NCBI RefSeq assembly: GCF_001581005.1
Contig: NZ_LHZV01000053.1
Coordinates: 1-64,000 of the forward strand
DNA from: Acetobacter orleanensis
Lineage (GTDB): Bacteria > Pseudomonadota > Alphaproteobacteria > Acetobacterales > Acetobacteraceae
Length of the DNA stretch: 64,000 nt
Direction: 5' to 3'
Made by a program: the position numbers and the translations under genes. The number at the start of each line of letters is the position of its first letter. Positions within the stretch are counted from its first letter, which is position 1. The notes beneath the pieces are model-generated. The model ran no database searches. It was not told the DNA's origin and worked only from the letters and a program-made list of their open reading frames with translations. Of the stretch, positions 1 through 64,000 are shown piece by piece.

Positions 1-35
1 AGTGCCAAGTGCCAAGTGCCAAGTGCCAAGTGCCA
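1..35. repeat. Tandem heptanucleotide repeat at window edge
   Basis: Five perfect head-to-tail copies of AGTGCCA occupy positions 1-35 and then break into unrelated sequence. The array begins at the first base of the window, so its true length is unknown. The unit is 7 bp, so a change in copy number inside a reading frame would shift the frame. No convincing gene contains it here. Confidence 0.9.
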
Positions 36-336
36 ATGTTGAATGCGGATACCACAGCGGCCCGAGTGTGCTGGTGATTAAACTGAAAGTTCAGATCGCT
101 TGGGCTGAGGCAACCGGACAGAGCTTCTTTTTGACCGTATCCATCGAAAGACATACTCAGAGCCAGCCGAGAATAGATGAGGGAAGCGTCTCAACGTCCG
201 CCGTAGCCCTTTTTAAGGCCTCTTAGGCGGGGAGAGTGTCTGACAGTCACAAGGGAGTCGGTAGGGCGTCAGGGGGGCACTGCAAGACAACCGGGCATTG
301 CCGGATTGTCTTGCTTACCATCATGCAGGGTAGGGT
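36..336. other. Intergenic region without a recognised gene
   Basis: About 300 bases between the repeat and the end of the AsmA-family gene. A short open frame crosses part of it, but its product is compositionally unconvincing and has no clear ribosome binding site. The only structured element seen is the hairpin at 282-314. If a gene lies to the left of the window, this may be its flanking region. Confidence 0.5.
282..314 (-). terminator. Hairpin downstream of the AsmA-family gene
   Basis: GCAAGACAA at 282-290 pairs perfectly with TTGTCTTGC at 306-314. The stem continues through CCGG at 291-294 with CCGG at 301-304, with A305 bulged and a six-base loop. It starts 22 bases past the stop of the minus-strand AsmA-family gene. 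There is no adjacent U-tract in the minus direction, so it may be a Rho-assisted terminator or an RNA-stabilising 3' end. Confidence 0.5.
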
Positions 337-2496
337 CTATTTTTTTAGTTTAGCGGCCCACGCGGCCCGGACTTCAGCCGGGGTCATACGGCCTTCTTGC
401 GTATGGGCTGCGGCAGGTTTGCCAGTAGATTTACCCGGCTTTGTCTTTTGGCTGGATTTTACGCTGTTGCGTGTGGTGGCCGGCGCAACGCTGCGTTTGG
501 TGCCAACGGCATGAGAAAGTGCACCGGGTGCGATGCCTGCGGCGGGATTGCTGTTAACCGCCTGCACAGCACGGGTGCAGAGGGAATGATCCCCCACGCC
601 GAACTGAATGGTAGGCAGAAGCGCCAGAGGCGGGAAGACAAAACCCAAACCGGCTGCGGCAGCGGCACGCCCCAGAATTTCAGCACCGGGTAGCACGGTG
701 GGGGATTTTATGAGGCCACTAATGTGAAAGGCACCGGGCAGGGAGGCAATGGTCGGGTTCTGTGAGCGGGTGGTGAGGGCGTAGTCGAGCGTATTGGTTT
801 TGAAGTTGATAGTGCCCCGCCCAAGCGTCCGGGCCTCACCTGTTTCCAGCAGGAGCGTGTTGGTTGAGACAATGCCGTTCTTTAACGGCATATCGGCAAT
901 AAAGCATTTGATGTCTGTATGAGACGGCAGGCCAAGAGCTGTCAGAATGGCGTTGCCAAGTTGCAGGCCCATAATATCCGGCAGAATGGCGGTAATGTCG
1001 CCACCCTGATCTAGCACCAGTGTCAGGCCACCATTCCCAGCAGCCATCAGGCTCGCTATGGAATTTCCTTTGGCTTTCAGCGTCATGTGACCGCCAATAA
1101 TACCACGCGCTTTGGAATTGGCCGTCGCCTGCATCACGCGAGCCAGATCAATCCGCGCGAAATCAATTCGTGCGGACGTATCAAATAATGAGCCATCAGG
1201 CTTGAGTGTTGCGGTGCTGGCCAATGTGCCGTTGCCGACTGCAAAGTTCAGGCGTTTGAGGTTGATTTCTCCATTGGTGATGAAGAATTCAGTATCGATC
1301 TTATCAAGCGGTAGCTTCTTGTTTTCGATATGGGCGCCACGATACGTCACATGCGCGTTAATGGCGTTCAGGCGCGGAATGTTGATGGGTGTATCGGGCA
1401 GAACGGTTGTGCTGTTGGCGGCCTGTTTTTTCTCGCTTGCAGTTTCTGTCGGTTTGGCGCCGATAAAACCACCCAGATCCACCAGATTAACCTGCCGGGA
1501 GCGCAGGTTGGCTTCCACATTCATGGGCTTCTGGTGTGGGTCCAACTCAAGGGTGCCACCAATATCACTGCTGCCCATTTTGCCTTCAAAATCCTTAAAG
1601 AGGATATGATTGCGGCTGTAGTCCAGATTGCCCGTAATGCTGTAGGCAGGGGTCCGGGGAATCGGCACACCCGTCAGCGGGTAGAGCAGGGACATATCCG
1701 GCCCGGCAAAATGTAGTTTAAGGTGTGCCCCGGCAAAGCGCATCGGGTGTAGAACATCCCCTTTTAGCGTGGCATTGGTGGGGCCGTTCTGCACAGTGAG
1801 GTCAACTGGGTAAGGCGCTTTGTCCGTCACAAAGGAGAGCAACGCGCCGCCAATAAAGCGGGCCGTAATCGGCTGCTGCGCATAACCGCCTTTTGCATCA
1901 AGATGCAGCGTGCCACGGTCATTCCCCTTGGGCGGGGTGGTCTGGACGGCAATCTGCATGTCGGCCTGTAGCGGGTCGTAGCGTACATGCAGGGCACCGT
2001 CGGTAATCCGCAGTTCACCAATTTCTGGCAAGTTGGCTGAAGCAGAGTTTTCCTGCTTTTCAGGTTTTTTCTCAGGTTTCCCATCTTCAGTAAAAGTGTA
2101 GTTATTAACAGTATTTTTTAGCGCGATAATGTCCGCCGTCGGCTGCTCCAGCGCAATAAGTGGCAGGCGTAGCCTGCGGTGCCAGAGGTAAGACCAGACA
2201 TCCACTGAAACGGTCAGGCTTTTGGCCTGTGCGAACTGGTCTTTTTCTTTTTCAAACGGTTTGGGTTGTTCAATGCGCAGAGCGTCCACCTTTATGGTGG
2301 TCACGCGGCCTAGCTGCACATGCAGGTGTGCAATGGTCGTTTTGCGGTGGAGGAGGGCTGTGGCTTTGGAATTGACCAGCGGCACAAACCAGTCCCATGA
2401 CCAGAAAAGAATCAGCAACAGAACGGCAAGCGCAACGCCCCCGAGAGTTTTTAAAACGGGGTGTCTGGCGCGTTGCGTGTCGGGAGCGGCGGTCAT
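337..2496 (-). CDS. AsmA family protein
   Basis: 719 residues. AsmA-family proteins are inner-membrane-anchored periplasmic proteins tied to outer-membrane assembly and to phospholipid transport between membranes. Here one membrane segment lies at about residues 15-38, followed by a long beta-rich periplasmic region and an AsmA-like C-terminal half at about 430-620. The last 60 residues are a basic, Ser/Thr/Lys/Pro-rich low-complexity tail. The ATG start is preceded by AGGGG about 8 bases upstream. It follows the PEP-carboxylase-like gene on the same strand after 165 bases, so co-transcription is possible but not shown. The family call is fairly secure; the particular paralogue (AsmA, YhdP, TamB-like) is not resolved. 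Confidence 0.8.
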   Translation of the reverse strand: MTAAPDTQRARHPVLKTLGGVALAVLLLILFWSWDWFVPLVNSKATALLHRKTTIAHLHVQLGRVTTIKVDALRIEQPKPFEKEKDQFAQAKSLTVSVDVWSYLWHRRLRLPLIALEQPTADIIALKNTVNNYTFTEDGKPEKKPEKQENSASANLPEIGELRITDGALHVRYDPLQADMQIAVQTTPPKGNDRGTLHLDAKGGYAQQPITARFIGGALLSFVTDKAPYPVDLTVQNGPTNATLKGDVLHPMRFAGAHLKLHFAGPDMSLLYPLTGVPIPRTPAYSITGNLDYSRNHILFKDFEGKMGSSDIGGTLELDPHQKPMNVEANLRSRQVNLVDLGGFIGAKPTETASEKKQAANSTTVLPDTPINIPRLNAINAHVTYRGAHIENKKLPLDKIDTEFFITNGEINLKRLNFAVGNGTLASTATLKPDGSLFDTSARIDFARIDLARVMQATANSKARGIIGGHMTLKAKGNSIASLMAAGNGGLTLVLDQGGDITAILPDIMGLQLGNAILTALGLPSHTDIKCFIADMPLKNGIVSTNTLLLETGEARTLGRGTINFKTNTLDYALTTRSQNPTIASLPGAFHISGLIKSPTVLPGAEILGRAAAAAGLGFVFPPLALLPTIQFGVGDHSLCTRAVQAVNSNPAAGIAPGALSHAVGTKRSVAPATTRNSVKSSQKTKPGKSTGKPAAAHTQEGRMTPAEVRAAWAAKLKK

Positions 2497-2661
2497 GAAG
2501 ACACCCCTGACGAGGCCGGTTCTAGAAAAAAGCGGGTAATGAAAATTCTATAGGTCGTGTGAGGCATGAAAAAGTTCGCACTCCGTGTCAGTCCTGAAAG
2601 ACCCAACGCCCGCCCGAAGAGTTTGGTTCCGGGGGGCATTGACAACGGAGCGCGGCAGGGT

Positions 2662-5451
2662 TCAGCCAAATGCACCAATATCGTGCATCACGCCGACACT
2701 GATTTCACGCAGGAGTGCAAACATTTGCTGCATAGGTATGAAGATTTCCCGATGTTCACGCTCATAGATGCCCTGTTCGCGCGGGCCGCGTGGTTCATGG
2801 AAATCAAGGTTTGAGGCAACAGTGCCGGATGGGAAAATATGAACCATTTCCTTCAGGACAGCCGGGATTTCCAGACGCAAAATCTGCTGCATCATCATAT
2901 CCCGGTTAAAGCCGCCACGCGGCATGAAGAACGGAATGCGGCAGGCCAGAATCCAGATACGCTCTATCAGCGCAATGCGTATGGCGTGCAGGGCGCGGTT
3001 GAGGGGCGCACCATGCGGAGCGTCTTCCCACGCTTCCCGCAGGGCGAGATGATCTGCCTGAATACGGCGGAACATCGTGCGCAAATCAGCCGAAAGATTC
3101 AGCTTTTCCAAGTCGTGCATCAGGGTAAGGAAGGCCGCGCGGCGCGGGACTTTGCTCTCTACCGTGGCGCGGTCTAGCCAGTAGCTGGGGTCCAGCAGGT
3201 TGATGACGGATTGCAGGACCCGGTCATCCGAGCAGGTAAGGGCATGGCGGGCAAAATCCAGTGCGCGATGGAAGCGCGGGCTGGACGTGTTGAAAATTTC
3301 AAAGGTTTCCGGGTGGCGACGCACAGCGGCCCCCAAGCCTTGCAGGGTGTTGGCGCACCAGCCGAGCTGTTGGAGAATCGCGTTATTGGGAATGGCGCGA
3401 AGCTGGCTGGGGTGCGTCAGGCGGGTGCTGGTGGCCGATTCCGCGCTCTGGCGGGCCGGGGGGCGGGAGCCGGTGCGGTCAATCAGTGCCGGGCCAAACG
3501 CACCCAGCAGGGCCGCATAACCGGGGTCTTCCACTAGAGCCTGCATGCCTTCGGAAATGCTGGAGAAGAAATCCGCGGAAAAGACCGGCTGTTCATACAC
3601 CGGGTCCCCTTCCTGATGCAGCGGGTTGAACAGATTTTCCGCAATGGTGGCGAGCGTTGCACCAGCCAGAGCCGGTGTGCCGAACAGCAGATAACCGTCA
3701 CCCCCCTGAAAAGCCGTTTCCTCCCGGCAGGCAATCCCGGTTCGGGCAAATTCCGCGCGGACATGGCGTGGCGAAAGATAGCTGAGCCGCCCCGCCATAC
3801 GGAATGGATGCGCACCGCGCCCGATGCTTTCGCCGTGCGTATCAAAGAAAATGACAGTCACGTCCTGCAAATTCCAGCGAACCAGTTGGTCATGAATTTT
3901 CAGGCGCAGACGTTCAATGAGGTACGTGGCCGCGAGTTGCCCGACATAGCGGCCGGAATCGGAATAACCAAACTGGAAGCTGATGCGCCCGGTGCGCTGT
4001 ACATAAGCCCGCCATGTGGGGGAGCGCAGGGCTTCTTCCACAATACGGTCGCCATTACTCAGCGCCTCTTCTGTTTCAAACAACGGAGAGATTTCCACAT
4101 TGTCCGCCACCCCAAAATGCAGCGCCGTCCAGAGCGCCGCCAGCAGGGTGTAGCCGGTTTCCGTTTCAGCAATCAGAAAGCGGACGGGGGTTTTGTTATC
4201 AATGTGTTTGGTAATCTGCGCGACCGTCATCATCAGGCGGCCAGCAGTAGAAGGATCACTCATCAGCGCGCCGAAATCGACTGGCACGGGCTGCACGGTT
4301 TCCAGCCCCTCGTTCAGGCGGTCAAGGAGTGCGCGACGATGAGACGGGCTGGCCGGGTCATCTGGAATATCCAGTTTTTGCCGAACAAAATTATGAATCT
4401 GGGTGGCGTTAAGCCGCACATGCGTGTGCGCCAGCGCCAGACCATGCGCCATAAAACCTGCCCGTGCCACGGCGAGCGGCAGGCGAGTGGCAGGAGGCGC
4501 GTTCTGCACGGCAGCGTCCAGAGCGTCCGCAAGATCATCCGCGTTCAGCAGGGCTCCTGCGTGGTTGTTGACCAGATATTCCGCAAACCGTGCCACGTCT
4601 TCCGCATCTGGTCCGGTCGGTGTGGCGCTGATTTGCGCCTTAACGCAGGCAATGGCCTGATGCAGTCGGTCCGTAAGGGCCGGAACACTGAGGCCTGTTG
4701 CACTAATCTGCTGGTCCAGCCTGTCCAGTTGGAACAGCTTCATACGCAGACGCAGGCGTAGGGTGTCCCACCAGCCAATATCGGTGCGGCCATCCGTATC
4801 GTAGCCCACCCAACTCGTCGCGATGACTGGACGGGGGATAATCGAGGCCCATGCGTCCGGCCAATGTGCGCGGGCCGTTTCCAGAAGCGCACTGTTTAGC
4901 TGGTCCATGGCATCCCGCGCACGGAGGATAGCCTGCGTGGCGAGGGTAAATTCTTCTTCCAAAGTGGGCGGTTCATCCCGCCGGTGTGTTTCAAAAAATG
5001 GGGCTACGTCTGGCAGGACAGCCTCGGACGCGCAGTCCGCCAGAGCGGTATAAACCGGATTGCTGACGGCAAAGGTGGGGTGCGCGGTGAATACCGCAGC
5101 AAACCGCACCGGGCTGACAGCCGCCTGAAAAGCGTCCGGGGTGGGTTCGGGGAGTGCCGCCATAACACGTTGCGCCACCGCGGCCAGCCGGCTGGTTGTC
5201 GTGGCATCTTCCGTGCCGCCAACATAGCGGTGCAGCCGTCTAGCGCGGTGAAGGAAAGCGGAATCGCGCAGGGTCTGCACAAGACTGGTCACATCTGAGA
5301 GAGACAGATGCTCTTCCTCCAGCGCATCCTCCAGATGGCGGGCTGTGGAGAGAACCGGGTTCACGCCTTCCACCGGCAGCAGGCTCTCTTTGTCCTGCAA
5401 AATAGGTGCAAAAATGGCCTGAAGTCTTGGAGGGAGAGTAGAAAAATCCAT
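2662..5451 (-). CDS. Divergent phosphoenolpyruvate carboxylase-like protein
   Basis: 929 residues, near the usual 880-970 of PEP carboxylase, which makes oxaloacetate from PEP and bicarbonate. Several family landmarks are present in order: TAHPT at 122-126, SPLFET near 455-460, GYSDSG at 495-500, SIGRG at 542-546, then GSRPPAR and LRAIP. By alignment from memory with the E. coli enzyme, H138, E506, D543, R587 and R713 have counterparts. K546 is Arg501, H579 is Asp537 and R581 is His539, and the C-terminus lacks the usual NTG ending. The fold is therefore likely that of PEP carboxylase, while the activity is doubtful; a paralogue with another role is possible. It is divergent from the DUF445 gene across a 108-base intergenic region. 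Confidence 0.7.
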   Translation of the reverse strand: MDFSTLPPRLQAIFAPILQDKESLLPVEGVNPVLSTARHLEDALEEEHLSLSDVTSLVQTLRDSAFLHRARRLHRYVGGTEDATTTSRLAAVAQRVMAALPEPTPDAFQAAVSPVRFAAVFTAHPTFAVSNPVYTALADCASEAVLPDVAPFFETHRRDEPPTLEEEFTLATQAILRARDAMDQLNSALLETARAHWPDAWASIIPRPVIATSWVGYDTDGRTDIGWWDTLRLRLRMKLFQLDRLDQQISATGLSVPALTDRLHQAIACVKAQISATPTGPDAEDVARFAEYLVNNHAGALLNADDLADALDAAVQNAPPATRLPLAVARAGFMAHGLALAHTHVRLNATQIHNFVRQKLDIPDDPASPSHRRALLDRLNEGLETVQPVPVDFGALMSDPSTAGRLMMTVAQITKHIDNKTPVRFLIAETETGYTLLAALWTALHFGVADNVEISPLFETEEALSNGDRIVEEALRSPTWRAYVQRTGRISFQFGYSDSGRYVGQLAATYLIERLRLKIHDQLVRWNLQDVTVIFFDTHGESIGRGAHPFRMAGRLSYLSPRHVRAEFARTGIACREETAFQGGDGYLLFGTPALAGATLATIAENLFNPLHQEGDPVYEQPVFSADFFSSISEGMQALVEDPGYAALLGAFGPALIDRTGSRPPARQSAESATSTRLTHPSQLRAIPNNAILQQLGWCANTLQGLGAAVRRHPETFEIFNTSSPRFHRALDFARHALTCSDDRVLQSVINLLDPSYWLDRATVESKVPRRAAFLTLMHDLEKLNLSADLRTMFRRIQADHLALREAWEDAPHGAPLNRALHAIRIALIERIWILACRIPFFMPRGGFNRDMMMQQILRLEIPAVLKEMVHIFPSGTVASNLDFHEPRGPREQGIYEREHREIFIPMQQMFALLREISVGVMHDIGAFG

Positions 5452-5559
5452 CTGTGCACTCGCTTACGTTCGCTGAGCAGTACAGTTTCATGTCTGCTCT
5501 TTCGCTGCAACACGTCACGCACTCTTGGGAGGGCGGAAAGGGAGTGCTATTCAGGGTGC

Positions 5560-6858
5560 ATGACGTCATACCCAGAAAGTGACGGCGATCTTGCCGCCCG
5601 GAAGACCCTCAAACGCTACCAGCACGCAGCAACAGGTTTGCTGGTTGGGATGGGTGGACTGACCGTTGCGGGATATGCCGCCCCGGCTGCCGGGTGGGTA
5701 AAGGATGGGTTCTGGCTGGAAATGTTCCGGGCTGGCGCGCGTGCGGGCGTTGTGGGCGGTCTGGCTGACTGGTTTGCCGTGGTTGCCCTGTTCCGCCACC
5801 CGATGGGTCTGCCGATTCCCCATACCGCCATTCTGCCTGCCCAGAAGGAGCGGCTGGGCCGGGCATTGGGGCGTTTTGTTTCCGGGCAGGTCTTTACGGA
5901 AAAAGAGGTTGGGCGCGTGCTGGAGCAGGTGGATATTCCCACCTTTCTGGCCAATATGCTGGATGACCCCGCAACGCGTGAGACGCTGACGCGCTCCGTG
6001 CTGGGCTCGATGCCCAAAATATTGGACCGGCTGGAAGATGGTCGGGCCAGCGGCGCGATTGGTAAGATTTTCCCGCGCCTGCTGGGAAACAGCAATCTGG
6101 CCCCCATTGTGGCGCGTGCGCTGCGCAGTCTGGTGGATGATGACCGGCATCAGGAAGTGCTGTCCTTCCTGCTGAGCCAGATCAAGGATGGGTTGCAGGC
6201 CAGAGAAGGCGCTTTGCGCACCATGATTGAAGAGCGTGTGCGAGAGCAGGGCGGGCGTCTGCTTGGCTGGGCGATAGGTGGTTCCATCGCCACACGGGTG
6301 CTGCTGGCTGCCAGCAAAGAGTTGGAACGTGTTGACCCCCAGAACTCGACCTTGCGGGAAGGGTTTACGGCGTGGGTCCGCTCCCAGATTGACCGGATTG
6401 AGACAGACCCGGAGCGGGGGAGTGATATTTCTCAGGCAATTATGGGTGTGTTGTCTCACGAAAGTGTTGTGGGTTGGTGGGCCGATATCTGGCAGCGTTT
6501 CCGGCGTCTGGTGGAAGCAGATGTGGAAGACCCGGATGGCCGTATTGCCAGCCTCGTGCTGGAGGGGTTGACGCATATTACCACGCAACTGCGGGAAGAC
6601 CCGGTCATGCGGCAGCGGGTTATGGACAGTGTAGATAAGGCCATTGTTAAAGCGCTTCCTTTTGCGCGGGAACGCATGGCGGATTTCATCGCACGGGTCG
6701 TAGCCGGATGGGATGCCGTGCAGATTGCGGAAAAACTGGAGCTGCGGGTGGGGAAAGATCTCCAGTTTGTGCGTTTTAACGGGACTCTGGTGGGCTTTGG
6801 GGTCGGGGCGCTGTTGTTTGCAGTGCTGCGGCTGTTGTTCGGGTTGAACGCTCAGTAG
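5560..6858 (+). CDS. DUF445 family membrane-associated protein
   Basis: 432 residues from the ATG at 5560. A longer frame starts at 5308, but its N-terminal part overlaps the divergent upstream gene and has no family character, so the inner start is preferred. The N-terminal region has hydrophobic stretches (about 18-40) and the motif-like segment GGLADWFAVVALFRHP, typical of DUF445 (YjiN-like) proteins. The middle is helical and charged, and a last hydrophobic segment lies within about 15 residues of the C-terminus. The function of the family is unknown. The next gene begins 104 bases downstream and is probably a separate unit. Confidence 0.85.
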   Translation: MTSYPESDGDLAARKTLKRYQHAATGLLVGMGGLTVAGYAAPAAGWVKDGFWLEMFRAGARAGVVGGLADWFAVVALFRHPMGLPIPHTAILPAQKERLGRALGRFVSGQVFTEKEVGRVLEQVDIPTFLANMLDDPATRETLTRSVLGSMPKILDRLEDGRASGAIGKIFPRLLGNSNLAPIVARALRSLVDDDRHQEVLSFLLSQIKDGLQAREGALRTMIEERVREQGGRLLGWAIGGSIATRVLLAASKELERVDPQNSTLREGFTAWVRSQIDRIETDPERGSDISQAIMGVLSHESVVGWWADIWQRFRRLVEADVEDPDGRIASLVLEGLTHITTQLREDPVMRQRVMDSVDKAIVKALPFARERMADFIARVVAGWDAVQIAEKLELRVGKDLQFVRFNGTLVGFGVGALLFAVLRLLFGLNAQ

Positions 6859-6926
6859 ATCGTTGGCTGGGGTGCGTTGCTTTTGGGTTGACCTTTGGCG
6901 CACTTCGTCCCATGTGTCTGAAACAG

Positions 6927-6939
6927 GACCTAACTGGTC
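6927..6939. promoter_or_regulatory. Small inverted repeat upstream of rrf2-suf, possible operator
   Basis: GACC-TAACT-GGTC lies 24 bases before the start of the Rrf2-type regulator gene. Rrf2 proteins commonly bind short dyads at their own promoters, so this is a candidate autoregulatory site. The arms are only four bases long, and it could be chance. Confidence 0.25.
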
Positions 6940-6962
6940 TCCAATCACCTGATGGCTGGATA

Positions 6963-7427
6963 ATGCTGAAACTTTCCCGTCTTGCGGACTATGCGGTTGT
7001 CATACTTGTCAATCTTGGCGAACAGGATGGGGTTGTAACGTCCCCCGCTCTGGCAGCCGAGACAGGTGTGCCGGAACCCACGGTGGCAAAAATCCTCAAG
7101 GTTTTGTCCTCCAACAAACTAGTATTGTCCCAGCGCGGAGCCAAAGGCGGTTATCGGCTGGCGCGTTCGCTGGCGGATATTTCTGTCGCCAGTGTGATTA
7201 CAGCAGTGGATGGCAAGATTGCGCTGACAGCGTGTGTGGATGGCGGAGAGTGTGATGCTGGCGTCTCCTGCGGTATGTGCGGGAGCTGGGACACCATCAA
7301 CAAGGCGATCCGGGACACGCTAGAAGGGATTTCTCTGGAGGTCATGCGCCAGAACAGCGCATGCGGCGCAGGCATGATGAAGAAAAACGCTCTGATGAGC
7401 GCCACCACAAGACGCGAAGGGGCTTGA
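6963..7427 (+). CDS. Rrf2-family regulator of the suf operon
   Basis: 154 residues from the ATG at 6963, chosen because Rrf2 proteins begin with MLKLSRLADYA-like sequence; an upstream in-frame start at 6888 would add unrelated residues. An N-terminal winged helix spans about 1-80, with GAKGGYRLAR as the wing motif. Cysteines that could bind an Fe-S cluster lie in the segment DGGECDAGVSCGMCG at about 93-107, as in IscR and SufR-like sensors. It is the first gene of the suf operon, ending 3 bases before sufB, so it probably senses Fe-S or iron status and controls this operon. This matches the SUF-associated Rrf2 regulators known in Proteobacteria. Confidence 0.9.
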   Translation: MLKLSRLADYAVVILVNLGEQDGVVTSPALAAETGVPEPTVAKILKVLSSNKLVLSQRGAKGGYRLARSLADISVASVITAVDGKIALTACVDGGECDAGVSCGMCGSWDTINKAIRDTLEGISLEVMRQNSACGAGMMKKNALMSATTRREGA

Positions 7428-7430
7428 ACA

Positions 7431-8921
7431 ATGCCAGCAGTCACCGAAACGCGTGAAGCAGTCGAAAAACTCGGTCAGTCTTCCTACAAATGGGGTTTCG
7501 AGACGGACATTGACATGGACGTCGCGCCCAAGGGGCTGAACGAAGACACTATTCGTCTGATTTCTGCCAGAAAAGAAGAGCCGGAATGGCTGCTGGAATG
7601 GCGGCTGGCGGCCTATCGCTCATGGCTGACCATGAAAGAGCCGACATGGGCCAAGGTCTCTCATCCGCCGATTGATTATCAGGACCTGCACTATTACGCA
7701 GCGCCTAAAAAGAAGCCCGGCCCGAAGTCCCTTGAAGAAGTGGACCCGGAACTGCTGCGTACTTATGAAAAGCTCGGCATTCCGCTGCATGAGCAGGCGA
7801 TGCTGGCTGGCGTGGAACTGCCCGAAGGTGAGACAGCACGGCCGCCGATCGCGATTGATGCGGTGTTTGACAGTGTTTCCGTCGTCACCACCTTCCGTAA
7901 AACGCTGGAAGAAGCGGGCGTCATCTTCTGCCCGATTTCCGAAGCCGTGCGGGATTATCCGGATCTGGTCCGCCAGTATCTGGGCAGCGTGGTGCCGGTG
8001 GGCGATAATTTCTACGCCGCGCTGAACTCGGCCGTCTTTACGGATGGCTCCTTCGTGTTCGTGCCCAAAGGCGTGCGCTGCCCGATGGAACTCTCCACCT
8101 ATTTCCGCATCAATGCGAAAAATACCGGGCAGTTTGAGCGGACGCTGATTGTGGTGGAAGACGGCGCGTCCGTTTCCTACCTTGAAGGCTGCACGGCCCC
8201 GATGCGGGATGAAAACCAGTTGCATGCGGCTGTGGTGGAACTGGTGGCGATGGAAGATGCGTCCATCAAATATTCCACGGTGCAGAACTGGTATCCCGGC
8301 GATGAAAATGGTCGTGGCGGGATTTACAATTTTGTGACCAAGCGCGGCGCATGCCGTGGCGCGCGTTCCAAAATCTCATGGACACAGGTGGAAACCGGGT
8401 CCGCTATTACATGGAAATATCCGTCCTGCATCCTGCAAGGGGAAGGTTCCGTGGGGGAATTCTATTCCGTGGCGGTCACCAACAATCACCAGCAGGCAGA
8501 TACCGGCACCAAGATGATCCATATCGGGCGGAATACCCGCTCGACCATCATCGCCAAGACCATCAGTGCCGGACATTCGGACAGCACCTATCGCGGTCTG
8601 GTGCGTGTGCAGCCTAAGGCGTCCGGCGCGCGGAACTTTACACAGTGCGACAGCCTGCTGATCGGCGATCAGTGCGGCGCGCATACCGTGCCCTATATTG
8701 AAAACCGCAATATGGGCGCGCGGATTGAACATGAAGCCACCACCTCCAAGATCTCGGAAGATCAGCTCTTCTACTGCCGTCAGCGTGGCCTGTCGGAAGA
8801 GGACGCGGTGGGGCTTATCGTCAACGGCTTCTGCCGGGACGTCCTGAAAGAGTTGCCCATGGAGTTTGCCGTGGAAGCTCAGAAATTATTGCAGATCAGC
8901 CTTGAAGGCAGCGTAGGGTAA
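7431..8921 (+). CDS. sufB: Fe-S cluster assembly scaffold SufB
   Basis: 496 residues, full length for SufB. SufB with SufC and SufD forms the SufBC2D scaffold on which Fe-S clusters are built in the cytoplasm. The N-terminal region reads KWGFETDID, and the core SufBD beta-helix domain covers about 160-470. The C-terminal [16 protein letters not shown] is characteristic, with the Cys in GFCRDV conserved in the family. The ATG follows GAAGGGG. It sits directly behind the Rrf2 regulator and 11 bases ahead of sufC. Confidence 0.97.
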
Positions 8922-8932
8922 GGAGTGCATAC

Positions 8933-9709
8933 ATGACCCAGTTTTTGGATATCTCCGGTCTGTGCGCCCGGATTGATGCTGACGGGCAGGAAAAAGAAAT
9001 TCTCAAGGGCGTGGATCTCAGCATCCCGCCGGGTGAGGTTCACGCCATTATGGGGCCGAACGGGTCTGGGAAATCTACCCTGTCCTACGTTCTGGCCGGG
9101 CGTGAGGATTATGAAGTGACGGCAGGCAGCGTGACCTTTCAGGGGCAGGACCTGCTGGGCATGGAGCCGGAAGAGCGTGCAGCGGCGGGCCTTTTTCTGG
9201 CCTTTCAGTCCCCCATTGAACTGCCGGGGGTCAACAACGCCAACTTCCTGCGCACGGCCGTTAACGCCGTACGCCGCGCACGCGGGCAGGATGAGCTGGA
9301 TGCCGTCGCCTTCCTGAAGACGGCGCGGGCCGCCGCCAAGGATCTTTCCATGGCCCCGGACATGCTGAAGCGGAATGTGAATGTCGGCTTCTCGGGTGGT
9401 GAGAAAAAGCGCAATGAAGTGTTGCAGATGACACTTCTTGAGCCGTCCTTCGCCATTCTGGATGAAACGGATAGCGGCTTGGATGTGGATGCCCTGCGGA
9501 TTGTGGCGGAGGGCGTAAACCGCCTGCGCTCACCCAGCTTCTCAGCACTGGTTATTACCCATCACCAGCGCCTGCTGGATTATCTTGTGCCGGACCGTAT
9601 TCACGTAATGGCTCAGGGCCGGATTATCCATTCCGGCGGGCCGGAACTGGCGCAGCAGATCGACCGTGAAGGCTACACACGGTTTCTTGCGGAGGCAGCG
9701 GCGGCGTGA
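8933..9709 (+). CDS. sufC: Fe-S assembly ATPase SufC
   Basis: 258 residues, an ABC-type ATPase that drives conformational change of the SufBCD scaffold. Walker A is GPNGSGKST at about 43-51, the signature is SGGEKKRNE near 154-162, and Walker B with the catalytic Glu is in FAILDETDSGLD, as usual for SufC. The start is supported by AAGGAG eight bases upstream of the ATG. The stop overlaps the GTG start of sufD by four bases, implying translational coupling. Confidence 0.97.
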   Translation: MTQFLDISGLCARIDADGQEKEILKGVDLSIPPGEVHAIMGPNGSGKSTLSYVLAGREDYEVTAGSVTFQGQDLLGMEPEERAAAGLFLAFQSPIELPGVNNANFLRTAVNAVRRARGQDELDAVAFLKTARAAAKDLSMAPDMLKRNVNVGFSGGEKKRNEVLQMTLLEPSFAILDETDSGLDVDALRIVAEGVNRLRSPSFSALVITHHQRLLDYLVPDRIHVMAQGRIIHSGGPELAQQIDREGYTRFLAEAAAA

Positions 9710-10983
9710 GTGCAATCACACAAGATCGATCAGGCACGCTGGCTCCGTTCGGCGCACGTCTGGACGGGCTGACAGACTCAGTGCGCAAGGCTGCGATAGG
9801 CGCTTTGCACAAAAGCGGACTGCCTGACCGCCGCGTTGAGGAATGGCGCTATACCAGCCTCCGTTTTCTTGCGGAAACCCCGCTGGCGGCTCCGGCTGAT
9901 ATTTACGATGTCGCACAGGTGCAGGCGCAGCTTGAAAATCTCGGGCTGAGCACTGGCCCACTGGCAGATTTGCCGCGTCTGGTGTTCGTTAACGGACGCT
10001 ATGCCGAGGCATTTTCCGTGCCGCCAGCGGACGTCGAGGTGTCTTTCTTTGCAAAGACCCAGACATTCGGCACGCTGTCCTGCCCGGACCGTGATCCGCT
10101 GACAGCCCTGAATGCTGCTCTGGCAACCGATGGTGCGCAACTGCACGTGCCTGCTGGCAAGAAAGCCGGTCATGTCCTGCTGGTCTCCCTCGGCCAGACG
10201 GATGCGTCCGTCTCCTTTCACCCGCGTCATTCCGTGACGCTGGAGGAGGGCGCGGAACTGACCCTTATTAGCATTCAGGCCGGGCAGGGGCGGTATCTGC
10301 ATAATCCCGTGCTGGAAATCAGCGTAGCGGCACAGGCCAACCTGCGGCATGTCACGCTTCAGGCAGAGGGGCAGGACGCGGCCTGCCTCGCCACCACCTA
10401 CGCACAGGTGGCAGAGCGCGGCACGTATGACAGCTTTGTGCTGGGTCTGGGTGGCGCGCTATCGCGGCAGGAAATTCATGCCCGGCTGGCCGCCCCCTTT
10501 GCGATTGTGCATGTGAATGGCGCACAGATGCTGGGCAGCCGTCAGATTGGTGACGTGACCAGCGTGATCACACATGCAGCGCCGGATTGTACGTCCCGCC
10601 AGACCGTGCGGAATGTGCTGGATGGTCATGCGCGCGGTGTCTTTCAGGGTAAGGTCTATGTGGACCGGGTCGCCCAGAAGACAGATGGCTACCAGATGAA
10701 TCAGGCGCTTCTACTCTCCGAAAACGCGGAAATTGACGCCAAGCCCGAGCTGGAAATTTACGCGGATGACGTAAAATGCAGCCACGGCGCAACGGTTGGC
10801 GCGTTGGATGAAGACCAGCTTTTCTATCTGCGCAGCCGTGGTGTGCCAGATGCGGAAGCGCGCCAGATTCTTATCCATGCCTTTCTGGATGAAGCGCTGG
10901 GTCTGATTGAGGATGAGACCGCCCGCACCCTGTGCACGCAGATGCTGGCCCGGTCTTTTCCCGTTGCAGGAGAGAACGCATGA
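9706..10983 (+). CDS. sufD: Fe-S cluster assembly protein SufD
   Basis: 425 residues, the SufB paralogue of the SufBC2D complex. The conserved C-terminal SufBD half includes CSHGATVGALDEDQLFYLRSRG, within which the His is a known functional position in SufD. The GTG start at 9706 overlaps the sufC stop (GTGA), and the stop overlaps the sufS ATG (ATGA). The N-terminal region contains the RRVEEWRYTSLR segment typical of SufD. Confidence 0.95.
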   Translation: MSAITQDRSGTLAPFGARLDGLTDSVRKAAIGALHKSGLPDRRVEEWRYTSLRFLAETPLAAPADIYDVAQVQAQLENLGLSTGPLADLPRLVFVNGRYAEAFSVPPADVEVSFFAKTQTFGTLSCPDRDPLTALNAALATDGAQLHVPAGKKAGHVLLVSLGQTDASVSFHPRHSVTLEEGAELTLISIQAGQGRYLHNPVLEISVAAQANLRHVTLQAEGQDAACLATTYAQVAERGTYDSFVLGLGGALSRQEIHARLAAPFAIVHVNGAQMLGSRQIGDVTSVITHAAPDCTSRQTVRNVLDGHARGVFQGKVYVDRVAQKTDGYQMNQALLLSENAEIDAKPELEIYADDVKCSHGATVGALDEDQLFYLRSRGVPDAEARQILIHAFLDEALGLIEDETARTLCTQMLARSFPVAGENA

Positions 10984-12233
10984 CATCAGTCTCTATGCAG
11001 GACAAAATCCGGCAGGATCTGGATGTTGCAGCCATTCGCAAGCAATTTCCTATCCTCTCGCAAAAAGTGCATGACCGTCCGCTGGTTTTTCTGGATAGCG
11101 CGGCATCCGCCCAAAAGCCGGATGCGGTGATTGACGCCATGGCAGAGACCATGCGCACCCAGTACGCCAACATCCATCGTGGCCTGTATTGGATGAGTGA
11201 GCGCACGACAGAAGCGTATGAGGCCGTGCGCGATCAGGTGGCGCAGTTCCTGAACGCGCCGTCTCGTGACGAAATTATCTTCACGCGCAACAGCACGGAA
11301 GCCATCAATCTGGTGGCGCATTCCTTCGGCTCCCTACTCAAACCCGGACAGGCTGTGGTGATTTCCGAATTGGAACACCATGCAAATCTGATCCCATGGC
11401 AGATGCTGCGGGACCGCGTGGGGATAGAGCTGCGCGTGGCTCCCATTACGGATGCCGGGGATATTGACCTTGAGGCTCTGCAAGGCCTGCTGGCAGATGG
11501 GAAGGTGGCGCTGGTTGCCGTCACCCATATGTCCAACGTGCTTGGGGCGATAACCCCTGCCAGAACCATTGCCGATATGGCACATGCGGCAGGCGCGCAG
11601 GTTCTGTTTGATGGCAGCCAGTCTGTGGTGCATCGTAAAACGGACGTGCAGGCGCTGGGGGCGGATTTTTACACCTTTACCGGCCACAAACTCTATGGTC
11701 CGACGGGCATTGGCGTGCTCTGGGCTCGTAAGGATTTGCTGGAGGCCATGCCCCCATTTCTTGGTGGTGGAGATATGATCTCCACGGTCTCGTTTGAAAA
11801 ATCCACATGGGCCAATGTGCCGCACAAGTTTGAAGCGGGGACTCCGGCCATTATCGAGACTATCGGTCTTGGCGCCGCTATCTCATGGATTGAGACCATC
11901 GGGTTTGATGCCATTACCGCGCATGAGGCTGCTCTGACGACCTATGGGCTGAAGCGTCTGGCCGATGTGCCGGGCCTCAAGATTGTGGGGCAGCCCAAAG
12001 AGCGCGGCGGGGTGATTTCCTTCACCATGGACGATGTCCACCCGCATGATATTGCGACTTTGCTGGACCGTAACGGGATTGCCGTGCGCGCCGGGCATCA
12101 TTGCGCGGAACCGCTTATGCGGCGCCTTGGGCTGAGTGCTACGGCCCGAGCCAGTTTTGGTGTTTACACACTGCCGGAAGAGATTGACACGCTGGCGGAT
12201 ACGCTGGTGCGCATCCGGAACTTCTTTGTGTGA
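10980..12233 (+). CDS. sufS: Cysteine desulfurase SufS
   Basis: 417 residues from the ATG at 10980, which is preceded by GCAGGAGAG and overlaps the sufD stop by four bases. SufS is a PLP enzyme that takes sulfur from L-cysteine for Fe-S assembly. The PLP lysine lies in FTGHKLYGPTG, and the active-site cysteine in RAGHHCAEPLM, the group II desulfurase pattern. The partner SufU is encoded next, and no sufE is seen in the operon. Confidence 0.96.
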   Translation: MTSVSMQDKIRQDLDVAAIRKQFPILSQKVHDRPLVFLDSAASAQKPDAVIDAMAETMRTQYANIHRGLYWMSERTTEAYEAVRDQVAQFLNAPSRDEIIFTRNSTEAINLVAHSFGSLLKPGQAVVISELEHHANLIPWQMLRDRVGIELRVAPITDAGDIDLEALQGLLADGKVALVAVTHMSNVLGAITPARTIADMAHAAGAQVLFDGSQSVVHRKTDVQALGADFYTFTGHKLYGPTGIGVLWARKDLLEAMPPFLGGGDMISTVSFEKSTWANVPHKFEAGTPAIIETIGLGAAISWIETIGFDAITAHEAALTTYGLKRLADVPGLKIVGQPKERGGVISFTMDDVHPHDIATLLDRNGIAVRAGHHCAEPLMRRLGLSATARASFGVYTLPEEIDTLADTLVRIRNFFV

Positions 12234-12688
12234 ACAGCATAGCGGACAGCGGCGCATTATATGATCGGCTGATTGTCGAGCGCGCCCGCACCCCTCAATA
12301 TGCTGGTCGGCTTGAACAGGCTGACGCACAGGGTGAGGGGAAAAATCCGCTGTGCGGAGACAAGACCCGGGTAGATATTGTGATGGCGGATACCCATATC
12401 CGTGACATCAGACATCACACCCGTGGCTGCGCCATCTGTCTTGCCGCAGCCGATTTGATGGCTGAGCGCGTGACAGGGCGGACCGTCGCTCAGGCGCAGG
12501 AACTCAGCCAGAAATTTTCCGCTATGCTGGTGGGTGAACCTGCCAGCACACCGGAGACTACGACAGATACAACCGCACTGGGGCCGCTGGAAGCATTCGC
12601 CCCGCTGCGTGCGCACCGGGCCAGAATTCGGTGTGCGGAATTGCCTTGGGTTGCTTTGAAGGAGGCCCTTTCTCATGTCGCTGTCTGA
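12230..12688 (+). CDS. sufU: SufU-type sulfur acceptor/scaffold protein
   Basis: 152 residues with a GTG start that overlaps the sufS stop (GTGA). The IscU/SufU-fold features are the first cysteine in NPLCGDKTRVD, the second in TRGCAICLAAADLM, and a third in IRCAELPW near the C-terminus. The insertion between the second and third cysteines is typical of SufU, which in Firmicutes accepts sulfur from SufS via a zinc-assisted transfer. A Pro/Thr-rich spacer at about 105-120 is less usual. Its reading end overlaps the sufT start by 14 bases. Confidence 0.88.
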   Translation: MNSIADSGALYDRLIVERARTPQYAGRLEQADAQGEGKNPLCGDKTRVDIVMADTHIRDIRHHTRGCAICLAAADLMAERVTGRTVAQAQELSQKFSAMLVGEPASTPETTTDTTALGPLEAFAPLRAHRARIRCAELPWVALKEALSHVAV

Positions 12689-13277
12689 AAAGGTGCATGC
12701 TCCTGAAATGCAGGAACAGGATACAACAGAGCAGATGACCACAACCGACATCCTGCACGCTGATGCGCCGCAGGCAGAGGCTGAAACCGCCCGGTTTGAA
12801 AGCTGGACGCCGGACGCCGATGATGCTGCGTCTGCCAGTGCCAGTGCCAGTGCCAGTGCCAGTGCCAGTGCCAGTGCCAGTGCGGCTACGGCGGAGGGCA
12901 CCGATCATGCCGTGGCAGAAGCGGATACGGGTGCGACTTCAGCATCCGTGGCTGCGGGCAACGAGGCGACTGGCGCGGTTTCGGAAGACGCCGTGATTGA
13001 AGCCATCGCAACGGTTCATGACCCGGAAATTCCGGTGAATATTTATGAACTCGGCCTGATCTATGCAATTGATCTGTATGATGATGGCCGGGTGAAAATC
13101 GAAATGACCCTCACGGCCCCTAACTGCCCCAGCGCGCAGGAACTGCCGGTGCAGGTTAAAGAGGCCGTGGAGAAAGTTTCTGGCGTGGCCTCAGCACAGG
13201 TCGAGGTGGTGTGGGATCCGCCATGGGATATGTCCCGCATGAGTGATGAAGCCCGCCTTGCCCTGAATATGTTTTAA
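12675..13277 (+). CDS. sufT: SufT / MIP18-family Fe-S maturation protein with (Ala-Ser)n linker
   Basis: 200 residues. The C-terminal 100 residues are a DUF59/MIP18 domain: IATVHDPEIPVNIYELGLIY, then TAPNCPSAQELP with the conserved Cys, then VVWDPPWDMSRMS. SufT proteins help deliver Fe-S clusters to client enzymes. The first 100 residues are acidic and low-complexity, and carry an Ala-Ser run encoded by the hexanucleotide tract at 12834-12881. GAAGGAGG lies ten bases before the ATG. The linker is much longer than in ordinary SufT proteins of about 110-180 residues. Confidence 0.9.
   Translation: MSLSEKVHAPEMQEQDTTEQMTTTDILHADAPQAEAETARFESWTPDADDAASASASASASASASASASAATAEGTDHAVAEADTGATSASVAAGNEATGAVSEDAVIEAIATVHDPEIPVNIYELGLIYAIDLYDDGRVKIEMTLTAPNCPSAQELPVQVKEAVEKVSGVASAQVEVVWDPPWDMSRMSDEARLALNMF
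12834..12881 (+). repeat. Hexanucleotide tract (GCCAGT)8 inside sufT
   Basis: Eight perfect tandem copies of GCCAGT encode alternating Ala-Ser residues in the linker before the MIP18 domain. Because the unit is six bases, copy number changes would alter linker length by two residues without shifting the frame. Confidence 0.95.
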
Positions 13278-13293
13278 GTGAAAGGACGGACCG

Positions 13294-13662
13294 ATGTCTC
13301 AGACTAGTGTTGTGCCGCCCACAAAAAATGCGTTGCCCCCGTTAATGCGCCTTTCGGACGCCGCGGCGGAACGGCTTGAGCATTTGTATAAGACGGCTCA
13401 TGCCGGGCACGTGCTGCGCATCAGCGTGACAACCAAAGGCTGCTCCGGCAAAGCCTACGATATGCAGTTTGTGGAAACCCCTCTGGATGGGGACGAAGTC
13501 GTCTCAGATAAAGGGGTGACGCTGCTGGTGGACCGTAAGGCCACCCTGTTCCTGATCGGCACGCAGATGGACTATCATCAGACGGAACTTGAGGAAGGGT
13601 TTGTTTTCCTCAACCCGAATGAGAAAGGCCGGTGCGGCTGCGGCGAGAGCTTTCATGTTTGA
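13294..13662 (+). CDS. sufA: A-type Fe-S carrier (SufA/HesB family)
   Basis: 122 residues. A-type carriers move Fe-S clusters from the scaffold to targets. The three conserved cysteines are visible: one in TTKGCSGKAYD and two in GRCGCGESF at the C-terminus. The ATG follows AAAGGAC. It is the last gene of the suf operon, and its 3' end overlaps the 3' end of the convergent rRNA methyltransferase gene by 53 bases. SufA, IscA and ErpA cannot be told apart by sequence alone; the operon context favours SufA. Confidence 0.92.
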   Translation: MSQTSVVPPTKNALPPLMRLSDAAAERLEHLYKTAHAGHVLRISVTTKGCSGKAYDMQFVETPLDGDEVVSDKGVTLLVDRKATLFLIGTQMDYHQTELEEGFVFLNPNEKGRCGCGESFHV

Positions 13663-14938
13663 AGCTGCAAACAGCCTCGACCTCGGTTGACCACAGGAAC
13701 TGGTCGATCACTGTCACGCTGTTCAGGCGATAGCCTGCGGCGTGCAGGGCTGCGGCGTCTTTTGTTAAAGCAGCAGGGTTACAACTGACATAAATCACGT
13801 TGCGCGGTTTGCCGAGGGTAAGCTGCGCCATTTGCAGTTTTGCTCCGGCATGGGGCGGGTCCAGCACCACGCATCCGGCCTGAGCAAGTTCCTTCGCCAT
13901 AATAGGCTGACGGTTCAGGTCCCGGCAGGCGACTTCCAGCCGGGTGCCGCCAGCCGCATTTTTCAGGGCTGTTGCCGCAGGTTGATACCCTTCATAGGCT
14001 AGAACCCGCGCGCGGGTGGCCAGCGGGAAGCTGAGCGTGCCGCAGCCAGCATAAAGCTCAATGACAATATCACGCTTGTTTAGCTTGGGGAGCGCATCCA
14101 GCACCGCCTGCTGAATGAGCGATTCGCTCTCGGCTGTCGCCTGAAAGAAAGCGCCCGTTGGCGGGCTGACTGTAAACCCGGCCAGCGTATGCTGCACGCT
14201 GCGCGTCTGCGCCGCTGTTTCCGGCAGACCTTGCTCGCCCTGTCTTTGCCAGCAGATACGGGGAATGTTCTGTTCTGCTGATAACGCCGCGAGTCTGGCG
14301 CGGTCCACGGTGGAAAGCGGGCCATCCGTTACCAGAAGAATATCTAGCCCCGATTCGAGCAGATTGATCCGCAGATCGCCAGCCCGATACAGCCCTTCCA
14401 GACTTCTGAGCGTCTGCCGCAGTGCTGGCAGACAGTCCATAATGGCAGGGTGCAGAACAGGGCAGGTTGTCAGGTCAACACTCTCCGTGCTGCCACGCGC
14501 ATGGAGACCCAGCAGAATATCTTTGCCATTTCTGCGCACGGCCAAATCTGCCCGGCGGCGACTATGCGGAGGAACCTGAAAGGCCTGCGGCTGTGGCAGG
14601 TCGGAAAACCCGGCTTTTTTCAGGGCGGCCATAACCCGGTCTGTTTTCCAGACAAGCAAAGCCGCGCGGTCCATGTGCTGAAGCGTGCAGCCGCCACACG
14701 TGCCGAATAGCGGGCAGGGTGGCTCGGTTCTGTCTGGAGAAGCAGTGAGAATTTCCTTGGCAATCCACTTGCCGGAGGCGGTGCGTTCTGCCTCTACCCG
14801 CTCACCGGGCAAGGTGTAGGGGATGTGCAGCGTCTGGCCATCTGCCAGAACGGCTGCTCCATCTCCCTGTGCGCCAAGATAGGTAATTGTTACATCGCGA
14901 AGGTCTGAAGCGTGCTGCTCCGGGGGGTGAGCTGTCAC
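13610..14938 (-). CDS. rlmD: TrmA/RlmD-family 23S rRNA (uracil-5-)-methyltransferase
   Basis: 442 residues with a GTG start overlapping the helicase stop by four bases. These SAM-dependent enzymes form 5-methyluridine in RNA. A TRAM-like domain covers about 10-65. Fe-S cluster cysteines are seen in CPLFGTCGGCTLQH, with another in TTCPVLHP. The methyltransferase core has IELYAGCGTLSFPL, the catalytic Cys in YVSCNPAALTKD, and STEVEAVCSF at the family's usual end. Another 16 or so residues follow and are encoded in the overlap with sufA. RlmD/RumA type is favoured by the Fe-S motif; RlmC is not excluded. Confidence 0.85.
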   Translation of the reverse strand: MTAHPPEQHASDLRDVTITYLGAQGDGAAVLADGQTLHIPYTLPGERVEAERTASGKWIAKEILTASPDRTEPPCPLFGTCGGCTLQHMDRAALLVWKTDRVMAALKKAGFSDLPQPQAFQVPPHSRRRADLAVRRNGKDILLGLHARGSTESVDLTTCPVLHPAIMDCLPALRQTLRSLEGLYRAGDLRINLLESGLDILLVTDGPLSTVDRARLAALSAEQNIPRICWQRQGEQGLPETAAQTRSVQHTLAGFTVSPPTGAFFQATAESESLIQQAVLDALPKLNKRDIVIELYAGCGTLSFPLATRARVLAYEGYQPAATALKNAAGGTRLEVACRDLNRQPIMAKELAQAGCVVLDPPHAGAKLQMAQLTLGKPRNVIYVSCNPAALTKDAAALHAAGYRLNSVTVIDQFLWSTEVEAVCSFKHESSRRSRTGLSHSG

Positions 14939-16980
14939 GTTGAGTGCTTTGCGGCCTCTTCTTCAGATACAGAAACATCTGCGGTCGGTACGGGCAAATC
15001 CGCCAGATTGGTTGTGCGGCGCGGCAACTGCATGAAGGCAGGCATGGAATTACCGAACCCGACGACATCACCAGCAGGCATAGGCGCCACTTCATCCCGG
15101 CGAGGCGGACGGCCCTGTGCACGGCGCGTATCCTGCTGCGCAGCAGGTGCAGGTGCAGGTGCAGGTGCTGCGGGAGCGGGAGCCGGAGCTGGTTTTGGTG
15201 CGGCAGGTTTATGCTGCTGCGAGGCATTGGCCGTTTTCTCGCCACGTCCACCATTCTGGTTTTTCGAAGCGGGTTTGTCTTTGCGTCGGCCATGAGCCGG
15301 ACGCTTTTCGTCCGACCAGTCCAGTTGCTCAATACCGGCAAACTCCAGACGCGGAATTGTTTTGCCGGTCAGAGTCTCAATGGCGTCAGCCAGATTTTTG
15401 TCGTACGGAGTCGCCAGACTGTACGCGTGGCCTTCCTTCCCAGCGCGGCCTGTGCGGCCAATGCGGTGGACATAATCTTCCGCGTGGAAGGGGAGGTCGA
15501 AATTGAAGACGTGCGAGAGACCGCCAATATCAATGCCGCGGGCTGCCACGTCGGAGCAGACCAGAATTTTCAGCTCGCCATTCTTGAATTTTTCAAGCGT
15601 TGCGAACCGGACAGACTGCGGCAGGTCACCATGCAGCGCGCCGACTGAAAATCCATGCTTTTGCAGGGATTGCATCAGCACATCGACATCCCGCTTGCGG
15701 TTACAGAACACAATGGCGTTCTGCAGTGTGGGGTCACGCAGCAGCTTGCGGAGTGTGTCACGCTTGCTGTGCTCATCCACAATCACCAGACCAGTGGTAA
15801 TGGTTGTAGCCACGGAGGACGCACGGCTGACCGTGATTTCCTTGGGAGTCCTCAGGAATGCATCAGCTAGATGCCGGATGGCAGGAGCCATGGTGGCAGA
15901 GAAGAAAAGTGTCTGGCGGTTAACAGGCAGCAGGCCGACAATTTTTTCAATGTCAGGAATGAAGCCCATGTCCAGCATGCGGTCGGCTTCATCTATCACC
16001 AGAATACGCGTCTGGGTCAGCAGCAGCCCGCCACGCTCAAACAGATCCAGCAGGCGACCGGGCGTTGCAATCAGCACGTCCACGCCGCGGTTCAATACTT
16101 CTTTCTGGTCCGCCATGCTCTCGCCGCCAATCAGCAGAGCATGGGTCAGTTTGAGATGTTTGCCGTAATTGACGAAATTTTCAGCAACCTGAAGGGCCAG
16201 TTCCCGCGTTGGTTCCAGAATCAGGGAGCGCGGCATACGGGCTCTGGCTCGTGAGCCAGATAAAATTTCCAGCATGGGCAGCGTGAAGGATGCCGTCTTG
16301 CCGGTGCCGGTCTGCGCCACACCCAGCACATCTTTCGCCATCAGAATGGCGGGGATGGCCTGTTCCTGAATGGGGGTGGGGTGGATATAGCCCATTTCCG
16401 TCACGGCGCGCAGGATCGGCTCGGAAAGGTGCAGGTCAGCAAATGTCGCTTTGGAATCGACTTCTACCACCAGTTCTTTTTCCGGTGCCGGGCTTACGGC
16501 TGCGCTATCTTTAGCCGGTGCGTCTGCTACGGGCGCCACGGCTACAGGCTCAGCGGGCGCGGGTGGCTCAACGGATTCTGTTTTGGCCGTCAGCGGTTCA
16601 GCGGCTGGCGTCTCAGAGTCTGTCGCGTTTTCGGTTGGGGCCGGAGCAGCTTTAGTCGTAGCCTTTTTGGTTGGCTTTTTGGCAGGGGCGGCACGGCGGC
16701 GTTTCGGCTTGGGAGCCTCTTCCGCCACGGCTGCGTCTTCACTTGCGGGCTCGGTGGGAGCCTGTTTCGTTGAGACCTCTTCCGGAGCAGCGTCTGTCGG
16801 TTCAGCAGCCTTGCGCCGCCGCCGTACAGGTTTTTTAGGTGGCACTGCCTGTTCGGCAGGGGCAACCTCAAGCGCTTCCGCACCCGTCTCCGTTGCAGCT
16901 GTGTCTACAGCCGTGGCTGCCGTTTTTGTACGGCTGCGCGTCGTGGTCTTGCGGGGGCGGGTGGGCGTTTTGGCTATCAA
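14935..16980 (-). CDS. DEAD-box RNA helicase, RhlE-like, with long basic/acidic tails
   Basis: 681 residues. The helicase core at about 185-560 has the Q motif PTPIQEQAIP, AQTGTGKT (motif I), PTRELALQ (Ia), TPGRLLD (Ib), DEAD (II), SAT (III), VFCNRKRDVD (IV), and ARGIDIGG with HRIGRTGRAG (V-VI). It probably remodels RNA or ribosome precursors. The N-terminal 180 residues are an Ala/Lys/Arg/Pro-rich tail resembling histone-H1-like regions, and the C-terminal tail is rich in Ala-Pro. No ATG exists at the frame start: TTG at 16980 with GAGAG upstream is the best start, and a stop lies seven codons further upstream. It is followed directly by the rRNA methyltransferase. Confidence 0.9.
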   Translation of the reverse strand: MIAKTPTRPRKTTTRSRTKTAATAVDTAATETGAEALEVAPAEQAVPPKKPVRRRRKAAEPTDAAPEEVSTKQAPTEPASEDAAVAEEAPKPKRRRAAPAKKPTKKATTKAAPAPTENATDSETPAAEPLTAKTESVEPPAPAEPVAVAPVADAPAKDSAAVSPAPEKELVVEVDSKATFADLHLSEPILRAVTEMGYIHPTPIQEQAIPAILMAKDVLGVAQTGTGKTASFTLPMLEILSGSRARARMPRSLILEPTRELALQVAENFVNYGKHLKLTHALLIGGESMADQKEVLNRGVDVLIATPGRLLDLFERGGLLLTQTRILVIDEADRMLDMGFIPDIEKIVGLLPVNRQTLFFSATMAPAIRHLADAFLRTPKEITVSRASSVATTITTGLVIVDEHSKRDTLRKLLRDPTLQNAIVFCNRKRDVDVLMQSLQKHGFSVGALHGDLPQSVRFATLEKFKNGELKILVCSDVAARGIDIGGLSHVFNFDLPFHAEDYVHRIGRTGRAGKEGHAYSLATPYDKNLADAIETLTGKTIPRLEFAGIEQLDWSDEKRPAHGRRKDKPASKNQNGGRGEKTANASQQHKPAAPKPAPAPAPAAPAPAPAPAAQQDTRRAQGRPPRRDEVAPMPAGDVVGFGNSMPAFMQLPRRTTNLADLPVPTADVSVSEEEAAKHST
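15143..15166 (-). repeat. Hexanucleotide tract (GCAGGT)4 in the helicase gene
   Basis: Four perfect copies on the plus strand encode Ala-Pro dipeptides on the minus strand, in the C-terminal linker of the helicase. Like the tract in sufT, it is frame-preserving. Degenerate Ala-Pro coding continues beside it, suggesting a decayed longer array. Confidence 0.85.
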
Positions 16981-17150
16981 TATGCTCTCGGAGATACTTC
17001 AGTCGTTACACTAGGAATGGACCGACTGGCCCTGATTTTTCCATGCTCCGGAAGCCGGAGAAGGGAGAGAAGCTGAAGCCGGTCAGGCGCTTGCTGCGAT
17101 TAAAGGCATTTGCCGCCGGAATCAAGCTTTCCCCATCTTTACGCCTTATT

Positions 17151-17606
17151 TTACAGGAACGGGTGGCCCAGTGATGCAGCCAGCACGGCAATCACACCCA
17201 GCGCCATGATAACAAGGATCTGGTTGCGGATCGAGTCGAACAGGGCAGGCTGCGGACGGATGGCGCGGCGTGCTTTCTGGAACGGCCCGGTAAGCACCCG
17301 CACATACAGAGCAGCCATGATCAAACCGACAAGCTGCATGAGGTTGGTGGTCCACGGCGCCTGCGCAAAGCCGCCTTCATGAATGATCATCAGCCAGCCG
17401 GTAATCAGGGCTGTGGGGATGACATGCATCAGTACCCGGAAAAAGCGACCTAGAGATTGCAGTTGCACGGAATTGCGCTGTGTCGCGTCCAGCAGGGAGA
17501 GACTTTTGCGCATGATAATGGCGGCGTAGGCCGTGCCACCAACCCAGAACATGACGCTGATAATATGCAGAGCGAGGATGACGCTCCAGAGAATGGAATG
17601 AGGCAT
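17151..17606 (-). CDS. CopD/HemJ-like small integral membrane protein
   Basis: 151 residues with four predicted membrane helices (about 5-28, 55-75, 83-105, 128-148). The first helix carries ILALHIISVMFWVGGTAY, with the His and Trp-Val-Gly-Gly pattern seen in CopD-type copper-resistance and related heme-binding membrane proteins. A role in metal or redox chemistry of the inner membrane is possible, but no substrate can be assigned. It is transcribed divergently from nnrDE, with 162 bases between the two starts. Confidence 0.55.
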   Translation of the reverse strand: MPHSILWSVILALHIISVMFWVGGTAYAAIIMRKSLSLLDATQRNSVQLQSLGRFFRVLMHVIPTALITGWLMIIHEGGFAQAPWTTNLMQLVGLIMAALYVRVLTGPFQKARRAIRPQPALFDSIRNQILVIMALGVIAVLAASLGHPFL

Positions 17607-17768
17607 GCAGACTCCGCTCGATAAAAACTGAATTCAAAAACAGAAACGGCAGCCTCAGGCTGCTGTAACTGCGCCAGACACGCTGTCTGATTGCCAAGGG
17701 GAGGGCCGGGGTGCAAGTCAGTTATTCTTCCGGCAGTCTTCTGGCTCCCTTCCTTTAGGAGGATCTCC

Positions 17769-19250
17769 ATGCCCGTATCCCCACTTTCACCGCTTAGCCT
17801 TTATACACCGGATGAAATGGGGCGTGTGGATCAGCTTGCTTCACATTTTATGCCCGTTACGGAACTGATGGAACATGCGGGCCGTGCTGTTGCGCGGGCC
17901 GTGCGTCGCTTCATGCGGCCGTGTCGAGTTCTTGTGTTGTGCGGGCCGGGCAATAATGGCGGAGATGGGTTTGTGGCCGCTCGTTTTCTGGTGGAAGCAG
18001 GCTGGCCGGTTGCGGTTGCAGCCATGGTCCCGCCGCAGGTAGGGTCTCCAGCCGCAGAGGCTTCGGCGCGGTTTGACGGTGTGCGGGTGCCGTTTGCTCT
18101 TGCGGAAGTAGAGCGGGCCGATCTGGTAATTGATGCCCTATTCGGCGCAGGATTGAGCCGGGATCTCTCCGGTCTGCCTGCTGACCTGTTGCGGGCAGCC
18201 CGCAAAATCGTGGCCGTCGATATCCCGTCCGGCATTGATGGTGCGACAGGGCAAGTGTGCGGCTATGCACCGCACGCTGCCCTGACAGTTACGTTTTGCC
18301 GCTTCAAACCGGGCCACCTGCTTTATCCGGGCCGAGGTTTCATGGGGCAACTCGTGCTGGCGGACATCGGCATGCCCGAGCAGGCGCTGGCGCGGGTTCC
18401 CGCGCAAACATGGCGGAACGCGCCGGGATTGTGGTGCCTGCCTGAGCCGGGGCCAGAAAGTCATAAATATACGCGCGGTGTCGTAAGTGTGTGTGCGGGA
18501 GCCACCATGCCAGGCGCTGCGCGGCTTTGTGCTGGCGGGGCGCGCGCCGTGGGTGCCGGGTTGGTGCGGCTTGCCGCTGGAGAGGCCGCGGCTGCTTACA
18601 GGTTGGGGGCTCCGGGGTTAGTGGTGGATGAGGGGCCCTTGGAGACCCTTCTTGAGGATGAAAGACGCACTGTGTGGGTCTGCGGGCCGGGCCTGACGGA
18701 AGGCGAGGTTGCGCAAACGCTGCCAATGTTACTGGCTGCGCAAAAATCTGTCCTTGCGGATGCTGGCGCGCTTTCCGCTGCGGCCGGGTGTCCAGAAAAA
18801 CTGAAAGGGGTGTCGGTCATCACGCCGCATATCGGGGAATTTACCAAAGTGTTTGGTCCGCCGGGCCGGAATCCGCCGGAAGCTGTGCGGACGGCTGCGG
18901 CGGAGCTTGACGCGGTTGTCGTGCTAAAAGGGGCCTCTACCCTGATTGCAGCGCCAGACGGGCGGTTGGCTATCAATGATCATGCGAGTCCCGCATTGGG
19001 CACCGCCGGGTCTGGCGATACGCTCTCTGGTGTGATTGCGGCTCTGCTGGCTGCCGGAATGCCGGTCTGGGATGCCGCTTGTGCTGGCGTTTGGCTGCAT
19101 GGTGAGGCCGGAATTCAGGCCGGCGCGTGGCCGATAGCCGAAGATTTGGACCGTTATTTGGGCCCTGCGCGGGAAAAAGCGACCCGCTTGCAGCATGAAT
19201 ATGCACAGAAGTGCAGAGGGTCTCTTGCCGGGAGCAACACTCTGGGCTAA
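17769..19250 (+). CDS. nnr: Bifunctional NAD(P)H-hydrate epimerase / ADP-dependent dehydratase
   Basis: 493 residues from the ATG at 17769, set by the strong site AGGAGGA five bases upstream; a longer frame from 17691 is not needed. The enzyme repairs NADHX and NADPHX. The N-terminal epimerase domain (about 1-215) has CGPGNNGGDGFVAARFL and VDIPSGIDG. The C-terminal ribokinase-like dehydratase domain has TPHIGEFTKVFG and GTAGSGDTLSGVIAALLAAG. The fusion is the common bacterial form. A tRNA-Leu gene begins 31 bases after its stop. Confidence 0.93.
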   Translation: MPVSPLSPLSLYTPDEMGRVDQLASHFMPVTELMEHAGRAVARAVRRFMRPCRVLVLCGPGNNGGDGFVAARFLVEAGWPVAVAAMVPPQVGSPAAEASARFDGVRVPFALAEVERADLVIDALFGAGLSRDLSGLPADLLRAARKIVAVDIPSGIDGATGQVCGYAPHAALTVTFCRFKPGHLLYPGRGFMGQLVLADIGMPEQALARVPAQTWRNAPGLWCLPEPGPESHKYTRGVVSVCAGATMPGAARLCAGGARAVGAGLVRLAAGEAAAAYRLGAPGLVVDEGPLETLLEDERRTVWVCGPGLTEGEVAQTLPMLLAAQKSVLADAGALSAAAGCPEKLKGVSVITPHIGEFTKVFGPPGRNPPEAVRTAAAELDAVVVLKGASTLIAAPDGRLAINDHASPALGTAGSGDTLSGVIAALLAAGMPVWDAACAGVWLHGEAGIQAGAWPIAEDLDRYLGPAREKATRLQHEYAQKCRGSLAGSNTLG

Positions 19251-19281
19251 GTCCACGCAACTTGCGGCGGGGTTTTTCCGT

Positions 19282-19366
<85 letters not shown>

Positions 19367-19467
19367 TGTTTTTTGGTTTTTTAGTGCTCCCGTCCTGTTC
19401 CGCGGCAGCCTCTCTCGGCACAATGCAGCGGGAAATTTGAGTTTGTACCGAAAGGAAGGCCTGGCAG

Positions 19468-20802
19468 ATGCAGGTTACTGACACCCTCACCGAAGGGCTG
19501 AAGCGTGGTTTCACCATTACCATTCCGGCAGCAGAGCTTGCAGAAAAGCGCGATGCGCGTCTGAAAGAGGTTGCCGCTAACCTGACTCTTCCAGGTTTCC
19601 GCCCGGGCAAGGTGCCGGTTTCCGTGGCTCGTCAGCGTCATGGTGACGCCGTGCGCGCCGAAGTGCTGGAGCAGGCTGTGTCCGACGCGCTGCGCGCCGT
19701 TCTGGAAGAACGCGGTCTGCGTCCGGCTGGTCAGCCGCAGGTTGAACTGGTGAGCGGTCAGGACGATGACGGGAAAGACCTTGAATTTAAGGTTGAAACC
19801 GAAATTCTGCCAGAAATCACTGTGCCGGACCTGTCTGACCTGTCTCTGACACGTCTGAAGGCAGTTGCCAGCGATGAAGCTGTTGACAAGATTCTGGCCG
19901 ATGTCGCCAAGCGTCAGCGCACCTTTGAAACGGTTGAGGACGTCCGTCCGGCTGTGATGGGTGACGTTGTTTCCGTCGATTTCGTTGGCAAGCGCGATGG
20001 CGTACCGTTTGACGGTGGCACGGCGCAGGACGTCAATGTTGAAATCGGCGGCGAAGGTTTCATCCCCGGCTTTGCTGAGCAGATTGAGGGCATGAAGCCC
20101 GGTGAAGAAAAAATCATCACCGTGACGTTCCCGGAAAACTACGGCGCGGAAGAACTGGCTGGCAAGGAAGCAACCTTTGACATCACCGTCAAAGAGCTGA
20201 AAAAGCCTGTTGATGCGCCGATTGATGATGAGTTGGCCAAGCTGCTGGGCTTTGAAACGCTGGATCAGCTGCGTGACCTCGTCCGCAAGCAGATTGAAGG
20301 CGAATACGATCAGCTTTCCCGTCTGCGCATCAAGCGCGAACTGCTGGACGCTCTGGCAACGAAAACCGACTTTCAGGCTCCGCAGGGCATGGTTGATGCG
20401 GAATTCGAGCAGATCTGGCAGCGCGTTGAAGCCGACCGTAAAGCCGGTCAGCTTGACGACGAAGACAAGGATAAAGACGAAGACACGCTGCGCGCCGACT
20501 ATCGCAAGATCGCCGAACGCCGCGTAAAGCTTGGTCTGCTGCTGGCAGAAATCGGCCGCAAGAACGCCATTACGGTCACACAGGACGAGCTGGGTCGCGC
20601 TATGCGTGCAGAAGCCATGCGGTATCAGGGGCAGGAAAAAGAAGTCTTCACCTTCTTCCAGAATAACCCGCAGGCTGTTGAATCCCTTCGCGGTCCGATT
20701 TTCGAGAACAAAGTTGTCGATTATCTGATTGAACTCGCGAAAGTGGAAGACAAGGAAGTCACTCCGGAAGAGTTATCGGATATTCCTCCGGCTGATATCT
20801 GA
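19468..20802 (+). CDS. tig: Trigger factor
   Basis: 444 residues, the usual length. Trigger factor is the ribosome-bound chaperone and peptidyl-prolyl isomerase. The N-terminal ribosome-binding domain contains GFRPGKVP, part of the signature loop that contacts L23. The FKBP-like domain at about 150-240 follows, with a helical C-terminal domain to the end. AAGGAAGG lies eight bases before the ATG. It heads the tig-clpP-clpX-lon chaperone and protease block and is closed by a strong terminator at 20810-20846. Confidence 0.97.
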   Translation: MQVTDTLTEGLKRGFTITIPAAELAEKRDARLKEVAANLTLPGFRPGKVPVSVARQRHGDAVRAEVLEQAVSDALRAVLEERGLRPAGQPQVELVSGQDDDGKDLEFKVETEILPEITVPDLSDLSLTRLKAVASDEAVDKILADVAKRQRTFETVEDVRPAVMGDVVSVDFVGKRDGVPFDGGTAQDVNVEIGGEGFIPGFAEQIEGMKPGEEKIITVTFPENYGAEELAGKEATFDITVKELKKPVDAPIDDELAKLLGFETLDQLRDLVRKQIEGEYDQLSRLRIKRELLDALATKTDFQAPQGMVDAEFEQIWQRVEADRKAGQLDDEDKDKDEDTLRADYRKIAERRVKLGLLLAEIGRKNAITVTQDELGRAMRAEAMRYQGQEKEVFTFFQNNPQAVESLRGPIFENKVVDYLIELAKVEDKEVTPEELSDIPPADI

Positions 20803-20809
20803 GAAAATC

Positions 20810-20846
20810 GTATCCCGCCGGTGTAAATCGGCGGGATACTTTTTTT
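20810..20846 (+). terminator. Rho-independent terminator after tig
   Basis: An 11-bp perfect stem (GTATCCCGCCG at 20810-20820 with CGGCGGGATAC at 20829-20839), an eight-base loop and a run of seven T. It starts eight bases after the tig stop. Confidence 0.95.
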
Positions 20847-20971
20847 CGGGGCAGATTTTCTTTTCCGGGGTGGCATCTTGCCACTTTATCTCTATCTTGA
20901 TGGAGAGTGCCTGAACCAGTTTGCGTCTCCGGACGGAAGCAGGGGAGGGATGGTGCAGGTTTTTTACGGGA

Positions 20972-21634
20972 ATGACTGACATGAGGGATCGTGATCCCGT
21001 TGAGGTTTTCAGCAACGCTTTGGTGCCGATGGTGGTCGAACAGACCTCTCGGGGCGAGCGGGCATTTGATATCTACTCCCGCCTGCTTCAGGAACGGATT
21101 ATCTTTCTGACCGGCCCGGTCTATGATCAGGTTGCGTCTGTGATTTCCGCACAGCTCCTTTATCTGGAAAGCGTAAACCCGACGAAGGAAATTTCTTTCT
21201 ATATTAACAGCCCCGGTGGCGTTGTGTCCGCAGGTCTCGCAATCTACGACACCATGCAGTACATCCGCAGCCCGGTCAGCACTGTCTGTATTGGTCAGGC
21301 AGCCTCCATGGGCTCACTGCTGCTTGCAGGTGGAGAAGCCGGGCGTCGCTTTGCTCTGCCTAATGCGCGTGTGATGGTGCATCAGCCCTCCGGCGGCGCA
21401 CAGGGGCAGGCCAGTGATATTGAAATTCAGGCCAAGGAAATCCTTATTATCCGGCAACGCCTGAATGAGATCTATCGTGAGCACACCGGCCAGACGCTTG
21501 AGGACATTGAGCAGAAGCTGGAGCGCGATACGTATATGTCAGCCGAGGAAGCGAAGTCTTTCGGGATTGTTGATAAGGTGATCAGTCATCATAAGGCCAC
21601 AGAAACTGGAAAGAAGGATAAAAGCCATCCTTAA
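20972..21634 (+). CDS. clpP: ATP-dependent Clp protease proteolytic subunit
   Basis: 220 residues from the ATG at 20972, with ACGGGA upstream; ATG at 20981 is an alternative, and the longer frame from 20921 is unlikely. ClpP forms the 14-subunit proteolytic chamber that works with ClpX or ClpA. The catalytic Ser is in [11 protein letters not shown], the His in VMVHQPSGG, and the Asp in [12 protein letters not shown]. The N-terminal [27 protein letters not shown] contains the processing and axial-loop region. It lies 120 bases ahead of clpX, the usual arrangement. Confidence 0.97.
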
Positions 21635-21754
21635 TCTGGTGTACACAAATTCTCCTGTTCAGTGTCAGGGGTGGTCTGCCCGCAGCAAGGCAGATAGAGT
21701 TGATAACCCGGCGCCTGTTTTCGCGAGGTCCGGGACGTTCAGAGGAGTGGACTG

Positions 21755-23020
<1,266 letters not shown>

Positions 23021-23037
23021 AGAACTGCAAAACAACT

Positions 23038-23071
23038 GCCAGCAGGGTGCAAGCCCTGCTGGCCGGGTTTT
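23038..23071 (+). terminator. Rho-independent terminator after clpX
   Basis: A 10-bp perfect stem, GCCAGCAGGG at 23038-23047 with CCCTGCTGGC at 23054-23063, a six-base loop, then CGGG and four T. It separates clpX from lon, so lon should have its own promoter in 23072-23190. Confidence 0.88.
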
Positions 23072-23199
23072 CTGGTTAACCCATTGCAGAATGGGGCGTT
23101 CGTAACGACATGGTAGATGGTGGGAGCCTGTTGGCAGGTTCTCGCGGGTCTGGGTATGCCACAGTTCGGGTGCCCGGCCTGGATCGTCCTTGAAGGAGG

Positions 23200-25727
23200 T
23201 CATGGTTATGGCTGATAATGAAAAACCAGCAGTAAAACGTAAGCGTAAAACACCCGCGAAAACGCCGGAAACGGTCGCTCCGGCCGAAAACGCAGTCAGT
23301 GTGGTTGCAGACAACGCAAGCCCGGACACAAAGGTCGCGCAGGGTAACAGTCGTATCGCCGTTCTGCCGCTCCGCGATATTGTCGTCTTCCCCCATATGA
23401 TTGTGCCGCTGTTTGTCGGTCGTGAAAAATCCGTCAAGGCGCTGGAATCTGTTACGCGGGAAGACCGGCAGATTCTGCTGATTGCGCAGAAAGATGCCGC
23501 GCAAGACGATCCGGGTGTGGAGGATGTGTACCGCTTCGGCACTGTCTCTACCATTCTTCAACTCCTTAAACTGCCGGATGGCACGGTTAAGGTGCTGGTA
23601 GAAGGTGTGCGTCGCGCACGGGTGAAAGCCCTGCATGATGTTGACGGGCATTTTGAAGCAGAAATTGAGGATGTGGTTGAAGAACCAGCGGTCGGCGCGG
23701 AAGCCGAAGCCTTGGGTCGATCCATCGTTTCTCAGTTTGAGCAGTATATTAAGCTCAACAAGAAAATCGCATCCGAAGTTCTGGTTTCCCTGAACCAGAT
23801 CAGCGATTTGTCCAAGCTGGTGGATACGGTTGCCAGCCATCTCAATCTCAAAATTTCCGAAAAGCAGGAAATTCTCGAAGCGCCGTCTGTCGCGGAGCAG
23901 CTTGAGAAGGTTTTCGCACATATTGAAGCAGAAATCGGTGTGCTTCAGGTTGAGAAGAAAATTCGCAACCGCGTGAAGCGCCAGATGGAGAAAACCCAGC
24001 GCGAATACTATCTGAACGAGCAGTTGAAGGCCATTCAGAAAGAGTTGGGTGAAGGCGAAGACGGCAAGGACGAAACTACCGAGATTGAAGAGCGGATTGC
24101 CAAAACCAAGCTTTCCAAGGAAGCGCGGGAAAAGGCGGTTGCTGAACTGAAAAAGCTGCGTGGCATGAGTGCTATGTCTGCTGAATCGACGGTGGTGCGA
24201 AACTATCTGGACTGGCTGCTTGGTATTCCGTGGAAAAAGCGCACAAAGGTCAAGAATGACCTTGCTGCAGCGGAAGCCGTGCTGGATTCGGACCATTACG
24301 CTCTGGAGAAAGTCAAAGAGCGTATTATGGAATATCTGGCGGTGCAGAGCCGCTCCCAGAAGCTGAAGGGGCCGATTCTCTGCCTTGTCGGCCCGCCGGG
24401 CGTGGGGAAAACCTCACTGGCGCGCTCCATCGCCAAGGCGACGGGCCGTCATTACGTCCGTATGTCTCTGGGCGGTGTGCGGGATGAGGCCGAAATTCGC
24501 GGGCATCGGCGCACCTATATCGGCTCCATGCCGGGCAAGATCATTCAGGGGATGAAAAAGGCGAAGGTGTCCAACCCACTGTTCCTGCTGGATGAAATTG
24601 ACAAGCTGGGTGCTGACTGGCGGGGTGACCCGTCCTCTGCTCTGCTGGAAGTGCTGGACCCTGAGCAGAACGGCACATTTGCCGATCATTATCTGGAAGT
24701 GGATTATGATCTGTCGGACGTTATGTTCGTCACCACGGCGAACAGCCTCAACATGCCGCAACCGTTGCTGGACCGTATGGAAGTCATCCGTCTGTCTGGT
24801 TATACGGAAGATGAGAAGGTTGAGATTGCCCGTCGTCATCTGATCGCCAAGCAGGCTGAGGCCCATAGTCTCAAGCCGGATGAATGGTCGATCAGCGATG
24901 AGGCTCTGCGGGATCTGATTCGCTATTACACGCGGGAAGCCGGGGTGCGTAACCTTGAGCGCGAAATTGCGAATCTTGCCCGTAAGGTGGTGAAAGAGCT
25001 TGTGACCGGCAAGGCAAAGAAAGTCGCCATTACCGCGCGCAATCTTGAGAAGCTGGCTGGCGTGAAGCGTTTCCGTTACGGCGAGACCGAAGCGGAAGAT
25101 ATGGTTGGGATTGTCACCGGTCTGGCATGGACGGAAGTCGGCGGGGAAATCCTGACGATTGAAAGCGTCATGGTGCCGGGTAAAGGCGCTGTGGTGGAAA
25201 CCGGCAAGCTTGGTGATGTGATGAAGGAAAGCGTCTCTGCGGCGTTCTCTTACGTCCGCAGCCGCTCCACGACCTTTGGTATCCCGCCGACTCTGTTTGA
25301 AAAGCGGAGTTTCCATGTGCATGTGCCAGAAGGTGCGACTCCTAAAGATGGGCCTTCCGCCGGTATTGCCATGGCCACAGCACTCGTCAGCGTCATGACG
25401 GGTATCCCCGTTCGGCGTGATGTTGCCATGACTGGTGAGATCACACTGCGGGGGCGTGTGCTGCCGATTGGGGGCTTGAAAGAGAAACTGCTCGCGGCAC
25501 AGCGGGCGGGGATCAAGACCGTTTTCCTACCCAAGGACAATGAGAAAGATCTCGCGGAAATCCCTGATTCCGTAAAGACTAATCTGGAAATTATCCCTGT
25601 ATCCCATGTGGATGAGGTGATTGGCCGCGCACTGGTGCGCAAACCACAGGCCATTCATTGGGATGATGTTTCGGAATCCGTTCCGACAACGGACGGAATT
25701 GGCGCAACCCCAGCCCTGCCGCACTAA
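23200..25727 (+). CDS. lon: ATP-dependent Lon protease
   Basis: About 839 residues if the ATG at 23208 is used. That start is favoured because AAGGAGGT at 23193-23200 lies seven bases before it; TTG at 23190 and ATG at 23202 are too close to or inside that site. Lon degrades misfolded and regulatory proteins. An N-terminal LON substrate domain ([19 protein letters not shown]) follows a basic leader. The AAA+ domain has GPPGVGKTS and [10 protein letters not shown], and the protease domain has the catalytic Ser in [11 protein letters not shown] with the Lys further on. It lies between clpX and hup, as in many alphaproteobacteria. No clear heat-shock promoter was identified. Confidence 0.96.
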
Positions 25728-25768
25728 GGGAAAATTTTACTATGTGGCCTAAGTTTGCCGTTGCTCTG

Positions 25769-25796
25769 TTGACGTGGCGAAAAACGGCTGCATAGT
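25769..25796 (+). promoter_or_regulatory. Candidate sigma-70-type promoter of hup
   Basis: TTGACG at 25769-25774 and CATAGT at 25791-25796 are 16 bases apart, with TG directly before the -10. The hup start at 25870 would then have a leader of about 70 bases. Confidence 0.4.
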
Positions 25797-25869
25797 GCGA
25801 GCGGGAAGCGGAGAGGCGGACGTAAAGCCGCCCGCCGCTCCAGTCACGATAAACAAAGAGAGGCGTAAT

Positions 25870-26154
25870 ATGGAGAAGCCGCTTAACAAGCAGGAACTCG
25901 TAGCGGCAGTGGCCGACGAGGCTGCTCTGCCCAAGGCGAAGGCTGGAGAAGTGGTTGACGCCGTATTCGGTGCAATCGAAAAGGCTCTTTCTAAAAAGCA
26001 GGAAGTTCGTCTGGTCGGTTTTGGCACGTTTGTCACCGCTTCACGTAAGGCTGCCAAAGGGCGTAACCCGCGTACGGGTGAGGAAATTGATATTCCTGCC
26101 TCTACCTCTGTACGCTTCAAGCCGGGTAAGGCTCTGAAGGACGCCGTAAGCTAA
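25870..26154 (+). CDS. hup: DNA-binding protein HU
   Basis: 94 residues from the ATG at 25870, with AGAGAGG upstream; the longer frame from 25774 includes the promoter region. HU is a small dimeric nucleoid protein that bends DNA. The family pattern is clear: MEKPLNKQELVAAVAD at the start, VRLVGFGTFVT, then the beta-arm segment RKAAKGRNPRTGEEIDIPA containing the DNA-intercalating proline, and VRFKPGKALKDAV. It follows lon by 142 bases, a common order. Confidence 0.96.
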   Translation: MEKPLNKQELVAAVADEAALPKAKAGEVVDAVFGAIEKALSKKQEVRLVGFGTFVTASRKAAKGRNPRTGEEIDIPASTSVRFKPGKALKDAVS

Positions 26155-26183
26155 AAGTCTACCAGACTGATAGTTTTTGGCTT

Positions 26184-26220
26184 CGGCCGGTAAAACTTCT
26201 TCAAGAAGGGTTGCCGGCCG
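26184..26220 (+). terminator. Double hairpin after hup
   Basis: CGGCCGG at 26184-26190 pairs with CCGGCCG at 26214-26220, and the enclosed segment holds a second dyad (CTTCTTCAAGAAG). There is no U-tract, only TTCTGTTTG downstream. It likely ends the hup transcript or protects its 3' end. Confidence 0.5.
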
Positions 26221-26249
26221 CTTCTGTTTGTGACACATACGCATCCAGC

Positions 26250-26324
26250 GGGCGATTAGCTCAGAGGTAGAGCGTCTCGTTTACACCGAGAGGGCCGGCG
26301 GTTCGACCCCGTCATCGCCCACCA
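26250..26324 (+). tRNA. tRNA-Val (anticodon TAC)
   Basis: 75 bases with an encoded CCA. The acceptor GGGCGAT pairs with ATCGCCC. The D-arm is TAGCTCAGAGGTAGAGC. The anticodon stem TCTCG/CGAGA closes the loop TTTACAC, giving TAC. The T-arm has GGTTCGACC. Confidence 0.96.
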
Positions 26325-26358
26325 TAATTTCTTTTCGTAGTCATTATGGTTCCCGTGC

Positions 26359-26390
26359 AGAGCACCACTAAGTGAGATGCTCTCATTTTT
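26359..26390 (+). terminator. Terminator after tRNA-Val
   Basis: AGAGCA at 26359-26364 pairs with TGCTCT at 26378-26383. CACT/AGTG inside can extend the fold, and five T follow at 26386-26390. Confidence 0.55.
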
Positions 26391-26450
26391 ATGAATTTCC
26401 CAAAAATCTATAGTTCCCGGCCGTATTCATGATAGTTTCACGCTATCCTG

Positions 26451-26482
26451 TTGAGTAATCACGGGAAAGTGCCCATTATACT
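26451..26482 (+). promoter_or_regulatory. Candidate nuo operon promoter
   Basis: TTGAGT at 26451-26456 is followed by CATTATACT at 26474-26482. The spacing is 18 bases if ATTATA is the -10, or 20 if TATACT is. It is the best sigma-70-like match in the region and lies about 90 bases before nuoA. Confidence 0.35.
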
Positions 26483-26573
26483 GGCCTTAGGGCATGGTTG
26501 TTGAGGTGGCTTGGGTCTACTCTCCTGTGCATGACGTTTGATCTTCATGATCTTCCTCATGCAAGGAATACAG

Positions 26574-26939
26574 ATGCAGTCTGTTCTTGGTGATTACGCC
26601 CCCGTTCTGGTGTTCGGTGCAATTTCGGTCGTGATTGCGGCCGCAATGCTCGGTATGGCCCTGTTATGTGGCCATCAGAAACCGTATCCGGAAAAAGTAA
26701 CGGCCTATGAATGCGGCTTTGAAGCCTTTGATGACACGCGCCGTCGGTTTGATGTGCGGTTTTATCTGGTCGCAATCCTCTTCATTATTTTCGACCTTGA
26801 GGTCGCGTTTCTTTTTCCGTGGGCTGTCAGCCTCTCCCGCATAGGCTTGTTCGGGTTTCTCTCCATGCTGGGGTTTCTGAGCGTGCTGGGGATTGGCTTT
26901 CTATATGAGTGGCGCAAAGGCGCGCTGGACTGGGATTAA
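26574..26939 (+). CDS. nuoA: NADH-quinone oxidoreductase subunit A
   Basis: 121 residues from the ATG at 26574, five bases after AAGGAA; the longer frame from 26538 adds twelve residues without such a site. NuoA is a three-helix membrane subunit of complex I near the quinone tunnel. The family segment PYECGFEA appears here as [11 protein letters not shown], followed by [25 protein letters not shown]. It is the first gene of the nuo operon; nuoB starts 11 bases later. Confidence 0.97.
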
Positions 26940-26950
26940 GGGAGCCGCCG

Positions 26951-27514
26951 ATGTCTGCAAATTCGCAAGACGAAACCATTCTATGGAATCGTGAAGCCCT
27001 GCCACCCGGCCCAGAGCAGGATGCCGTGGTGCGGGGTATTACGGGTGCCATTGCCGAAAAAGGCTTCGTGGTGGCCAATCTGGACAAGTTGGTTAACTGG
27101 GGGCGCACAGGTAGCCTCTGGCCTATGTCTTTCGGGCTGGCCTGCTGTGCCGTGGAGATGATCCACGCTTATATGCCGCGCTATGATCTGGACCGTATGG
27201 GCGTGATTCCGCGCGGATCCCCACGCCAGTCAGATGTGATGATCGTCGCCGGCACACTCACCAACAAAATGGCACCGGTGCTGCGTCGGCTTTATGAGCA
27301 GATGGCGGAGCCGCGTTGGGTGATCTCCATGGGCTCCTGCGCCAACGGGGGTGGGTATTATCACTATTCCTATTCCGTTGTGCGGGGGTGCGACCGCATC
27401 GTGCCGGTGGATGTGTATGTGCCCGGCTGCCCGCCAACGGCTGAGGCGCTGATTTACGGCATCATGCTCCTCCAGAAGAAAATCCGTCGCACAGGGACCA
27501 TTCTCCGTGGCTGA
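26951..27514 (+). CDS. nuoB: NADH-quinone oxidoreductase subunit B
   Basis: 187 residues from the ATG at 26951, with AAGGGAG upstream. NuoB carries cluster N2, the last electron carrier before quinone. Cluster ligands are visible as the tandem Cys in GLACCAVEM, one Cys in [11 protein letters not shown] and one in [11 protein letters not shown]. The stop lies within the start region of nuoC, an 8-base overlap. Confidence 0.97.
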
Positions 27515-28172
27515 GGTTTCTCTCCCCTCCCCACAGCAGGGGCGTCTGCAAGGGCGGCTCGGTGCGCTGGCGTTCTCTCTTTCCACCTCATGGTCGGGTA
27601 TCTCGTCCGCAGGGTTGGAAAATGGTGAACTGGTTGTCCGCACAACGCGGGACCAGCTTTTGCCGCTCATGACTTATCTGCGCGATGCGCCGCATTGTCG
27701 CTTTGAGCAGATGATGGATGTGTGCGGGGTCGATTATCCCAGTCGCGTTGAACGATTTGAAGTGGTTTATAATCTGCTGTCCGTCACCCATAACCAGCGG
27801 ATCCGCGTGATTATCACGACGGATGAAACTGCTCCTGTGGCATCCGTCGCGGGCTTGTGGCCCTCTGCCTGCTGGTGGGAGCGGGAGTGTTATGACCTGT
27901 TCGGCGTGCAGTTCTCGGGTAATCCAGACATGCGCCGCATTCTGACGGATGACGGGTTTGAAGGCTTCCCCCTGCGTAAGGACTTCCCTCTGACAGGTTA
28001 TGAGGAAGTCCGCTACGACGTAGAGCGGCGGGAAGTGGTGAAAGAACCTGTCTCATTGGTGCAGGACTTCCGCAATTTTGACTTTGTCTCCCCTTGGGAA
28101 GGCATGATGACCCTGCCGGGTGACGAAAAAGCGCATGAGGTCCGGCAACATATCAAGAGGTCACGCGGATGA
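27507..28172 (+). CDS. nuoC: NADH-quinone oxidoreductase subunit C
   Basis: 221 residues with a GTG start overlapping nuoB. NuoC is a peripheral-arm subunit. The 30-kDa signature occurs as [26 protein letters not shown] followed by [19 protein letters not shown]. It is separate from NuoD here, unlike the fused NuoCD of enterobacteria. The stop overlaps the nuoD ATG (ATGA). Confidence 0.95.
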
Positions 28173-29452
28173 CAGACCCGGATAGAAACACCGTGCTGCG
28201 TGAGGCAGACAATATTCTACGGACCGATATTCCAGAAAGCCTGTTGCCTACGCAGCAGGTTGAAGCGCGCGAACGCAAGACGCTGGAAATTGATTCCCAT
28301 GCGCTGAACTTTGGCCCGCAGCACCCATCCGCTCATGGTGTGCTGCGTCTGGTGCTGGAAATGGAAGGCGAGCTTGTGGCGCGCACGGTGCCACATATCG
28401 GCCTTTTGCATCGTGGCACAGAAAAGCTGATAGAATACAAAACCTATCAGAAAGCCCTGCCGTATTTTGACCGGCTGGATTACGTTTCTCCTATGTGTGA
28501 GGAGCAGGCTTTTGCTCTGGCGACAGAGAAACTACTGGGGATTGAAGCTCCAGAACGGGCACGTTGGTTGAGAGTGCTGTTTGCAGAGATTACCCGTGTT
28601 CTAAACCATATTTTGAATATTACGGCTCTGGGTCTGGACTGCGGTGCCGTAACGCCCGCTCTGTGGGGCTATGAAGAACGTGAAAAGCTTCTGGAGTTTT
28701 ACGAAGCTGCATCTGGCGCACGTTTCCATGCCAACTACGTCCGTCCCGGCGGGGTTGCGCGGGATATTCCGGCCGGGTTGGAAGAGAAAATTGGTCTGTG
28801 GGCCAAGGAGTTTCCAGCTTGGATTGATGAGCTGGAAAATCTGCTGACCGAAAACCGGATATGGAAGCAGCGCACCGTCGGTATCGGCGTTTTCACGGCT
28901 GAGCAGGCTCTGGCATGGGGCTTTAGCGGCCCGTGTCTGCGGGCCTCCGGCGTGCCGTGGGACCTTAGGCGCACTCAGCCCTATGACAATTACCATAAGG
29001 TGACCTTCAACGTGCCGGTTGCCCGACATGGCGATTGCTATGATCGCTACCTCGTACGTATTGCGGAAATGCGGGAAAGCGTCAGCATTATTGAGCAATG
29101 TCTGGACCAGATCCGGCCCGGTCCGGTCAAGGTGCAGGACCCGAAATTCAGCCCGCCACCGCGCGCGGAAATGAAGCGGTCCATGGAAGCGCTCATTCAC
29201 CACTTCAAGCTGTTCAGTGAAGGCTACCACGTGCCGCCGGGTGCGACCTATACCGCAGTGGAGAGCCCGAAAGGGGAGTTTGGCGTGTATCTGGTCGCCG
29301 ATGGCAGCAATCGCCCCTATCGCTGTAAAATCCGGCCTACCGGCTTTGCGCATTTGCAGGCGCTGGATGAAATGACCCGCCGCTCCATGCTGGCCGATAT
29401 GGTGGCAGTTCTGGGGTCTCTCGATCTTGTTTTCGGGGAGGTTGACCGATGA
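28169..29452 (+). CDS. nuoD: NADH-quinone oxidoreductase subunit D
   Basis: 427 residues. This 49-kDa subunit forms the quinone-binding site with NuoB. Conserved segments include [14 protein letters not shown] with the quinone-interacting His, [12 protein letters not shown], and [17 protein letters not shown], and the C-terminus ends FGEVDR as is typical. An N-terminal extension of about 35 residues precedes the core. It overlaps nuoC and nuoE by four bases each. Confidence 0.97.
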
Positions 29453-30090
29453 CCACACACCAGACGCCCCAGCAACAGCCAGATACGTTTGTGTTTGATA
29501 GTGCTTCCGAAGCGGAAATTGTGACCGTGCTTGCCAAATACCCTACGGAACGCAAGGCCAGTGCAGTCATGCCGCTGCTCTATATCGCCCAGCGGCAGTT
29601 GGGGCGGGAAAGCGGGAGCGCGTGGGTGCCATTGGTAGCCATGGATGAGATTGCGCGCAGGCTGGAAATGGCGGCTATCCGCGTTTACGAGGTGGCTTCT
29701 TTTTATACCATGTTCAATACAAAGCCAGTTGGCCGCTACCATTTGCAGGTTTGCACCACAACGCCATGCTGGTTGCGTGGGTCGGATGACGTTGTGGCCG
29801 CCTGCAAGCGGGCAACGGGTATTGGTGCCTTTGGTGAAACCAGCGCGGATGGCCAGTTTACGCTGACACAGGTGGAGTGCCTCGGCGCCTGTTCCAATGC
29901 ACCCATCCTGCAAGTGGATGATGATTTTTACGAAGATATGGATGGCCCCCGCACCGTTGCGTTGATTGATGCCTTGCGCAGGGGAGAGCGCCCACCAGCC
30001 GGTCCGACAATCAACCGTAGCGGCTCTGCGCCGGAAGGTGGCCGGAAAACGCTGGTGGACGCAGAACCGTCCATTGCTGAAAACAAGTAG
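29449..30090 (+). CDS. nuoE: NADH-quinone oxidoreductase subunit E
   Basis: 213 residues. NuoE binds the [2Fe-2S] cluster N1a beside the NuoF flavin. The four cysteines are in [11 protein letters not shown] and [11 protein letters not shown]. The C-terminal tail after about 175, with [15 protein letters not shown], is the extension seen in alphaproteobacterial NuoE. It overlaps nuoD by four bases and ends 11 bases before nuoF. Confidence 0.95.
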
Positions 30091-30101
30091 GAGAAACGGG
30101 C

Positions 30102-31430
30102 ATGTTGCAGGACAAGGACCGGATCTTCACCAACCTCTACGGCCAGAATGACTGGCGGCTGGAAGGGGCCCGCAAGCGGGGAGACTGGCAGAATACAGCC
30201 GAGATTCTGGCAAAAGGGCGGGATGCCATTATTGGGGAAATGAAGGCGTCTGGCCTGCGGGGCCGTGGTGGGGCAGGCTTTCCCACCGGGTTGAAGTGGT
30301 CCTTCATGCCCAAACAGTCAGACGGGCGGCCGCATTATCTGGTGATTAACGGGGACGAGTCAGAACCCGGTACCTGTAAAGATCGTGAAGTTTTAAGGCA
30401 TGAACCGCATAAGCTGATTGAGAGTGCGCTAATTGCGTCCTTCGCTATGGGTGCTCATGCAGCCTATATTTACATCCGTGGCGAGTTTTTCAATGAAGCA
30501 GCGCATCTTCAGATTGCGGTTGATGAAGCCTATGCCGCGGGATTGATTGGAAAAAATGCAGCCGGTTCCGGCTGGGATTTTGATTTCTTCATCCATCGTG
30601 GGGCAGGGGCCTATATCTGCGGGGAAGAGACGGCTCTGCTGGAAAGTCTGGAAGGCAAAAAGGGCCAGCCGCGTATGAAGCCGCCGTTCCCTGCCGGCGC
30701 GGGCCTGTATGGCTGCCCGACCACGGTGAATAATGTGGAAAGCATTGCGGTTGCGTCCACCATCCTGCGGCGCGGCGGGGCTTGGTTCGCCGGGCTTGGA
30801 CGACCTAATAACACCGGCAGCAAACTGATGGCCATTTCTGGCCATGTGAACACACCCTGTGTTTTTGAAGAAGAACTGGGCGTGCCGCTGAAAGAGATTA
30901 TTGAAAAGCACGGCGGCGGTGTGCGCGGTGGCTGGGACAACCTTCTGGCCGTTATTCCCGGCGGCTGCTCTGTGCCGGTTTTGCCAAAATCCGTGTGTGA
31001 GACGGTGCTGATGGATTATGACAGTCTGCGGGCCGAGCGTTCGGGGCTGGGCACAGGCTGCATGATTGTCATGGATAAATCCACGGACATTATCGAGGCG
31101 ATTGCCCGTTTTTCACGCTTTTTCAAACATGAAAGCTGCGGGCAATGCACACCCTGCCGTGAAGGTACGGGTTGGATGATGCGTATGATGGACCGCATGG
31201 TGCAGGGCCGGGCTGAACTGGATGAGATTGATCTGCTGGAGCAGGTCACGCGTCAGGTGGAAGGGCATACCATTTGCGCGCTGGGTGATGCCGCGGCGTG
31301 GCCCATTCAGGGGCTGATCCGCCATTTTCGGCCGGAAATGGAAGAACGCATCCGTCACTATAAAGCACTGCATGGCGGCACGGGACTGGTTCAGGTCCCG
31401 GCGTCCGGTGTGCCCGTGGCTGCGGAGTAA
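30102..31430 (+). CDS. nuoF: NADH-quinone oxidoreductase subunit F
   Basis: 442 residues. NuoF oxidises NADH, binds FMN and holds cluster N3. The NADH/FMN-binding loop is [16 protein letters not shown], with a second one around [15 protein letters not shown], and the [4Fe-4S] ligands are in [16 protein letters not shown] plus a Cys in HTICALGDA. The ATG follows AGGAG. nuoG begins five bases after its stop. Confidence 0.97.
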
Positions 31431-31435
31431 GAGCG

Positions 31436-33535
31436 ATGGTGAGGGTAATTGTTGATGGCACACCCGTGGATGTGCCGCCCGGTTTCAGCGCGTTGCAGGC
31501 CTGTGAAGCCGCAGGTAAGGAAATCCCGCGCTTTTGCTACCATGAGCGGCTTTCTGTAGCAGGCAACTGCCGTATGTGCCTTGTGCAGGTGGTGCGGGCA
31601 CCAAAGCCCGTCGCCTCCTGTGGGTTCCCGGTTTCCGAAGGCATGGAAATTCTGACGGATACCGAGGTGGTGCGTCGTGCCCGTCGGGCCGTGATGGAGT
31701 TTCTACTGATCAACCATCCGCTTGATTGCCCGATCTGTGATCAGGGTGGCGAGTGTGATTTGCAGGATCAGGCTTACGGCTACGGTTCCGGCGTGTCCCG
31801 TTATCAGGAAGCAAAGCGGGCGGTTACGGATAAAGATATCGGCCCGCTGGTTAAAACTGTCATGACGCGCTGCATCCAGTGCACACGCTGCGTACGGTTT
31901 ACGACGGAAGTGGCCGGGACGCCGGAACTGGGCATGGTGTCACGCGGAGAAAACGCCGAAATCACAACCTATGTGGAAAAGGCGCTGACTTCGGAACTGT
32001 CCGGCAATCTGATTGATATTTGCCCCGTGGGCGCGTTGACGGCCAAACCCTCCGCATTCCACGCCCGCTCATGGGAATATAAAAAGACTGACAGCATTGA
32101 TGTGATGGATGCGGTTGGCACCAATATTCAGATTCAGGCGCGTGGCGGCGAGGTGATGCGGATTGTGCCCCGCGTCAATGATGAGGTGAATGAAGAGTGG
32201 CTGTCTGATAAAGGCCGTTTTTCAGTTGATGGCCTCAAGCGCAGGCGGCTGGACCGCCCGTGGGTGCGGGTGCATGGCAAGCTGATGCAGGCATCATGGC
32301 AGGAGGCTTTTGTGTCTCTTGCGCGGCGTCTGGATGGTGTGTCCGGCTATCAGATTGGTGCGATTGCGGGGGATATGTGTGATGCGGAAAGCCTGTGCGC
32401 CCTGAAAGACCTGATGACCGCTCTTGGCTCCCCCAATCTCGACTGCCGGCAAGATAATGCGTGGTATGATCTGAGTGCGCGGGAAGGCTATCTGTTCAAT
32501 AGCGGTATTCTCGGGATTGAGGACGCTGACGCCCTTCTGCTGGTGGGAACCCACCCAAGGCATGAAGCGCCGGTGCTGAATGCCCGCATCCGCAAGCGCT
32601 ATCTGAACGCCGGGCGCGGTGGTTTCCCCATCGCCATGATTGGGCATCCGCAGACTGACCCGACCTATGAGGCGGAATTGCTGGGTGATGGACCGGACGT
32701 TCTTGAAAAACTGCTGGATGGTAGTCATCCTTTTGCCGAGACGCTGAAAAACGCCAAGCGGCCCATGATTATTCTCGGGCACGGCGCGTTGACGCGGCCT
32801 GACGCGGCGGCTGTTTATGATGCCTGTAAAAAACTGGCGGATCAGACGGGCGTTGTCGCAGAAGGCTGGAACGGGCTGAATGTTCTGCATACGGCCGCGT
32901 CGCGCGTTGGTGCGCTGGATCTTGGCTTCCTGCCCGGCACGCGTGGACGGACTGCCAGCGGGATGCTGCGTGGCGGCGTTGACGTTCTCTGGCTGCTGGG
33001 AGCTGACGACTTCCCCGTTGATAAAATCGGCGCTGAGACTTTTGTAATTTATCAGGGCCATCATGGGGATGCCGCCGCAGCCCGAGCCGATATTATTCTG
33101 CCCGGAGCCGCGTACACGGAAAAACCGGGCACCTATGTCAATACGGAAGGTCGTGTGCAGCGCAGCTTCCGGGCTGTCTTCCCACCCGGTGAGGCGCGGG
33201 AGGACTGGCGTATTCTTCGCGCTTTTTCAGAAGTGGTTGGCAAAACGCTGCCGTATGACACGCTGGAAGCCGTGCGGGAGCGGATGGCGGAGGTCAACCC
33301 GGTTTTCCGGCGGATTGGTGCCATCTCCCGGCCAGAGGCCCGGATTGAAGGGCAGAGTGTGCCGTCTACCAGTGTGGTGAGTGTATCCGCCCCGCAGGAG
33401 GACAGCATGGAGGCCAATCCTTTCCGGCCGGTTGTGCAGGATTACTACCTGACCAACGCCATAAGCAGGGCCAGCGCGACGATGGCGGAGTGTTCCCGGG
33501 TTTACGGGCCTACCCGTGCAGTGGCGGCGGAGTAA
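31436..33535 (+). CDS. nuoG: NADH-quinone oxidoreductase subunit G
   Basis: 699 residues. NuoG carries several Fe-S clusters in the peripheral arm. The ferredoxin-like N-terminus has CYHERLSVAGNCRMCLVQV. A following His/Cys region has CPICDQGGECDLQDQ, then CIQCTRCVRF for a [4Fe-4S] cluster. The remainder resembles molybdopterin oxidoreductases without an evident cofactor site. The C-terminal SNAISRASATMAEC-like end is normal for alphaproteobacteria. Confidence 0.96.
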   Translation: MVRVIVDGTPVDVPPGFSALQACEAAGKEIPRFCYHERLSVAGNCRMCLVQVVRAPKPVASCGFPVSEGMEILTDTEVVRRARRAVMEFLLINHPLDCPICDQGGECDLQDQAYGYGSGVSRYQEAKRAVTDKDIGPLVKTVMTRCIQCTRCVRFTTEVAGTPELGMVSRGENAEITTYVEKALTSELSGNLIDICPVGALTAKPSAFHARSWEYKKTDSIDVMDAVGTNIQIQARGGEVMRIVPRVNDEVNEEWLSDKGRFSVDGLKRRRLDRPWVRVHGKLMQASWQEAFVSLARRLDGVSGYQIGAIAGDMCDAESLCALKDLMTALGSPNLDCRQDNAWYDLSAREGYLFNSGILGIEDADALLLVGTHPRHEAPVLNARIRKRYLNAGRGGFPIAMIGHPQTDPTYEAELLGDGPDVLEKLLDGSHPFAETLKNAKRPMIILGHGALTRPDAAAVYDACKKLADQTGVVAEGWNGLNVLHTAASRVGALDLGFLPGTRGRTASGMLRGGVDVLWLLGADDFPVDKIGAETFVIYQGHHGDAAAARADIILPGAAYTEKPGTYVNTEGRVQRSFRAVFPPGEAREDWRILRAFSEVVGKTLPYDTLEAVRERMAEVNPVFRRIGAISRPEARIEGQSVPSTSVVSVSAPQEDSMEANPFRPVVQDYYLTNAISRASATMAECSRVYGPTRAVAAE

Positions 33536-33541
33536 GGGCAA

Positions 33542-34570
33542 ATGGCGCAGTTTTTTTATCACACACTGGCAGGCCAGATTATTCTGATGCTGCTGGAAAC
33601 ACTGGCTGTTCTGGTGCCATTGCTGATTGCCGTGGCGTATCTGACGCTTATGGAACGCAAGGTGATGGCGGCCATGCAGCGCCGCCGTGGACCGAACGTG
33701 AACGGTCCGTTCGGGCTGCTTCAGGCGTTTGCTGACGCCATCAAGATGATCATGAAAGAAACGGTTATTCCCGCCGGGGCCAACAGGGCGCTGTTTCTAT
33801 TCGCGCCGTTTCTGACATTTTCTCTAGCCATGCTCGCGTGGGCAGTCATCCCGACAGGGAATGGTCTGGCTGTGGCGGATATCAATGTCGGTATTCTGTA
33901 TCTTCTCGCCATTTCCTCGCTCGGGGTCTACGGCATTCTGATCGCCGGGTGGGCATCGAACTCCCGTTACGCCTTTCTGGGTGGTCTGCGCTCTGCGGCG
34001 CAGATGGTGTCCTACGAAGTGTCCATCGGACTGGTGATCGTCTCGGTTCTGCTGGCCGTGGGGAGCCTGAACCTGAACGATATTGTGTTGGCGCAGCGCC
34101 ATATCTGGTTCTGTGTGCCCATGTTCCCGATGTTTATCGTCTTTTTCATCTCGGCACTGGCGGAAACCAATCGCGCGCCATTTGACCTGCCGGAAGGCGA
34201 GAGTGAACTCGTGGCCGGGTTCTTTGTGGAATATTCCTCACTGGCCTTTGGTCTCTTCTTCCTTGGGGAATATGCGAACATGATCCTGATGTCAGGCATG
34301 ATCAGTATTCTGTTCCTTGGGGGCTGGCTGCCGCCGCTTGGGCTGGCGCCGTTTACGTGGGTGCCCGGCCCGCTGTGGCTGATTTTCAAAATTCTTTTCT
34401 GCCTGTTTGTTTTTATCTGGGTCCGGGCGACGTTCCCGCGCTTCCGGTATGACCAGTTGATGCGCCTTGGCTGGAAGGTTTTTCTGCCGCTGTCACTGGT
34501 CTGGATGATTGCAACGGCTGGTTTTCTGATGGCGACGGGCCTGTTGCCTCAGGTGGGAGGCGTAAACTGA
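33542..34570 (+). CDS. nuoH: NADH-quinone oxidoreductase subunit H
   Basis: 342 residues, about eight membrane helices. NuoH links the quinone chamber to the membrane arm. Typical segments are [46 protein letters not shown] and [18 protein letters not shown]. The stop overlaps the nuoI start by one base (TGATG). Confidence 0.97.
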
Positions 34571-35058
34571 TGGGCGCGTTAACACGCACTTTCCGCTCAT
34601 TTCTGCTGACAGAACTTGTTGGCGGTATGGCCACAACATTCAAAATGATGTTTCAGCCGAAGGTCACGCTGAACTACCCGTATGAAAAAGGGCCGCTCTC
34701 ACCGCGCTTTCGGGGAGAGCACGCGCTGCGGCGTTACCCGAATGGCGAAGAACGTTGCATTGCCTGCAAGCTGTGTGAGGCGACGTGCCCGGCGGAAGCC
34801 ATTACCATTGAGGCCGAAGAGCGGGATGACGGCTCTCGCCGCACCACGCGCTACGATATTGACATGACAAAATGCATCTATTGCGGGCTGTGCGAGGAAG
34901 CTTGCCCGGTGGATGCTATTGTCGAAGGGCCGAATTACGAATTCGCCACAGAAACCCGGGAAGAGTTGCTCTATGACAAGGATAAGCTCCTTGCAAATGG
35001 AGACCGGTGGGAAGCCTTGCTGGCCCGTCGGCTGGAATACGATGCCCCCTATCGTTAA
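34570..35058 (+). CDS. nuoI: NADH-quinone oxidoreductase subunit I
   Basis: 162 residues. NuoI holds the two [4Fe-4S] clusters N6a and N6b. Both ferredoxin motifs are complete: [12 protein letters not shown] and [12 protein letters not shown]. The N-terminal amphipathic helix and [23 protein letters not shown] are family-typical. nuoJ follows after 36 bases. Confidence 0.97.
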
Positions 35059-35094
35059 TCCCGTGCAGCCCCGGCTGGGGCAGGAGGCTGGCTG

Positions 35095-35811
35095 ATGTTG
35101 GCGCAGGTTGTTTTTTACGTTTTTGCCGCGGTGTTGTTGCTGTCCGGGGTCATGGTCATCAGTGTCCGGAACCCGGTGCATGCGGTGCTTTTCCTCATTC
35201 TGGCGTTTTTCAATGCGGCTGGACTGTTCCTGATTGCCGGGGCTGAATTTCTGGCGATGCTGCTGGTCATTGTCTATGTCGGCGCGGTGGCGGTGCTGTT
35301 CCTGTTTGTCGTCATGATGCTGGATATTGATTTCACCCAGTTGCGTGAGGGACTTCAGCGGAACGCCCCCATTGGGGCCTGCGTCGGGGCCATTCTGTTT
35401 GCGGAACTGGTGATGGCAGTCAGCAACTGGACCATGGCGCCCGCCGGTGCCGGGGGAAGTGTGCAGGCGGCTCCCGGCCTGACCAATACGGCGGCTTTAG
35501 GCACCCTGATTTATACCCATTACGTACTGCTTTTTCAGGCCTGCGGGCTGGTGCTGCTGGTCGCGATGATCGGGGCGATTGTGCTCACCCTGCGGCAGAC
35601 GGGCAGCGGGCGGCGGCAGAATATTGAAAAACAGCATGCACGTACACGTGAAGATACGCTGGAGCTTGTGCAACTGCCACTTGGCGAAAACGTGTTGGAG
35701 CAGGGTGGTTTCCTGCGCCCCGGAACCTCCTATTACGAAATTGCTGTTCCCGGCTCCTATGGTGCTGCCGAGCAGCCCAAAGAGGCGGAAAAAGAGGAGA
35801 CTGGCGCATGA
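35095..35811 (+). CDS. nuoJ: NADH-quinone oxidoreductase subunit J
   Basis: 238 residues, slightly long for NuoJ (about 170-205 is common). Five membrane helices cover the first 165 residues, with [20 protein letters not shown] and [25 protein letters not shown] including the pi-bulge helix of the family. The last 60 residues are hydrophilic and charged and probably cytoplasmic. Its stop overlaps the nuoK start by four bases. Confidence 0.93.
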
Positions 35812-36131
35812 CACCGGCAATCGCTCCTGTGGGGCTTGGGCCTTACCTTGTAGTCAGTGCGGCGCTGCTGGTGCTGGGGGTGTTGGGTATTTTCCTTAAC
35901 CGGAAAAATATCATCATCATCCTGATGTCCATGGAACTCATTCTTCTGGCAGCCAACCTGAATTTTGTTGCGTTTTCCTCCGCCCATGCGGATCTGTCCG
36001 GGCAGGTAATGGTGCTCTTCGTGCTGACCATTGCCGCGGCGGAAGCCGCGATCGGGCTGGCGATTGTCACGGTGTATTTCCGTAACCGTGGGTCGATTCA
36101 GGTCGAAGACGTTACGATGATGAAGGGATGA
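35808..36131 (+). CDS. nuoK: NADH-quinone oxidoreductase subunit K
   Basis: 107 residues, three membrane helices. Family features are [28 protein letters not shown], with the conserved membrane Glu, and a second Glu in [11 protein letters not shown]. It is encoded in overlap with both nuoJ and nuoL (ATGA junctions). Confidence 0.96.
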
Positions 36132-38080
36132 ACGGACTGATGCAGACCGATCTTCACCTGTTTGCAGCCGCTGTAACCCTGCCTCTGGCAGGTGCGGTTG
36201 TTGCCGGGCTTGGTGGCCGCCTGATGGGCGATACGCTGGCCAAAATTGTGACGCTTCTGTGCATGGGTGTTGCCGCTCTGTGCGGGGTCGGGGCGCTGTG
36301 TGGCGGCTGGACCTCCGGGTTTGGCCCCTTTACCGTACCTCTGGCGGACTGGATTAATGCCGGTGGCTTCCATGCCTCATGGACGCTGCGGTTTGATACG
36401 CTCTCTGTCACCATGACAGCCATGGTGCTGTGCGTCTCGCTGCTGGTACATTGTTACAGCCTTGGCTATATGAGCCATGAGAGTATGCCGGTTTATCGGT
36501 TTTTTGCGTATCTCTCACTGTTTACCTTCGCCATGCTTATGCTGGTCTCCTCCTCTGACCTCATTCAGCTCTTTTTTGGGTGGGAAGGCGTGGGGCTCGC
36601 CAGTTATCTGCTCATTGGCTACTGGTATGACCGTCCTTCCGCAACGGCTGCGGCCATCAAGGCGTTTGTGGTTAACCGCGTGGCGGACCTGTTCTTCCTT
36701 GTGGGGATCGGCCTGATTTACGTTCAGTTCCATTCCGTACGGTATGAGGATATTTTTGCGGCTGTCCCGCAGATTGCAGGCGCACCCTATACGCTATTCG
36801 GACAATCTTTCCGCATGGTGGAAGTTATCAGCTTCCTGCTGTTTGTCGGCGCAATGGGCAAATCCGCTCAGTTGTTCCTTCACACATGGTTGCCTGACGC
36901 CATGGAGGGGCCGACGCCTGTTTCAGCCCTAATTCACGCCGCAACGATGGTGACAGCCGGTGTGTTCCTGATGGCGCGTATGTCTCCGTTGCTGGAAGTC
37001 GCGCCCAATACCCGCCTGTTTGTAATTTTTATTGGTGCCACAACCTGTTTTTTTGCAGCGACTGTCGGCATGGTGCAGCCGGATATCAAACGCAGCATTG
37101 CGTATTCCACCTGCTCTCAGCTTGGCTATATGTTCGCCGCTGTAGGTGTTGGAGCTTATCAGGCTTCTGTTTTTCATCTGACAACACATGCATTTTTTAA
37201 AGCGCTTCTGTTCCTTGGGGCTGGGTCGGTCATCCATGCGCTGCATGACGAGCAGAATATGTTCCGCATGGGCGGTCTGTGGAAAAAACTGCCGCTGACC
37301 TATGCGGTCATGTGGATTGGTAGCCTTGCGCTGGCCGGTGTGTTCCCCTTTGCCGGATACTGGTCGAAAGACGCTATTCTGAACACGCTGTGGGCGGCGG
37401 ATAGTGGCATGAGCCATTATGCGTGGACGCTGGGGGTCATCACGGCCTTCCTCACGGCCTTCTATAGCTGGCGTCTGATTTTTCTGGTGTTCCACGGGGC
37501 TCCGGCGGATGCACACGCCAGAGACGCCGCGCATGAAAGTCCGCTTTCCATGGCGCTGCCTCTGGTGCTGCTGGCCGTTGGTGCCGTGGTAAGTGGGGTT
37601 GCGCTGGCCCCGTATTATGTGGGGGCCCATCAGGCCGCCTTCTGGCAAGGCAGCATTTTCAACGCGCCCGGTAACAGCATTATGGAAACATTTGAACACG
37701 TGCCCGGCCTGATAGCACTCCTGCCGTCACTGGTAGGCTTTGCCGGGATTGCGGTGGCTTATGTGTTCTACATTGCCAAACCGGAACTGCCCGGAGCACT
37801 GGCGCGCTCCTGCGGCCCGATTTATCGGTTCCTGCTCAACAAATGGTATTTTGATGAGTTGTATGACCGGATTTTTGTGCGGCCTTACGCAGCGATAGCC
37901 CGCACTCTCTGGAAAGACGGGGAAGAAGGCGCAGTGGAAGGTCTGCCGCGAGATCTGGTGCAGGCCACTGCCACCGGCGCGTCAGACGCTGTGCGTCTGC
38001 AAACCGGGTCCATCGCTCTCTATGCGTTCACCATGCTGGCCGGTCTGGTTGTGGTGCTGACCGTCGCCCTCTGCGGGTGA
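36128..38080 (+). CDS. nuoL: NADH-quinone oxidoreductase subunit L
   Basis: 650 residues, the distal antiporter-like subunit. The ND5 signature is clear: [18 protein letters not shown] with the key membrane Glu, [36 protein letters not shown] with the key Lys, and the C-terminal lateral helix region ending [17 protein letters not shown] plus a last membrane segment. The gene is intact, not fused to another antiporter subunit. In the standard order nuoM should follow, but here only a 64-base gap separates it from nuoN. Confidence 0.97.
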
Positions 38081-38091
38081 AGGAGGCTGCA

Positions 38092-38148
38092 ATGATCAGG
38101 TCTGTTTTTTCTGTTTCCTCCTGTTCTGAATGGAGAGCCACACCATGA
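38092..38148 (+). other. 18-codon ORF occupying the nuoM position
   Basis: An ATG at 38092 follows AGGAGG (38081-38086) at good spacing, and the frame runs 18 codons to a TGA whose first two bases lie within the nuoN ATG (ATGA). The translation has no recognisable NuoM sequence. The start signal and the coupled stop are what one would expect at the two ends of a nuoM gene placed between nuoL and nuoN, so it may be a scar left by an internal deletion. It could equally be a short coupling peptide for nuoN. Confidence 0.5.
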
Positions 38149-39587
38149 GCGCGACATCGGTTAACTGGACACTGGCTCTGCCGGAAATCGCACTGGCGCT
38201 GGCTGGGCTGGTCATTCTCGTTTTTGGTGTGCTTCAGCGAGAGGGAAAGGGGATTGTCTCCTGCACCATGCTGACCGTGGCCGCTTTTATTGGTTGCGCT
38301 GCGCTGGTTGTGGTATCCCCTGATGGCGTGGCTTATGCAGGCACATTTGTGAATGACGGCTTTGCCCGCTTCATGAAGATCCTCGCGTTGCTGGGTGGCG
38401 TGGTGGCTCTTGTGCTGACACTCAGCTACCGCACGAATGACCGTGTGCCGCTGCCGTTTGAAACCGCCGTGCTGATCCTGTTTTCAACACTGGGCGCATT
38501 GATCATGGCGTCTTCCGCCAACCTGATGACGTTGTTTGTCGGGCTGGAATTGTCCTCGCTCTCTATTTACATTCTATGCGCGCTGGAACGGGATGATGTG
38601 ACCTCCTCCGAGGCCGGGCTGAAATATTTCGTTCTGGGCTCTCTGGCGTCCGGGCTGCTGCTGTATGGTATGTCTCTGGTGTATGGATATGCCGGGACCA
38701 TGGCCTATACGGGCCTGATTGCCGCAATTCAGCAGGCAGGCGCTCTGCCGTCCGGGCTGATGGTGGGCCTTGTCTTTATTATGGTCGGGCTGAGCTTCAA
38801 GCTCTCGGTCGTGCCGTTTCATATGTGGACGCCCGATGTTTATCAGGGCGCGCCCACACCCATTACGGCTTATATGGCAGGGGCTCCTAAATTCGCAGCA
38901 TTCGCGCTGTTCCTGCGTGTGATGAGCGGCCCGTTCGGCACCATGGCACCGCGCTGGCAAATCCTGATTGAAGCTTTGTCCATTCTCTCCATGGTGTATG
39001 GCGCATTTGCGGCCATTCCGCAGACCAACATTAAGCGGCTGATGGCCTATTCCTCTATCGGCCACATGGGCTATGCGCTCATGGGGCTGGCGGCGGCGTC
39101 CACCAACGGTGTGCGGGCGACGCTGGTTTATCTGGCGGCTTATCTGGTGATGAATGCCGGGGTGTTTGCTGTCATTACCGCTATGCGGCGCAAGGGGCGG
39201 GAAGTTACCTCTTTGTCTGATCTCGCTGGTCTTGGCCGGACAGACCCCGGTCTGGCGGCGGCATTGGCGATCTTCATGTTCAGCATGGTCGGAGCCCCCC
39301 CGCTGGCCGGTTTCTTCGGGAAGCTGATGGTTTTTGCCGCCGCATGGCAATCTGGCCTTTACGTTCTGGTCGTGATCGGGGCAGTCTCCAGCGTTGTTGG
39401 TGCGTATTATTATCTGCGGGTGGTGAAGGTGATGTATTTTGATGCCGCTTCGGAGGCGCTGGACCGGCCCGCGCGCAGCCTGCTGTTTGTTTCAGGGAGC
39501 ATGGGGCTGGCGACGGTCTTCTTCATTCTTGCCCTCGGCCCGCTAATGGCCATGGCCCGTCAGGCGGCTCTGGCTCTTGGCGGATGA
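38145..39587 (+). CDS. nuoN: NADH-quinone oxidoreductase subunit N
   Basis: 480 residues from the ATG at 38145, seven bases after GGAGAG; an earlier ATG at 38130 overlaps that site. NuoN is the antiporter-like subunit nearest the quinone arm. ND2-type segments are FVGLELSSLSIYILCAL, SEAGLKYFVLGSLASGLLLYG, LSFKLSVVPFHMWTPDVYQGAPTP with the key Lys, and IKRLMAYSSIGHMGYALMG. This is not NuoM, which would have LFFEW and a different Lys helix. The stop overlaps birA by four bases. Confidence 0.97.
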   Translation: MSATSVNWTLALPEIALALAGLVILVFGVLQREGKGIVSCTMLTVAAFIGCAALVVVSPDGVAYAGTFVNDGFARFMKILALLGGVVALVLTLSYRTNDRVPLPFETAVLILFSTLGALIMASSANLMTLFVGLELSSLSIYILCALERDDVTSSEAGLKYFVLGSLASGLLLYGMSLVYGYAGTMAYTGLIAAIQQAGALPSGLMVGLVFIMVGLSFKLSVVPFHMWTPDVYQGAPTPITAYMAGAPKFAAFALFLRVMSGPFGTMAPRWQILIEALSILSMVYGAFAAIPQTNIKRLMAYSSIGHMGYALMGLAAASTNGVRATLVYLAAYLVMNAGVFAVITAMRRKGREVTSLSDLAGLGRTDPGLAAALAIFMFSMVGAPPLAGFFGKLMVFAAAWQSGLYVLVVIGAVSSVVGAYYYLRVVKVMYFDAASEALDRPARSLLFVSGSMGLATVFFILALGPLMAMARQAALALGG

Positions 39588-40348
39588 GTGAGCGCCATAC
39601 GGCGTGGCGACTGGAATGTTATGAGGAACTGACGTCAACATCCGATGTCTGTCTAGAGCGGGCTCGTGGTGGCGAAGCGCACGGGCTAGCGCTTCTGGCT
39701 CTGCGCCAGACAAAAGGCCGGGGCAGCCGGGGCCGCAACTGGGCCAATGCCGGGCAGAGCCTCGCCTTTTCCGTTTTGCTGGATGCAAAACAAGCCGGGC
39801 AGGACGCCTTGGGCGGCTGGCCTTTTGTCGCCTCTTTAGCGTTTTTTGAAGGACTGGCGACCAGCGTTCCCGCAGCGCGGGACCGGCTGATGATCAAATG
39901 GCCGAATGATATTCTGCTGGATGGCCAGAAACTTGGCGGTATCCTCATTGAGCGGGAGGGGCCTATGCTGGTGATCGGCATGGGGGCCAATCTCAGCCAA
40001 CCCCCGCAGCAAGAGCAGATTGGCCGGATCGCCGCCTCTCTGGGGCAATGTGGGCCGGTGCCGCCGCCTGCCGAGGTGGCGCGGGCCATTCTTGCACAAC
40101 TGACGCATTGGTGTAGCGTCTGGCGGGAGGGTGGTTTTGCCGTTTTATGCGTAGAATGGCGGAAACGGGCACATCCTGTTGGCACGCCTCTTGTGGTAAA
40201 CGGCGGGACTACTTATGAAAAGGGCCAGTTTGCAGGGCTTGCCGATGATGGACGGCTTCTGCTTGACACGGAACAGGGTATGAAAACGATCGCAACAGGG
40301 GATATCCTGCTGGCAGAACAGGGGGCTGACGTTGCTTCTCGTCATTGA
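39584..40348 (+). CDS. birA: Biotin-[acetyl-CoA-carboxylase] ligase
   Basis: 254 residues. It activates biotin with ATP and attaches it to biotin carboxyl carrier proteins. There is no N-terminal DNA-binding domain, so it is a ligase only and not a repressor. Motifs: [12 protein letters not shown] at the start, [12 protein letters not shown] as the biotinyl-AMP loop, [20 protein letters not shown], and a small C-terminal SH3-like domain. It is coupled to nuoN by a 4-base overlap and overlaps coaX by 17 bases, as in several alphaproteobacterial nuo-birA-coaX-rnj clusters. Confidence 0.93.
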
Positions 40349-41144
40349 TGCGGGCAACACCAATGTCGTGTTTGCCGTGCATGATGGCGAAAAATGGCGG
40401 GGTGTCTGGCGCATTACCATGCAGGCCCAGCGTACGTCTGACGAATATGCGGTCTGGCTTCTGGCCCTGCTGAAAATGCAGGGGATTGCGGCGGATGATA
40501 TTGAAGGCGCTGTGATTGGCACAGTGGTGCCCGCAGCCCTCTACCATCTGCGCACTCTGTGCCGCCAGTGGTTTGCGGTTGAACCCCTTCTGGCCTCCGC
40601 CCATCTGGACTGGGGATTTTCCATTAAAATGGATAATCCGGATGAAGTTGGCGTGGACCGCCTGTTAAACGGCCTTGCATCACACCATCTGTATGGTGGC
40701 CCGCTGGTGGTGATTGATTTCGGAACGGCCACAACCTTTGATGTGGTGGATGCGGAAGGCAGTTATTGCGGGGGTGTGATCGCACCGGGCATCAACCTCT
40801 CAGTTGAGGCTCTGCATCAGGCAGCCGCACGGCTGCCACGGATAGGAATTGGGCGCCCGGCGGTAGACTCCGTTATCGGGCGTAATACAGTAGCCGCCAT
40901 GCGGTCAGGCGTGTTCTGGGGTTATGTGGGTTTGATCGAGGGGATCGTCGAGAGGATCAGGCAGGAAGTCGGGCAGACCATGAAGGTGCTCGCAACTGGC
41001 GGTCTGGCTCCGCTCTTCTCGGAAGGAACAACCGTGTTTGATCACGTGGATTCAATGCTGACCCTTAACGGGCTGCGGATATTGGCGGGGCGGAATCCCT
41101 TGCCGCGTCTCACAATCGAAAAAGATTTTTTGACAGAAGGATAA
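40332..41144 (+). CDS. coaX: Type III pantothenate kinase
   Basis: 270 residues. It phosphorylates pantothenate, the first step of coenzyme A synthesis. The start codon is TTG at 40332, seven bases after AGGGGG; no ATG fits the conserved N-terminus [16 protein letters not shown]. Other type III motifs: [40 protein letters not shown] and [10 protein letters not shown]. Overlap with birA and eight bases to the RNase J gene suggest one operon. Confidence 0.95.
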
Positions 41145-41152
41145 GTTGACTG

Positions 41153-42799
41153 ATGACAGAACAGAACGGCGGTCTGGCCTTTCTGCCTTTGGGTGGAACG
41201 GGCGAGATTGGCATGAATCTGAATCTCTATCGCCTTGGGGAAACTTGGCTGGCGATAGATTGCGGTATTGGCTTTAGCGGGAACGATACACCGGAAGCGG
41301 AAATTCTGGTGCCGGACCCGACTTTTATTGCCGAGCGCAAAGACAAATTGTGCGGTCTGATTATTACCCATGCTCATGAAGACCATATCGGTGCCGTAGC
41401 GCATGTCTGGCCGCTGTTGCAGTGCCCGGTCTATGTGACACCGTTTGCTGGGGCCGTGCTGCGCCGCAAGCTGGGGGAAGCCCGGCTGCTCCAGCAGGTG
41501 CCCATTCACGTTATTCCGTGCGGCGGCCGGTTTGAAGTCGGACCGTTTGATCTGGAATTCATTCCCGTCACCCATTCCGTGCCGGAAGCGCAGAGCGTTG
41601 TGCTGCGCACACCCGAAGGCATCGTGGTGCATACAGGGGACTGGAAGCTGGACCCGGACCCGCTGGTTGGCCCGCCGACAGACATCAAGCGCCTGAAGGA
41701 AGTTGGGGATGAAGGCGTTCTGGCGCTGGTGTGTGACAGCACCAATGTCATGAAGCCCGGTGCCTCCCAGTCCGAAGCCGAAGTCCGCCGCAGCATGACG
41801 GACCTCATCAGCGGGATGAAGGGGCGCATTGCCGTAACCTGCTTCGCCTCCAACGTGGCGCGTGTGGAAACCATCGCCATGGCGGCGCAAGCTGCAGGCC
41901 GTACGGTGGTGCTGGTTGGCCGCTCCCTGCGCAATCTGGATGTGGCGGCACGTGAGTGCGGGTATCTGTCCGGCGTGCTGCCGTTCCTGTCTGAGCAGGA
42001 TGTGAATGATGTGCCGGACAACCAGCTTGTCATGATCATCACAGGCAGTCAGGGCGAGCCGCGCTCCGCTCTGTCCCGCATTTCTCTGGATATGCACCCG
42101 AATGTTTCCCTCGGTGAGGGCGATACGGTCATTTATTCCAGCCGCATGATTCCGGGCAACGAGCGCGCCATTATGGCCGTGCAGGATAACCTGTCCCGCC
42201 GTGGCGTTACGGTCATTACGGACCGTGAAGCGTTTGTGCATGTCTCTGGCCACGCAACGGCTGGCGATGTCAGCACCATGTATGATCTGGTCCGGCCGAA
42301 ATATGCCGTGCCGGTCCATGGGGAATGGCGCCACCTGACAGCGCATGCCGCTCTGGCTCAGGAAAAGCATATTGCCCCGATCCTGCTGGAAGACGGTGAC
42401 ATTCTGCGTCTTGCACCGGGTAAAGTGGAAGTGGTGGATACCGCGCCCAGTGGCCGTCTGGCGCTGGATGCAGGGCGCCTGCTGCCCATGAATGGCGGTG
42501 TTCTGGCCGCCCGCCGCAAGATGCTGTTCAACGGTGTGGTGATTGCCAGCTTTGCGGTGGATGACGAAGGCTTTGTGATTGGTGAGCCGAAAGTCAGCGC
42601 CCCCGGCCTGCTGGACCCGGATGATCTGGAAAGCGTGCGCGTGCGCGAAGAATTCGCCAACGCGATTGACGTCATTCCGGATGAACTGCGGAGTGATGAC
42701 CAAGCGTTCCGTGATGCCGCCAAAACGGCTCTGCGCCGTGCACTTGGCCGCAAATTGCAGAAGCGTCCTCTGGTGGATGTTCACGTTCTGCGCGTCTAA
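41153..42799 (+). CDS. rnj: Ribonuclease J
   Basis: 548 residues. A metallo-beta-lactamase-fold exo/endoribonuclease that processes and degrades RNA. The catalytic motif is ITHAHEDHIGA, with further ligands in HTGDWKLDPDP and the beta-CASP domain around VTCFASNVARVETI and GSQGEPRSALSRI. VPVHGEWRHLTAHAAL is the C-terminal beta-CASP His motif. It ends the long nuo-birA-coaX-rnj unit. The stop codon sits in the loop of a 10-bp hairpin at 42785-42809. Confidence 0.95.
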   Translation: MTEQNGGLAFLPLGGTGEIGMNLNLYRLGETWLAIDCGIGFSGNDTPEAEILVPDPTFIAERKDKLCGLIITHAHEDHIGAVAHVWPLLQCPVYVTPFAGAVLRRKLGEARLLQQVPIHVIPCGGRFEVGPFDLEFIPVTHSVPEAQSVVLRTPEGIVVHTGDWKLDPDPLVGPPTDIKRLKEVGDEGVLALVCDSTNVMKPGASQSEAEVRRSMTDLISGMKGRIAVTCFASNVARVETIAMAAQAAGRTVVLVGRSLRNLDVAARECGYLSGVLPFLSEQDVNDVPDNQLVMIITGSQGEPRSALSRISLDMHPNVSLGEGDTVIYSSRMIPGNERAIMAVQDNLSRRGVTVITDREAFVHVSGHATAGDVSTMYDLVRPKYAVPVHGEWRHLTAHAALAQEKHIAPILLEDGDILRLAPGKVEVVDTAPSGRLALDAGRLLPMNGGVLAARRKMLFNGVVIASFAVDDEGFVIGEPKVSAPGLLDPDDLESVRVREEFANAIDVIPDELRSDDQAFRDAAKTALRRALGRKLQKRPLVDVHVLRV

Positions 42800-42809
42800 C
42801 GCGCAGAAC
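42785..42809 (+). terminator. Hairpin enclosing the rnj stop codon
   Basis: GTTCTGCGCG at 42785-42794 pairs perfectly with CGCGCAGAAC at 42800-42809, with loop TCTAA. The TAA of rnj is in the loop. No U-tract follows, so it may act as an mRNA end stabiliser or a weak terminator. Confidence 0.5.
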
Positions 42810-42965
42810 CTTACCCCGCATTCGGCAGGGTAGAAACGGCGGCTGAAAGAAGACCTGTGTGATGCGGGTTTTCTTTGTCGCCGCACTGTTTTAGAGCAGA
42901 TAAAGAGTAAAATTCCAGAGTGAGGCCGCCTGTGGTCTCACCTGCCAGACAAGGCTGAGTGCATC

Positions 42966-44282
42966 ATGCGTCTTTCGCGTAGTTTTCTTCCCACGCTTAA
43001 GGAAAACCCGGCAGAGGCGCAGATCGTCTCGCATCGTCTCATGCTGCGGGCAGGCCTTATCCGGCAGACGGCGTCCGGTATTTATGCGTGGCTACCTGCT
43101 GGCCTGAAGGTGCTGCGCAATATCAGCCAGATCGTGCGGGAAGAGCAGGACCGTATTGGTGCGCAGGAAGTGCTGATGCCCACCCTCCAGTCCGCTGATC
43201 TCTGGAAACGCTCAGGCCGGTATGACGCCTACGGCCCGGAAATGCTGCGGATTCAGGACCGGCATAAGCGCGAACTGCTGTACGGGCCGACCAATGAGGA
43301 AATGATTACCGACCTGTTCGGGCAGGCTGTGAAGTCCTACAAGGACCTGCCGCAGGTGCTGTATCATATCCAGTGGAAATTCCGTGATGAAATGCGTCCG
43401 CGGTTTGGCGTGATGCGTGGCCGCGAATTTCTGATGAAAGACGCCTACAGCTTCGATCTGGATTATGATTCTGCCGTTGCGACCTATCGCCGCATGTTGC
43501 TGGCCTACCTGCGCACGTTCCAGCGTCTGGGTGTCCGCGCTGTTCCGATGCGCGCGGATACAGGGCCGATCGGTGGGGAACTGAGCCACGAATTTCTGAT
43601 TCTCGCCCCGACAGGGGAAAGCGGCGTGTTTTATGATGCCGCTCTGGAAGAGCAGGACTGGCTGGATGAACCCGTCAATGTGGAAGACCCGAAGGCGTTG
43701 GAAGCGTTCTATACCCGCGTGACCACGCCTTATGCCGCAACGGACGAAATGCACGATACCGCCGCGTGGGATGCCGTGCCGGAAGAGCGTCGTCGGGAAG
43801 GGCGTGGCGTAGAAGTCGGCCATATTTTCCATTTTGGCACCAAATACACCCAGTCCATGGATGTGGCCGTCAGCGGGCCAGAAGGCACGCCGGTTTATCC
43901 GGAAATGGGGTCTTACGGCATTGGCGTCTCCCGTCTGGCTGGCGCGATTATCGAAGCCAGCCATGATGAGGCCGGGATTATCTGGCCAGATGCCGTTGCC
44001 CCATTCCGTGCTGTGATCGTGAATCTGAAGGTGGGTGATGAAACCTGTGATGCGCTGTGCGAGCGTATCTACAACACCAACAGCGAAGCCTTCCTGTATG
44101 ATGACCGGACAGACCGCGCCGGTGCAAAATTCGCGGATGCCGATCTGATGGGTCACCCGTGGCAGATCGTGGTGGGTCCGCGCAGCGCCAAGGAAGGCCG
44201 CGTGGAACTCAAGCGCCGTGCAACGGGTGAGCGCAAGGATGTGAGCGTGGAAGACGCTCTGGCTCTGGTGCTGGCAGACTGA
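42966..44282 (+). CDS. proS: Prolyl-tRNA synthetase, short alphaproteobacterial form
   Basis: 438 residues, a class II synthetase lacking the large cis-editing insertion of E. coli ProS, as is usual in alphaproteobacteria. Class II motifs: [58 protein letters not shown] (motif 2), and [16 protein letters not shown] (motif 3). A C-terminal anticodon-binding domain follows from about 340. Its stop overlaps the lolC/E ATG by one base. Confidence 0.96.
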
Positions 44283-45532
44283 TGATGTTTGGTCCCTTCG
44301 AGCGGGCCGTGGCAGGCCGCTACCTTCGGGCACGGCGCGGAGAACGCTTTGTTTCCGTTATTGCCATTTTCTCGCTCGTGGGGATCGCCCTCGGGGTTGC
44401 GACCCTCATTATCGTCATGGCGGTGATGAACGGGTTTCAGGCTGACCTGATGGGCCGTATTCTCGGCCTGAATGGTGATCTGAGCATTTACGGCGCGGGC
44501 CGCACTATTTCCCATTACGAGGATGTGGCGGAACGGGTGCGCAAGGTGCCGGGCGTTATCAGCGCCACGCCTCTGGTGGAGGGGCAGGTCCTGCTGAGCG
44601 CAGGGTCCTACAGTGCTGGCGGGGTTGTGCATGGCATGACCCGGCAGGGGCTGCTGGATCTGAAGGGCGTCAGTTCCTCTCTGGTCGCCGGGACGCTGGA
44701 TGATTTTGGCAGTGATGACTCCATTGCCATTGGCGTGACGCTGGCGGATCGCGCCGGGCTTTCCATTGGTTCACGCATCACGCTGGTCTCACCCGATGGG
44801 GCCGCTACGGCCTTCGGCACCGTGCCGCGTGTCCGGGCCTATCATGTGGTGGCCATTTTTGATGCGGGCGTGAACGACTACAATTCCAGCTACGTCTTTC
44901 TGCCAATGCATGCGGCTCAGGTCTATTTCCAGATGCCGGATAAAGTGACCCAGATTCAGATCATGGTGAAGGACGAGCAGAATATCCGCCCAACCACAAT
45001 GCGTATTGTCAATGCGGTGGGGGAACCCGGTCTGCGGGTGCTGGACTGGACCAACGCCAATAACGCCTTGTTTGGCGCGGTGCAGGTGGAACAGAATGTG
45101 ATGTTCCTGATCTTGGCCCTGATTATTCTGGTCGCGGCCTTCAACGTCATTTCCTCCCTGATCATGATGGTGAAGGACAAGACGGGGGATATTGCCGTGC
45201 TACGCACCATCGGGGCGAGCCGGGGGGCCATTATGCGCATCTTCCTGATGTGTGGGGCGTCTGTCGGCGTGACAGGCACCGTGGCTGGAACCCTGCTGGG
45301 TGTGGTGTTCTGCAAAAATATCGAGCGTATTCGTCAGGCCTTGCAGAAGCTGACCGGAACCAATCTTTTCAACCCGGAAGTGTATTACCTCGAACATCTG
45401 CCCGCCAAACTGGTATGGGGGCAGGTGGTGGAAGTGATTCTGTTGGCACTGAGCCTTTCCCTGCTGGCCACGCTGTATCCGTCATGGCGCGCGGCAAAAA
45501 CTGATCCTGTGGAGGCGTTGCGCCATGAGTAA
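44282..45532 (+). CDS. lolC: Lipoprotein-releasing ABC transporter permease LolC/LolE
   Basis: 416 residues. LolCDE extracts lipoproteins from the inner membrane for delivery to the outer membrane. The N-terminal [38 protein letters not shown] contains the first helix. A large periplasmic domain follows (about 50-265), then three helices near 275-300, 320-350 and 380-405. One permease is encoded, as in alphaproteobacteria with a homodimeric LolF-like form. Two consecutive ATGs (44282, 44285) could start it. It overlaps lolD by eight bases. Confidence 0.93.
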
Positions 45533-46208
45533 TGTCGCCCTCAGCCTGCGTGGCGTGAAGAAAACCTACCGGAGTGGGGAAGACGGCGTTCTGCCTGTTT
45601 TGCAGGGCGTGGATTTCACCCTGCATGCGGGGGAGATTGTGGCGCTCGTTGCTCCGTCTGGCACCGGCAAATCCACCCTGCTGCATCTGGCGGGTTTGCT
45701 GGATACACCCGACGCGGGCGAGATTGAAATCTGCGGCCAACGCACGCACGGCCTGCCAGAAGTTGGGCGGACAGCGATGCGGCGGGATCAGATTGGGTTT
45801 GTCTATCAGTTCCATCATCTGCTGGCAGAATTTACCGCGCGGGAAAACGTCATGCTGCCGCAGATGATTGCGGGGGTGCGCAAGGCAGATGCCCGCCAGA
45901 GAGCGGAAAAACTGCTGGAGATGTTCGGTCTGGGCCATCGCGTTAGCCACTTGCCGGGCAAGTTGTCCGGTGGGGAGCAGCAGCGCGTGGCTATTGCGCG
46001 TGCGCTGGCCAACACTCCGTCGCTGTTGCTGGCTGATGAACCGACCGGCAACCTCGACGTGCGGACGGCGGACGCCGTGTTCTCGGAACTCATGGCGGCG
46101 GTGCGCGGGCAGGGGCTTGCCGCCCTGATTGCTACCCATAATGAGGAACTTCTGTCCCGCATGGACCGTGTGGTCACGCTGCGGGACGGGCTGATTGTTC
46201 CGCGTTAA
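45525..46208 (+). CDS. lolD: Lipoprotein-releasing ABC transporter ATPase LolD
   Basis: 227 residues. ATPase partner of the upstream permease. Walker A reads APSGTGKST (commonly GPSGSGKST), the signature is [15 protein letters not shown], and Walker B is [12 protein letters not shown]. It overlaps the permease gene and ends before a hairpin terminator. Confidence 0.94.
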
Positions 46209-46227
46209 ACCCTCTGGGACACGGCCT

Positions 46228-46255
46228 CCGAGTGACGTAAATCGCTCGGGGTTTT
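46228..46255 (+). terminator. Terminator between lolD and gpx
   Basis: CCGAGTGA at 46228-46235 pairs with TCGCTCGG at 46242-46249 (one U:G pair), followed by GG and four T. It serves the plus-strand lolD and sits 20 bases beyond its stop. Confidence 0.7.
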
Positions 46256-46274
46256 GCGCCGCAGGATAACCAGA

Positions 46275-46760
46275 TCAGGGGTTCAGGATGACACGTTCCA
46301 CCGCTTTGGTCACACGGTCGGAGGTCGGTGCTGTCACGCTGGAAAACCACGCGACAGGCTGGCCTGTCCGATTTGTCAGATATTTATAGAAATTCCAGCG
46401 CGGGCGGGCCAGAAAACCACATTCCTTGTCCAGCCAGCGGAAAAGCGGAATGGTCTGCGGTCCCTTGACCGGGCTGCGCGCCGCCATGGGAAAGCTGACC
46501 CCATAGTTCCGGTGGCAAAAGGAGGCGATCTCGGCGGAGGTTCCGGGTTCCTGCGCACCAAAATCATTGCTGGGAACGCCGATAACAACCAGACCCATGC
46601 TGCGGAACTGATACCATAGGGCTTGCAGCCCCTCATATTGCGGCGTGAAACCGCATTTGGAGGCCGTGTTAACAATAAGAACAGGCCGCCCACGATAATC
46701 AGCCAGATTGATATCCCCACCTTCAAGGGCTGGGAGCGTAAAATCATAGATTGTCGTCAC
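46275..46760 (-). CDS. Glutathione peroxidase family protein
   Basis: 161 residues with a GTG start. A thiol peroxidase of the GPx/BtuE type that reduces peroxides. The peroxidatic Cys is in NTASKCGFTPQYEGL at about residue 36. The Gln and Trp of the catalytic set lie in SNDFGAQEPGTS and RWNFYKYL. It is convergent with lolD and divergent from the IclR-type gene. A leftward promoter (TTGACA at 47013-47018, CATTAT at 46990-46995) may serve it, giving a long leader that includes the inverted repeat. Confidence 0.88.
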   Translation of the reverse strand: MTTIYDFTLPALEGGDINLADYRGRPVLIVNTASKCGFTPQYEGLQALWYQFRSMGLVVIGVPSNDFGAQEPGTSAEIASFCHRNYGVSFPMAARSPVKGPQTIPLFRWLDKECGFLARPRWNFYKYLTNRTGQPVAWFSSVTAPTSDRVTKAVERVILNP

Positions 46761-46934
46761 GGTCAGACACTCATTTCAATACAGATAGCAGGGCTTGTCT
46801 CTGCCTGTGTAGCGTAAGACAACCAGGGGAGCGAGTCGGGAGGGGAAAATGAGAAGGCGGAACATGATCCGGGGGGAAGCCTGCTGCCCTGTTCCGGGTT
46901 CTTGTCAGGCTTCCACCAGATAGTCTGCTTGAGA

Positions 46935-46979
46935 GGATCGAGTTCTGATTTTTATTGTTCATTATATTGAACTCGATCC
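46935..46979. promoter_or_regulatory. 11-bp inverted repeat between gpx and the IclR-type gene
   Basis: GGATCGAGTTC at 46935-46945 and GAACTCGATCC at 46969-46979 are perfect inverted copies separated by 23 AT-rich bases. It may be a two-site operator for the adjacent IclR-type regulator or a long hairpin in the leftward transcript. It lies 60 bases before the regulator's start. Confidence 0.55.
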
Positions 46980-46989
46980 CGTATTTGGA

Positions 46990-47018
46990 ATAATGAGGGT
47001 AAGACCCCTCTTTGTCAA
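46990..47018 (-). promoter_or_regulatory. Candidate leftward promoter upstream of gpx
   Basis: On the minus strand, TTGACA (47013-47018) and CATTAT (46990-46995) are 17 bases apart. Transcription would start just before the inverted repeat at 46935-46979 and run toward gpx. Confidence 0.45.
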
Positions 47019-47038
47019 CAAGGAAAATAAGAACCGGC

Positions 47039-47836
47039 ATGTCCAAAGCTCATGATTCCGTGCCCGCCCTGCGCCGTGCTGTGCGCATCCTTGATCTTGT
47101 CAAAAGCACGGAGCGCCCGCCGCTTGCGGCGGATATCGCCCGCCAGCTTGAACTGCCGCGCAGCACAGTCCACGGCTTGGTGGCGGTCATGGTGGAACTG
47201 GGGCTTTTGGAAAAAACCGTCATGCAGGGGTACCGGCTGGGCACCCGCCTGATGGACTGGGCAGGCGGGATGACGGAGCAGCGGGATCTGGTGACAGAAT
47301 TTTACCAGACTCTGGAGGCCTTTTCAGACCTCGCCGCCTTTACGGTCACGCTGACCGTGCTGGAAGATACGGAGGTCGTCTATATGGCGTGCCGGAACAG
47401 CGCGACGGTGCTGGGCGCGTCCTTCCGTGTCGGCATGCGTCTGCCTGCCATATTTACGGCCACAGGCAATGCCATGCTGGCAGGCATGGATGATAGTGCG
47501 TTCAGGGAATGGCTTACGCTCCATCCGGCCTCCTCATGGCCGGACCCGCTGACCCCCAACGGCATCCGCTCTGTGACCACACTGGTGCGGGAAATCGCGG
47601 ATATCAGAGACCGGGGTTATGCGGTGGATGATGAGCAGATTCATGATGGCTTGTGGTGCTTTGGGGCTGGCGTGAAGGACCATTCCGGTCAGATGGTGGC
47701 CGGGGTGGGCCTTAGCCTGCCGCAGACGGAACTGGGCCGTTATGATGTCCGAGAACTTGGGTTTATGGCGGAGAGATTGGCGCAGGCACTTTCGCGCCGG
47801 TTGGGGTATCGTCCTGCGCAAGCCGAGTCTGTGTGA
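47039..47836 (+). CDS. IclR-family transcriptional regulator
   Basis: 265 residues from the ATG at 47039, 11 bases after AAGGAAAA; a TTG at 47012 would add nine residues. An N-terminal winged helix-turn-helix spans about 10-75, with DIARQLELPRSTVHGLVAVMVELGLLEK. An IclR effector domain spans about 80-255, with the family segment GYAVDDEQIHDGLWCFGAGVKDHSG. IclR proteins usually control catabolic or transport genes nearby; the nearest candidates are gpx and the gene itself. The effector cannot be inferred. Confidence 0.9.
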   Translation: MSKAHDSVPALRRAVRILDLVKSTERPPLAADIARQLELPRSTVHGLVAVMVELGLLEKTVMQGYRLGTRLMDWAGGMTEQRDLVTEFYQTLEAFSDLAAFTVTLTVLEDTEVVYMACRNSATVLGASFRVGMRLPAIFTATGNAMLAGMDDSAFREWLTLHPASSWPDPLTPNGIRSVTTLVREIADIRDRGYAVDDEQIHDGLWCFGAGVKDHSGQMVAGVGLSLPQTELGRYDVRELGFMAERLAQALSRRLGYRPAQAESV

Positions 47837-47857
47837 TCTGGTTTGAAAAGGAATCTT

Positions 47858-48694
47858 ATGCCGCGTTTACGTTTGCTGTCTGCTGCGCCTGCCGTTGTCA
47901 GGCATTTCGTGCCGAGCTTGTGTCTTGGTTTTATGCTGGCAGGCGGTTCTGCCCCCGTGGCTTGGGCTGAGGCCACCATCCCGCAGACAGTGGTGCAATA
48001 CCGGATTTACGCACATGGCTTCAAGGTAATGGATCTTCAGGCGTCCTACCGCCTGAGCGATGCGCAGTACGGGGTTGCTGCGCATGTCAAGACAGGCGGT
48101 TTTCTGGGCCTGTTCGTAAAAACCAATTTGCAGATCAGCGCACAGGGCAGCTTTAACGGACAGACTGCGGAACCCGCTCTTTATGACAGTGTGGGCTGGT
48201 CCCGTGAGCGGAATCGGCATGTCTCCCTGACGTATCGGGATCATGTGCCGGACGTAACGCGACTTGACCCGCCGGAAACAGACCGCGAACCTGTGCCGGA
48301 TGCCGATAAAAAAGGGGCGATTGATACGCTCGCAGCGTTGATGAACCTATTACATCAAGTGCGCACCACGCAGAGCTGTGGCGGGCACGCCAAGATGTTT
48401 GACGGGATGCGCCTAAGCACCCTGTCCATGCATTCCGCCGGGCTACAGCGTATTCCCTCCGGCGGTCCACGAGAGTGGGGCGAGGATGCGCTGCGGTGTG
48501 ATTTCGTGGTGCAGCAGACAGAGGGCTTCAAGTTCAACAGCCCGAACAGCAAATTGCGCAACCCGCAACCGGGGCGGGCGTGGTTTGAAAAAATCGGCGA
48601 TGCGGGTTTTGTGGTGGTCAGAGTTGAGATTGATCACCCGAAGATGGGCCGAATCACCATCATTCTTGATGGCCCGCCACAGCAGAAAACCTGA
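47858..48694 (+). CDS. DUF3108 domain protein, exported
   Basis: 278 residues from the ATG at 47858, four bases after AAAAGGAA. A signal peptide is likely at about 1-40, ending near PVAWAEA. The remainder is a beta-rich DUF3108 protein: VQYRIYAHGFKVMDLQASYRL and KTGGFLGLFVKTNLQISAQGSF at the start, FDGMRLSTLSM in the middle. The function of the family is unknown; a periplasmic location is inferred. It begins 21 bases after the IclR-type gene, so the two may be co-transcribed. Confidence 0.82.
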   Translation: MPRLRLLSAAPAVVRHFVPSLCLGFMLAGGSAPVAWAEATIPQTVVQYRIYAHGFKVMDLQASYRLSDAQYGVAAHVKTGGFLGLFVKTNLQISAQGSFNGQTAEPALYDSVGWSRERNRHVSLTYRDHVPDVTRLDPPETDREPVPDADKKGAIDTLAALMNLLHQVRTTQSCGGHAKMFDGMRLSTLSMHSAGLQRIPSGGPREWGEDALRCDFVVQQTEGFKFNSPNSKLRNPQPGRAWFEKIGDAGFVVVRVEIDHPKMGRITIILDGPPQQKT

Positions 48695-48737
48695 CGACGC
48701 CTTTATAAGCGAAAAGCCGCGTTTCTCTAAACGGAGT

Positions 48738-48762
48738 GTCAGGCGCATTTTCCGCGCCTGAC
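48738..48762. terminator. Bidirectional hairpin between convergent genes
   Basis: GTCAGGCGC at 48738-48746 pairs with GCGCCTGAC at 48754-48762, with a seven-base loop. It lies between the end of the DUF3108 gene and the end of glmS, so it could serve both strands. There is no long U-tract. Confidence 0.6.
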
Positions 48763-48786
48763 CATGAGAGCGCCTGACTGAACCTC

Positions 48787-50610
48787 TTATTCGACCGTTA
48801 CTGACTTTGCGAGATTGCGCGGCTGGTCCACATCCGTGCCTTTCAGCACGGCCACCTCATACGCCAGCATCTGCACCGGGATGGTTTGCAGGATAGGGGC
48901 CACAAAATCATGCACATGAGGCAGCACAACCATATGTTCCGCAATGGCGGACACGCGCTCAGCCCCTTTGGTATCGGTAAAGATCAGCAAGCGGCCACCA
49001 CGCGCTTTGGCTTCCTGCAAATTAGACAGCGTTTTATCAAACAGCGGCGTAAAGGGTGCGCTGGCAACAATCGGCACTGTTCTGTCGATCAGGGAAATCG
49101 GCCCGTGCTTCATCTCACCCGCGGCATAGGCTTCCGCGTGGATGTAAGTGATTTCCTTGAGTTTCAGCGCACCTTCCATCGCAACAGGGAACATGCTGCC
49201 CCGGCCCAGATAGAGCACATCCCGCGCTTCCACCACCACTTGCGCCATACGGCGGATGGCCTCAGCCTGCGCAAAGACTTCCGCGGCGCGGCTTGGCAGG
49301 TCCAGTAGGGCGGACACCAGTGCGTCTTCACCGTGCTCGTCCAGCGTGCCACGCGCCCGGGCGGTTGCGATAGTCAGGCAGGCGAGTACCGTCAGTTGCG
49401 CGGTAAAGGCTTTGGTGGAGGCTACGGAAATTTCCGGCCCGGCCACGGTGCCCAGCACAACGTCACTCTCACGCGCCATGGTGCTGTGCTCGACGTTGAG
49501 CACGGAGAGAATATGCACGGCTTTCTCACGCAGGCTGCGCAGAGCCGCGAGGGTGTCCGCCGTCTCGCCAGACTGAGAGATCAGCAAGCCGAGAGACCCG
49601 GCATCCAGCGGCGGATTGCGGTAGCGCATCTCACTGGCGACATCGATATCCACCGGCAGACGGGCAATGCCTTCCAGCCAGTAGCGGCCAATCATGCCTG
49701 CATAAAAGGCGGACCCACAGGCTGTGATGACCGCGCGCGGCACAGAAGCCAGATCAAACGGCATCTCCGGCAGCGTGACGCGGCGGCTGGCCGGGTCCAC
49801 CATGCGCTGAAGCGTCTGGCCGATGACCAGCGGATGCTCGTGCAGTTCCTTTTCCATGTAATGACGATAGCCGTCCTTACCGATGGACCCGGCGGCCAGA
49901 GCCGTTGTCTGCTCCTTGCGGAACACAGGTGTGCCGTCAAACGTCATGAACTCGGCCCCTGCGGGTGAAATCACCACGCAGTCCCCGTCTTCCATGTAGG
50001 TAATGCGCCGGGTGAGCGGGGCGAGGGCAAGGGAGTCGGAGCCGAGGAACATTTCCCCATCGCCATAGCCCACAGCCAGCGGGGCACTGTGGCATGCGCC
50101 AATCATCAGGCCTTCATGGCCCGCGAAAATCATGGCAACGGCATAAGCGCCTTCAAGGCGATTGAGTGTTTTGAGGGCTGCGTCTTTGGGGGTAAAGCCT
50201 TGTGTCAGATAATAGTCCACCATCAGGGCGATGGTTTCACTGTCCGTTTCCGTCTGGCAAACCTGACCGACAGCACTCAGTTCGCGCCGCAGCGCCTCGA
50301 AGTTTTCAATAATGCCGTTATGGACAATCGCGACGCGCTCTGTGCCATGCGGATGCGCGTTGCAGGCGGTCGGTGCTCCATGCGTGGCCCAGCGTGTGTG
50401 ACCAATGCCGGTCGTGCCTGCCAGCGGTTGCTCTTCCAGTAGGCGGCCCAGATTATCCAGCTTGCCTGCGGCCCGGCGGCGTTCAACCCGCCCATCGACC
50501 AACGTGGCAATCCCGGCGGAATCATAACCGCGATATTCCAGCCGCCGTAGACCTTCAAAAACAATCGGGGTTGCGTGTCGTAGGCCGACAACGCCGCATA
50601 TGCCACACAT
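48787..50610 (-). CDS. glmS: Glucosamine-6-phosphate synthase (isomerizing)
   Basis: 607 residues. It makes glucosamine-6-phosphate from fructose-6-phosphate and glutamine for peptidoglycan and LPS. The N-terminal nucleophile Cys is in MCGICGVVG. The glutaminase domain has HTRWATHGAPTACNAHPH, and the two SIS domains have TACGSAFYAGM and SQSGETADT. The C-terminus ends in LAKSVTVE, the standard end. It is coupled to glmU: its ATG shares one base with the glmU stop. No glmS ribozyme is expected or seen. Confidence 0.97.
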   Translation of the reverse strand: MCGICGVVGLRHATPIVFEGLRRLEYRGYDSAGIATLVDGRVERRRAAGKLDNLGRLLEEQPLAGTTGIGHTRWATHGAPTACNAHPHGTERVAIVHNGIIENFEALRRELSAVGQVCQTETDSETIALMVDYYLTQGFTPKDAALKTLNRLEGAYAVAMIFAGHEGLMIGACHSAPLAVGYGDGEMFLGSDSLALAPLTRRITYMEDGDCVVISPAGAEFMTFDGTPVFRKEQTTALAAGSIGKDGYRHYMEKELHEHPLVIGQTLQRMVDPASRRVTLPEMPFDLASVPRAVITACGSAFYAGMIGRYWLEGIARLPVDIDVASEMRYRNPPLDAGSLGLLISQSGETADTLAALRSLREKAVHILSVLNVEHSTMARESDVVLGTVAGPEISVASTKAFTAQLTVLACLTIATARARGTLDEHGEDALVSALLDLPSRAAEVFAQAEAIRRMAQVVVEARDVLYLGRGSMFPVAMEGALKLKEITYIHAEAYAAGEMKHGPISLIDRTVPIVASAPFTPLFDKTLSNLQEAKARGGRLLIFTDTKGAERVSAIAEHMVVLPHVHDFVAPILQTIPVQMLAYEVAVLKGTDVDQPRNLAKSVTVE

Positions 50611-51956
50611 CAGCCGTTTTCCTTTCTGGCTTTCAGAGTTTCCTTGAAGCGCTTACCCAACTCAGGCTTGTTCTCCTGCCGGGGGCGGCCAAAAGCCATG
50701 GCATCGTCCGGCACGTCTTTGGTAATCACGCTGCCCGCAGCAATCAGCGCATTGGTGCCGATGCTGACAGGGGCGACCAGAATAGCGTTGGAGCCGACAA
50801 AAACCCGGTCACCAATAATGGTTTTATGCTTGAAGAACCCGTCATAGTTACAGGTAATGGTGCCAGCCCCGATGTTGGAGCGTGCGCCAATGGTGGCATC
50901 GCCCAGATAGGTCAGGTGGTTGGCTTTGGCACCATCACCCAGCGTGGTGTTTTTCACCTCGACAAAATTACCTACACGCGCGCCGGTCCCGAGACTGGTG
51001 CCAGAGCGCAGGCGGGCATAGGGGCCAACAATGGCGTCCGTTCCCACAGTACAGCCTTCCAAATGGCTGAATGATCGGATTTCAGCCCCACTCTCCACCG
51101 TTACACCGGGACCAAATACGACGTGAGGTTCTACCAGCACGTCAGGCGCCAGTGTGGTGTCCGCACAGAAGAAAACCGTTTCCGGTGCAACCAGTGTGAC
51201 CCCATTTTCCATGGCTTTCTGTCGTAGGCGGGTTTGTAGGGCGGCCTCCGCCTCGGCCAGTTCCATGCGGGAATTGATCCCCCGCAGTTCGTCTTCCGCA
51301 GCTTCCACGGCATGCACACGCACACCGTCGGCCACCGCGCAATCCACCACATCCGTCAGATAGAATTCGCCCTTGGCATTGTCATTCTTCACGCTGTGCA
51401 GCCAACGGCGGAAGGTCGCGGCATCCGCGCACAGAACGCCAGCATTGCAGAGGTCAACGGCGCGTTCTTCTGGCGTGGCATCGGCCCATTCCACAATCCG
51501 CTCCACCAGCCCGTCCTGCGCAATTACGCGGCCATATCGCCCCGGTTCAGCCGGACGCATGGCGAGCAGGGCTAACCCAACCTCCGGCGCATGCCGGGCT
51601 TCCAGCAGGCGCGTCAGGGTTTCAGAGGAAATCAGCGGGTTATCGGCATAGAGAACGGCAACATCCCCCTCGCCAAAATAGGCTTCCGCCTGAAGGGCCG
51701 CGTGGGCTGTCCCTAGCCGTTCATGCTGGATGACAACGGGGTAGGGCGCGGCCAGTTCAGCCACATCACCCATTTCGGGGCCGATCACGATTACCAGCCT
51801 GTCAAAAACCTCTGCCGCGCTGGCAATCAGGTGGGCCAGCATAGGCCTGCCTGCTAGGCGCTGCATGGCCTTGGGGCGAGAGGATTTCATACGGGTGCCA
51901 AGCCCGGCAGCAAGCAGGACGGCAGTAGCGGGGCGGGATGCGGAAGGAGACGTCAT
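50610..51956 (-). CDS. glmU: Bifunctional GlmU (N-acetyltransferase/uridylyltransferase)
   Basis: 448 residues from the ATG at 51956; a longer frame to 52043 enters the promoter region shared with the divergent gph-like gene. GlmU forms UDP-N-acetylglucosamine. The N-terminal domain has VLLAAGLGTRMKS and the C-terminal left-handed beta-helix has NHLTYLGDATIGARSNIGAGTITCNYDGFFKHKT and a GSNAILVAPV acetyl-CoA-site region. glmU and glmS form a two-gene operon. Confidence 0.96.
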   Translation of the reverse strand: MTSPSASRPATAVLLAAGLGTRMKSSRPKAMQRLAGRPMLAHLIASAAEVFDRLVIVIGPEMGDVAELAAPYPVVIQHERLGTAHAALQAEAYFGEGDVAVLYADNPLISSETLTRLLEARHAPEVGLALLAMRPAEPGRYGRVIAQDGLVERIVEWADATPEERAVDLCNAGVLCADAATFRRWLHSVKNDNAKGEFYLTDVVDCAVADGVRVHAVEAAEDELRGINSRMELAEAEAALQTRLRQKAMENGVTLVAPETVFFCADTTLAPDVLVEPHVVFGPGVTVESGAEIRSFSHLEGCTVGTDAIVGPYARLRSGTSLGTGARVGNFVEVKNTTLGDGAKANHLTYLGDATIGARSNIGAGTITCNYDGFFKHKTIIGDRVFVGSNAILVAPVSIGTNALIAAGSVITKDVPDDAMAFGRPRQENKPELGKRFKETLKARKENG

Positions 51957-51993
51957 AATCCACTTGCGGTAAGCCAAGCTCAAGCATGTGTCA

Positions 51994-52017
51994 AACGTCT
52001 GTCCAGAGAAAGACGTT
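51994..52017. promoter_or_regulatory. 7-bp inverted repeat in the glmU/gph divergent region
   Basis: AACGTCT at 51994-52000 and AGACGTT at 52011-52017, separated by ten bases. It lies next to a TTGACA hexamer (minus strand, 51989-51994) and AT-rich sequence, so it is a candidate operator for one of the two divergent units. It may also be chance. Confidence 0.3.
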
Positions 52018-52066
52018 ATATGTGTATCATAAAACTTTTCCAAAATTTACGGAAGGATAACAGCAG

Positions 52067-52738
52067 ATGGTGCAGTCAGGATTGGCGGTGTTTGATATGG
52101 ACGGAACCTTGCTCGACTCCTTGCCGGATATTGCCGACTGTGTCCGGGAAATTCTGGCGTCCCACAGCCTGCCGCCGGTAACGGACGCCGTTGTGCGCGG
52201 CATGATTGGCAATGGGGTGCAGGCACTGGTGACGCAGTTGATTCGGGTGACTGACCCGGAGGGACACACCGGCATGACCCCGGAAGAGACTGTCACGCAG
52301 TTTCTCAGCCTGTACACACCGCGCGCCACACGGCTTTCCCGCCTGTTTCCCGGCACGGAAGGCGCATTAGAGACGCTACGCGCACAGGGGTGGACGCTCG
52401 CGGTCTGTACCAACAAGCCCGAAGCTGCCGCGCGGCACATTTTGGACGCGTTTAAATTGACCCCGCTTTTCGCCAGCATCGGGGGCGGGGACAGCTTTCC
52501 TGTCAGAAAACCCGACCCTGCGCACCTGCTGGGAACAATTGCACAGGCCGGGGGGCACCCCGCGTCCACTGTGATGATTGGGGATATGATGCCTGATCTT
52601 CTGGCGGCAAAAGGCGCTCGGACACAGTCCCTGTTCGCCGCATGGGGCTACGGAGACCCGACGTTTGCGGAACAGGCAAGCGCCAGTGCCGCCTCCATGG
52701 CGGACGTGCCGGGGAAAGTGGCTGCTCTGCTGGCGTGA
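52067..52738 (+). CDS. HAD-family hydrolase, phosphoglycolate phosphatase-like
   Basis: 223 residues. HAD motifs are complete: FDMDGTLLDS with the nucleophile Asp, a Thr in CTNKPEAA, a Lys in VRKPDPAHLL, and GDMMPDLLAA. The domain order and DSLPDI start fit Gph-type phosphatases, which remove 2-phosphoglycolate; other small phosphates are possible. The ATG follows GGAAGGA. It is convergent with the glycosyltransferase gene, 30 bases away. Confidence 0.85.
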   Translation: MVQSGLAVFDMDGTLLDSLPDIADCVREILASHSLPPVTDAVVRGMIGNGVQALVTQLIRVTDPEGHTGMTPEETVTQFLSLYTPRATRLSRLFPGTEGALETLRAQGWTLAVCTNKPEAAARHILDAFKLTPLFASIGGGDSFPVRKPDPAHLLGTIAQAGGHPASTVMIGDMMPDLLAAKGARTQSLFAAWGYGDPTFAEQASASAASMADVPGKVAALLA

Positions 52739-52768
52739 TGCGCTGTTTTTACTTGGGACGCGGCGAGA

Positions 52769-53854
52769 TCAGGCTGTGAGGGTGGCCAGTCTGTGCAGGG
52801 CAGCGTTGCCCGCGCGGGTAAAGGCATCTTCACTGAAATGGTTCAGAACATAAGCGCGGCCTGCCTGACCCATCTTGGCAAGTTGTTCCGGTTGAGCAAG
52901 AGCGCTTGCGAGGGCTGAGGCCAGTGCGTCCGGGTCTTTGGGCGGAACGGTCCAGCCGGTCTCTCCATTGCGGATGGAGTGGGTCAACTCTCCCACCGCA
53001 GAGGTAATCACGGGTAGCCCGGCCTGCATAGCTTCATGCGCTCCCATACAGAAGCCTTCCCAGTGGGATGGCTGGAGATAAAGGTGCTGAGCTGCCAGAA
53101 ACGCCCCCGTGTTCTCACAAAAGCCGGGGAGGGAGATGTGCTCCTGCAACCCGTTCTCCCGAATCAGGGCTTCCAGAGCCGGGCGTTCCTCACCTTCTCC
53201 GGCCACAGTCAGATGGAAAGGCGGAAGCCGCTGTTCCTGCTTCAGTCGGGCGAGGGCGAGACAAAGCGTGTCAAACCCTTTGACAGGATGCAGTCGTCCC
53301 AAAGACCCAAGACGGACCGGCTCTCCCTGTTGCCATGGGCGAGCCTGAAGGGCATTGGCCCGCGCATGGAAAATCGGCCAGCACAGCAGGCGGTCAGCCG
53401 GGATATCAAGTTGCTGGCGGGTGACGTCCGTCACGTATTGCGAATCTCCAACCCAGAGGCAGGAGGCATTGCGTCGCAGGCGGAGCAGTGTGCCATTCGG
53501 TGGGCGAAGCCGCGCGGAATGCTGCCAACTGGCAACCGGGAGGCCCTGCATCTGGCCGACAATCTGGCCCAGCAGAGTCGCGCGCGTCAGAGAGGTCCAT
53601 AAATGCGTGGGCTGCCATAAAGCCATCTGGCGTTTGAGCCAGAGCAGTGCGGCAAGATGATCTTTGCGACCACCCTCGCGGACCCGGACATCCAACTCGG
53701 CTTCCTGCATGGGTTTAATGGCCCGGCCGTCCCGTCGCGTTAGCGCGAAAATAGCCACCTCATGCCCTGCATCGCGGAATACGCGTGTAATGGCTGGCAC
53801 CGGGAAGGCCGCGCCACCGCCTTCGGTTGAATTGATGATGTAGGCAATACGCAT
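52769..53854 (-). CDS. Group 1 (GT4-type) glycosyltransferase
   Basis: 361 residues from the ATG at 53854, the start that fits MRIAYIINSTEGGGAA; a longer frame to 53890 overlaps the upstream gene. GT-B fold: an N-terminal acceptor domain, then GSLGRLHPVKGFDTL and the donor site with EGFCMGAHEAMQAGLPVI (E-x7-E). It is the last gene of a six-gene minus-strand operon with a hydroxylase, a nucleotidyltransferase and LptF/G, so it may glycosylate a lipid or LPS component. Substrate unknown. Confidence 0.88.
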   Translation of the reverse strand: MRIAYIINSTEGGGAAFPVPAITRVFRDAGHEVAIFALTRRDGRAIKPMQEAELDVRVREGGRKDHLAALLWLKRQMALWQPTHLWTSLTRATLLGQIVGQMQGLPVASWQHSARLRPPNGTLLRLRRNASCLWVGDSQYVTDVTRQQLDIPADRLLCWPIFHARANALQARPWQQGEPVRLGSLGRLHPVKGFDTLCLALARLKQEQRLPPFHLTVAGEGEERPALEALIRENGLQEHISLPGFCENTGAFLAAQHLYLQPSHWEGFCMGAHEAMQAGLPVITSAVGELTHSIRNGETGWTVPPKDPDALASALASALAQPEQLAKMGQAGRAYVLNHFSEDAFTRAGNAALHRLATLTA

Positions 53855-53861
53855 GGCAGGT

Positions 53862-54650
53862 TCAGGGGCTTGCCGTGGTTTCTGCGGCAATCAGCTTTTC
53901 TGTCAACTCCAGATCGGCTGGCTTATCAACATCCACAGCAGCCCTGCCGTCTGAAAGCAGTACTAGTTCAGCCGTCGTGCCGCTCAGTGCGCCAATACGG
54001 GCACACAGCGCGGCGCGAGTTAGTGTCTTGCACACAGCGCGCAGCAAAATGCCGGGGCCAAGCAGCCATGCTATTCGGAGCGGGTGTTTGCGGTTTTTTT
54101 CAACATGCTGCCAGAGTTCGGCAACTTTCAAGGACGCGGGCGTGCGGAAGAGGAACAGATTGCACCCGGAAAACGCCATATCGGCCAGCCGGATAAAGGT
54201 GCGACGTGTGCCGGGCACATCCCGCAAAACAACCGCTTCGGGTGCGACTGCGGCTGCAACGTCCGCCTGAGGGCTGCAATGGTCCAGAAATTCCGTAATC
54301 CATGCTGGGCGTAGTAACGCGTTATCGGCTGTTGTCACCAGAAGCGGCGTGCCCATCTGCGCAAGCCCGGCCAGCACACTGGCGCTCGGGCCGCTTGGGC
54401 TGGCGGGGAGAATATCAATGCCGGAGGGTAACAACCCGGCCAGAACATCCGGGTTATCAATACAGACAGCAATGCGCCCGATAGCGGGTGTGGCCTGAAG
54501 CGCCTGAATAACCCGCAGAATCATGGGCGTTCCGGCCACGGGTAAAATGGCTTTGTGAGAAACGCCGCTGGCCTGCGCCATGGGGTCTGGCGCGCCGGGG
54601 CGCGTACCTGCCAGAATAAGGGCGGATAGCGCCCCGTGTGTCGTGGTCAT
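53862..54650 (-). CDS. MobA-like nucleotidyltransferase
   Basis: 262 residues. The N-terminal ALILAGTRPGAP and SHKAILPVAGTPMILRVIQAL are the nucleotide-binding features of the MobA/NTP_transf_3 superfamily; LVTTADNALL is the metal-site region. The C-terminal 100 residues (including VDKPADLELTEKLI) are less typical. These enzymes activate sugars, polyols or cofactors with NTPs. It overlaps the hydroxylase stop by four bases, suggesting it supplies an activated headgroup in the same pathway. Not identified further. Confidence 0.75.
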   Translation of the reverse strand: MTTTHGALSALILAGTRPGAPDPMAQASGVSHKAILPVAGTPMILRVIQALQATPAIGRIAVCIDNPDVLAGLLPSGIDILPASPSGPSASVLAGLAQMGTPLLVTTADNALLRPAWITEFLDHCSPQADVAAAVAPEAVVLRDVPGTRRTFIRLADMAFSGCNLFLFRTPASLKVAELWQHVEKNRKHPLRIAWLLGPGILLRAVCKTLTRAALCARIGALSGTTAELVLLSDGRAAVDVDKPADLELTEKLIAAETTASP

Positions 54651-55450
54651 GCAGCGGTTCGGGTGTTATCGCGCATTAGCTTGGCTTCGGGCCGAGCGCC
54701 ATCGGGCCGGTCACGCGGGGGGGAGCCTGTCAGGTCCATTACCCACGGATAATGGTCTGCTTCCTTCACGTCATAGCCCAGATTAAACACCGTCGGGCTA
54801 CGCGGCCGGGCCTTGGCATCCTGATAGTAGCTGCCAAAAATACGGTCCACCACAAAGCTGGTAATGCCGAAGTTACCATCTTCATCATGGAAGTGATGCA
54901 GCACATGCCGCGCTTTCATGCGCTGGATCCATGCCGAGCGCGGCTTGTAGTTCAGATGCTGGATGCAGTGGAAAAACTCATAAATGCAGGTAATGGCGAC
55001 ACCGGTGCCAAAAGCCGTTGCCGCAGCACCCCAGCCCCCAATCAGATAGCCGATGGGGAGCGTAATGGCGCCGATGGTCGGCAATGTGGTGACAGGCGCG
55101 CCAAACAGAACATCCAGCAGATGCGGGTCCTGATGATGGTCAAAATGGATGCGCTTCCACAAAGAGGCGGTCCATTTCATTTTATAAAGTGTGCGCCCGT
55201 GCAGAACGTAGCGATGCAGCAGATACCAAGCCAGCGGATACACCAGAATCACAGCAACAATGGAAACCAGAGTCGGCCCCCATCCCGCAAAGAACCATGT
55301 TGCGGCGGTCACACTGGCAATAACCAGCGCAAAATATAGCAGGATGGTCGGGTATGTCAGATAGGCGATCCACAATTGGCGAAGGTTCATCTTGCCAAGA
55401 TCAAAACTCCGGCCTGTGCGGATGGTCGCATTATTCAGAGTGCCGCTCAT
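54647..55450 (-). CDS. Membrane fatty acid hydroxylase / sterol desaturase family protein
   Basis: 267 residues from the ATG at 55450, which overlaps the lptG stop (ATGA); the frame extends upstream to 55828 only inside lptG. Four membrane helices. The His clusters of the di-iron family are present: HRYVLHGR, HFDHHQDPH, and later HCIQH and HVLHHFHDEDGNFG. Family members hydroxylate fatty acids, sphingoid bases or sterols. Given the nearby sphingolipid genes and the 2-hydroxy acyl chains known in sphingolipids of acetic acid bacteria, a fatty acid or ceramide hydroxylase is a reasonable inference. Confidence 0.85.
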   Translation of the reverse strand: MSGTLNNATIRTGRSFDLGKMNLRQLWIAYLTYPTILLYFALVIASVTAATWFFAGWGPTLVSIVAVILVYPLAWYLLHRYVLHGRTLYKMKWTASLWKRIHFDHHQDPHLLDVLFGAPVTTLPTIGAITLPIGYLIGGWGAAATAFGTGVAITCIYEFFHCIQHLNYKPRSAWIQRMKARHVLHHFHDEDGNFGITSFVVDRIFGSYYQDAKARPRSPTVFNLGYDVKEADHYPWVMDLTGSPPRDRPDGARPEAKLMRDNTRTAA

Positions 55451-56541
55451 TTTGCCTCGTTCCTCAGGAGCGCTGTGACTGCTCCCAGGGTGAAAATGAT
55501 CAACCCGGGAATGGTGGCAACGGGTGGAGGGAGCAAGCCCGCATTGCCCATGGCCCGTAGCAGCCCTTGCGCGATAATAAAGAGCAGACCGGCTCCCAGA
55601 CACCAGACCGGGACCCAACTGCGTGTGCCTGTTCGGGGTGGAATATAGATTACCGGCATGGCAAGCAACAATAATACCATCATGGCCGCCGGGCGTAGGA
55701 AGCGTTCCAGCAACCCCGCCTGCAGGAATCCGGGGCTGGAATCGGATGGCAGCCGCCCCCGCAACATGCCGATAATGGTGCCGGAAGAGAGCGGCGGGTT
55801 CTCGGCGGAAAGACGGATGAAGTCCCATGGATGCAGACTGGTCTGCCAGATGGTCTCATCCTCTGGTGGCAACCTGTCTGTCTTGTTCCCGTCTATCTGA
55901 ATGCGGTGAATGGTGCGCATCTGCCAGCCACGGGCATGGGTATAATCGGCGCGGTCAGCATGCAGGGCTTCCTGCAACAGGCCGTCAGGTGTGCGGGTAT
56001 AAAGGTCAAGGCCGGAGAGCATATTGCCGCCATCGGCAACATACTGGACACGGCCAATATGACCGCCTTCATGAAACCAGAAGGCATGGCCGTTTTCCGG
56101 GTGTGGGTCCGTCCGGTTCCACCATGCGGCCAGAGCCTGTTCCGATCGTGGGGTGACCTGATCATCCAGCACCACACCCATCACGCCAATAAGCAACGTT
56201 GCGGGAATGAGCCGTTTGTATAGCCCCCACATGGAAAGCCCGGAGGCTTGCAGAATGGCCATCTCGCTGGCGAGCGTCATTTGCGAAAGCATGAGGAGCG
56301 CGCCAATCAGCACACTCAGCGGCAGGGCACCCGCCACCAGAAATGGCAGCCGCATGCCCGCATAGGTCAGAATACCCGTAACGCCGAGATGCCGCTGCAA
56401 AATGGGTGTGGTCTGTTCCAGCAGAGCCAGAATTTCCATCAGCCCCACCAGAATGGCGCAACTGAACATAACGCGGCCGAACAGCATCCCGGACAGGTAG
56501 CGCAGCAGAACATGGGTCGGGGCGGTGGACTGCGTTTTCAC
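55447..56541 (-). CDS. lptG: LPS export permease LptG
   Basis: 364 residues if the GTG at 56541 is used; it overlaps the lptF stop (GTGA). A GTG at 56607 would add 22 polar residues. LptG with LptF and LptB extracts LPS from the inner membrane and hands it to LptC/A. YjgP/YjgQ topology: helices near 25-45, 60-80 and 100-120, a periplasmic beta-jellyroll, then three C-terminal helices (RPAAMMVLLLLAMPVIYIPPR onward). It lies after lptF and before the hydroxylase. Confidence 0.88.
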   Translation of the reverse strand: MKTQSTAPTHVLLRYLSGMLFGRVMFSCAILVGLMEILALLEQTTPILQRHLGVTGILTYAGMRLPFLVAGALPLSVLIGALLMLSQMTLASEMAILQASGLSMWGLYKRLIPATLLIGVMGVVLDDQVTPRSEQALAAWWNRTDPHPENGHAFWFHEGGHIGRVQYVADGGNMLSGLDLYTRTPDGLLQEALHADRADYTHARGWQMRTIHRIQIDGNKTDRLPPEDETIWQTSLHPWDFIRLSAENPPLSSGTIIGMLRGRLPSDSSPGFLQAGLLERFLRPAAMMVLLLLAMPVIYIPPRTGTRSWVPVWCLGAGLLFIIAQGLLRAMGNAGLLPPPVATIPGLIIFTLGAVTALLRNEAK

Positions 56542-57770
56542 GGCAGGGCTTTCTGACTGTTTTGTGCGCCGGTATTTTGTACGCTGGTGTTCCGCTTGCT
56601 GCTCCACCGGGCTTTGAGGGTCTGGAAGGTGCCGGATTTATACAGCAGCAGCACAGAACTCATCACGACAAAGACAAGCGCTGGCCCCCAGATAATCAGC
56701 AGCGACGCTTTTTTTGTGGCGACCATGCTGTGCCCGAACTGGAGCATATGGTCGAACCCCACCATAATGATAAAGGCCAGAACCAGCCCCGCGCTGTTGC
56801 GCTGCCGTTTGCGCATGATGGCAAGAGCCGCCGCTAGTGCTGGAATAAAGGGAATGGTCAGGCTGCGCGCCAGCCGGAAATGCACTTCTGAGCGCATGTG
56901 CGGGCGGGAAATGGATGGGTCCTGATGGATCAGGCGGCTAACCAGTTCAAGAGAGGTGAGTTCACGCTCATCCTCGCCACGTTCACGGAAGGGCGCGATA
57001 TGGTTGGCGCGCGTCAGCAGGCGTGTCGCATGGTTAAAGGTGGTGAGCGTCGGCACGCCTTTTCCTGTGTCGGTCAGGATGGTGCCATCTTCCAGATCAA
57101 TCTCCACGGCGGAGCTGTCTGATGCCAGACGGATATGTCCGTGCTTTGCCGTAATATCGCGTTCCTGATGGTCAGACGTATCGCGGATAAATACATCATG
57201 CAGGTCTGACCCACCTTGTGTGACGTTATCGGCCACAATCGTGAGCGTGGAAGAGGGGCTGGCAAACATGTTGGATTGCAGCCGGGGTGCCCAGCCCGTG
57301 TGGCTGGCCGTGTAAAATGTTGCCCGGAAATCATACCGCGCATGGGGCTGCACAAAGCCGTAAAGCAGGAATGTCGTGAAACTCAGTAACGCTCCCAGTA
57401 GAATGTACGGGCGGGTAATCCGCACCAGAGAAACGCCGCTGCTGGTAATGGCATCAATCTCTTCATTCTGGCTCATACGCCGGATAATGGAAAACACACC
57501 AACGCAGAGGGCCGCAGGGATGGCCAGCCCGAGGTAATGCGGCAGCAGCGTGGTCAGCAGTTCCACAAACACGCCCAGATGGTTGTTCCCTGCAGCAAGC
57601 AGATTGAACAGGACCAGCAGGCGCTCAAGCAGGAGTGCTGCCATCACCACAGAAAGGGCAACCAGAAACGGAGGGATGAGCTGCGCAGTCAGATAGCGGT
57701 CTAGAGTACTTGGAGTGAAGAACGCTTGCAGTCGGCGCAGCAGGGGCGAGTTCGGCATGAGAGGTCTCAT
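56538..57770 (-). CDS. lptF: LPS export permease LptF
   Basis: 410 residues from the ATG at 57770, which overlaps the stop of the upstream phosphoesterase (ATGA). The frame runs on to 57911 but only as a shadow of that gene. YjgP/YjgQ family: LDRYLTAQLIPPFLVALSVVMAALLLERLL as first helix, ALCVGVFSIIRRMSQNEEIDAITSSGVSL as the conserved cytosolic coupling region, a periplasmic domain at about 100-270, and further helices with a basic tail. Confidence 0.92.
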   Translation of the reverse strand: MRPLMPNSPLLRRLQAFFTPSTLDRYLTAQLIPPFLVALSVVMAALLLERLLVLFNLLAAGNNHLGVFVELLTTLLPHYLGLAIPAALCVGVFSIIRRMSQNEEIDAITSSGVSLVRITRPYILLGALLSFTTFLLYGFVQPHARYDFRATFYTASHTGWAPRLQSNMFASPSSTLTIVADNVTQGGSDLHDVFIRDTSDHQERDITAKHGHIRLASDSSAVEIDLEDGTILTDTGKGVPTLTTFNHATRLLTRANHIAPFRERGEDERELTSLELVSRLIHQDPSISRPHMRSEVHFRLARSLTIPFIPALAAALAIMRKRQRNSAGLVLAFIIMVGFDHMLQFGHSMVATKKASLLIIWGPALVFVVMSSVLLLYKSGTFQTLKARWSSKRNTSVQNTGAQNSQKALP

Positions 57771-58666
57771 AGCCGCATTGACGGGGAAAGGCGATGGGGC
57801 GTGAAGCTGCGTGTCACGCCATCCCGCATGGTGCCGTCTGGCCCAAGTTCCCGCCGCAGAACGGTAATGTCCCAGTGTTCGACCTGTGGCGTTACAGCAA
57901 TAGCGTTCCAACCGGCTGTGGTGTCCGCGTCGCCAGCTTTATGCGAGGCCGATGTTGTGCCGATAACCGGAATATCCGTGCGTGGAATGCAGGCGAGAGT
58001 CGCACGATGGGAATGGCCGTGCAGGACCAGCTCCGCCCCTGTTTCCTGCAAAATGCTCTGAAACAGGTGGAGATCGTCCATGCCTTTGCGGCGGCTGACC
58101 AGTTTGGCCACAGGTGGATGGTGGAGCAGCACCACGCGACACAACCCGTCTTGACCTGTTTTGTGGAGAAGAGTGCGTAGCCTCTCGCCTTGCATAGCCC
58201 CCATGCGGCCAGAAGCAAAAAAAGGACGGGTCGGGACAGCCGTGTTCACACCAATCAGCGCGATGTGGTTTTTCACCAGCAGAGAGGGGAAGGCGGCATC
58301 TGTCTTTAGCCACTCTGCCCACAAGGCTGCTTTCCCGGTAGCGTTCTGGCGGATCAGCGCATCATGATTCCCCGGCACCAGAAGGGTAGGGGGGAGAGCC
58401 TGTTCTTCCAGCCAGTCGCGGGCGCGGCGAAATTCAGAGCGTAGACCAAGGTTGGTCAGATCACCCGTCAATGCCATCAACTCGGGGTGAAACTGGCGGA
58501 TATCCTCCATAATGCGTGCCAGAGGAGCTGCTTTATGCAGATGGCGGCGTTTTAATGTCCATGACAGCAGACTGAGGAGGCGCTTGAAGCGAATTTCATC
58601 CCACGCCGGGAATTCCGCCAGTGGCAGATGGGGGTCGGACAGGTGCGCAATCTGAAAAGAAGGCAA
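57767..58666 (-). CDS. Calcineurin-like metallophosphoesterase
   Basis: 299 residues from TTG at 58666, which has GGAG ten bases upstream and gives the usual FQIAHLSDPH beginning; GTG at 58720 is an alternative that would be nearly leaderless from the promoter at 58729-58756. Metal-site motifs: HLSDPH, LTGDLTN, PGNHD, LHHPP, and HGHSH. The family hydrolyses phosphate esters, cyclic nucleotides or lipid pyrophosphates. First gene of the phosphoesterase-lptF-lptG-hydroxylase-nucleotidyltransferase-glycosyltransferase operon. Specificity unknown. Confidence 0.85.
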   Translation of the reverse strand: MPSFQIAHLSDPHLPLAEFPAWDEIRFKRLLSLLSWTLKRRHLHKAAPLARIMEDIRQFHPELMALTGDLTNLGLRSEFRRARDWLEEQALPPTLLVPGNHDALIRQNATGKAALWAEWLKTDAAFPSLLVKNHIALIGVNTAVPTRPFFASGRMGAMQGERLRTLLHKTGQDGLCRVVLLHHPPVAKLVSRRKGMDDLHLFQSILQETGAELVLHGHSHRATLACIPRTDIPVIGTTSASHKAGDADTTAGWNAIAVTPQVEHWDITVLRRELGPDGTMRDGVTRSFTPHRLSPSMRL

Positions 58667-58728
58667 GACGGAGTGTCTCCGGCGCAGAGGGTTTGACAGG
58701 ACGGTATGTGACAAGCGCACGAACTCTA

Positions 58729-58756
58729 ATTATACCACCGCAATAAGCCGGGGCAA
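58729..58756 (-). promoter_or_regulatory. Candidate promoter of the lpt/hydroxylase operon
   Basis: On the minus strand, TTGCCC (58751-58756) and a perfect TATAAT (58729-58734) are 16 bases apart. The expected transcription start is near 58722, about 55 bases before the TTG start at 58666. Confidence 0.5.
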
Positions 58757-58795
58757 AAGCGCTGGCACCGTATCTGCAAAAGCAAGAGTTTCCGA

Positions 58796-59776
58796 GTGCC
58801 CGATCGTTTTGCCTTGATTCACAATTCCCGCAGCAGGCGCAACCTTAAGGCGGATAGTCGTTATCTGGACTGTGCGCGCAGCCTGTTAGGGCCGCTGTTT
58901 TTCTCTCCGGACTCTCAGGCTGACCTGCATGATGTCATGAACACTCTGGCGCGGCAGGAGGTGGGCTGTCTTGTCGTGGATGGGGGAGATGGCACGGTCG
59001 GGAACGTGCTGAGTGCGCTCTATGCCTCATCGTACCCCAAAGACAAATTGCCGATGCTGGCCGTGCTGCCATCGGGCAATACGAATCTGATTGCCGCGGA
59101 TGTCGGCTTTGGCCTGCGGGGTGAGGACGCCTTGCAACGGCTTCAGGAAAAAGCCCGCACAGGCCAACTTGCAGCAGGTGTTAAGCAGCGTCAGCCGCTT
59201 GTTGTCTCGTGGCCGGGGCAAGACCGAGGAGCGGTTCTTGGGTTTTTCGGCGGTCTTGGGGCTTTTACGCGCGGTGTAGAAATTGCCCATTCTCCCGCCA
59301 TTTTGACAAATTACGCGCATGATACGGCGGTGCTGATTACGCTGGCAGAAACCCTGCGGCAGATCATCACACCCCGTCTGCGGCAAAGCTGGCTGGATGG
59401 AACCCCGGTCGGACTCGGCATGAACGGAGAGGAAGCGGAGGCCCACAACCGTTTTCTGTTCCTGTGTACGGGCCTGCAATGCTTGCCGTACGGAATCTGG
59501 CCTTTCTGGCGGGAAGCAGGGCAGGTGGATAATGGTATCAGCTATCTGGATGTCGCGGCTAATCCGCAAAAACTGCTGCGCGCCCTCTGGAGCCTGTTAC
59601 GCGGGCGCAGCCCTGCTTGGCTGAGAGACAATCCGGCTTATGTCAGCGGATCCGTACGCCAGATTGTCCTGAAAACAGAACAGTCTTTTGTGCTGGATGG
59701 TGAGGTTCTGGAAACCGGGTCCGCAGGGATACTGGACATTTCCGCAGGCCCGCTTCTTTCTTTCCTTCAGGCTTGA
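58796..59776 (+). CDS. DAGK-family lipid kinase
   Basis: 326 residues with a GTG start. A diacylglycerol-kinase catalytic domain is shown by VDGGDGTVGNVLSAL at about 61-75 and LPSGNTNLIAADVGF near 100, with a C-terminal beta-sandwich ending FVLDGEVLETG, the usual DGE motif. Such kinases phosphorylate diacylglycerol, sphingosine or ceramide; a ceramide kinase of this family is known in Caulobacter. The gene is followed one base after its stop by the Tam41-like gene, and next to serine palmitoyltransferase, so ceramide or diacylglycerol are the obvious candidate substrates. Confidence 0.82.
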   Translation: MPDRFALIHNSRSRRNLKADSRYLDCARSLLGPLFFSPDSQADLHDVMNTLARQEVGCLVVDGGDGTVGNVLSALYASSYPKDKLPMLAVLPSGNTNLIAADVGFGLRGEDALQRLQEKARTGQLAAGVKQRQPLVVSWPGQDRGAVLGFFGGLGAFTRGVEIAHSPAILTNYAHDTAVLITLAETLRQIITPRLRQSWLDGTPVGLGMNGEEAEAHNRFLFLCTGLQCLPYGIWPFWREAGQVDNGISYLDVAANPQKLLRALWSLLRGRSPAWLRDNPAYVSGSVRQIVLKTEQSFVLDGEVLETGSAGILDISAGPLLSFLQA

Positions 59777-59777
59777 G

Positions 59778-60731
59778 ATGCAAAAGCAGGTCCGAGCCGC
59801 ACGGTTCCTTCAGGCGCAGATTTTTGAGGAACTGACGACACCTGTTAGCTCCGCCGTGCTGGATTTTGTGGAGCAGATGGTCGGCACCGCTAATCCGTTG
59901 GGTGTGCTATTTTACGGCTCCGGCCTGCGTGGCGGTATTCAAGCGGATACCCTGCTGGATTTCTACGTGATCGTGCGGAAGCAATCCGACTGGCCGCGTG
60001 GGCGCGTGGCCTGTCTGGCTAACGCCCTTCTGCCGCCCAATGTCGAATATCATGAACTGAGGGTTGAAGGGCAATCCTTGCGTGCCAAGGTTGCCATTCT
60101 AACATTGGCTCAGTTTCGCAGACTAACCGGGTTCAGCGCGTTTGATACGACGGTCTGGGCCCGTTTTTCTCAGCCCGTCAGGCTGGTCTGGCAGCGTGAC
60201 GCCGCGGCTGCCCAGACACTCTGCCGGTGTGTGATGCGCGCCACCGTAACAGCCGCCCGCTGGACGGCTTTTCTAGGTCCTGAGCGCGGCCCGCGGGAAG
60301 CCTTCTGGAACGCTCTGTATCGCCAGACCTATCAGACCGAACTTCGCGTCGAAAAAACCGGGCGCGGTGCGGGAATCGTCGCACGTTATGAGGATCGTTA
60401 CAAAGACCTGCTGCTGCCCTGCTGGCAGATTGCGGCCGTGGCTTATGAGAGGGAGGGGGAGGATGTCAGGCCAATGATTTCCCCCGCTCAGAAACTTCGG
60501 GAGGAGCGGGCGTGGCAGGTGCGTCGGCGGTTAGGTCGTCCGCTGAATATCCTGCGCCTGATAAAGGCGGCGTACACATTTACCGGAGGGGCCCGCTATG
60601 CCGCATGGAAAATTGAGCGGCATAGCGGAATAAAAGTGCCGCTCACACCGTTTGCGGAAAAGCACCCCTTGCTGGCCGCCCCACCGTTGGTCTGGTGGTT
60701 ATGGCGCAAAGGGGCTTTCAGGCGGTCTTAG
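59778..60731 (+). CDS. Tam41-like CTP:phosphatidate cytidylyltransferase
   Basis: 317 residues from the ATG at 59778; the longer frame from 59688 lies inside the kinase gene. The N-terminal nucleotidyltransferase motif is LFYGSGLRGG with LLDFYVIV and a Trp after it (about 44-72). VEYHELRVEGQSLRAKVAIL (about 89-108) matches the Tam41 region around its conserved Lys. Later segments, QPVRLVWQRD, ATVTAARWTAF and a C-terminal IKAAYTFTGGARYAAWKI, also follow Tam41 order. Tam41 makes CDP-diacylglycerol in mitochondria. Its partner here is the lipid kinase one base upstream. The stop overlaps that of the convergent serine palmitoyltransferase gene. Confidence 0.7.
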   Translation: MQKQVRAARFLQAQIFEELTTPVSSAVLDFVEQMVGTANPLGVLFYGSGLRGGIQADTLLDFYVIVRKQSDWPRGRVACLANALLPPNVEYHELRVEGQSLRAKVAILTLAQFRRLTGFSAFDTTVWARFSQPVRLVWQRDAAAAQTLCRCVMRATVTAARWTAFLGPERGPREAFWNALYRQTYQTELRVEKTGRGAGIVARYEDRYKDLLLPCWQIAAVAYEREGEDVRPMISPAQKLREERAWQVRRRLGRPLNILRLIKAAYTFTGGARYAAWKIERHSGIKVPLTPFAEKHPLLAAPPLVWWLWRKGAFRRS

Positions 60732-61936
60732 GCGGCTTCCGGAAGCGCCTTGGCGTCCAGAGCGGCTTGCTTGAAGATAGCAATTGCCTTGTCGATTTGC
60801 TCAGCCGTGTGTGTTGCCATCACAGAGCAACGCAGCAGCGGGCGAGAGTCTGGCGTGGCAGGCGGCAGGCTGAGATTAACGTAAACCCCAAGATCAAGCA
60901 GGCGGTTCCACATCATGATAGCCTGCCCGATTTCTTCCAGAGTCACCGCAATAACCGGGCTGACCTGCTTGCTGGCATTCAGTCCGAGGCCATGGAAACC
61001 CGCATGCAGACGCGCGGCATTATCCTTCAACTGCGTACGTAGTTCCGGATGTTCCGCCATATCTTCAAGTGCTGCCATGGTCGCGGCAATCACTTCCGGC
61101 GGGAGAGACGCCGTAAACATGTACGGGCGGCAGTTCAGCCGGACCAGTTCCAGCTCCGGATGGTCAGAGACACAGTAGCCGCCAACCGTGCCAAGGCTTT
61201 TGGAGAAGGTGCCGACAATAAAGTCCACATCCGCTTCCACCCCGGCCTGCTCGGCAATGCCCAGACCGCGCTCGCCCATCACCCCGAAGGAGTGGGCTTC
61301 ATCAACCAGCAGATAGGCGCCGGTCTCGCGCTTGACCGCAACCATTTCGGCAATCGGCGGCACGTTGCCGGTCATGGAATAAATGCCTTCCACAACAATC
61401 AGCTTCGCACCGGGGGTCCCATCCAGACGCTTGAGGCGTTTGTAGAGATCATCCGCGTCATTATGCCGGAAACGGATAACCTGCGCGGGGCTCAGGCGGC
61501 TGCCATCGTAAATGCTGGCATGGCTGTCCGCATCCAGAATGAGGTAGTCATCCTTGCCTGCAAGCGTGGAGATCATGCCCAGATTGGCCTGATACCCGGT
61601 GGAGAACACCATGGCATCGCGGCGGCCAAAATAATCGGCAATGCGGCGTTCAAGCTGGCGGTGCAGGGACTGCGTGCCATTGGCAATGCGTGAGCCAGTT
61701 GTGCCCACGCCACAGGCTGCCGCGGCATCCTGCGCTGCTTTGATAGCGCGTGGAGACTGGCTCAGCCCCAGATAGTTATTGGTGCCGAACAGAAGGGTCT
61801 CACGGCCTTCAATAATACCAACTGTGGATGAAACCGGCTTTTCAATCACCACGGAAAAGGGATTGCGGCCGCCAGCTTCCACCAGAGAGCCAAGAGCGCC
61901 CGCAGTGCCGTCAAACTTGGAAAAAAGAGACGTCAT
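60728..61936 (-). CDS. spt: Serine palmitoyltransferase (alpha-oxoamine synthase family)
   Basis: 402 residues. It condenses L-serine with an acyl thioester to 3-ketosphinganine, the first step of sphingolipid synthesis. The PLP Lys is K246 in GTFSKSLGTVGGY, the PLP-stacking His is near 139 in DADSHASIYDGS, and the Asp and His of VDEAHSFGVMG are at 212 and 215. KBL or BioF type enzymes share the fold, but the tight linkage to an acyl carrier protein and acyl-AMP ligase, as in known bacterial sphingolipid operons, favours serine palmitoyltransferase. It starts six bases after the ACP gene. Confidence 0.88.
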   Translation of the reverse strand: MTSLFSKFDGTAGALGSLVEAGGRNPFSVVIEKPVSSTVGIIEGRETLLFGTNNYLGLSQSPRAIKAAQDAAAACGVGTTGSRIANGTQSLHRQLERRIADYFGRRDAMVFSTGYQANLGMISTLAGKDDYLILDADSHASIYDGSRLSPAQVIRFRHNDADDLYKRLKRLDGTPGAKLIVVEGIYSMTGNVPPIAEMVAVKRETGAYLLVDEAHSFGVMGERGLGIAEQAGVEADVDFIVGTFSKSLGTVGGYCVSDHPELELVRLNCRPYMFTASLPPEVIAATMAALEDMAEHPELRTQLKDNAARLHAGFHGLGLNASKQVSPVIAVTLEEIGQAIMMWNRLLDLGVYVNLSLPPATPDSRPLLRCSVMATHTAEQIDKAIAIFKQAALDAKALPEAA

Positions 61937-61942
61937 GCGTGT

Positions 61943-62194
61943 TCAGCCCTTGTTTTTCAGATCAACTACGCAGGCAGCAAGGTCGTTAATGGTCCGGATG
62001 TCAGCCAGCTTGTCGAGCGGGACGGAGACATCCATGTCATCCTCCACTTCCATGACAAAGTTCATAACGGCCAGTGAATCAAAGGCCAGATCATCCATAA
62101 TTTTGCAGTTGCCGTCGATATCGCGCGGCACTTTCGGGTTGGCGAGAAGCTTCTGGATGATCAGCGCAGAAACGCTTTCAACGGTTTCGCTCAT
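61943..62194 (-). CDS. Dedicated acyl carrier protein
   Basis: 83 residues. The phosphopantetheine site is Ser40 in LAFDSLAVMNF. It is acidic and four-helical in type, but differs from the housekeeping AcpP (usually GADSLD), so it is a specialised carrier. AAGGAT precedes the ATG. Placed between the acyl-AMP ligase and serine palmitoyltransferase, it likely presents the acyl chain to the latter. Confidence 0.9.
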   Translation of the reverse strand: MSETVESVSALIIQKLLANPKVPRDIDGNCKIMDDLAFDSLAVMNFVMEVEDDMDVSVPLDKLADIRTINDLAACVVDLKNKG

Positions 62195-62217
62195 TTTAAA
62201 ATCCTTATTTTCCCGCC

Positions 62218-63993
62218 TCAGCAGGCAGAGGCTGCTTCAGGCTGCGGTTCAAACAGGCCTGTCTGGAACATTTTACGGGCCTTGGCGCGTGTCAGCTTGC
62301 CAGAGGATGTCTGGGGCAGAGCATGCGGGGGCACAAGAACGACGGAAACATCCACACCATGCAGGCGTCGGAAAAGACTGGTCGCTTCTGCACGCAGGGC
62401 TTCACGGGCTTCGGGGGATGTTGCACGGCACTGGATAAGCGCCACAATTTCCTCGTGCTCGCCTTTTTCCATGGAGAAGACAGCAACGTCGCGGCTTCGC
62501 AGGGAAGAAATATGGCTTTCCGCCGACCATTCCAGATCCTGCGGCCAGATGTTGCGGCCGTTAATGATAATCAGGTCTTTTGCACGGCCCGTCACCACAA
62601 TCTGCCCGTCTAGCATGTAGCCAAGGTCACCCGTGTTCAGCCAGCCATCCTGATCCAGAACCTGTGCGGTGTCGGCTGGCTTGCGGAAATAACCATCCAT
62701 CAGGCTCGGGCCGCGTACAAAAATGGTGCCGGTCTGGCGGTCGCTCAGCACAGCGCCTTCCGGGTCACGCACTTCCATCTGGTGGCCGGGCAGCACACGG
62801 CCGCAGACAACAAATGTTCTGGTAGGTGTTTCCGGATCAGTCGCCGCGCGGGCAATGCCTTCATTTTCCAACGCGGGAAGATCAATCGTATCGGTCTCAA
62901 TACCGCTATTGAGCGGCACAAAGCTAATGGCGAGTGTCGCTTCCGCCATACCGTAGCTGGCCACAAAGGCTTTCGGGTTGAAGCCCACGGAGGCAAACCG
63001 CTCAGAAAACTCTTTGAGGATGTGCGGACGAATCATATCGCCACCAATCCCGGCCACGCGCCAGCAGGACAGGTCCAGTTCTGTAGAGGCAGGGCGACGA
63101 GCACAAAGCTCATACCCAAAAGACGGGCTATAAGCGATTGTCCCACGATTACGGCTGATCAGATCCAGCCAGACATGCGGGCGGCGTGCGAACTCGCGGG
63201 TTGGCAGCAGGTCGACGGTGAGCTGACAGGTCATGGGGGTCAGGAAAAAACCGACCAGCCCCATGTCATGATAGAGCGGCAACCAAGAGACGCAGCGGTC
63301 GCCCGTTTCACGCACACACAGGCCGTCATGCGCAATGGCGGCCACGTTGGCCATTCCCGAACGCTGACTGACGCAAACTCCCATGGGGGAGCGGGTGCTG
63401 CCAGAAGAAAACTGGAGGTAAGACAAGGCTTCGGGGTGGATATTGGGCAGCGGCATGTCTGGCACGGGCCGTTCCATCAGTTCCGCAGGGGAGCCTGCGA
63501 AGGCTAGCCCCATGCCGCTTACAATATCGTCGGTCCAGCCTTCAATAATCTGCGGGATAATAACCGCACTGGCCCCAGCACTAGTGATCATCCCACGCAG
63601 AGTAGACAGATAGGTTTCTTTCCCGGCAAAGGCGACCGGAAGCGGTAGGGGAGCGGCAACAAGGCCCGCATACTGGCAGCCGAAGAAGATGCGGGCAAAA
63701 TCACCATCGCTTTCCGCAACAATCGCAACACGGTCTCCGGGCTGTAGGCCCATGCCCAATAGGCGCAGGCCGGTTTCAATCGCCTGTTCACGCAGTTTAC
63801 GATACGGAAGCGCTTCCAGCAGGACACCCTTGCCAGAATAGATGTTAAAGCCGGCGTCACCCTGAGCCGCATAATCAAGAGCATCAGGAAAAGTTGCAAA
63901 ATCTCCATAACGGCGCTGCTGGCCAGAACCGGTGGGAACCGGTTGCAGGGCGTCTTCGTTAGAAGGGGAAGATGCAGGATTTAAAACGTTCAT
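62218..63993 (-). CDS. Fatty acyl-AMP ligase / acyl-ACP synthetase
   Basis: 591 residues, the length of the FAAL group. The ANL-superfamily P-loop is LQFSSGSTRSPMGV, followed by WLPLYHDMGLVGFFLTPM, ASYGMAEATLAISF, and the motif WLNTGDLGYMLDGQIVVTGRAKDLIIINGRNIWPQDLE. The C-terminal SSGKLTRAKARKMF holds the catalytic Lys. It would adenylate a fatty acid and load it on the downstream ACP. The ATG lies seven bases from the window edge, so the promoter is outside. Confidence 0.92.
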   Translation of the reverse strand: MNVLNPASSPSNEDALQPVPTGSGQQRRYGDFATFPDALDYAAQGDAGFNIYSGKGVLLEALPYRKLREQAIETGLRLLGMGLQPGDRVAIVAESDGDFARIFFGCQYAGLVAAPLPLPVAFAGKETYLSTLRGMITSAGASAVIIPQIIEGWTDDIVSGMGLAFAGSPAELMERPVPDMPLPNIHPEALSYLQFSSGSTRSPMGVCVSQRSGMANVAAIAHDGLCVRETGDRCVSWLPLYHDMGLVGFFLTPMTCQLTVDLLPTREFARRPHVWLDLISRNRGTIAYSPSFGYELCARRPASTELDLSCWRVAGIGGDMIRPHILKEFSERFASVGFNPKAFVASYGMAEATLAISFVPLNSGIETDTIDLPALENEGIARAATDPETPTRTFVVCGRVLPGHQMEVRDPEGAVLSDRQTGTIFVRGPSLMDGYFRKPADTAQVLDQDGWLNTGDLGYMLDGQIVVTGRAKDLIIINGRNIWPQDLEWSAESHISSLRSRDVAVFSMEKGEHEEIVALIQCRATSPEAREALRAEATSLFRRLHGVDVSVVLVPPHALPQTSSGKLTRAKARKMFQTGLFEPQPEAASAC

Positions 63994-64000
63994 TCAGCTG

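Follow-up and report, generated by a model that had tools for sequence, protein, structure and literature searches.

A probable relocation of nuoM out of the complex I operon and a conserved micro-ORF that may couple nuoN to nuoL in Acetobacter

The window analysed here, a stretch of 64,000 nucleotides from Acetobacter orleanensis, carries a complex I (nuo) operon in which nuoL (36128..38080, plus strand; NF005141 780.9 bits, cut-off 556), ending in a TGA codon, is followed by nuoN (38145..39587, plus strand; NF004440 579 bits, cut-off 519). As the initial annotation had pointed out, nuoM is missing between them: the two genes are adjacent with no Proton_antipo_M gene in between, and a Proton_antipo_M search of the strain's own genome found no nuoM in the window's nuo operon. 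The gap had also been described as the longest of the operon, which agrees with the ORF ends: of 13 junctions counted between nuoA and birA, nuoL-nuoN measures 64 nt, the second longest (nuoI-nuoJ) 36 nt and the remaining 11 between -31 and 11 nt.

All signals attributed to this gap were found at 38081-38148. The Shine-Dalgarno-like AGGAGG (38081..38086, plus strand) precedes a micro-ORF (38092..38148, plus strand) of 18 codons and a TGA (38146-38148), and this stop overlaps the ATG of nuoN by 4 nt (ATGA). According to the sequence and our scan, a GTG overlapping the nuoL stop (GTGA; 38077..38079, plus strand) offers an alternative in-frame start, from which the micro-ORF would comprise 23 codons. 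The Shine-Dalgarno-like site of nuoN, GGAGA (38132..38136, plus strand), lies 8 nt upstream of the nuoN ATG, and a second possible ATG of nuoN is found in frame at 38130. The short T/C repeats named earlier are likewise present as letters in the gap, and no result of the analysis links them to a deletion. At the other end of nuoN, a birA-like gene (39584..40348, plus strand; named from a reading of the sequence) overlaps it by 4 nt, and the chain of coupled genes apparently extends past complex I.

Among the options raised for the missing gene, its presence elsewhere proved to be the correct one. The domain search of the window's genome (3.0 Mb, 67 contigs, 99.99% complete) revealed three Proton_antipo_M genes, namely nuoL, nuoN and a third one on contig C7 (G000:C7:102453-103970, minus strand), which lies apart from the nuo operon and codes for an intact protein of 505 aa. 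This protein was recognized as NuoM by TIGR01972 (539.5 bits vs a cut-off of 263.8; the NuoN model gave only 142.5) and reached 548.7 with the narrower equivalog NF004499, below its cut-off of 585. Residues 5-485 align with the solved NuoM chain 8qby_M, which we take to be a Paracoccus structure. Residues E144, K223, K254 and E396, presumably the charged residues of the proton path, are aligned to E, K, K and E of this chain and do not vary among 17 sequences, of which 16 are stand-alone NuoMs and one is an extra copy from genome G129. Upstream of the C7 nuoM and on the same strand are located mutL, identified by family match, and DUF3035, lspA and ileS, named from the sequence. With its genes at two loci, the predicted complex I of this strain still includes all three antiporter-like subunits.

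The comparison with relatives that had been proposed for the nuoL-nuoN junction showed the same arrangement throughout the genus: in 25 of 25 Acetobacter genomes, our own included, the domain matches of nuoL and nuoN stand about 1.0-1.2 kb apart and NuoM is encoded elsewhere. Among the matches listed for 16 genomes of the same class, three matches in a row occurred in several, such as G025, G027, G033 and G040, and none of the three in G035. In a sample of 120 genomes of the family, in which adjacency was read by eye from tables, nuoL and nuoN were adjacent with NuoM elsewhere in 17; no NuoM was present in 9, and in 94, some of them at contig ends, NuoM lay beside nuoL or nuoN, three of these (G129, G131 and G050) carrying a further solo NuoM. 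A second nuoL-nuoM-nuoN cluster was observed beside the split one in 6 of the 25 genus genomes (G003, G007, G008, G015, G018 and G024), and some genomes of the family possess another type of nuo cluster only. In G165, a stand-alone nuoM (C63:12516-13370) occurs in a genome with no nuoL or nuoN match and no nuoD above the cut-off, which would be either an orphan left by loss of the operon or an assembly gap.

The surroundings of the stand-alone gene were viewed in the best 80 of 121 loci, retrieved with the 16 stand-alone NuoMs and the G129 copy as query and biased to this kind of NuoM. These best 80 of 121 loci belong to Acetobacter, Gluconacetobacter, Komagataeibacter, Novacetimonas, Ameyamaea, Commensalibacter, Endobacter, Lichenicoccus and uncultured relatives, and the NuoMs closest to that of the window (95-96% identity) are those of A. 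persici, A. cerevisiae and A. malorum. Within the examined flanks neither nuoL nor nuoN was found near a stand-alone NuoM (0/80), and the distance to an upstream mutL is below 400 nt in 59 of the 80 and 2-7 kb in 6, mutL being out of view in the other 15. As a separate observation, no mutL is in view at 13 of the 38 loci named Acetobacter among these best 80, or at the nuoM of G007, G011, G013, G015, G018, G020 and G024, some of these loci being at contig ends; at such loci nuoM seems to have been relocated again within Acetobacter.

Phylogenetic analysis pointed to one old event. In two trees, one clade united the stand-alone NuoMs and G129's extra copy (support 100 and 100/100; only 84 and 93/83 for the clade without the G129 copy), and this clade is nested among the operon-encoded NuoMs of the family. 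In the NuoN tree the 17 split genomes and two more of the genus formed one clade of 19 rows (99/98), and the NuoL tree did not resolve the split genomes as a clade. The RpoB tree (29 rows; G075 gave no rpoB match) holds 11 of the 17 split genomes and places all 11 on one side of a 100/100 branch. The same side contains four genomes with only another nuo cluster type, two without complex I, and G067, whose divergent nuo cluster groups with the other cluster type in the NuoM tree; the opposite side comprises 11 genomes, including G129, whose nuoL-nuoM-nuoN operons are of one and the same type as the split ones. As the split genomes form one clade, the move of nuoM is old and, most simply, single, with complex I lost or replaced later in some branches. 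Thus, by sequence comparison, the absence of nuoM from the operon reflects an old relocation rather than a loss in one strain or an assembly error. A foreign origin of the stand-alone NuoM was also considered and set aside, since the nesting of its clade inside the operon NuoMs is explained more simply by descent within the family.

Genome G129 combines a nuoM in the operon with a second, solo NuoM (G129:C1:809100-818600, L080) beside a gluQ-like gene, named from the sequence. The AU test rejected the joining of this extra NuoM with the operon copy of G129 (p 1.8e-49), and the branch of the extra copy is long. Such a state would fit a course in which the gene was first copied and later lost from the operon, and the long branch leaves room for a transfer. 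Additional solo NuoMs of separate origin were observed in G131 (L314, 4566-6146, minus strand) and G050 (L315, 4554-6071, plus strand); in both, as judged by eye, N replaces the K254 that is invariant in the stand-alone NuoMs (GVMLNMG).

The micro-ORF was then traced through the genus, where 48 of 49 sampled genomes possess nuoN; leaving aside G165, which lacks it, and G169, whose nuoL stops early as read and whose genome is 86% complete, 47 genomes were usable. A micro-ORF was defined as a frame of at least 8 codons with an ATG or GTG start from 4 nt before to 16 nt after the nuoL stop and with its stop at the nuoN start. Such a chain from the nuoL stop to the nuoN start was detected in 46 of the 47. 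Its end on the nuoN side is a four-base overlap in 39 of the 46, a one-base overlap in 6 and a stop 7 nt short of nuoN in one (G177), whose frame is in a different phase; G181 is the genome without any such frame and had an implausibly long branch in a further tree, on which no claim is based. On the nuoL side, 12 of 45 genomes have a start solely at the stop overlap and 33 an ATG located 5-16 nt past the stop, and 7 of these 33, the window included, possess in addition an in-frame start overlapping the nuoL stop. In the 11 genomes that share a 46-nt gap, the start overlaps the nuoL stop, and the ORF is closely joined to its neighbours on either side. The overlaps or spacings of a few nucleotides that are expected of termination-reinitiation coupling were thus observed. 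The length of the junction varies from 37 to 148 nt in Acetobacter, and the micro-ORF comprises 14 to 23 codons from the scanned start in genomes without the 148-nt gap and 47-51 codons (51 from the scanned start) in the three genomes with it.

Outside the genus, none of 14 split genomes has a frame of at least 8 codons with an ATG or GTG start, a result that is partly forced by their gaps of -4 to 34 nt. G107 and G156 have shorter frames (6-7 codons), and G048 has a frame of 13 codons if TTG is accepted as a start. No micro-ORF is present in the basal split genomes G041, G091, G105, G117 and G154, the last being outside the RpoB tree and sharing its genus code with G091. Their junctions measure -4 to 20 nt, and -4 to 19 nt in the first four, which the RpoB tree places nearest to the genomes with an operon nuoM.

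That the frame arises by chance, its conserved end being merely the ribosome-binding site and second codon of nuoN, we regard as unlikely. Gaps permuted with their last 16 nt kept do yield such a frame at a mean of 0.31 per genome (range 0.02-0.81), with values of 0.53-0.76 in the 46-nt group, where the start codon shares letters with the nuoL stop, and a mean of 0.14 in the 32 genomes that remain when the 46-nt group, the 148-nt group and G020 are set aside. Kinship also inflates the count: clustering of the gaps at 70% identity left 14 clusters, of which 12 are wholly positive, with a shuffle product of 3.6e-8, and single linkage at 60% left 4 clusters with a product of 0.30, the cluster of 32 genomes being uncounted due to the failure of G177 and G181. 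Phase provides a clearer test than shuffling of whether the frame exceeds chance. Among the 47 genomes, phase 2 offered an open frame up to nuoN in 45, phase 1 in 4 and phase 0 in none, which, with the frame itself present in 46 of 47, argues against a chance origin. The distance from the start to nuoN takes 8 values between 41 and 140, all in one phase (partly by definition), and the total gap lengths are spread over the three phases (21, 14 and 10). The same test applied to the mutL-nuoM gap as a control was positive at 1 of 27 Acetobacter loci, this gap being longer (116-198 nt) and its chance expectation lower. Of 45 starts, 41 follow a Shine-Dalgarno-like stretch (0.48 in shuffles), many of these stretches being made up of letters of the nuoL end, and AGGA, GGAG or GAGG is found ahead of 16 of the 33 spaced ATG starts in the genus. 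The junction ORF is a real sequence feature of nearly all genus genomes examined.

The encoded peptide could itself be of use to the cell, for example as a tiny extra subunit or a stalling leader, and the conserved presence of the ORF and its version of 47-51 codons in three genomes would speak for it. We nevertheless consider such a function improbable, as the peptides of the subgroups are, by eye, mutually dissimilar beyond the letters that double as the nuoN Shine-Dalgarno site. The overlap of the frequent peptide end (R/W)SA with these letters is a point in favour of the chance reading. The pooled pN/pS over 17 disjoint pairs (35 synonymous and 76 non-synonymous differences) was 0.73 (range 0.70-0.73), not clearly below 1 (p 0.10), and a conserved peptide was rejected on this basis. 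A ribosome site hidden by RNA structure received no support from the folding of 47 genomes, which gave no sign of it beyond shuffles: unpaired values were 0.35 for the nuoN Shine-Dalgarno site, against 0.31 after shuffling (p 0.63), and 0.62 for the start codon of nuoN, which was slightly more open than after shuffling (0.55, p 0.03). The features that are kept at the junctions are the frame, a start at or near the nuoL end and a stop on the nuoN start.

The initial annotation had read the start and stop of the ORF as the two ends of a coupled gene and had considered deletion of nuoM between them. Conservation in the genus upholds the coupled ORF; the deletion scar, with the old ends kept and the middle removed, is very unlikely, even though the start and stop do sit where those of a coupled nuoM would. 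The move of nuoM predates the genus and the basal split junctions are tight and devoid of the ORF, which makes a nuoM relic unlikely; moreover, none of the split genomes outside the genus has a frame of the required length, with the reservation made above for their gaps, and within the genus both length and sequence vary freely, with no likeness to the ends of NuoM by eye. The other options, a two-antiporter or non-functional complex I and a loss of about 1.5 kb in assembly, agree with an operon without nuoM and can hardly be upheld in view of the full, intact NuoM encoded elsewhere in the genome, the nuoM-less adjacency of nuoL and nuoN in all 25 genus genomes, some of which are assembled in 3 to 5 contigs, and the detection of the NuoM protein in A. 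pasteurianus by proteomics, where, in the part of the study available, its level rises or falls along with those of several Nuo subunits (PMC10742644).

Taken together, the data make it probable that a single relocation of nuoM was combined with a micro-ORF that couples nuoN to nuoL. According to this scenario, nuoM departed from the nuo operon a single time, at an early stage of the acetous branch of Acetobacteraceae, and is now an independent gene whose first position was probably directly behind mutL. The exit of nuoM would have left nuoL and nuoN closely joined, and the gap would then have widened in Acetobacter, carrying the ORF. Ribosomes finishing nuoL may re-start on the micro-ORF, terminate on the start codon of nuoN and re-start there, so that nuoN would be tied to nuoL across a gap that alone would uncouple both. 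Selection would act on the translation of the frame, the peptide being irrelevant. The more specific proposal, to which we give an even chance, is that the ORF is a relay, a mini-cistron that evolved after the exit of nuoM with the sole job of ferrying terminating ribosomes and with a throw-away peptide, by which nuoN would be locked to nuoL and nuoM dosed separately from its own locus.

In published reporter tests, a spacing of about 20 nt left hardly any coupling and short overlaps proved necessary; such overlaps are enriched among subunits of complexes, as far as the available text of the source goes (PMC10666635). As coupling is nearly lost at about 20 nt, a relay that turns a gap of 37-148 nt into two close junctions would fit. 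Against the relay count the ATGs 5-16 nt past the nuoL stop in 33 of 45 genomes, where weaker coupling is expected, and the sister genera with gaps of about 24 nt, which manage without a frame of at least 8 codons.

Parts of this arrangement have precedents in the accessible portions of the literature. ATGA and TGATG overlaps between genes for complex subunits are described for gene pairs translated by termination-reinitiation (PMC10666635, PMC6728339), similarly to the nuoN start; unlike in those pairs, the overlap here is made by an added micro-ORF and not by two subunit genes. A similarly placed intergenic short ORF, mgtQ of Salmonella, lies between mgtC and mgtB and promotes translation of the next gene; it acts via stem-loops and acidic codons (PMC8092293), whereas the folding of the Acetobacter junctions gave no sign of a concealed ribosome site. 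Short genes right before a structural gene are also known as leader genes, for which enhanced translation through reinitiation has been proposed (PMC4833913), and the micro-ORF resembles them in this respect; contrary to these leaders, the Acetobacter micro-ORF lies inside an operon between two subunit genes.

The split itself can be found in gene lists of A. pasteurianus. Strain SKU1108 is listed with a nuo operon (APT_01737-APT_01725) and a separate nuoM (APT_00690) (PMC5158111), and complex I of strain 386B is given as APA386B_556-567 plus APA386B_2247 (PMC3751514), which is the same organization of an operon and one separate gene as here. The available passages on these strains do not comment on the split, nor do they treat its extent, its origin or the micro-ORF. 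The word nuoM is absent from the main text of an Acetobacteraceae phylogeny (PMC10715153), as is Acetobacter from the main text of a study on the distribution of complex I (PMC12361115), both as available. Our literature search, with supplements and most subscription papers beyond reach, met no account of the micro-ORF or of a clade-wide relocation. Hence, the split is already on record for one species. The junction ORF is newer and lends itself to testing as a variant of the intergenic ORFs that couple genes.

These results correct the false lead of a two-pump complex I and caution that a tidy short ORF in an operon gap is not necessarily the remnant of a gene. If the relay is true, Acetobacter would hold dozens of natural variants of a coupling element that range from about 13 to 51 codons in frame length and have little peptide sequence in common, and these variants would allow a test of whether termination-reinitiation needs just a frame and two close junctions. 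For the organisms themselves, the relocation means that one of the three antiporter subunits of complex I is encoded, and perhaps dosed, apart from the others in a large and industrially used clade.
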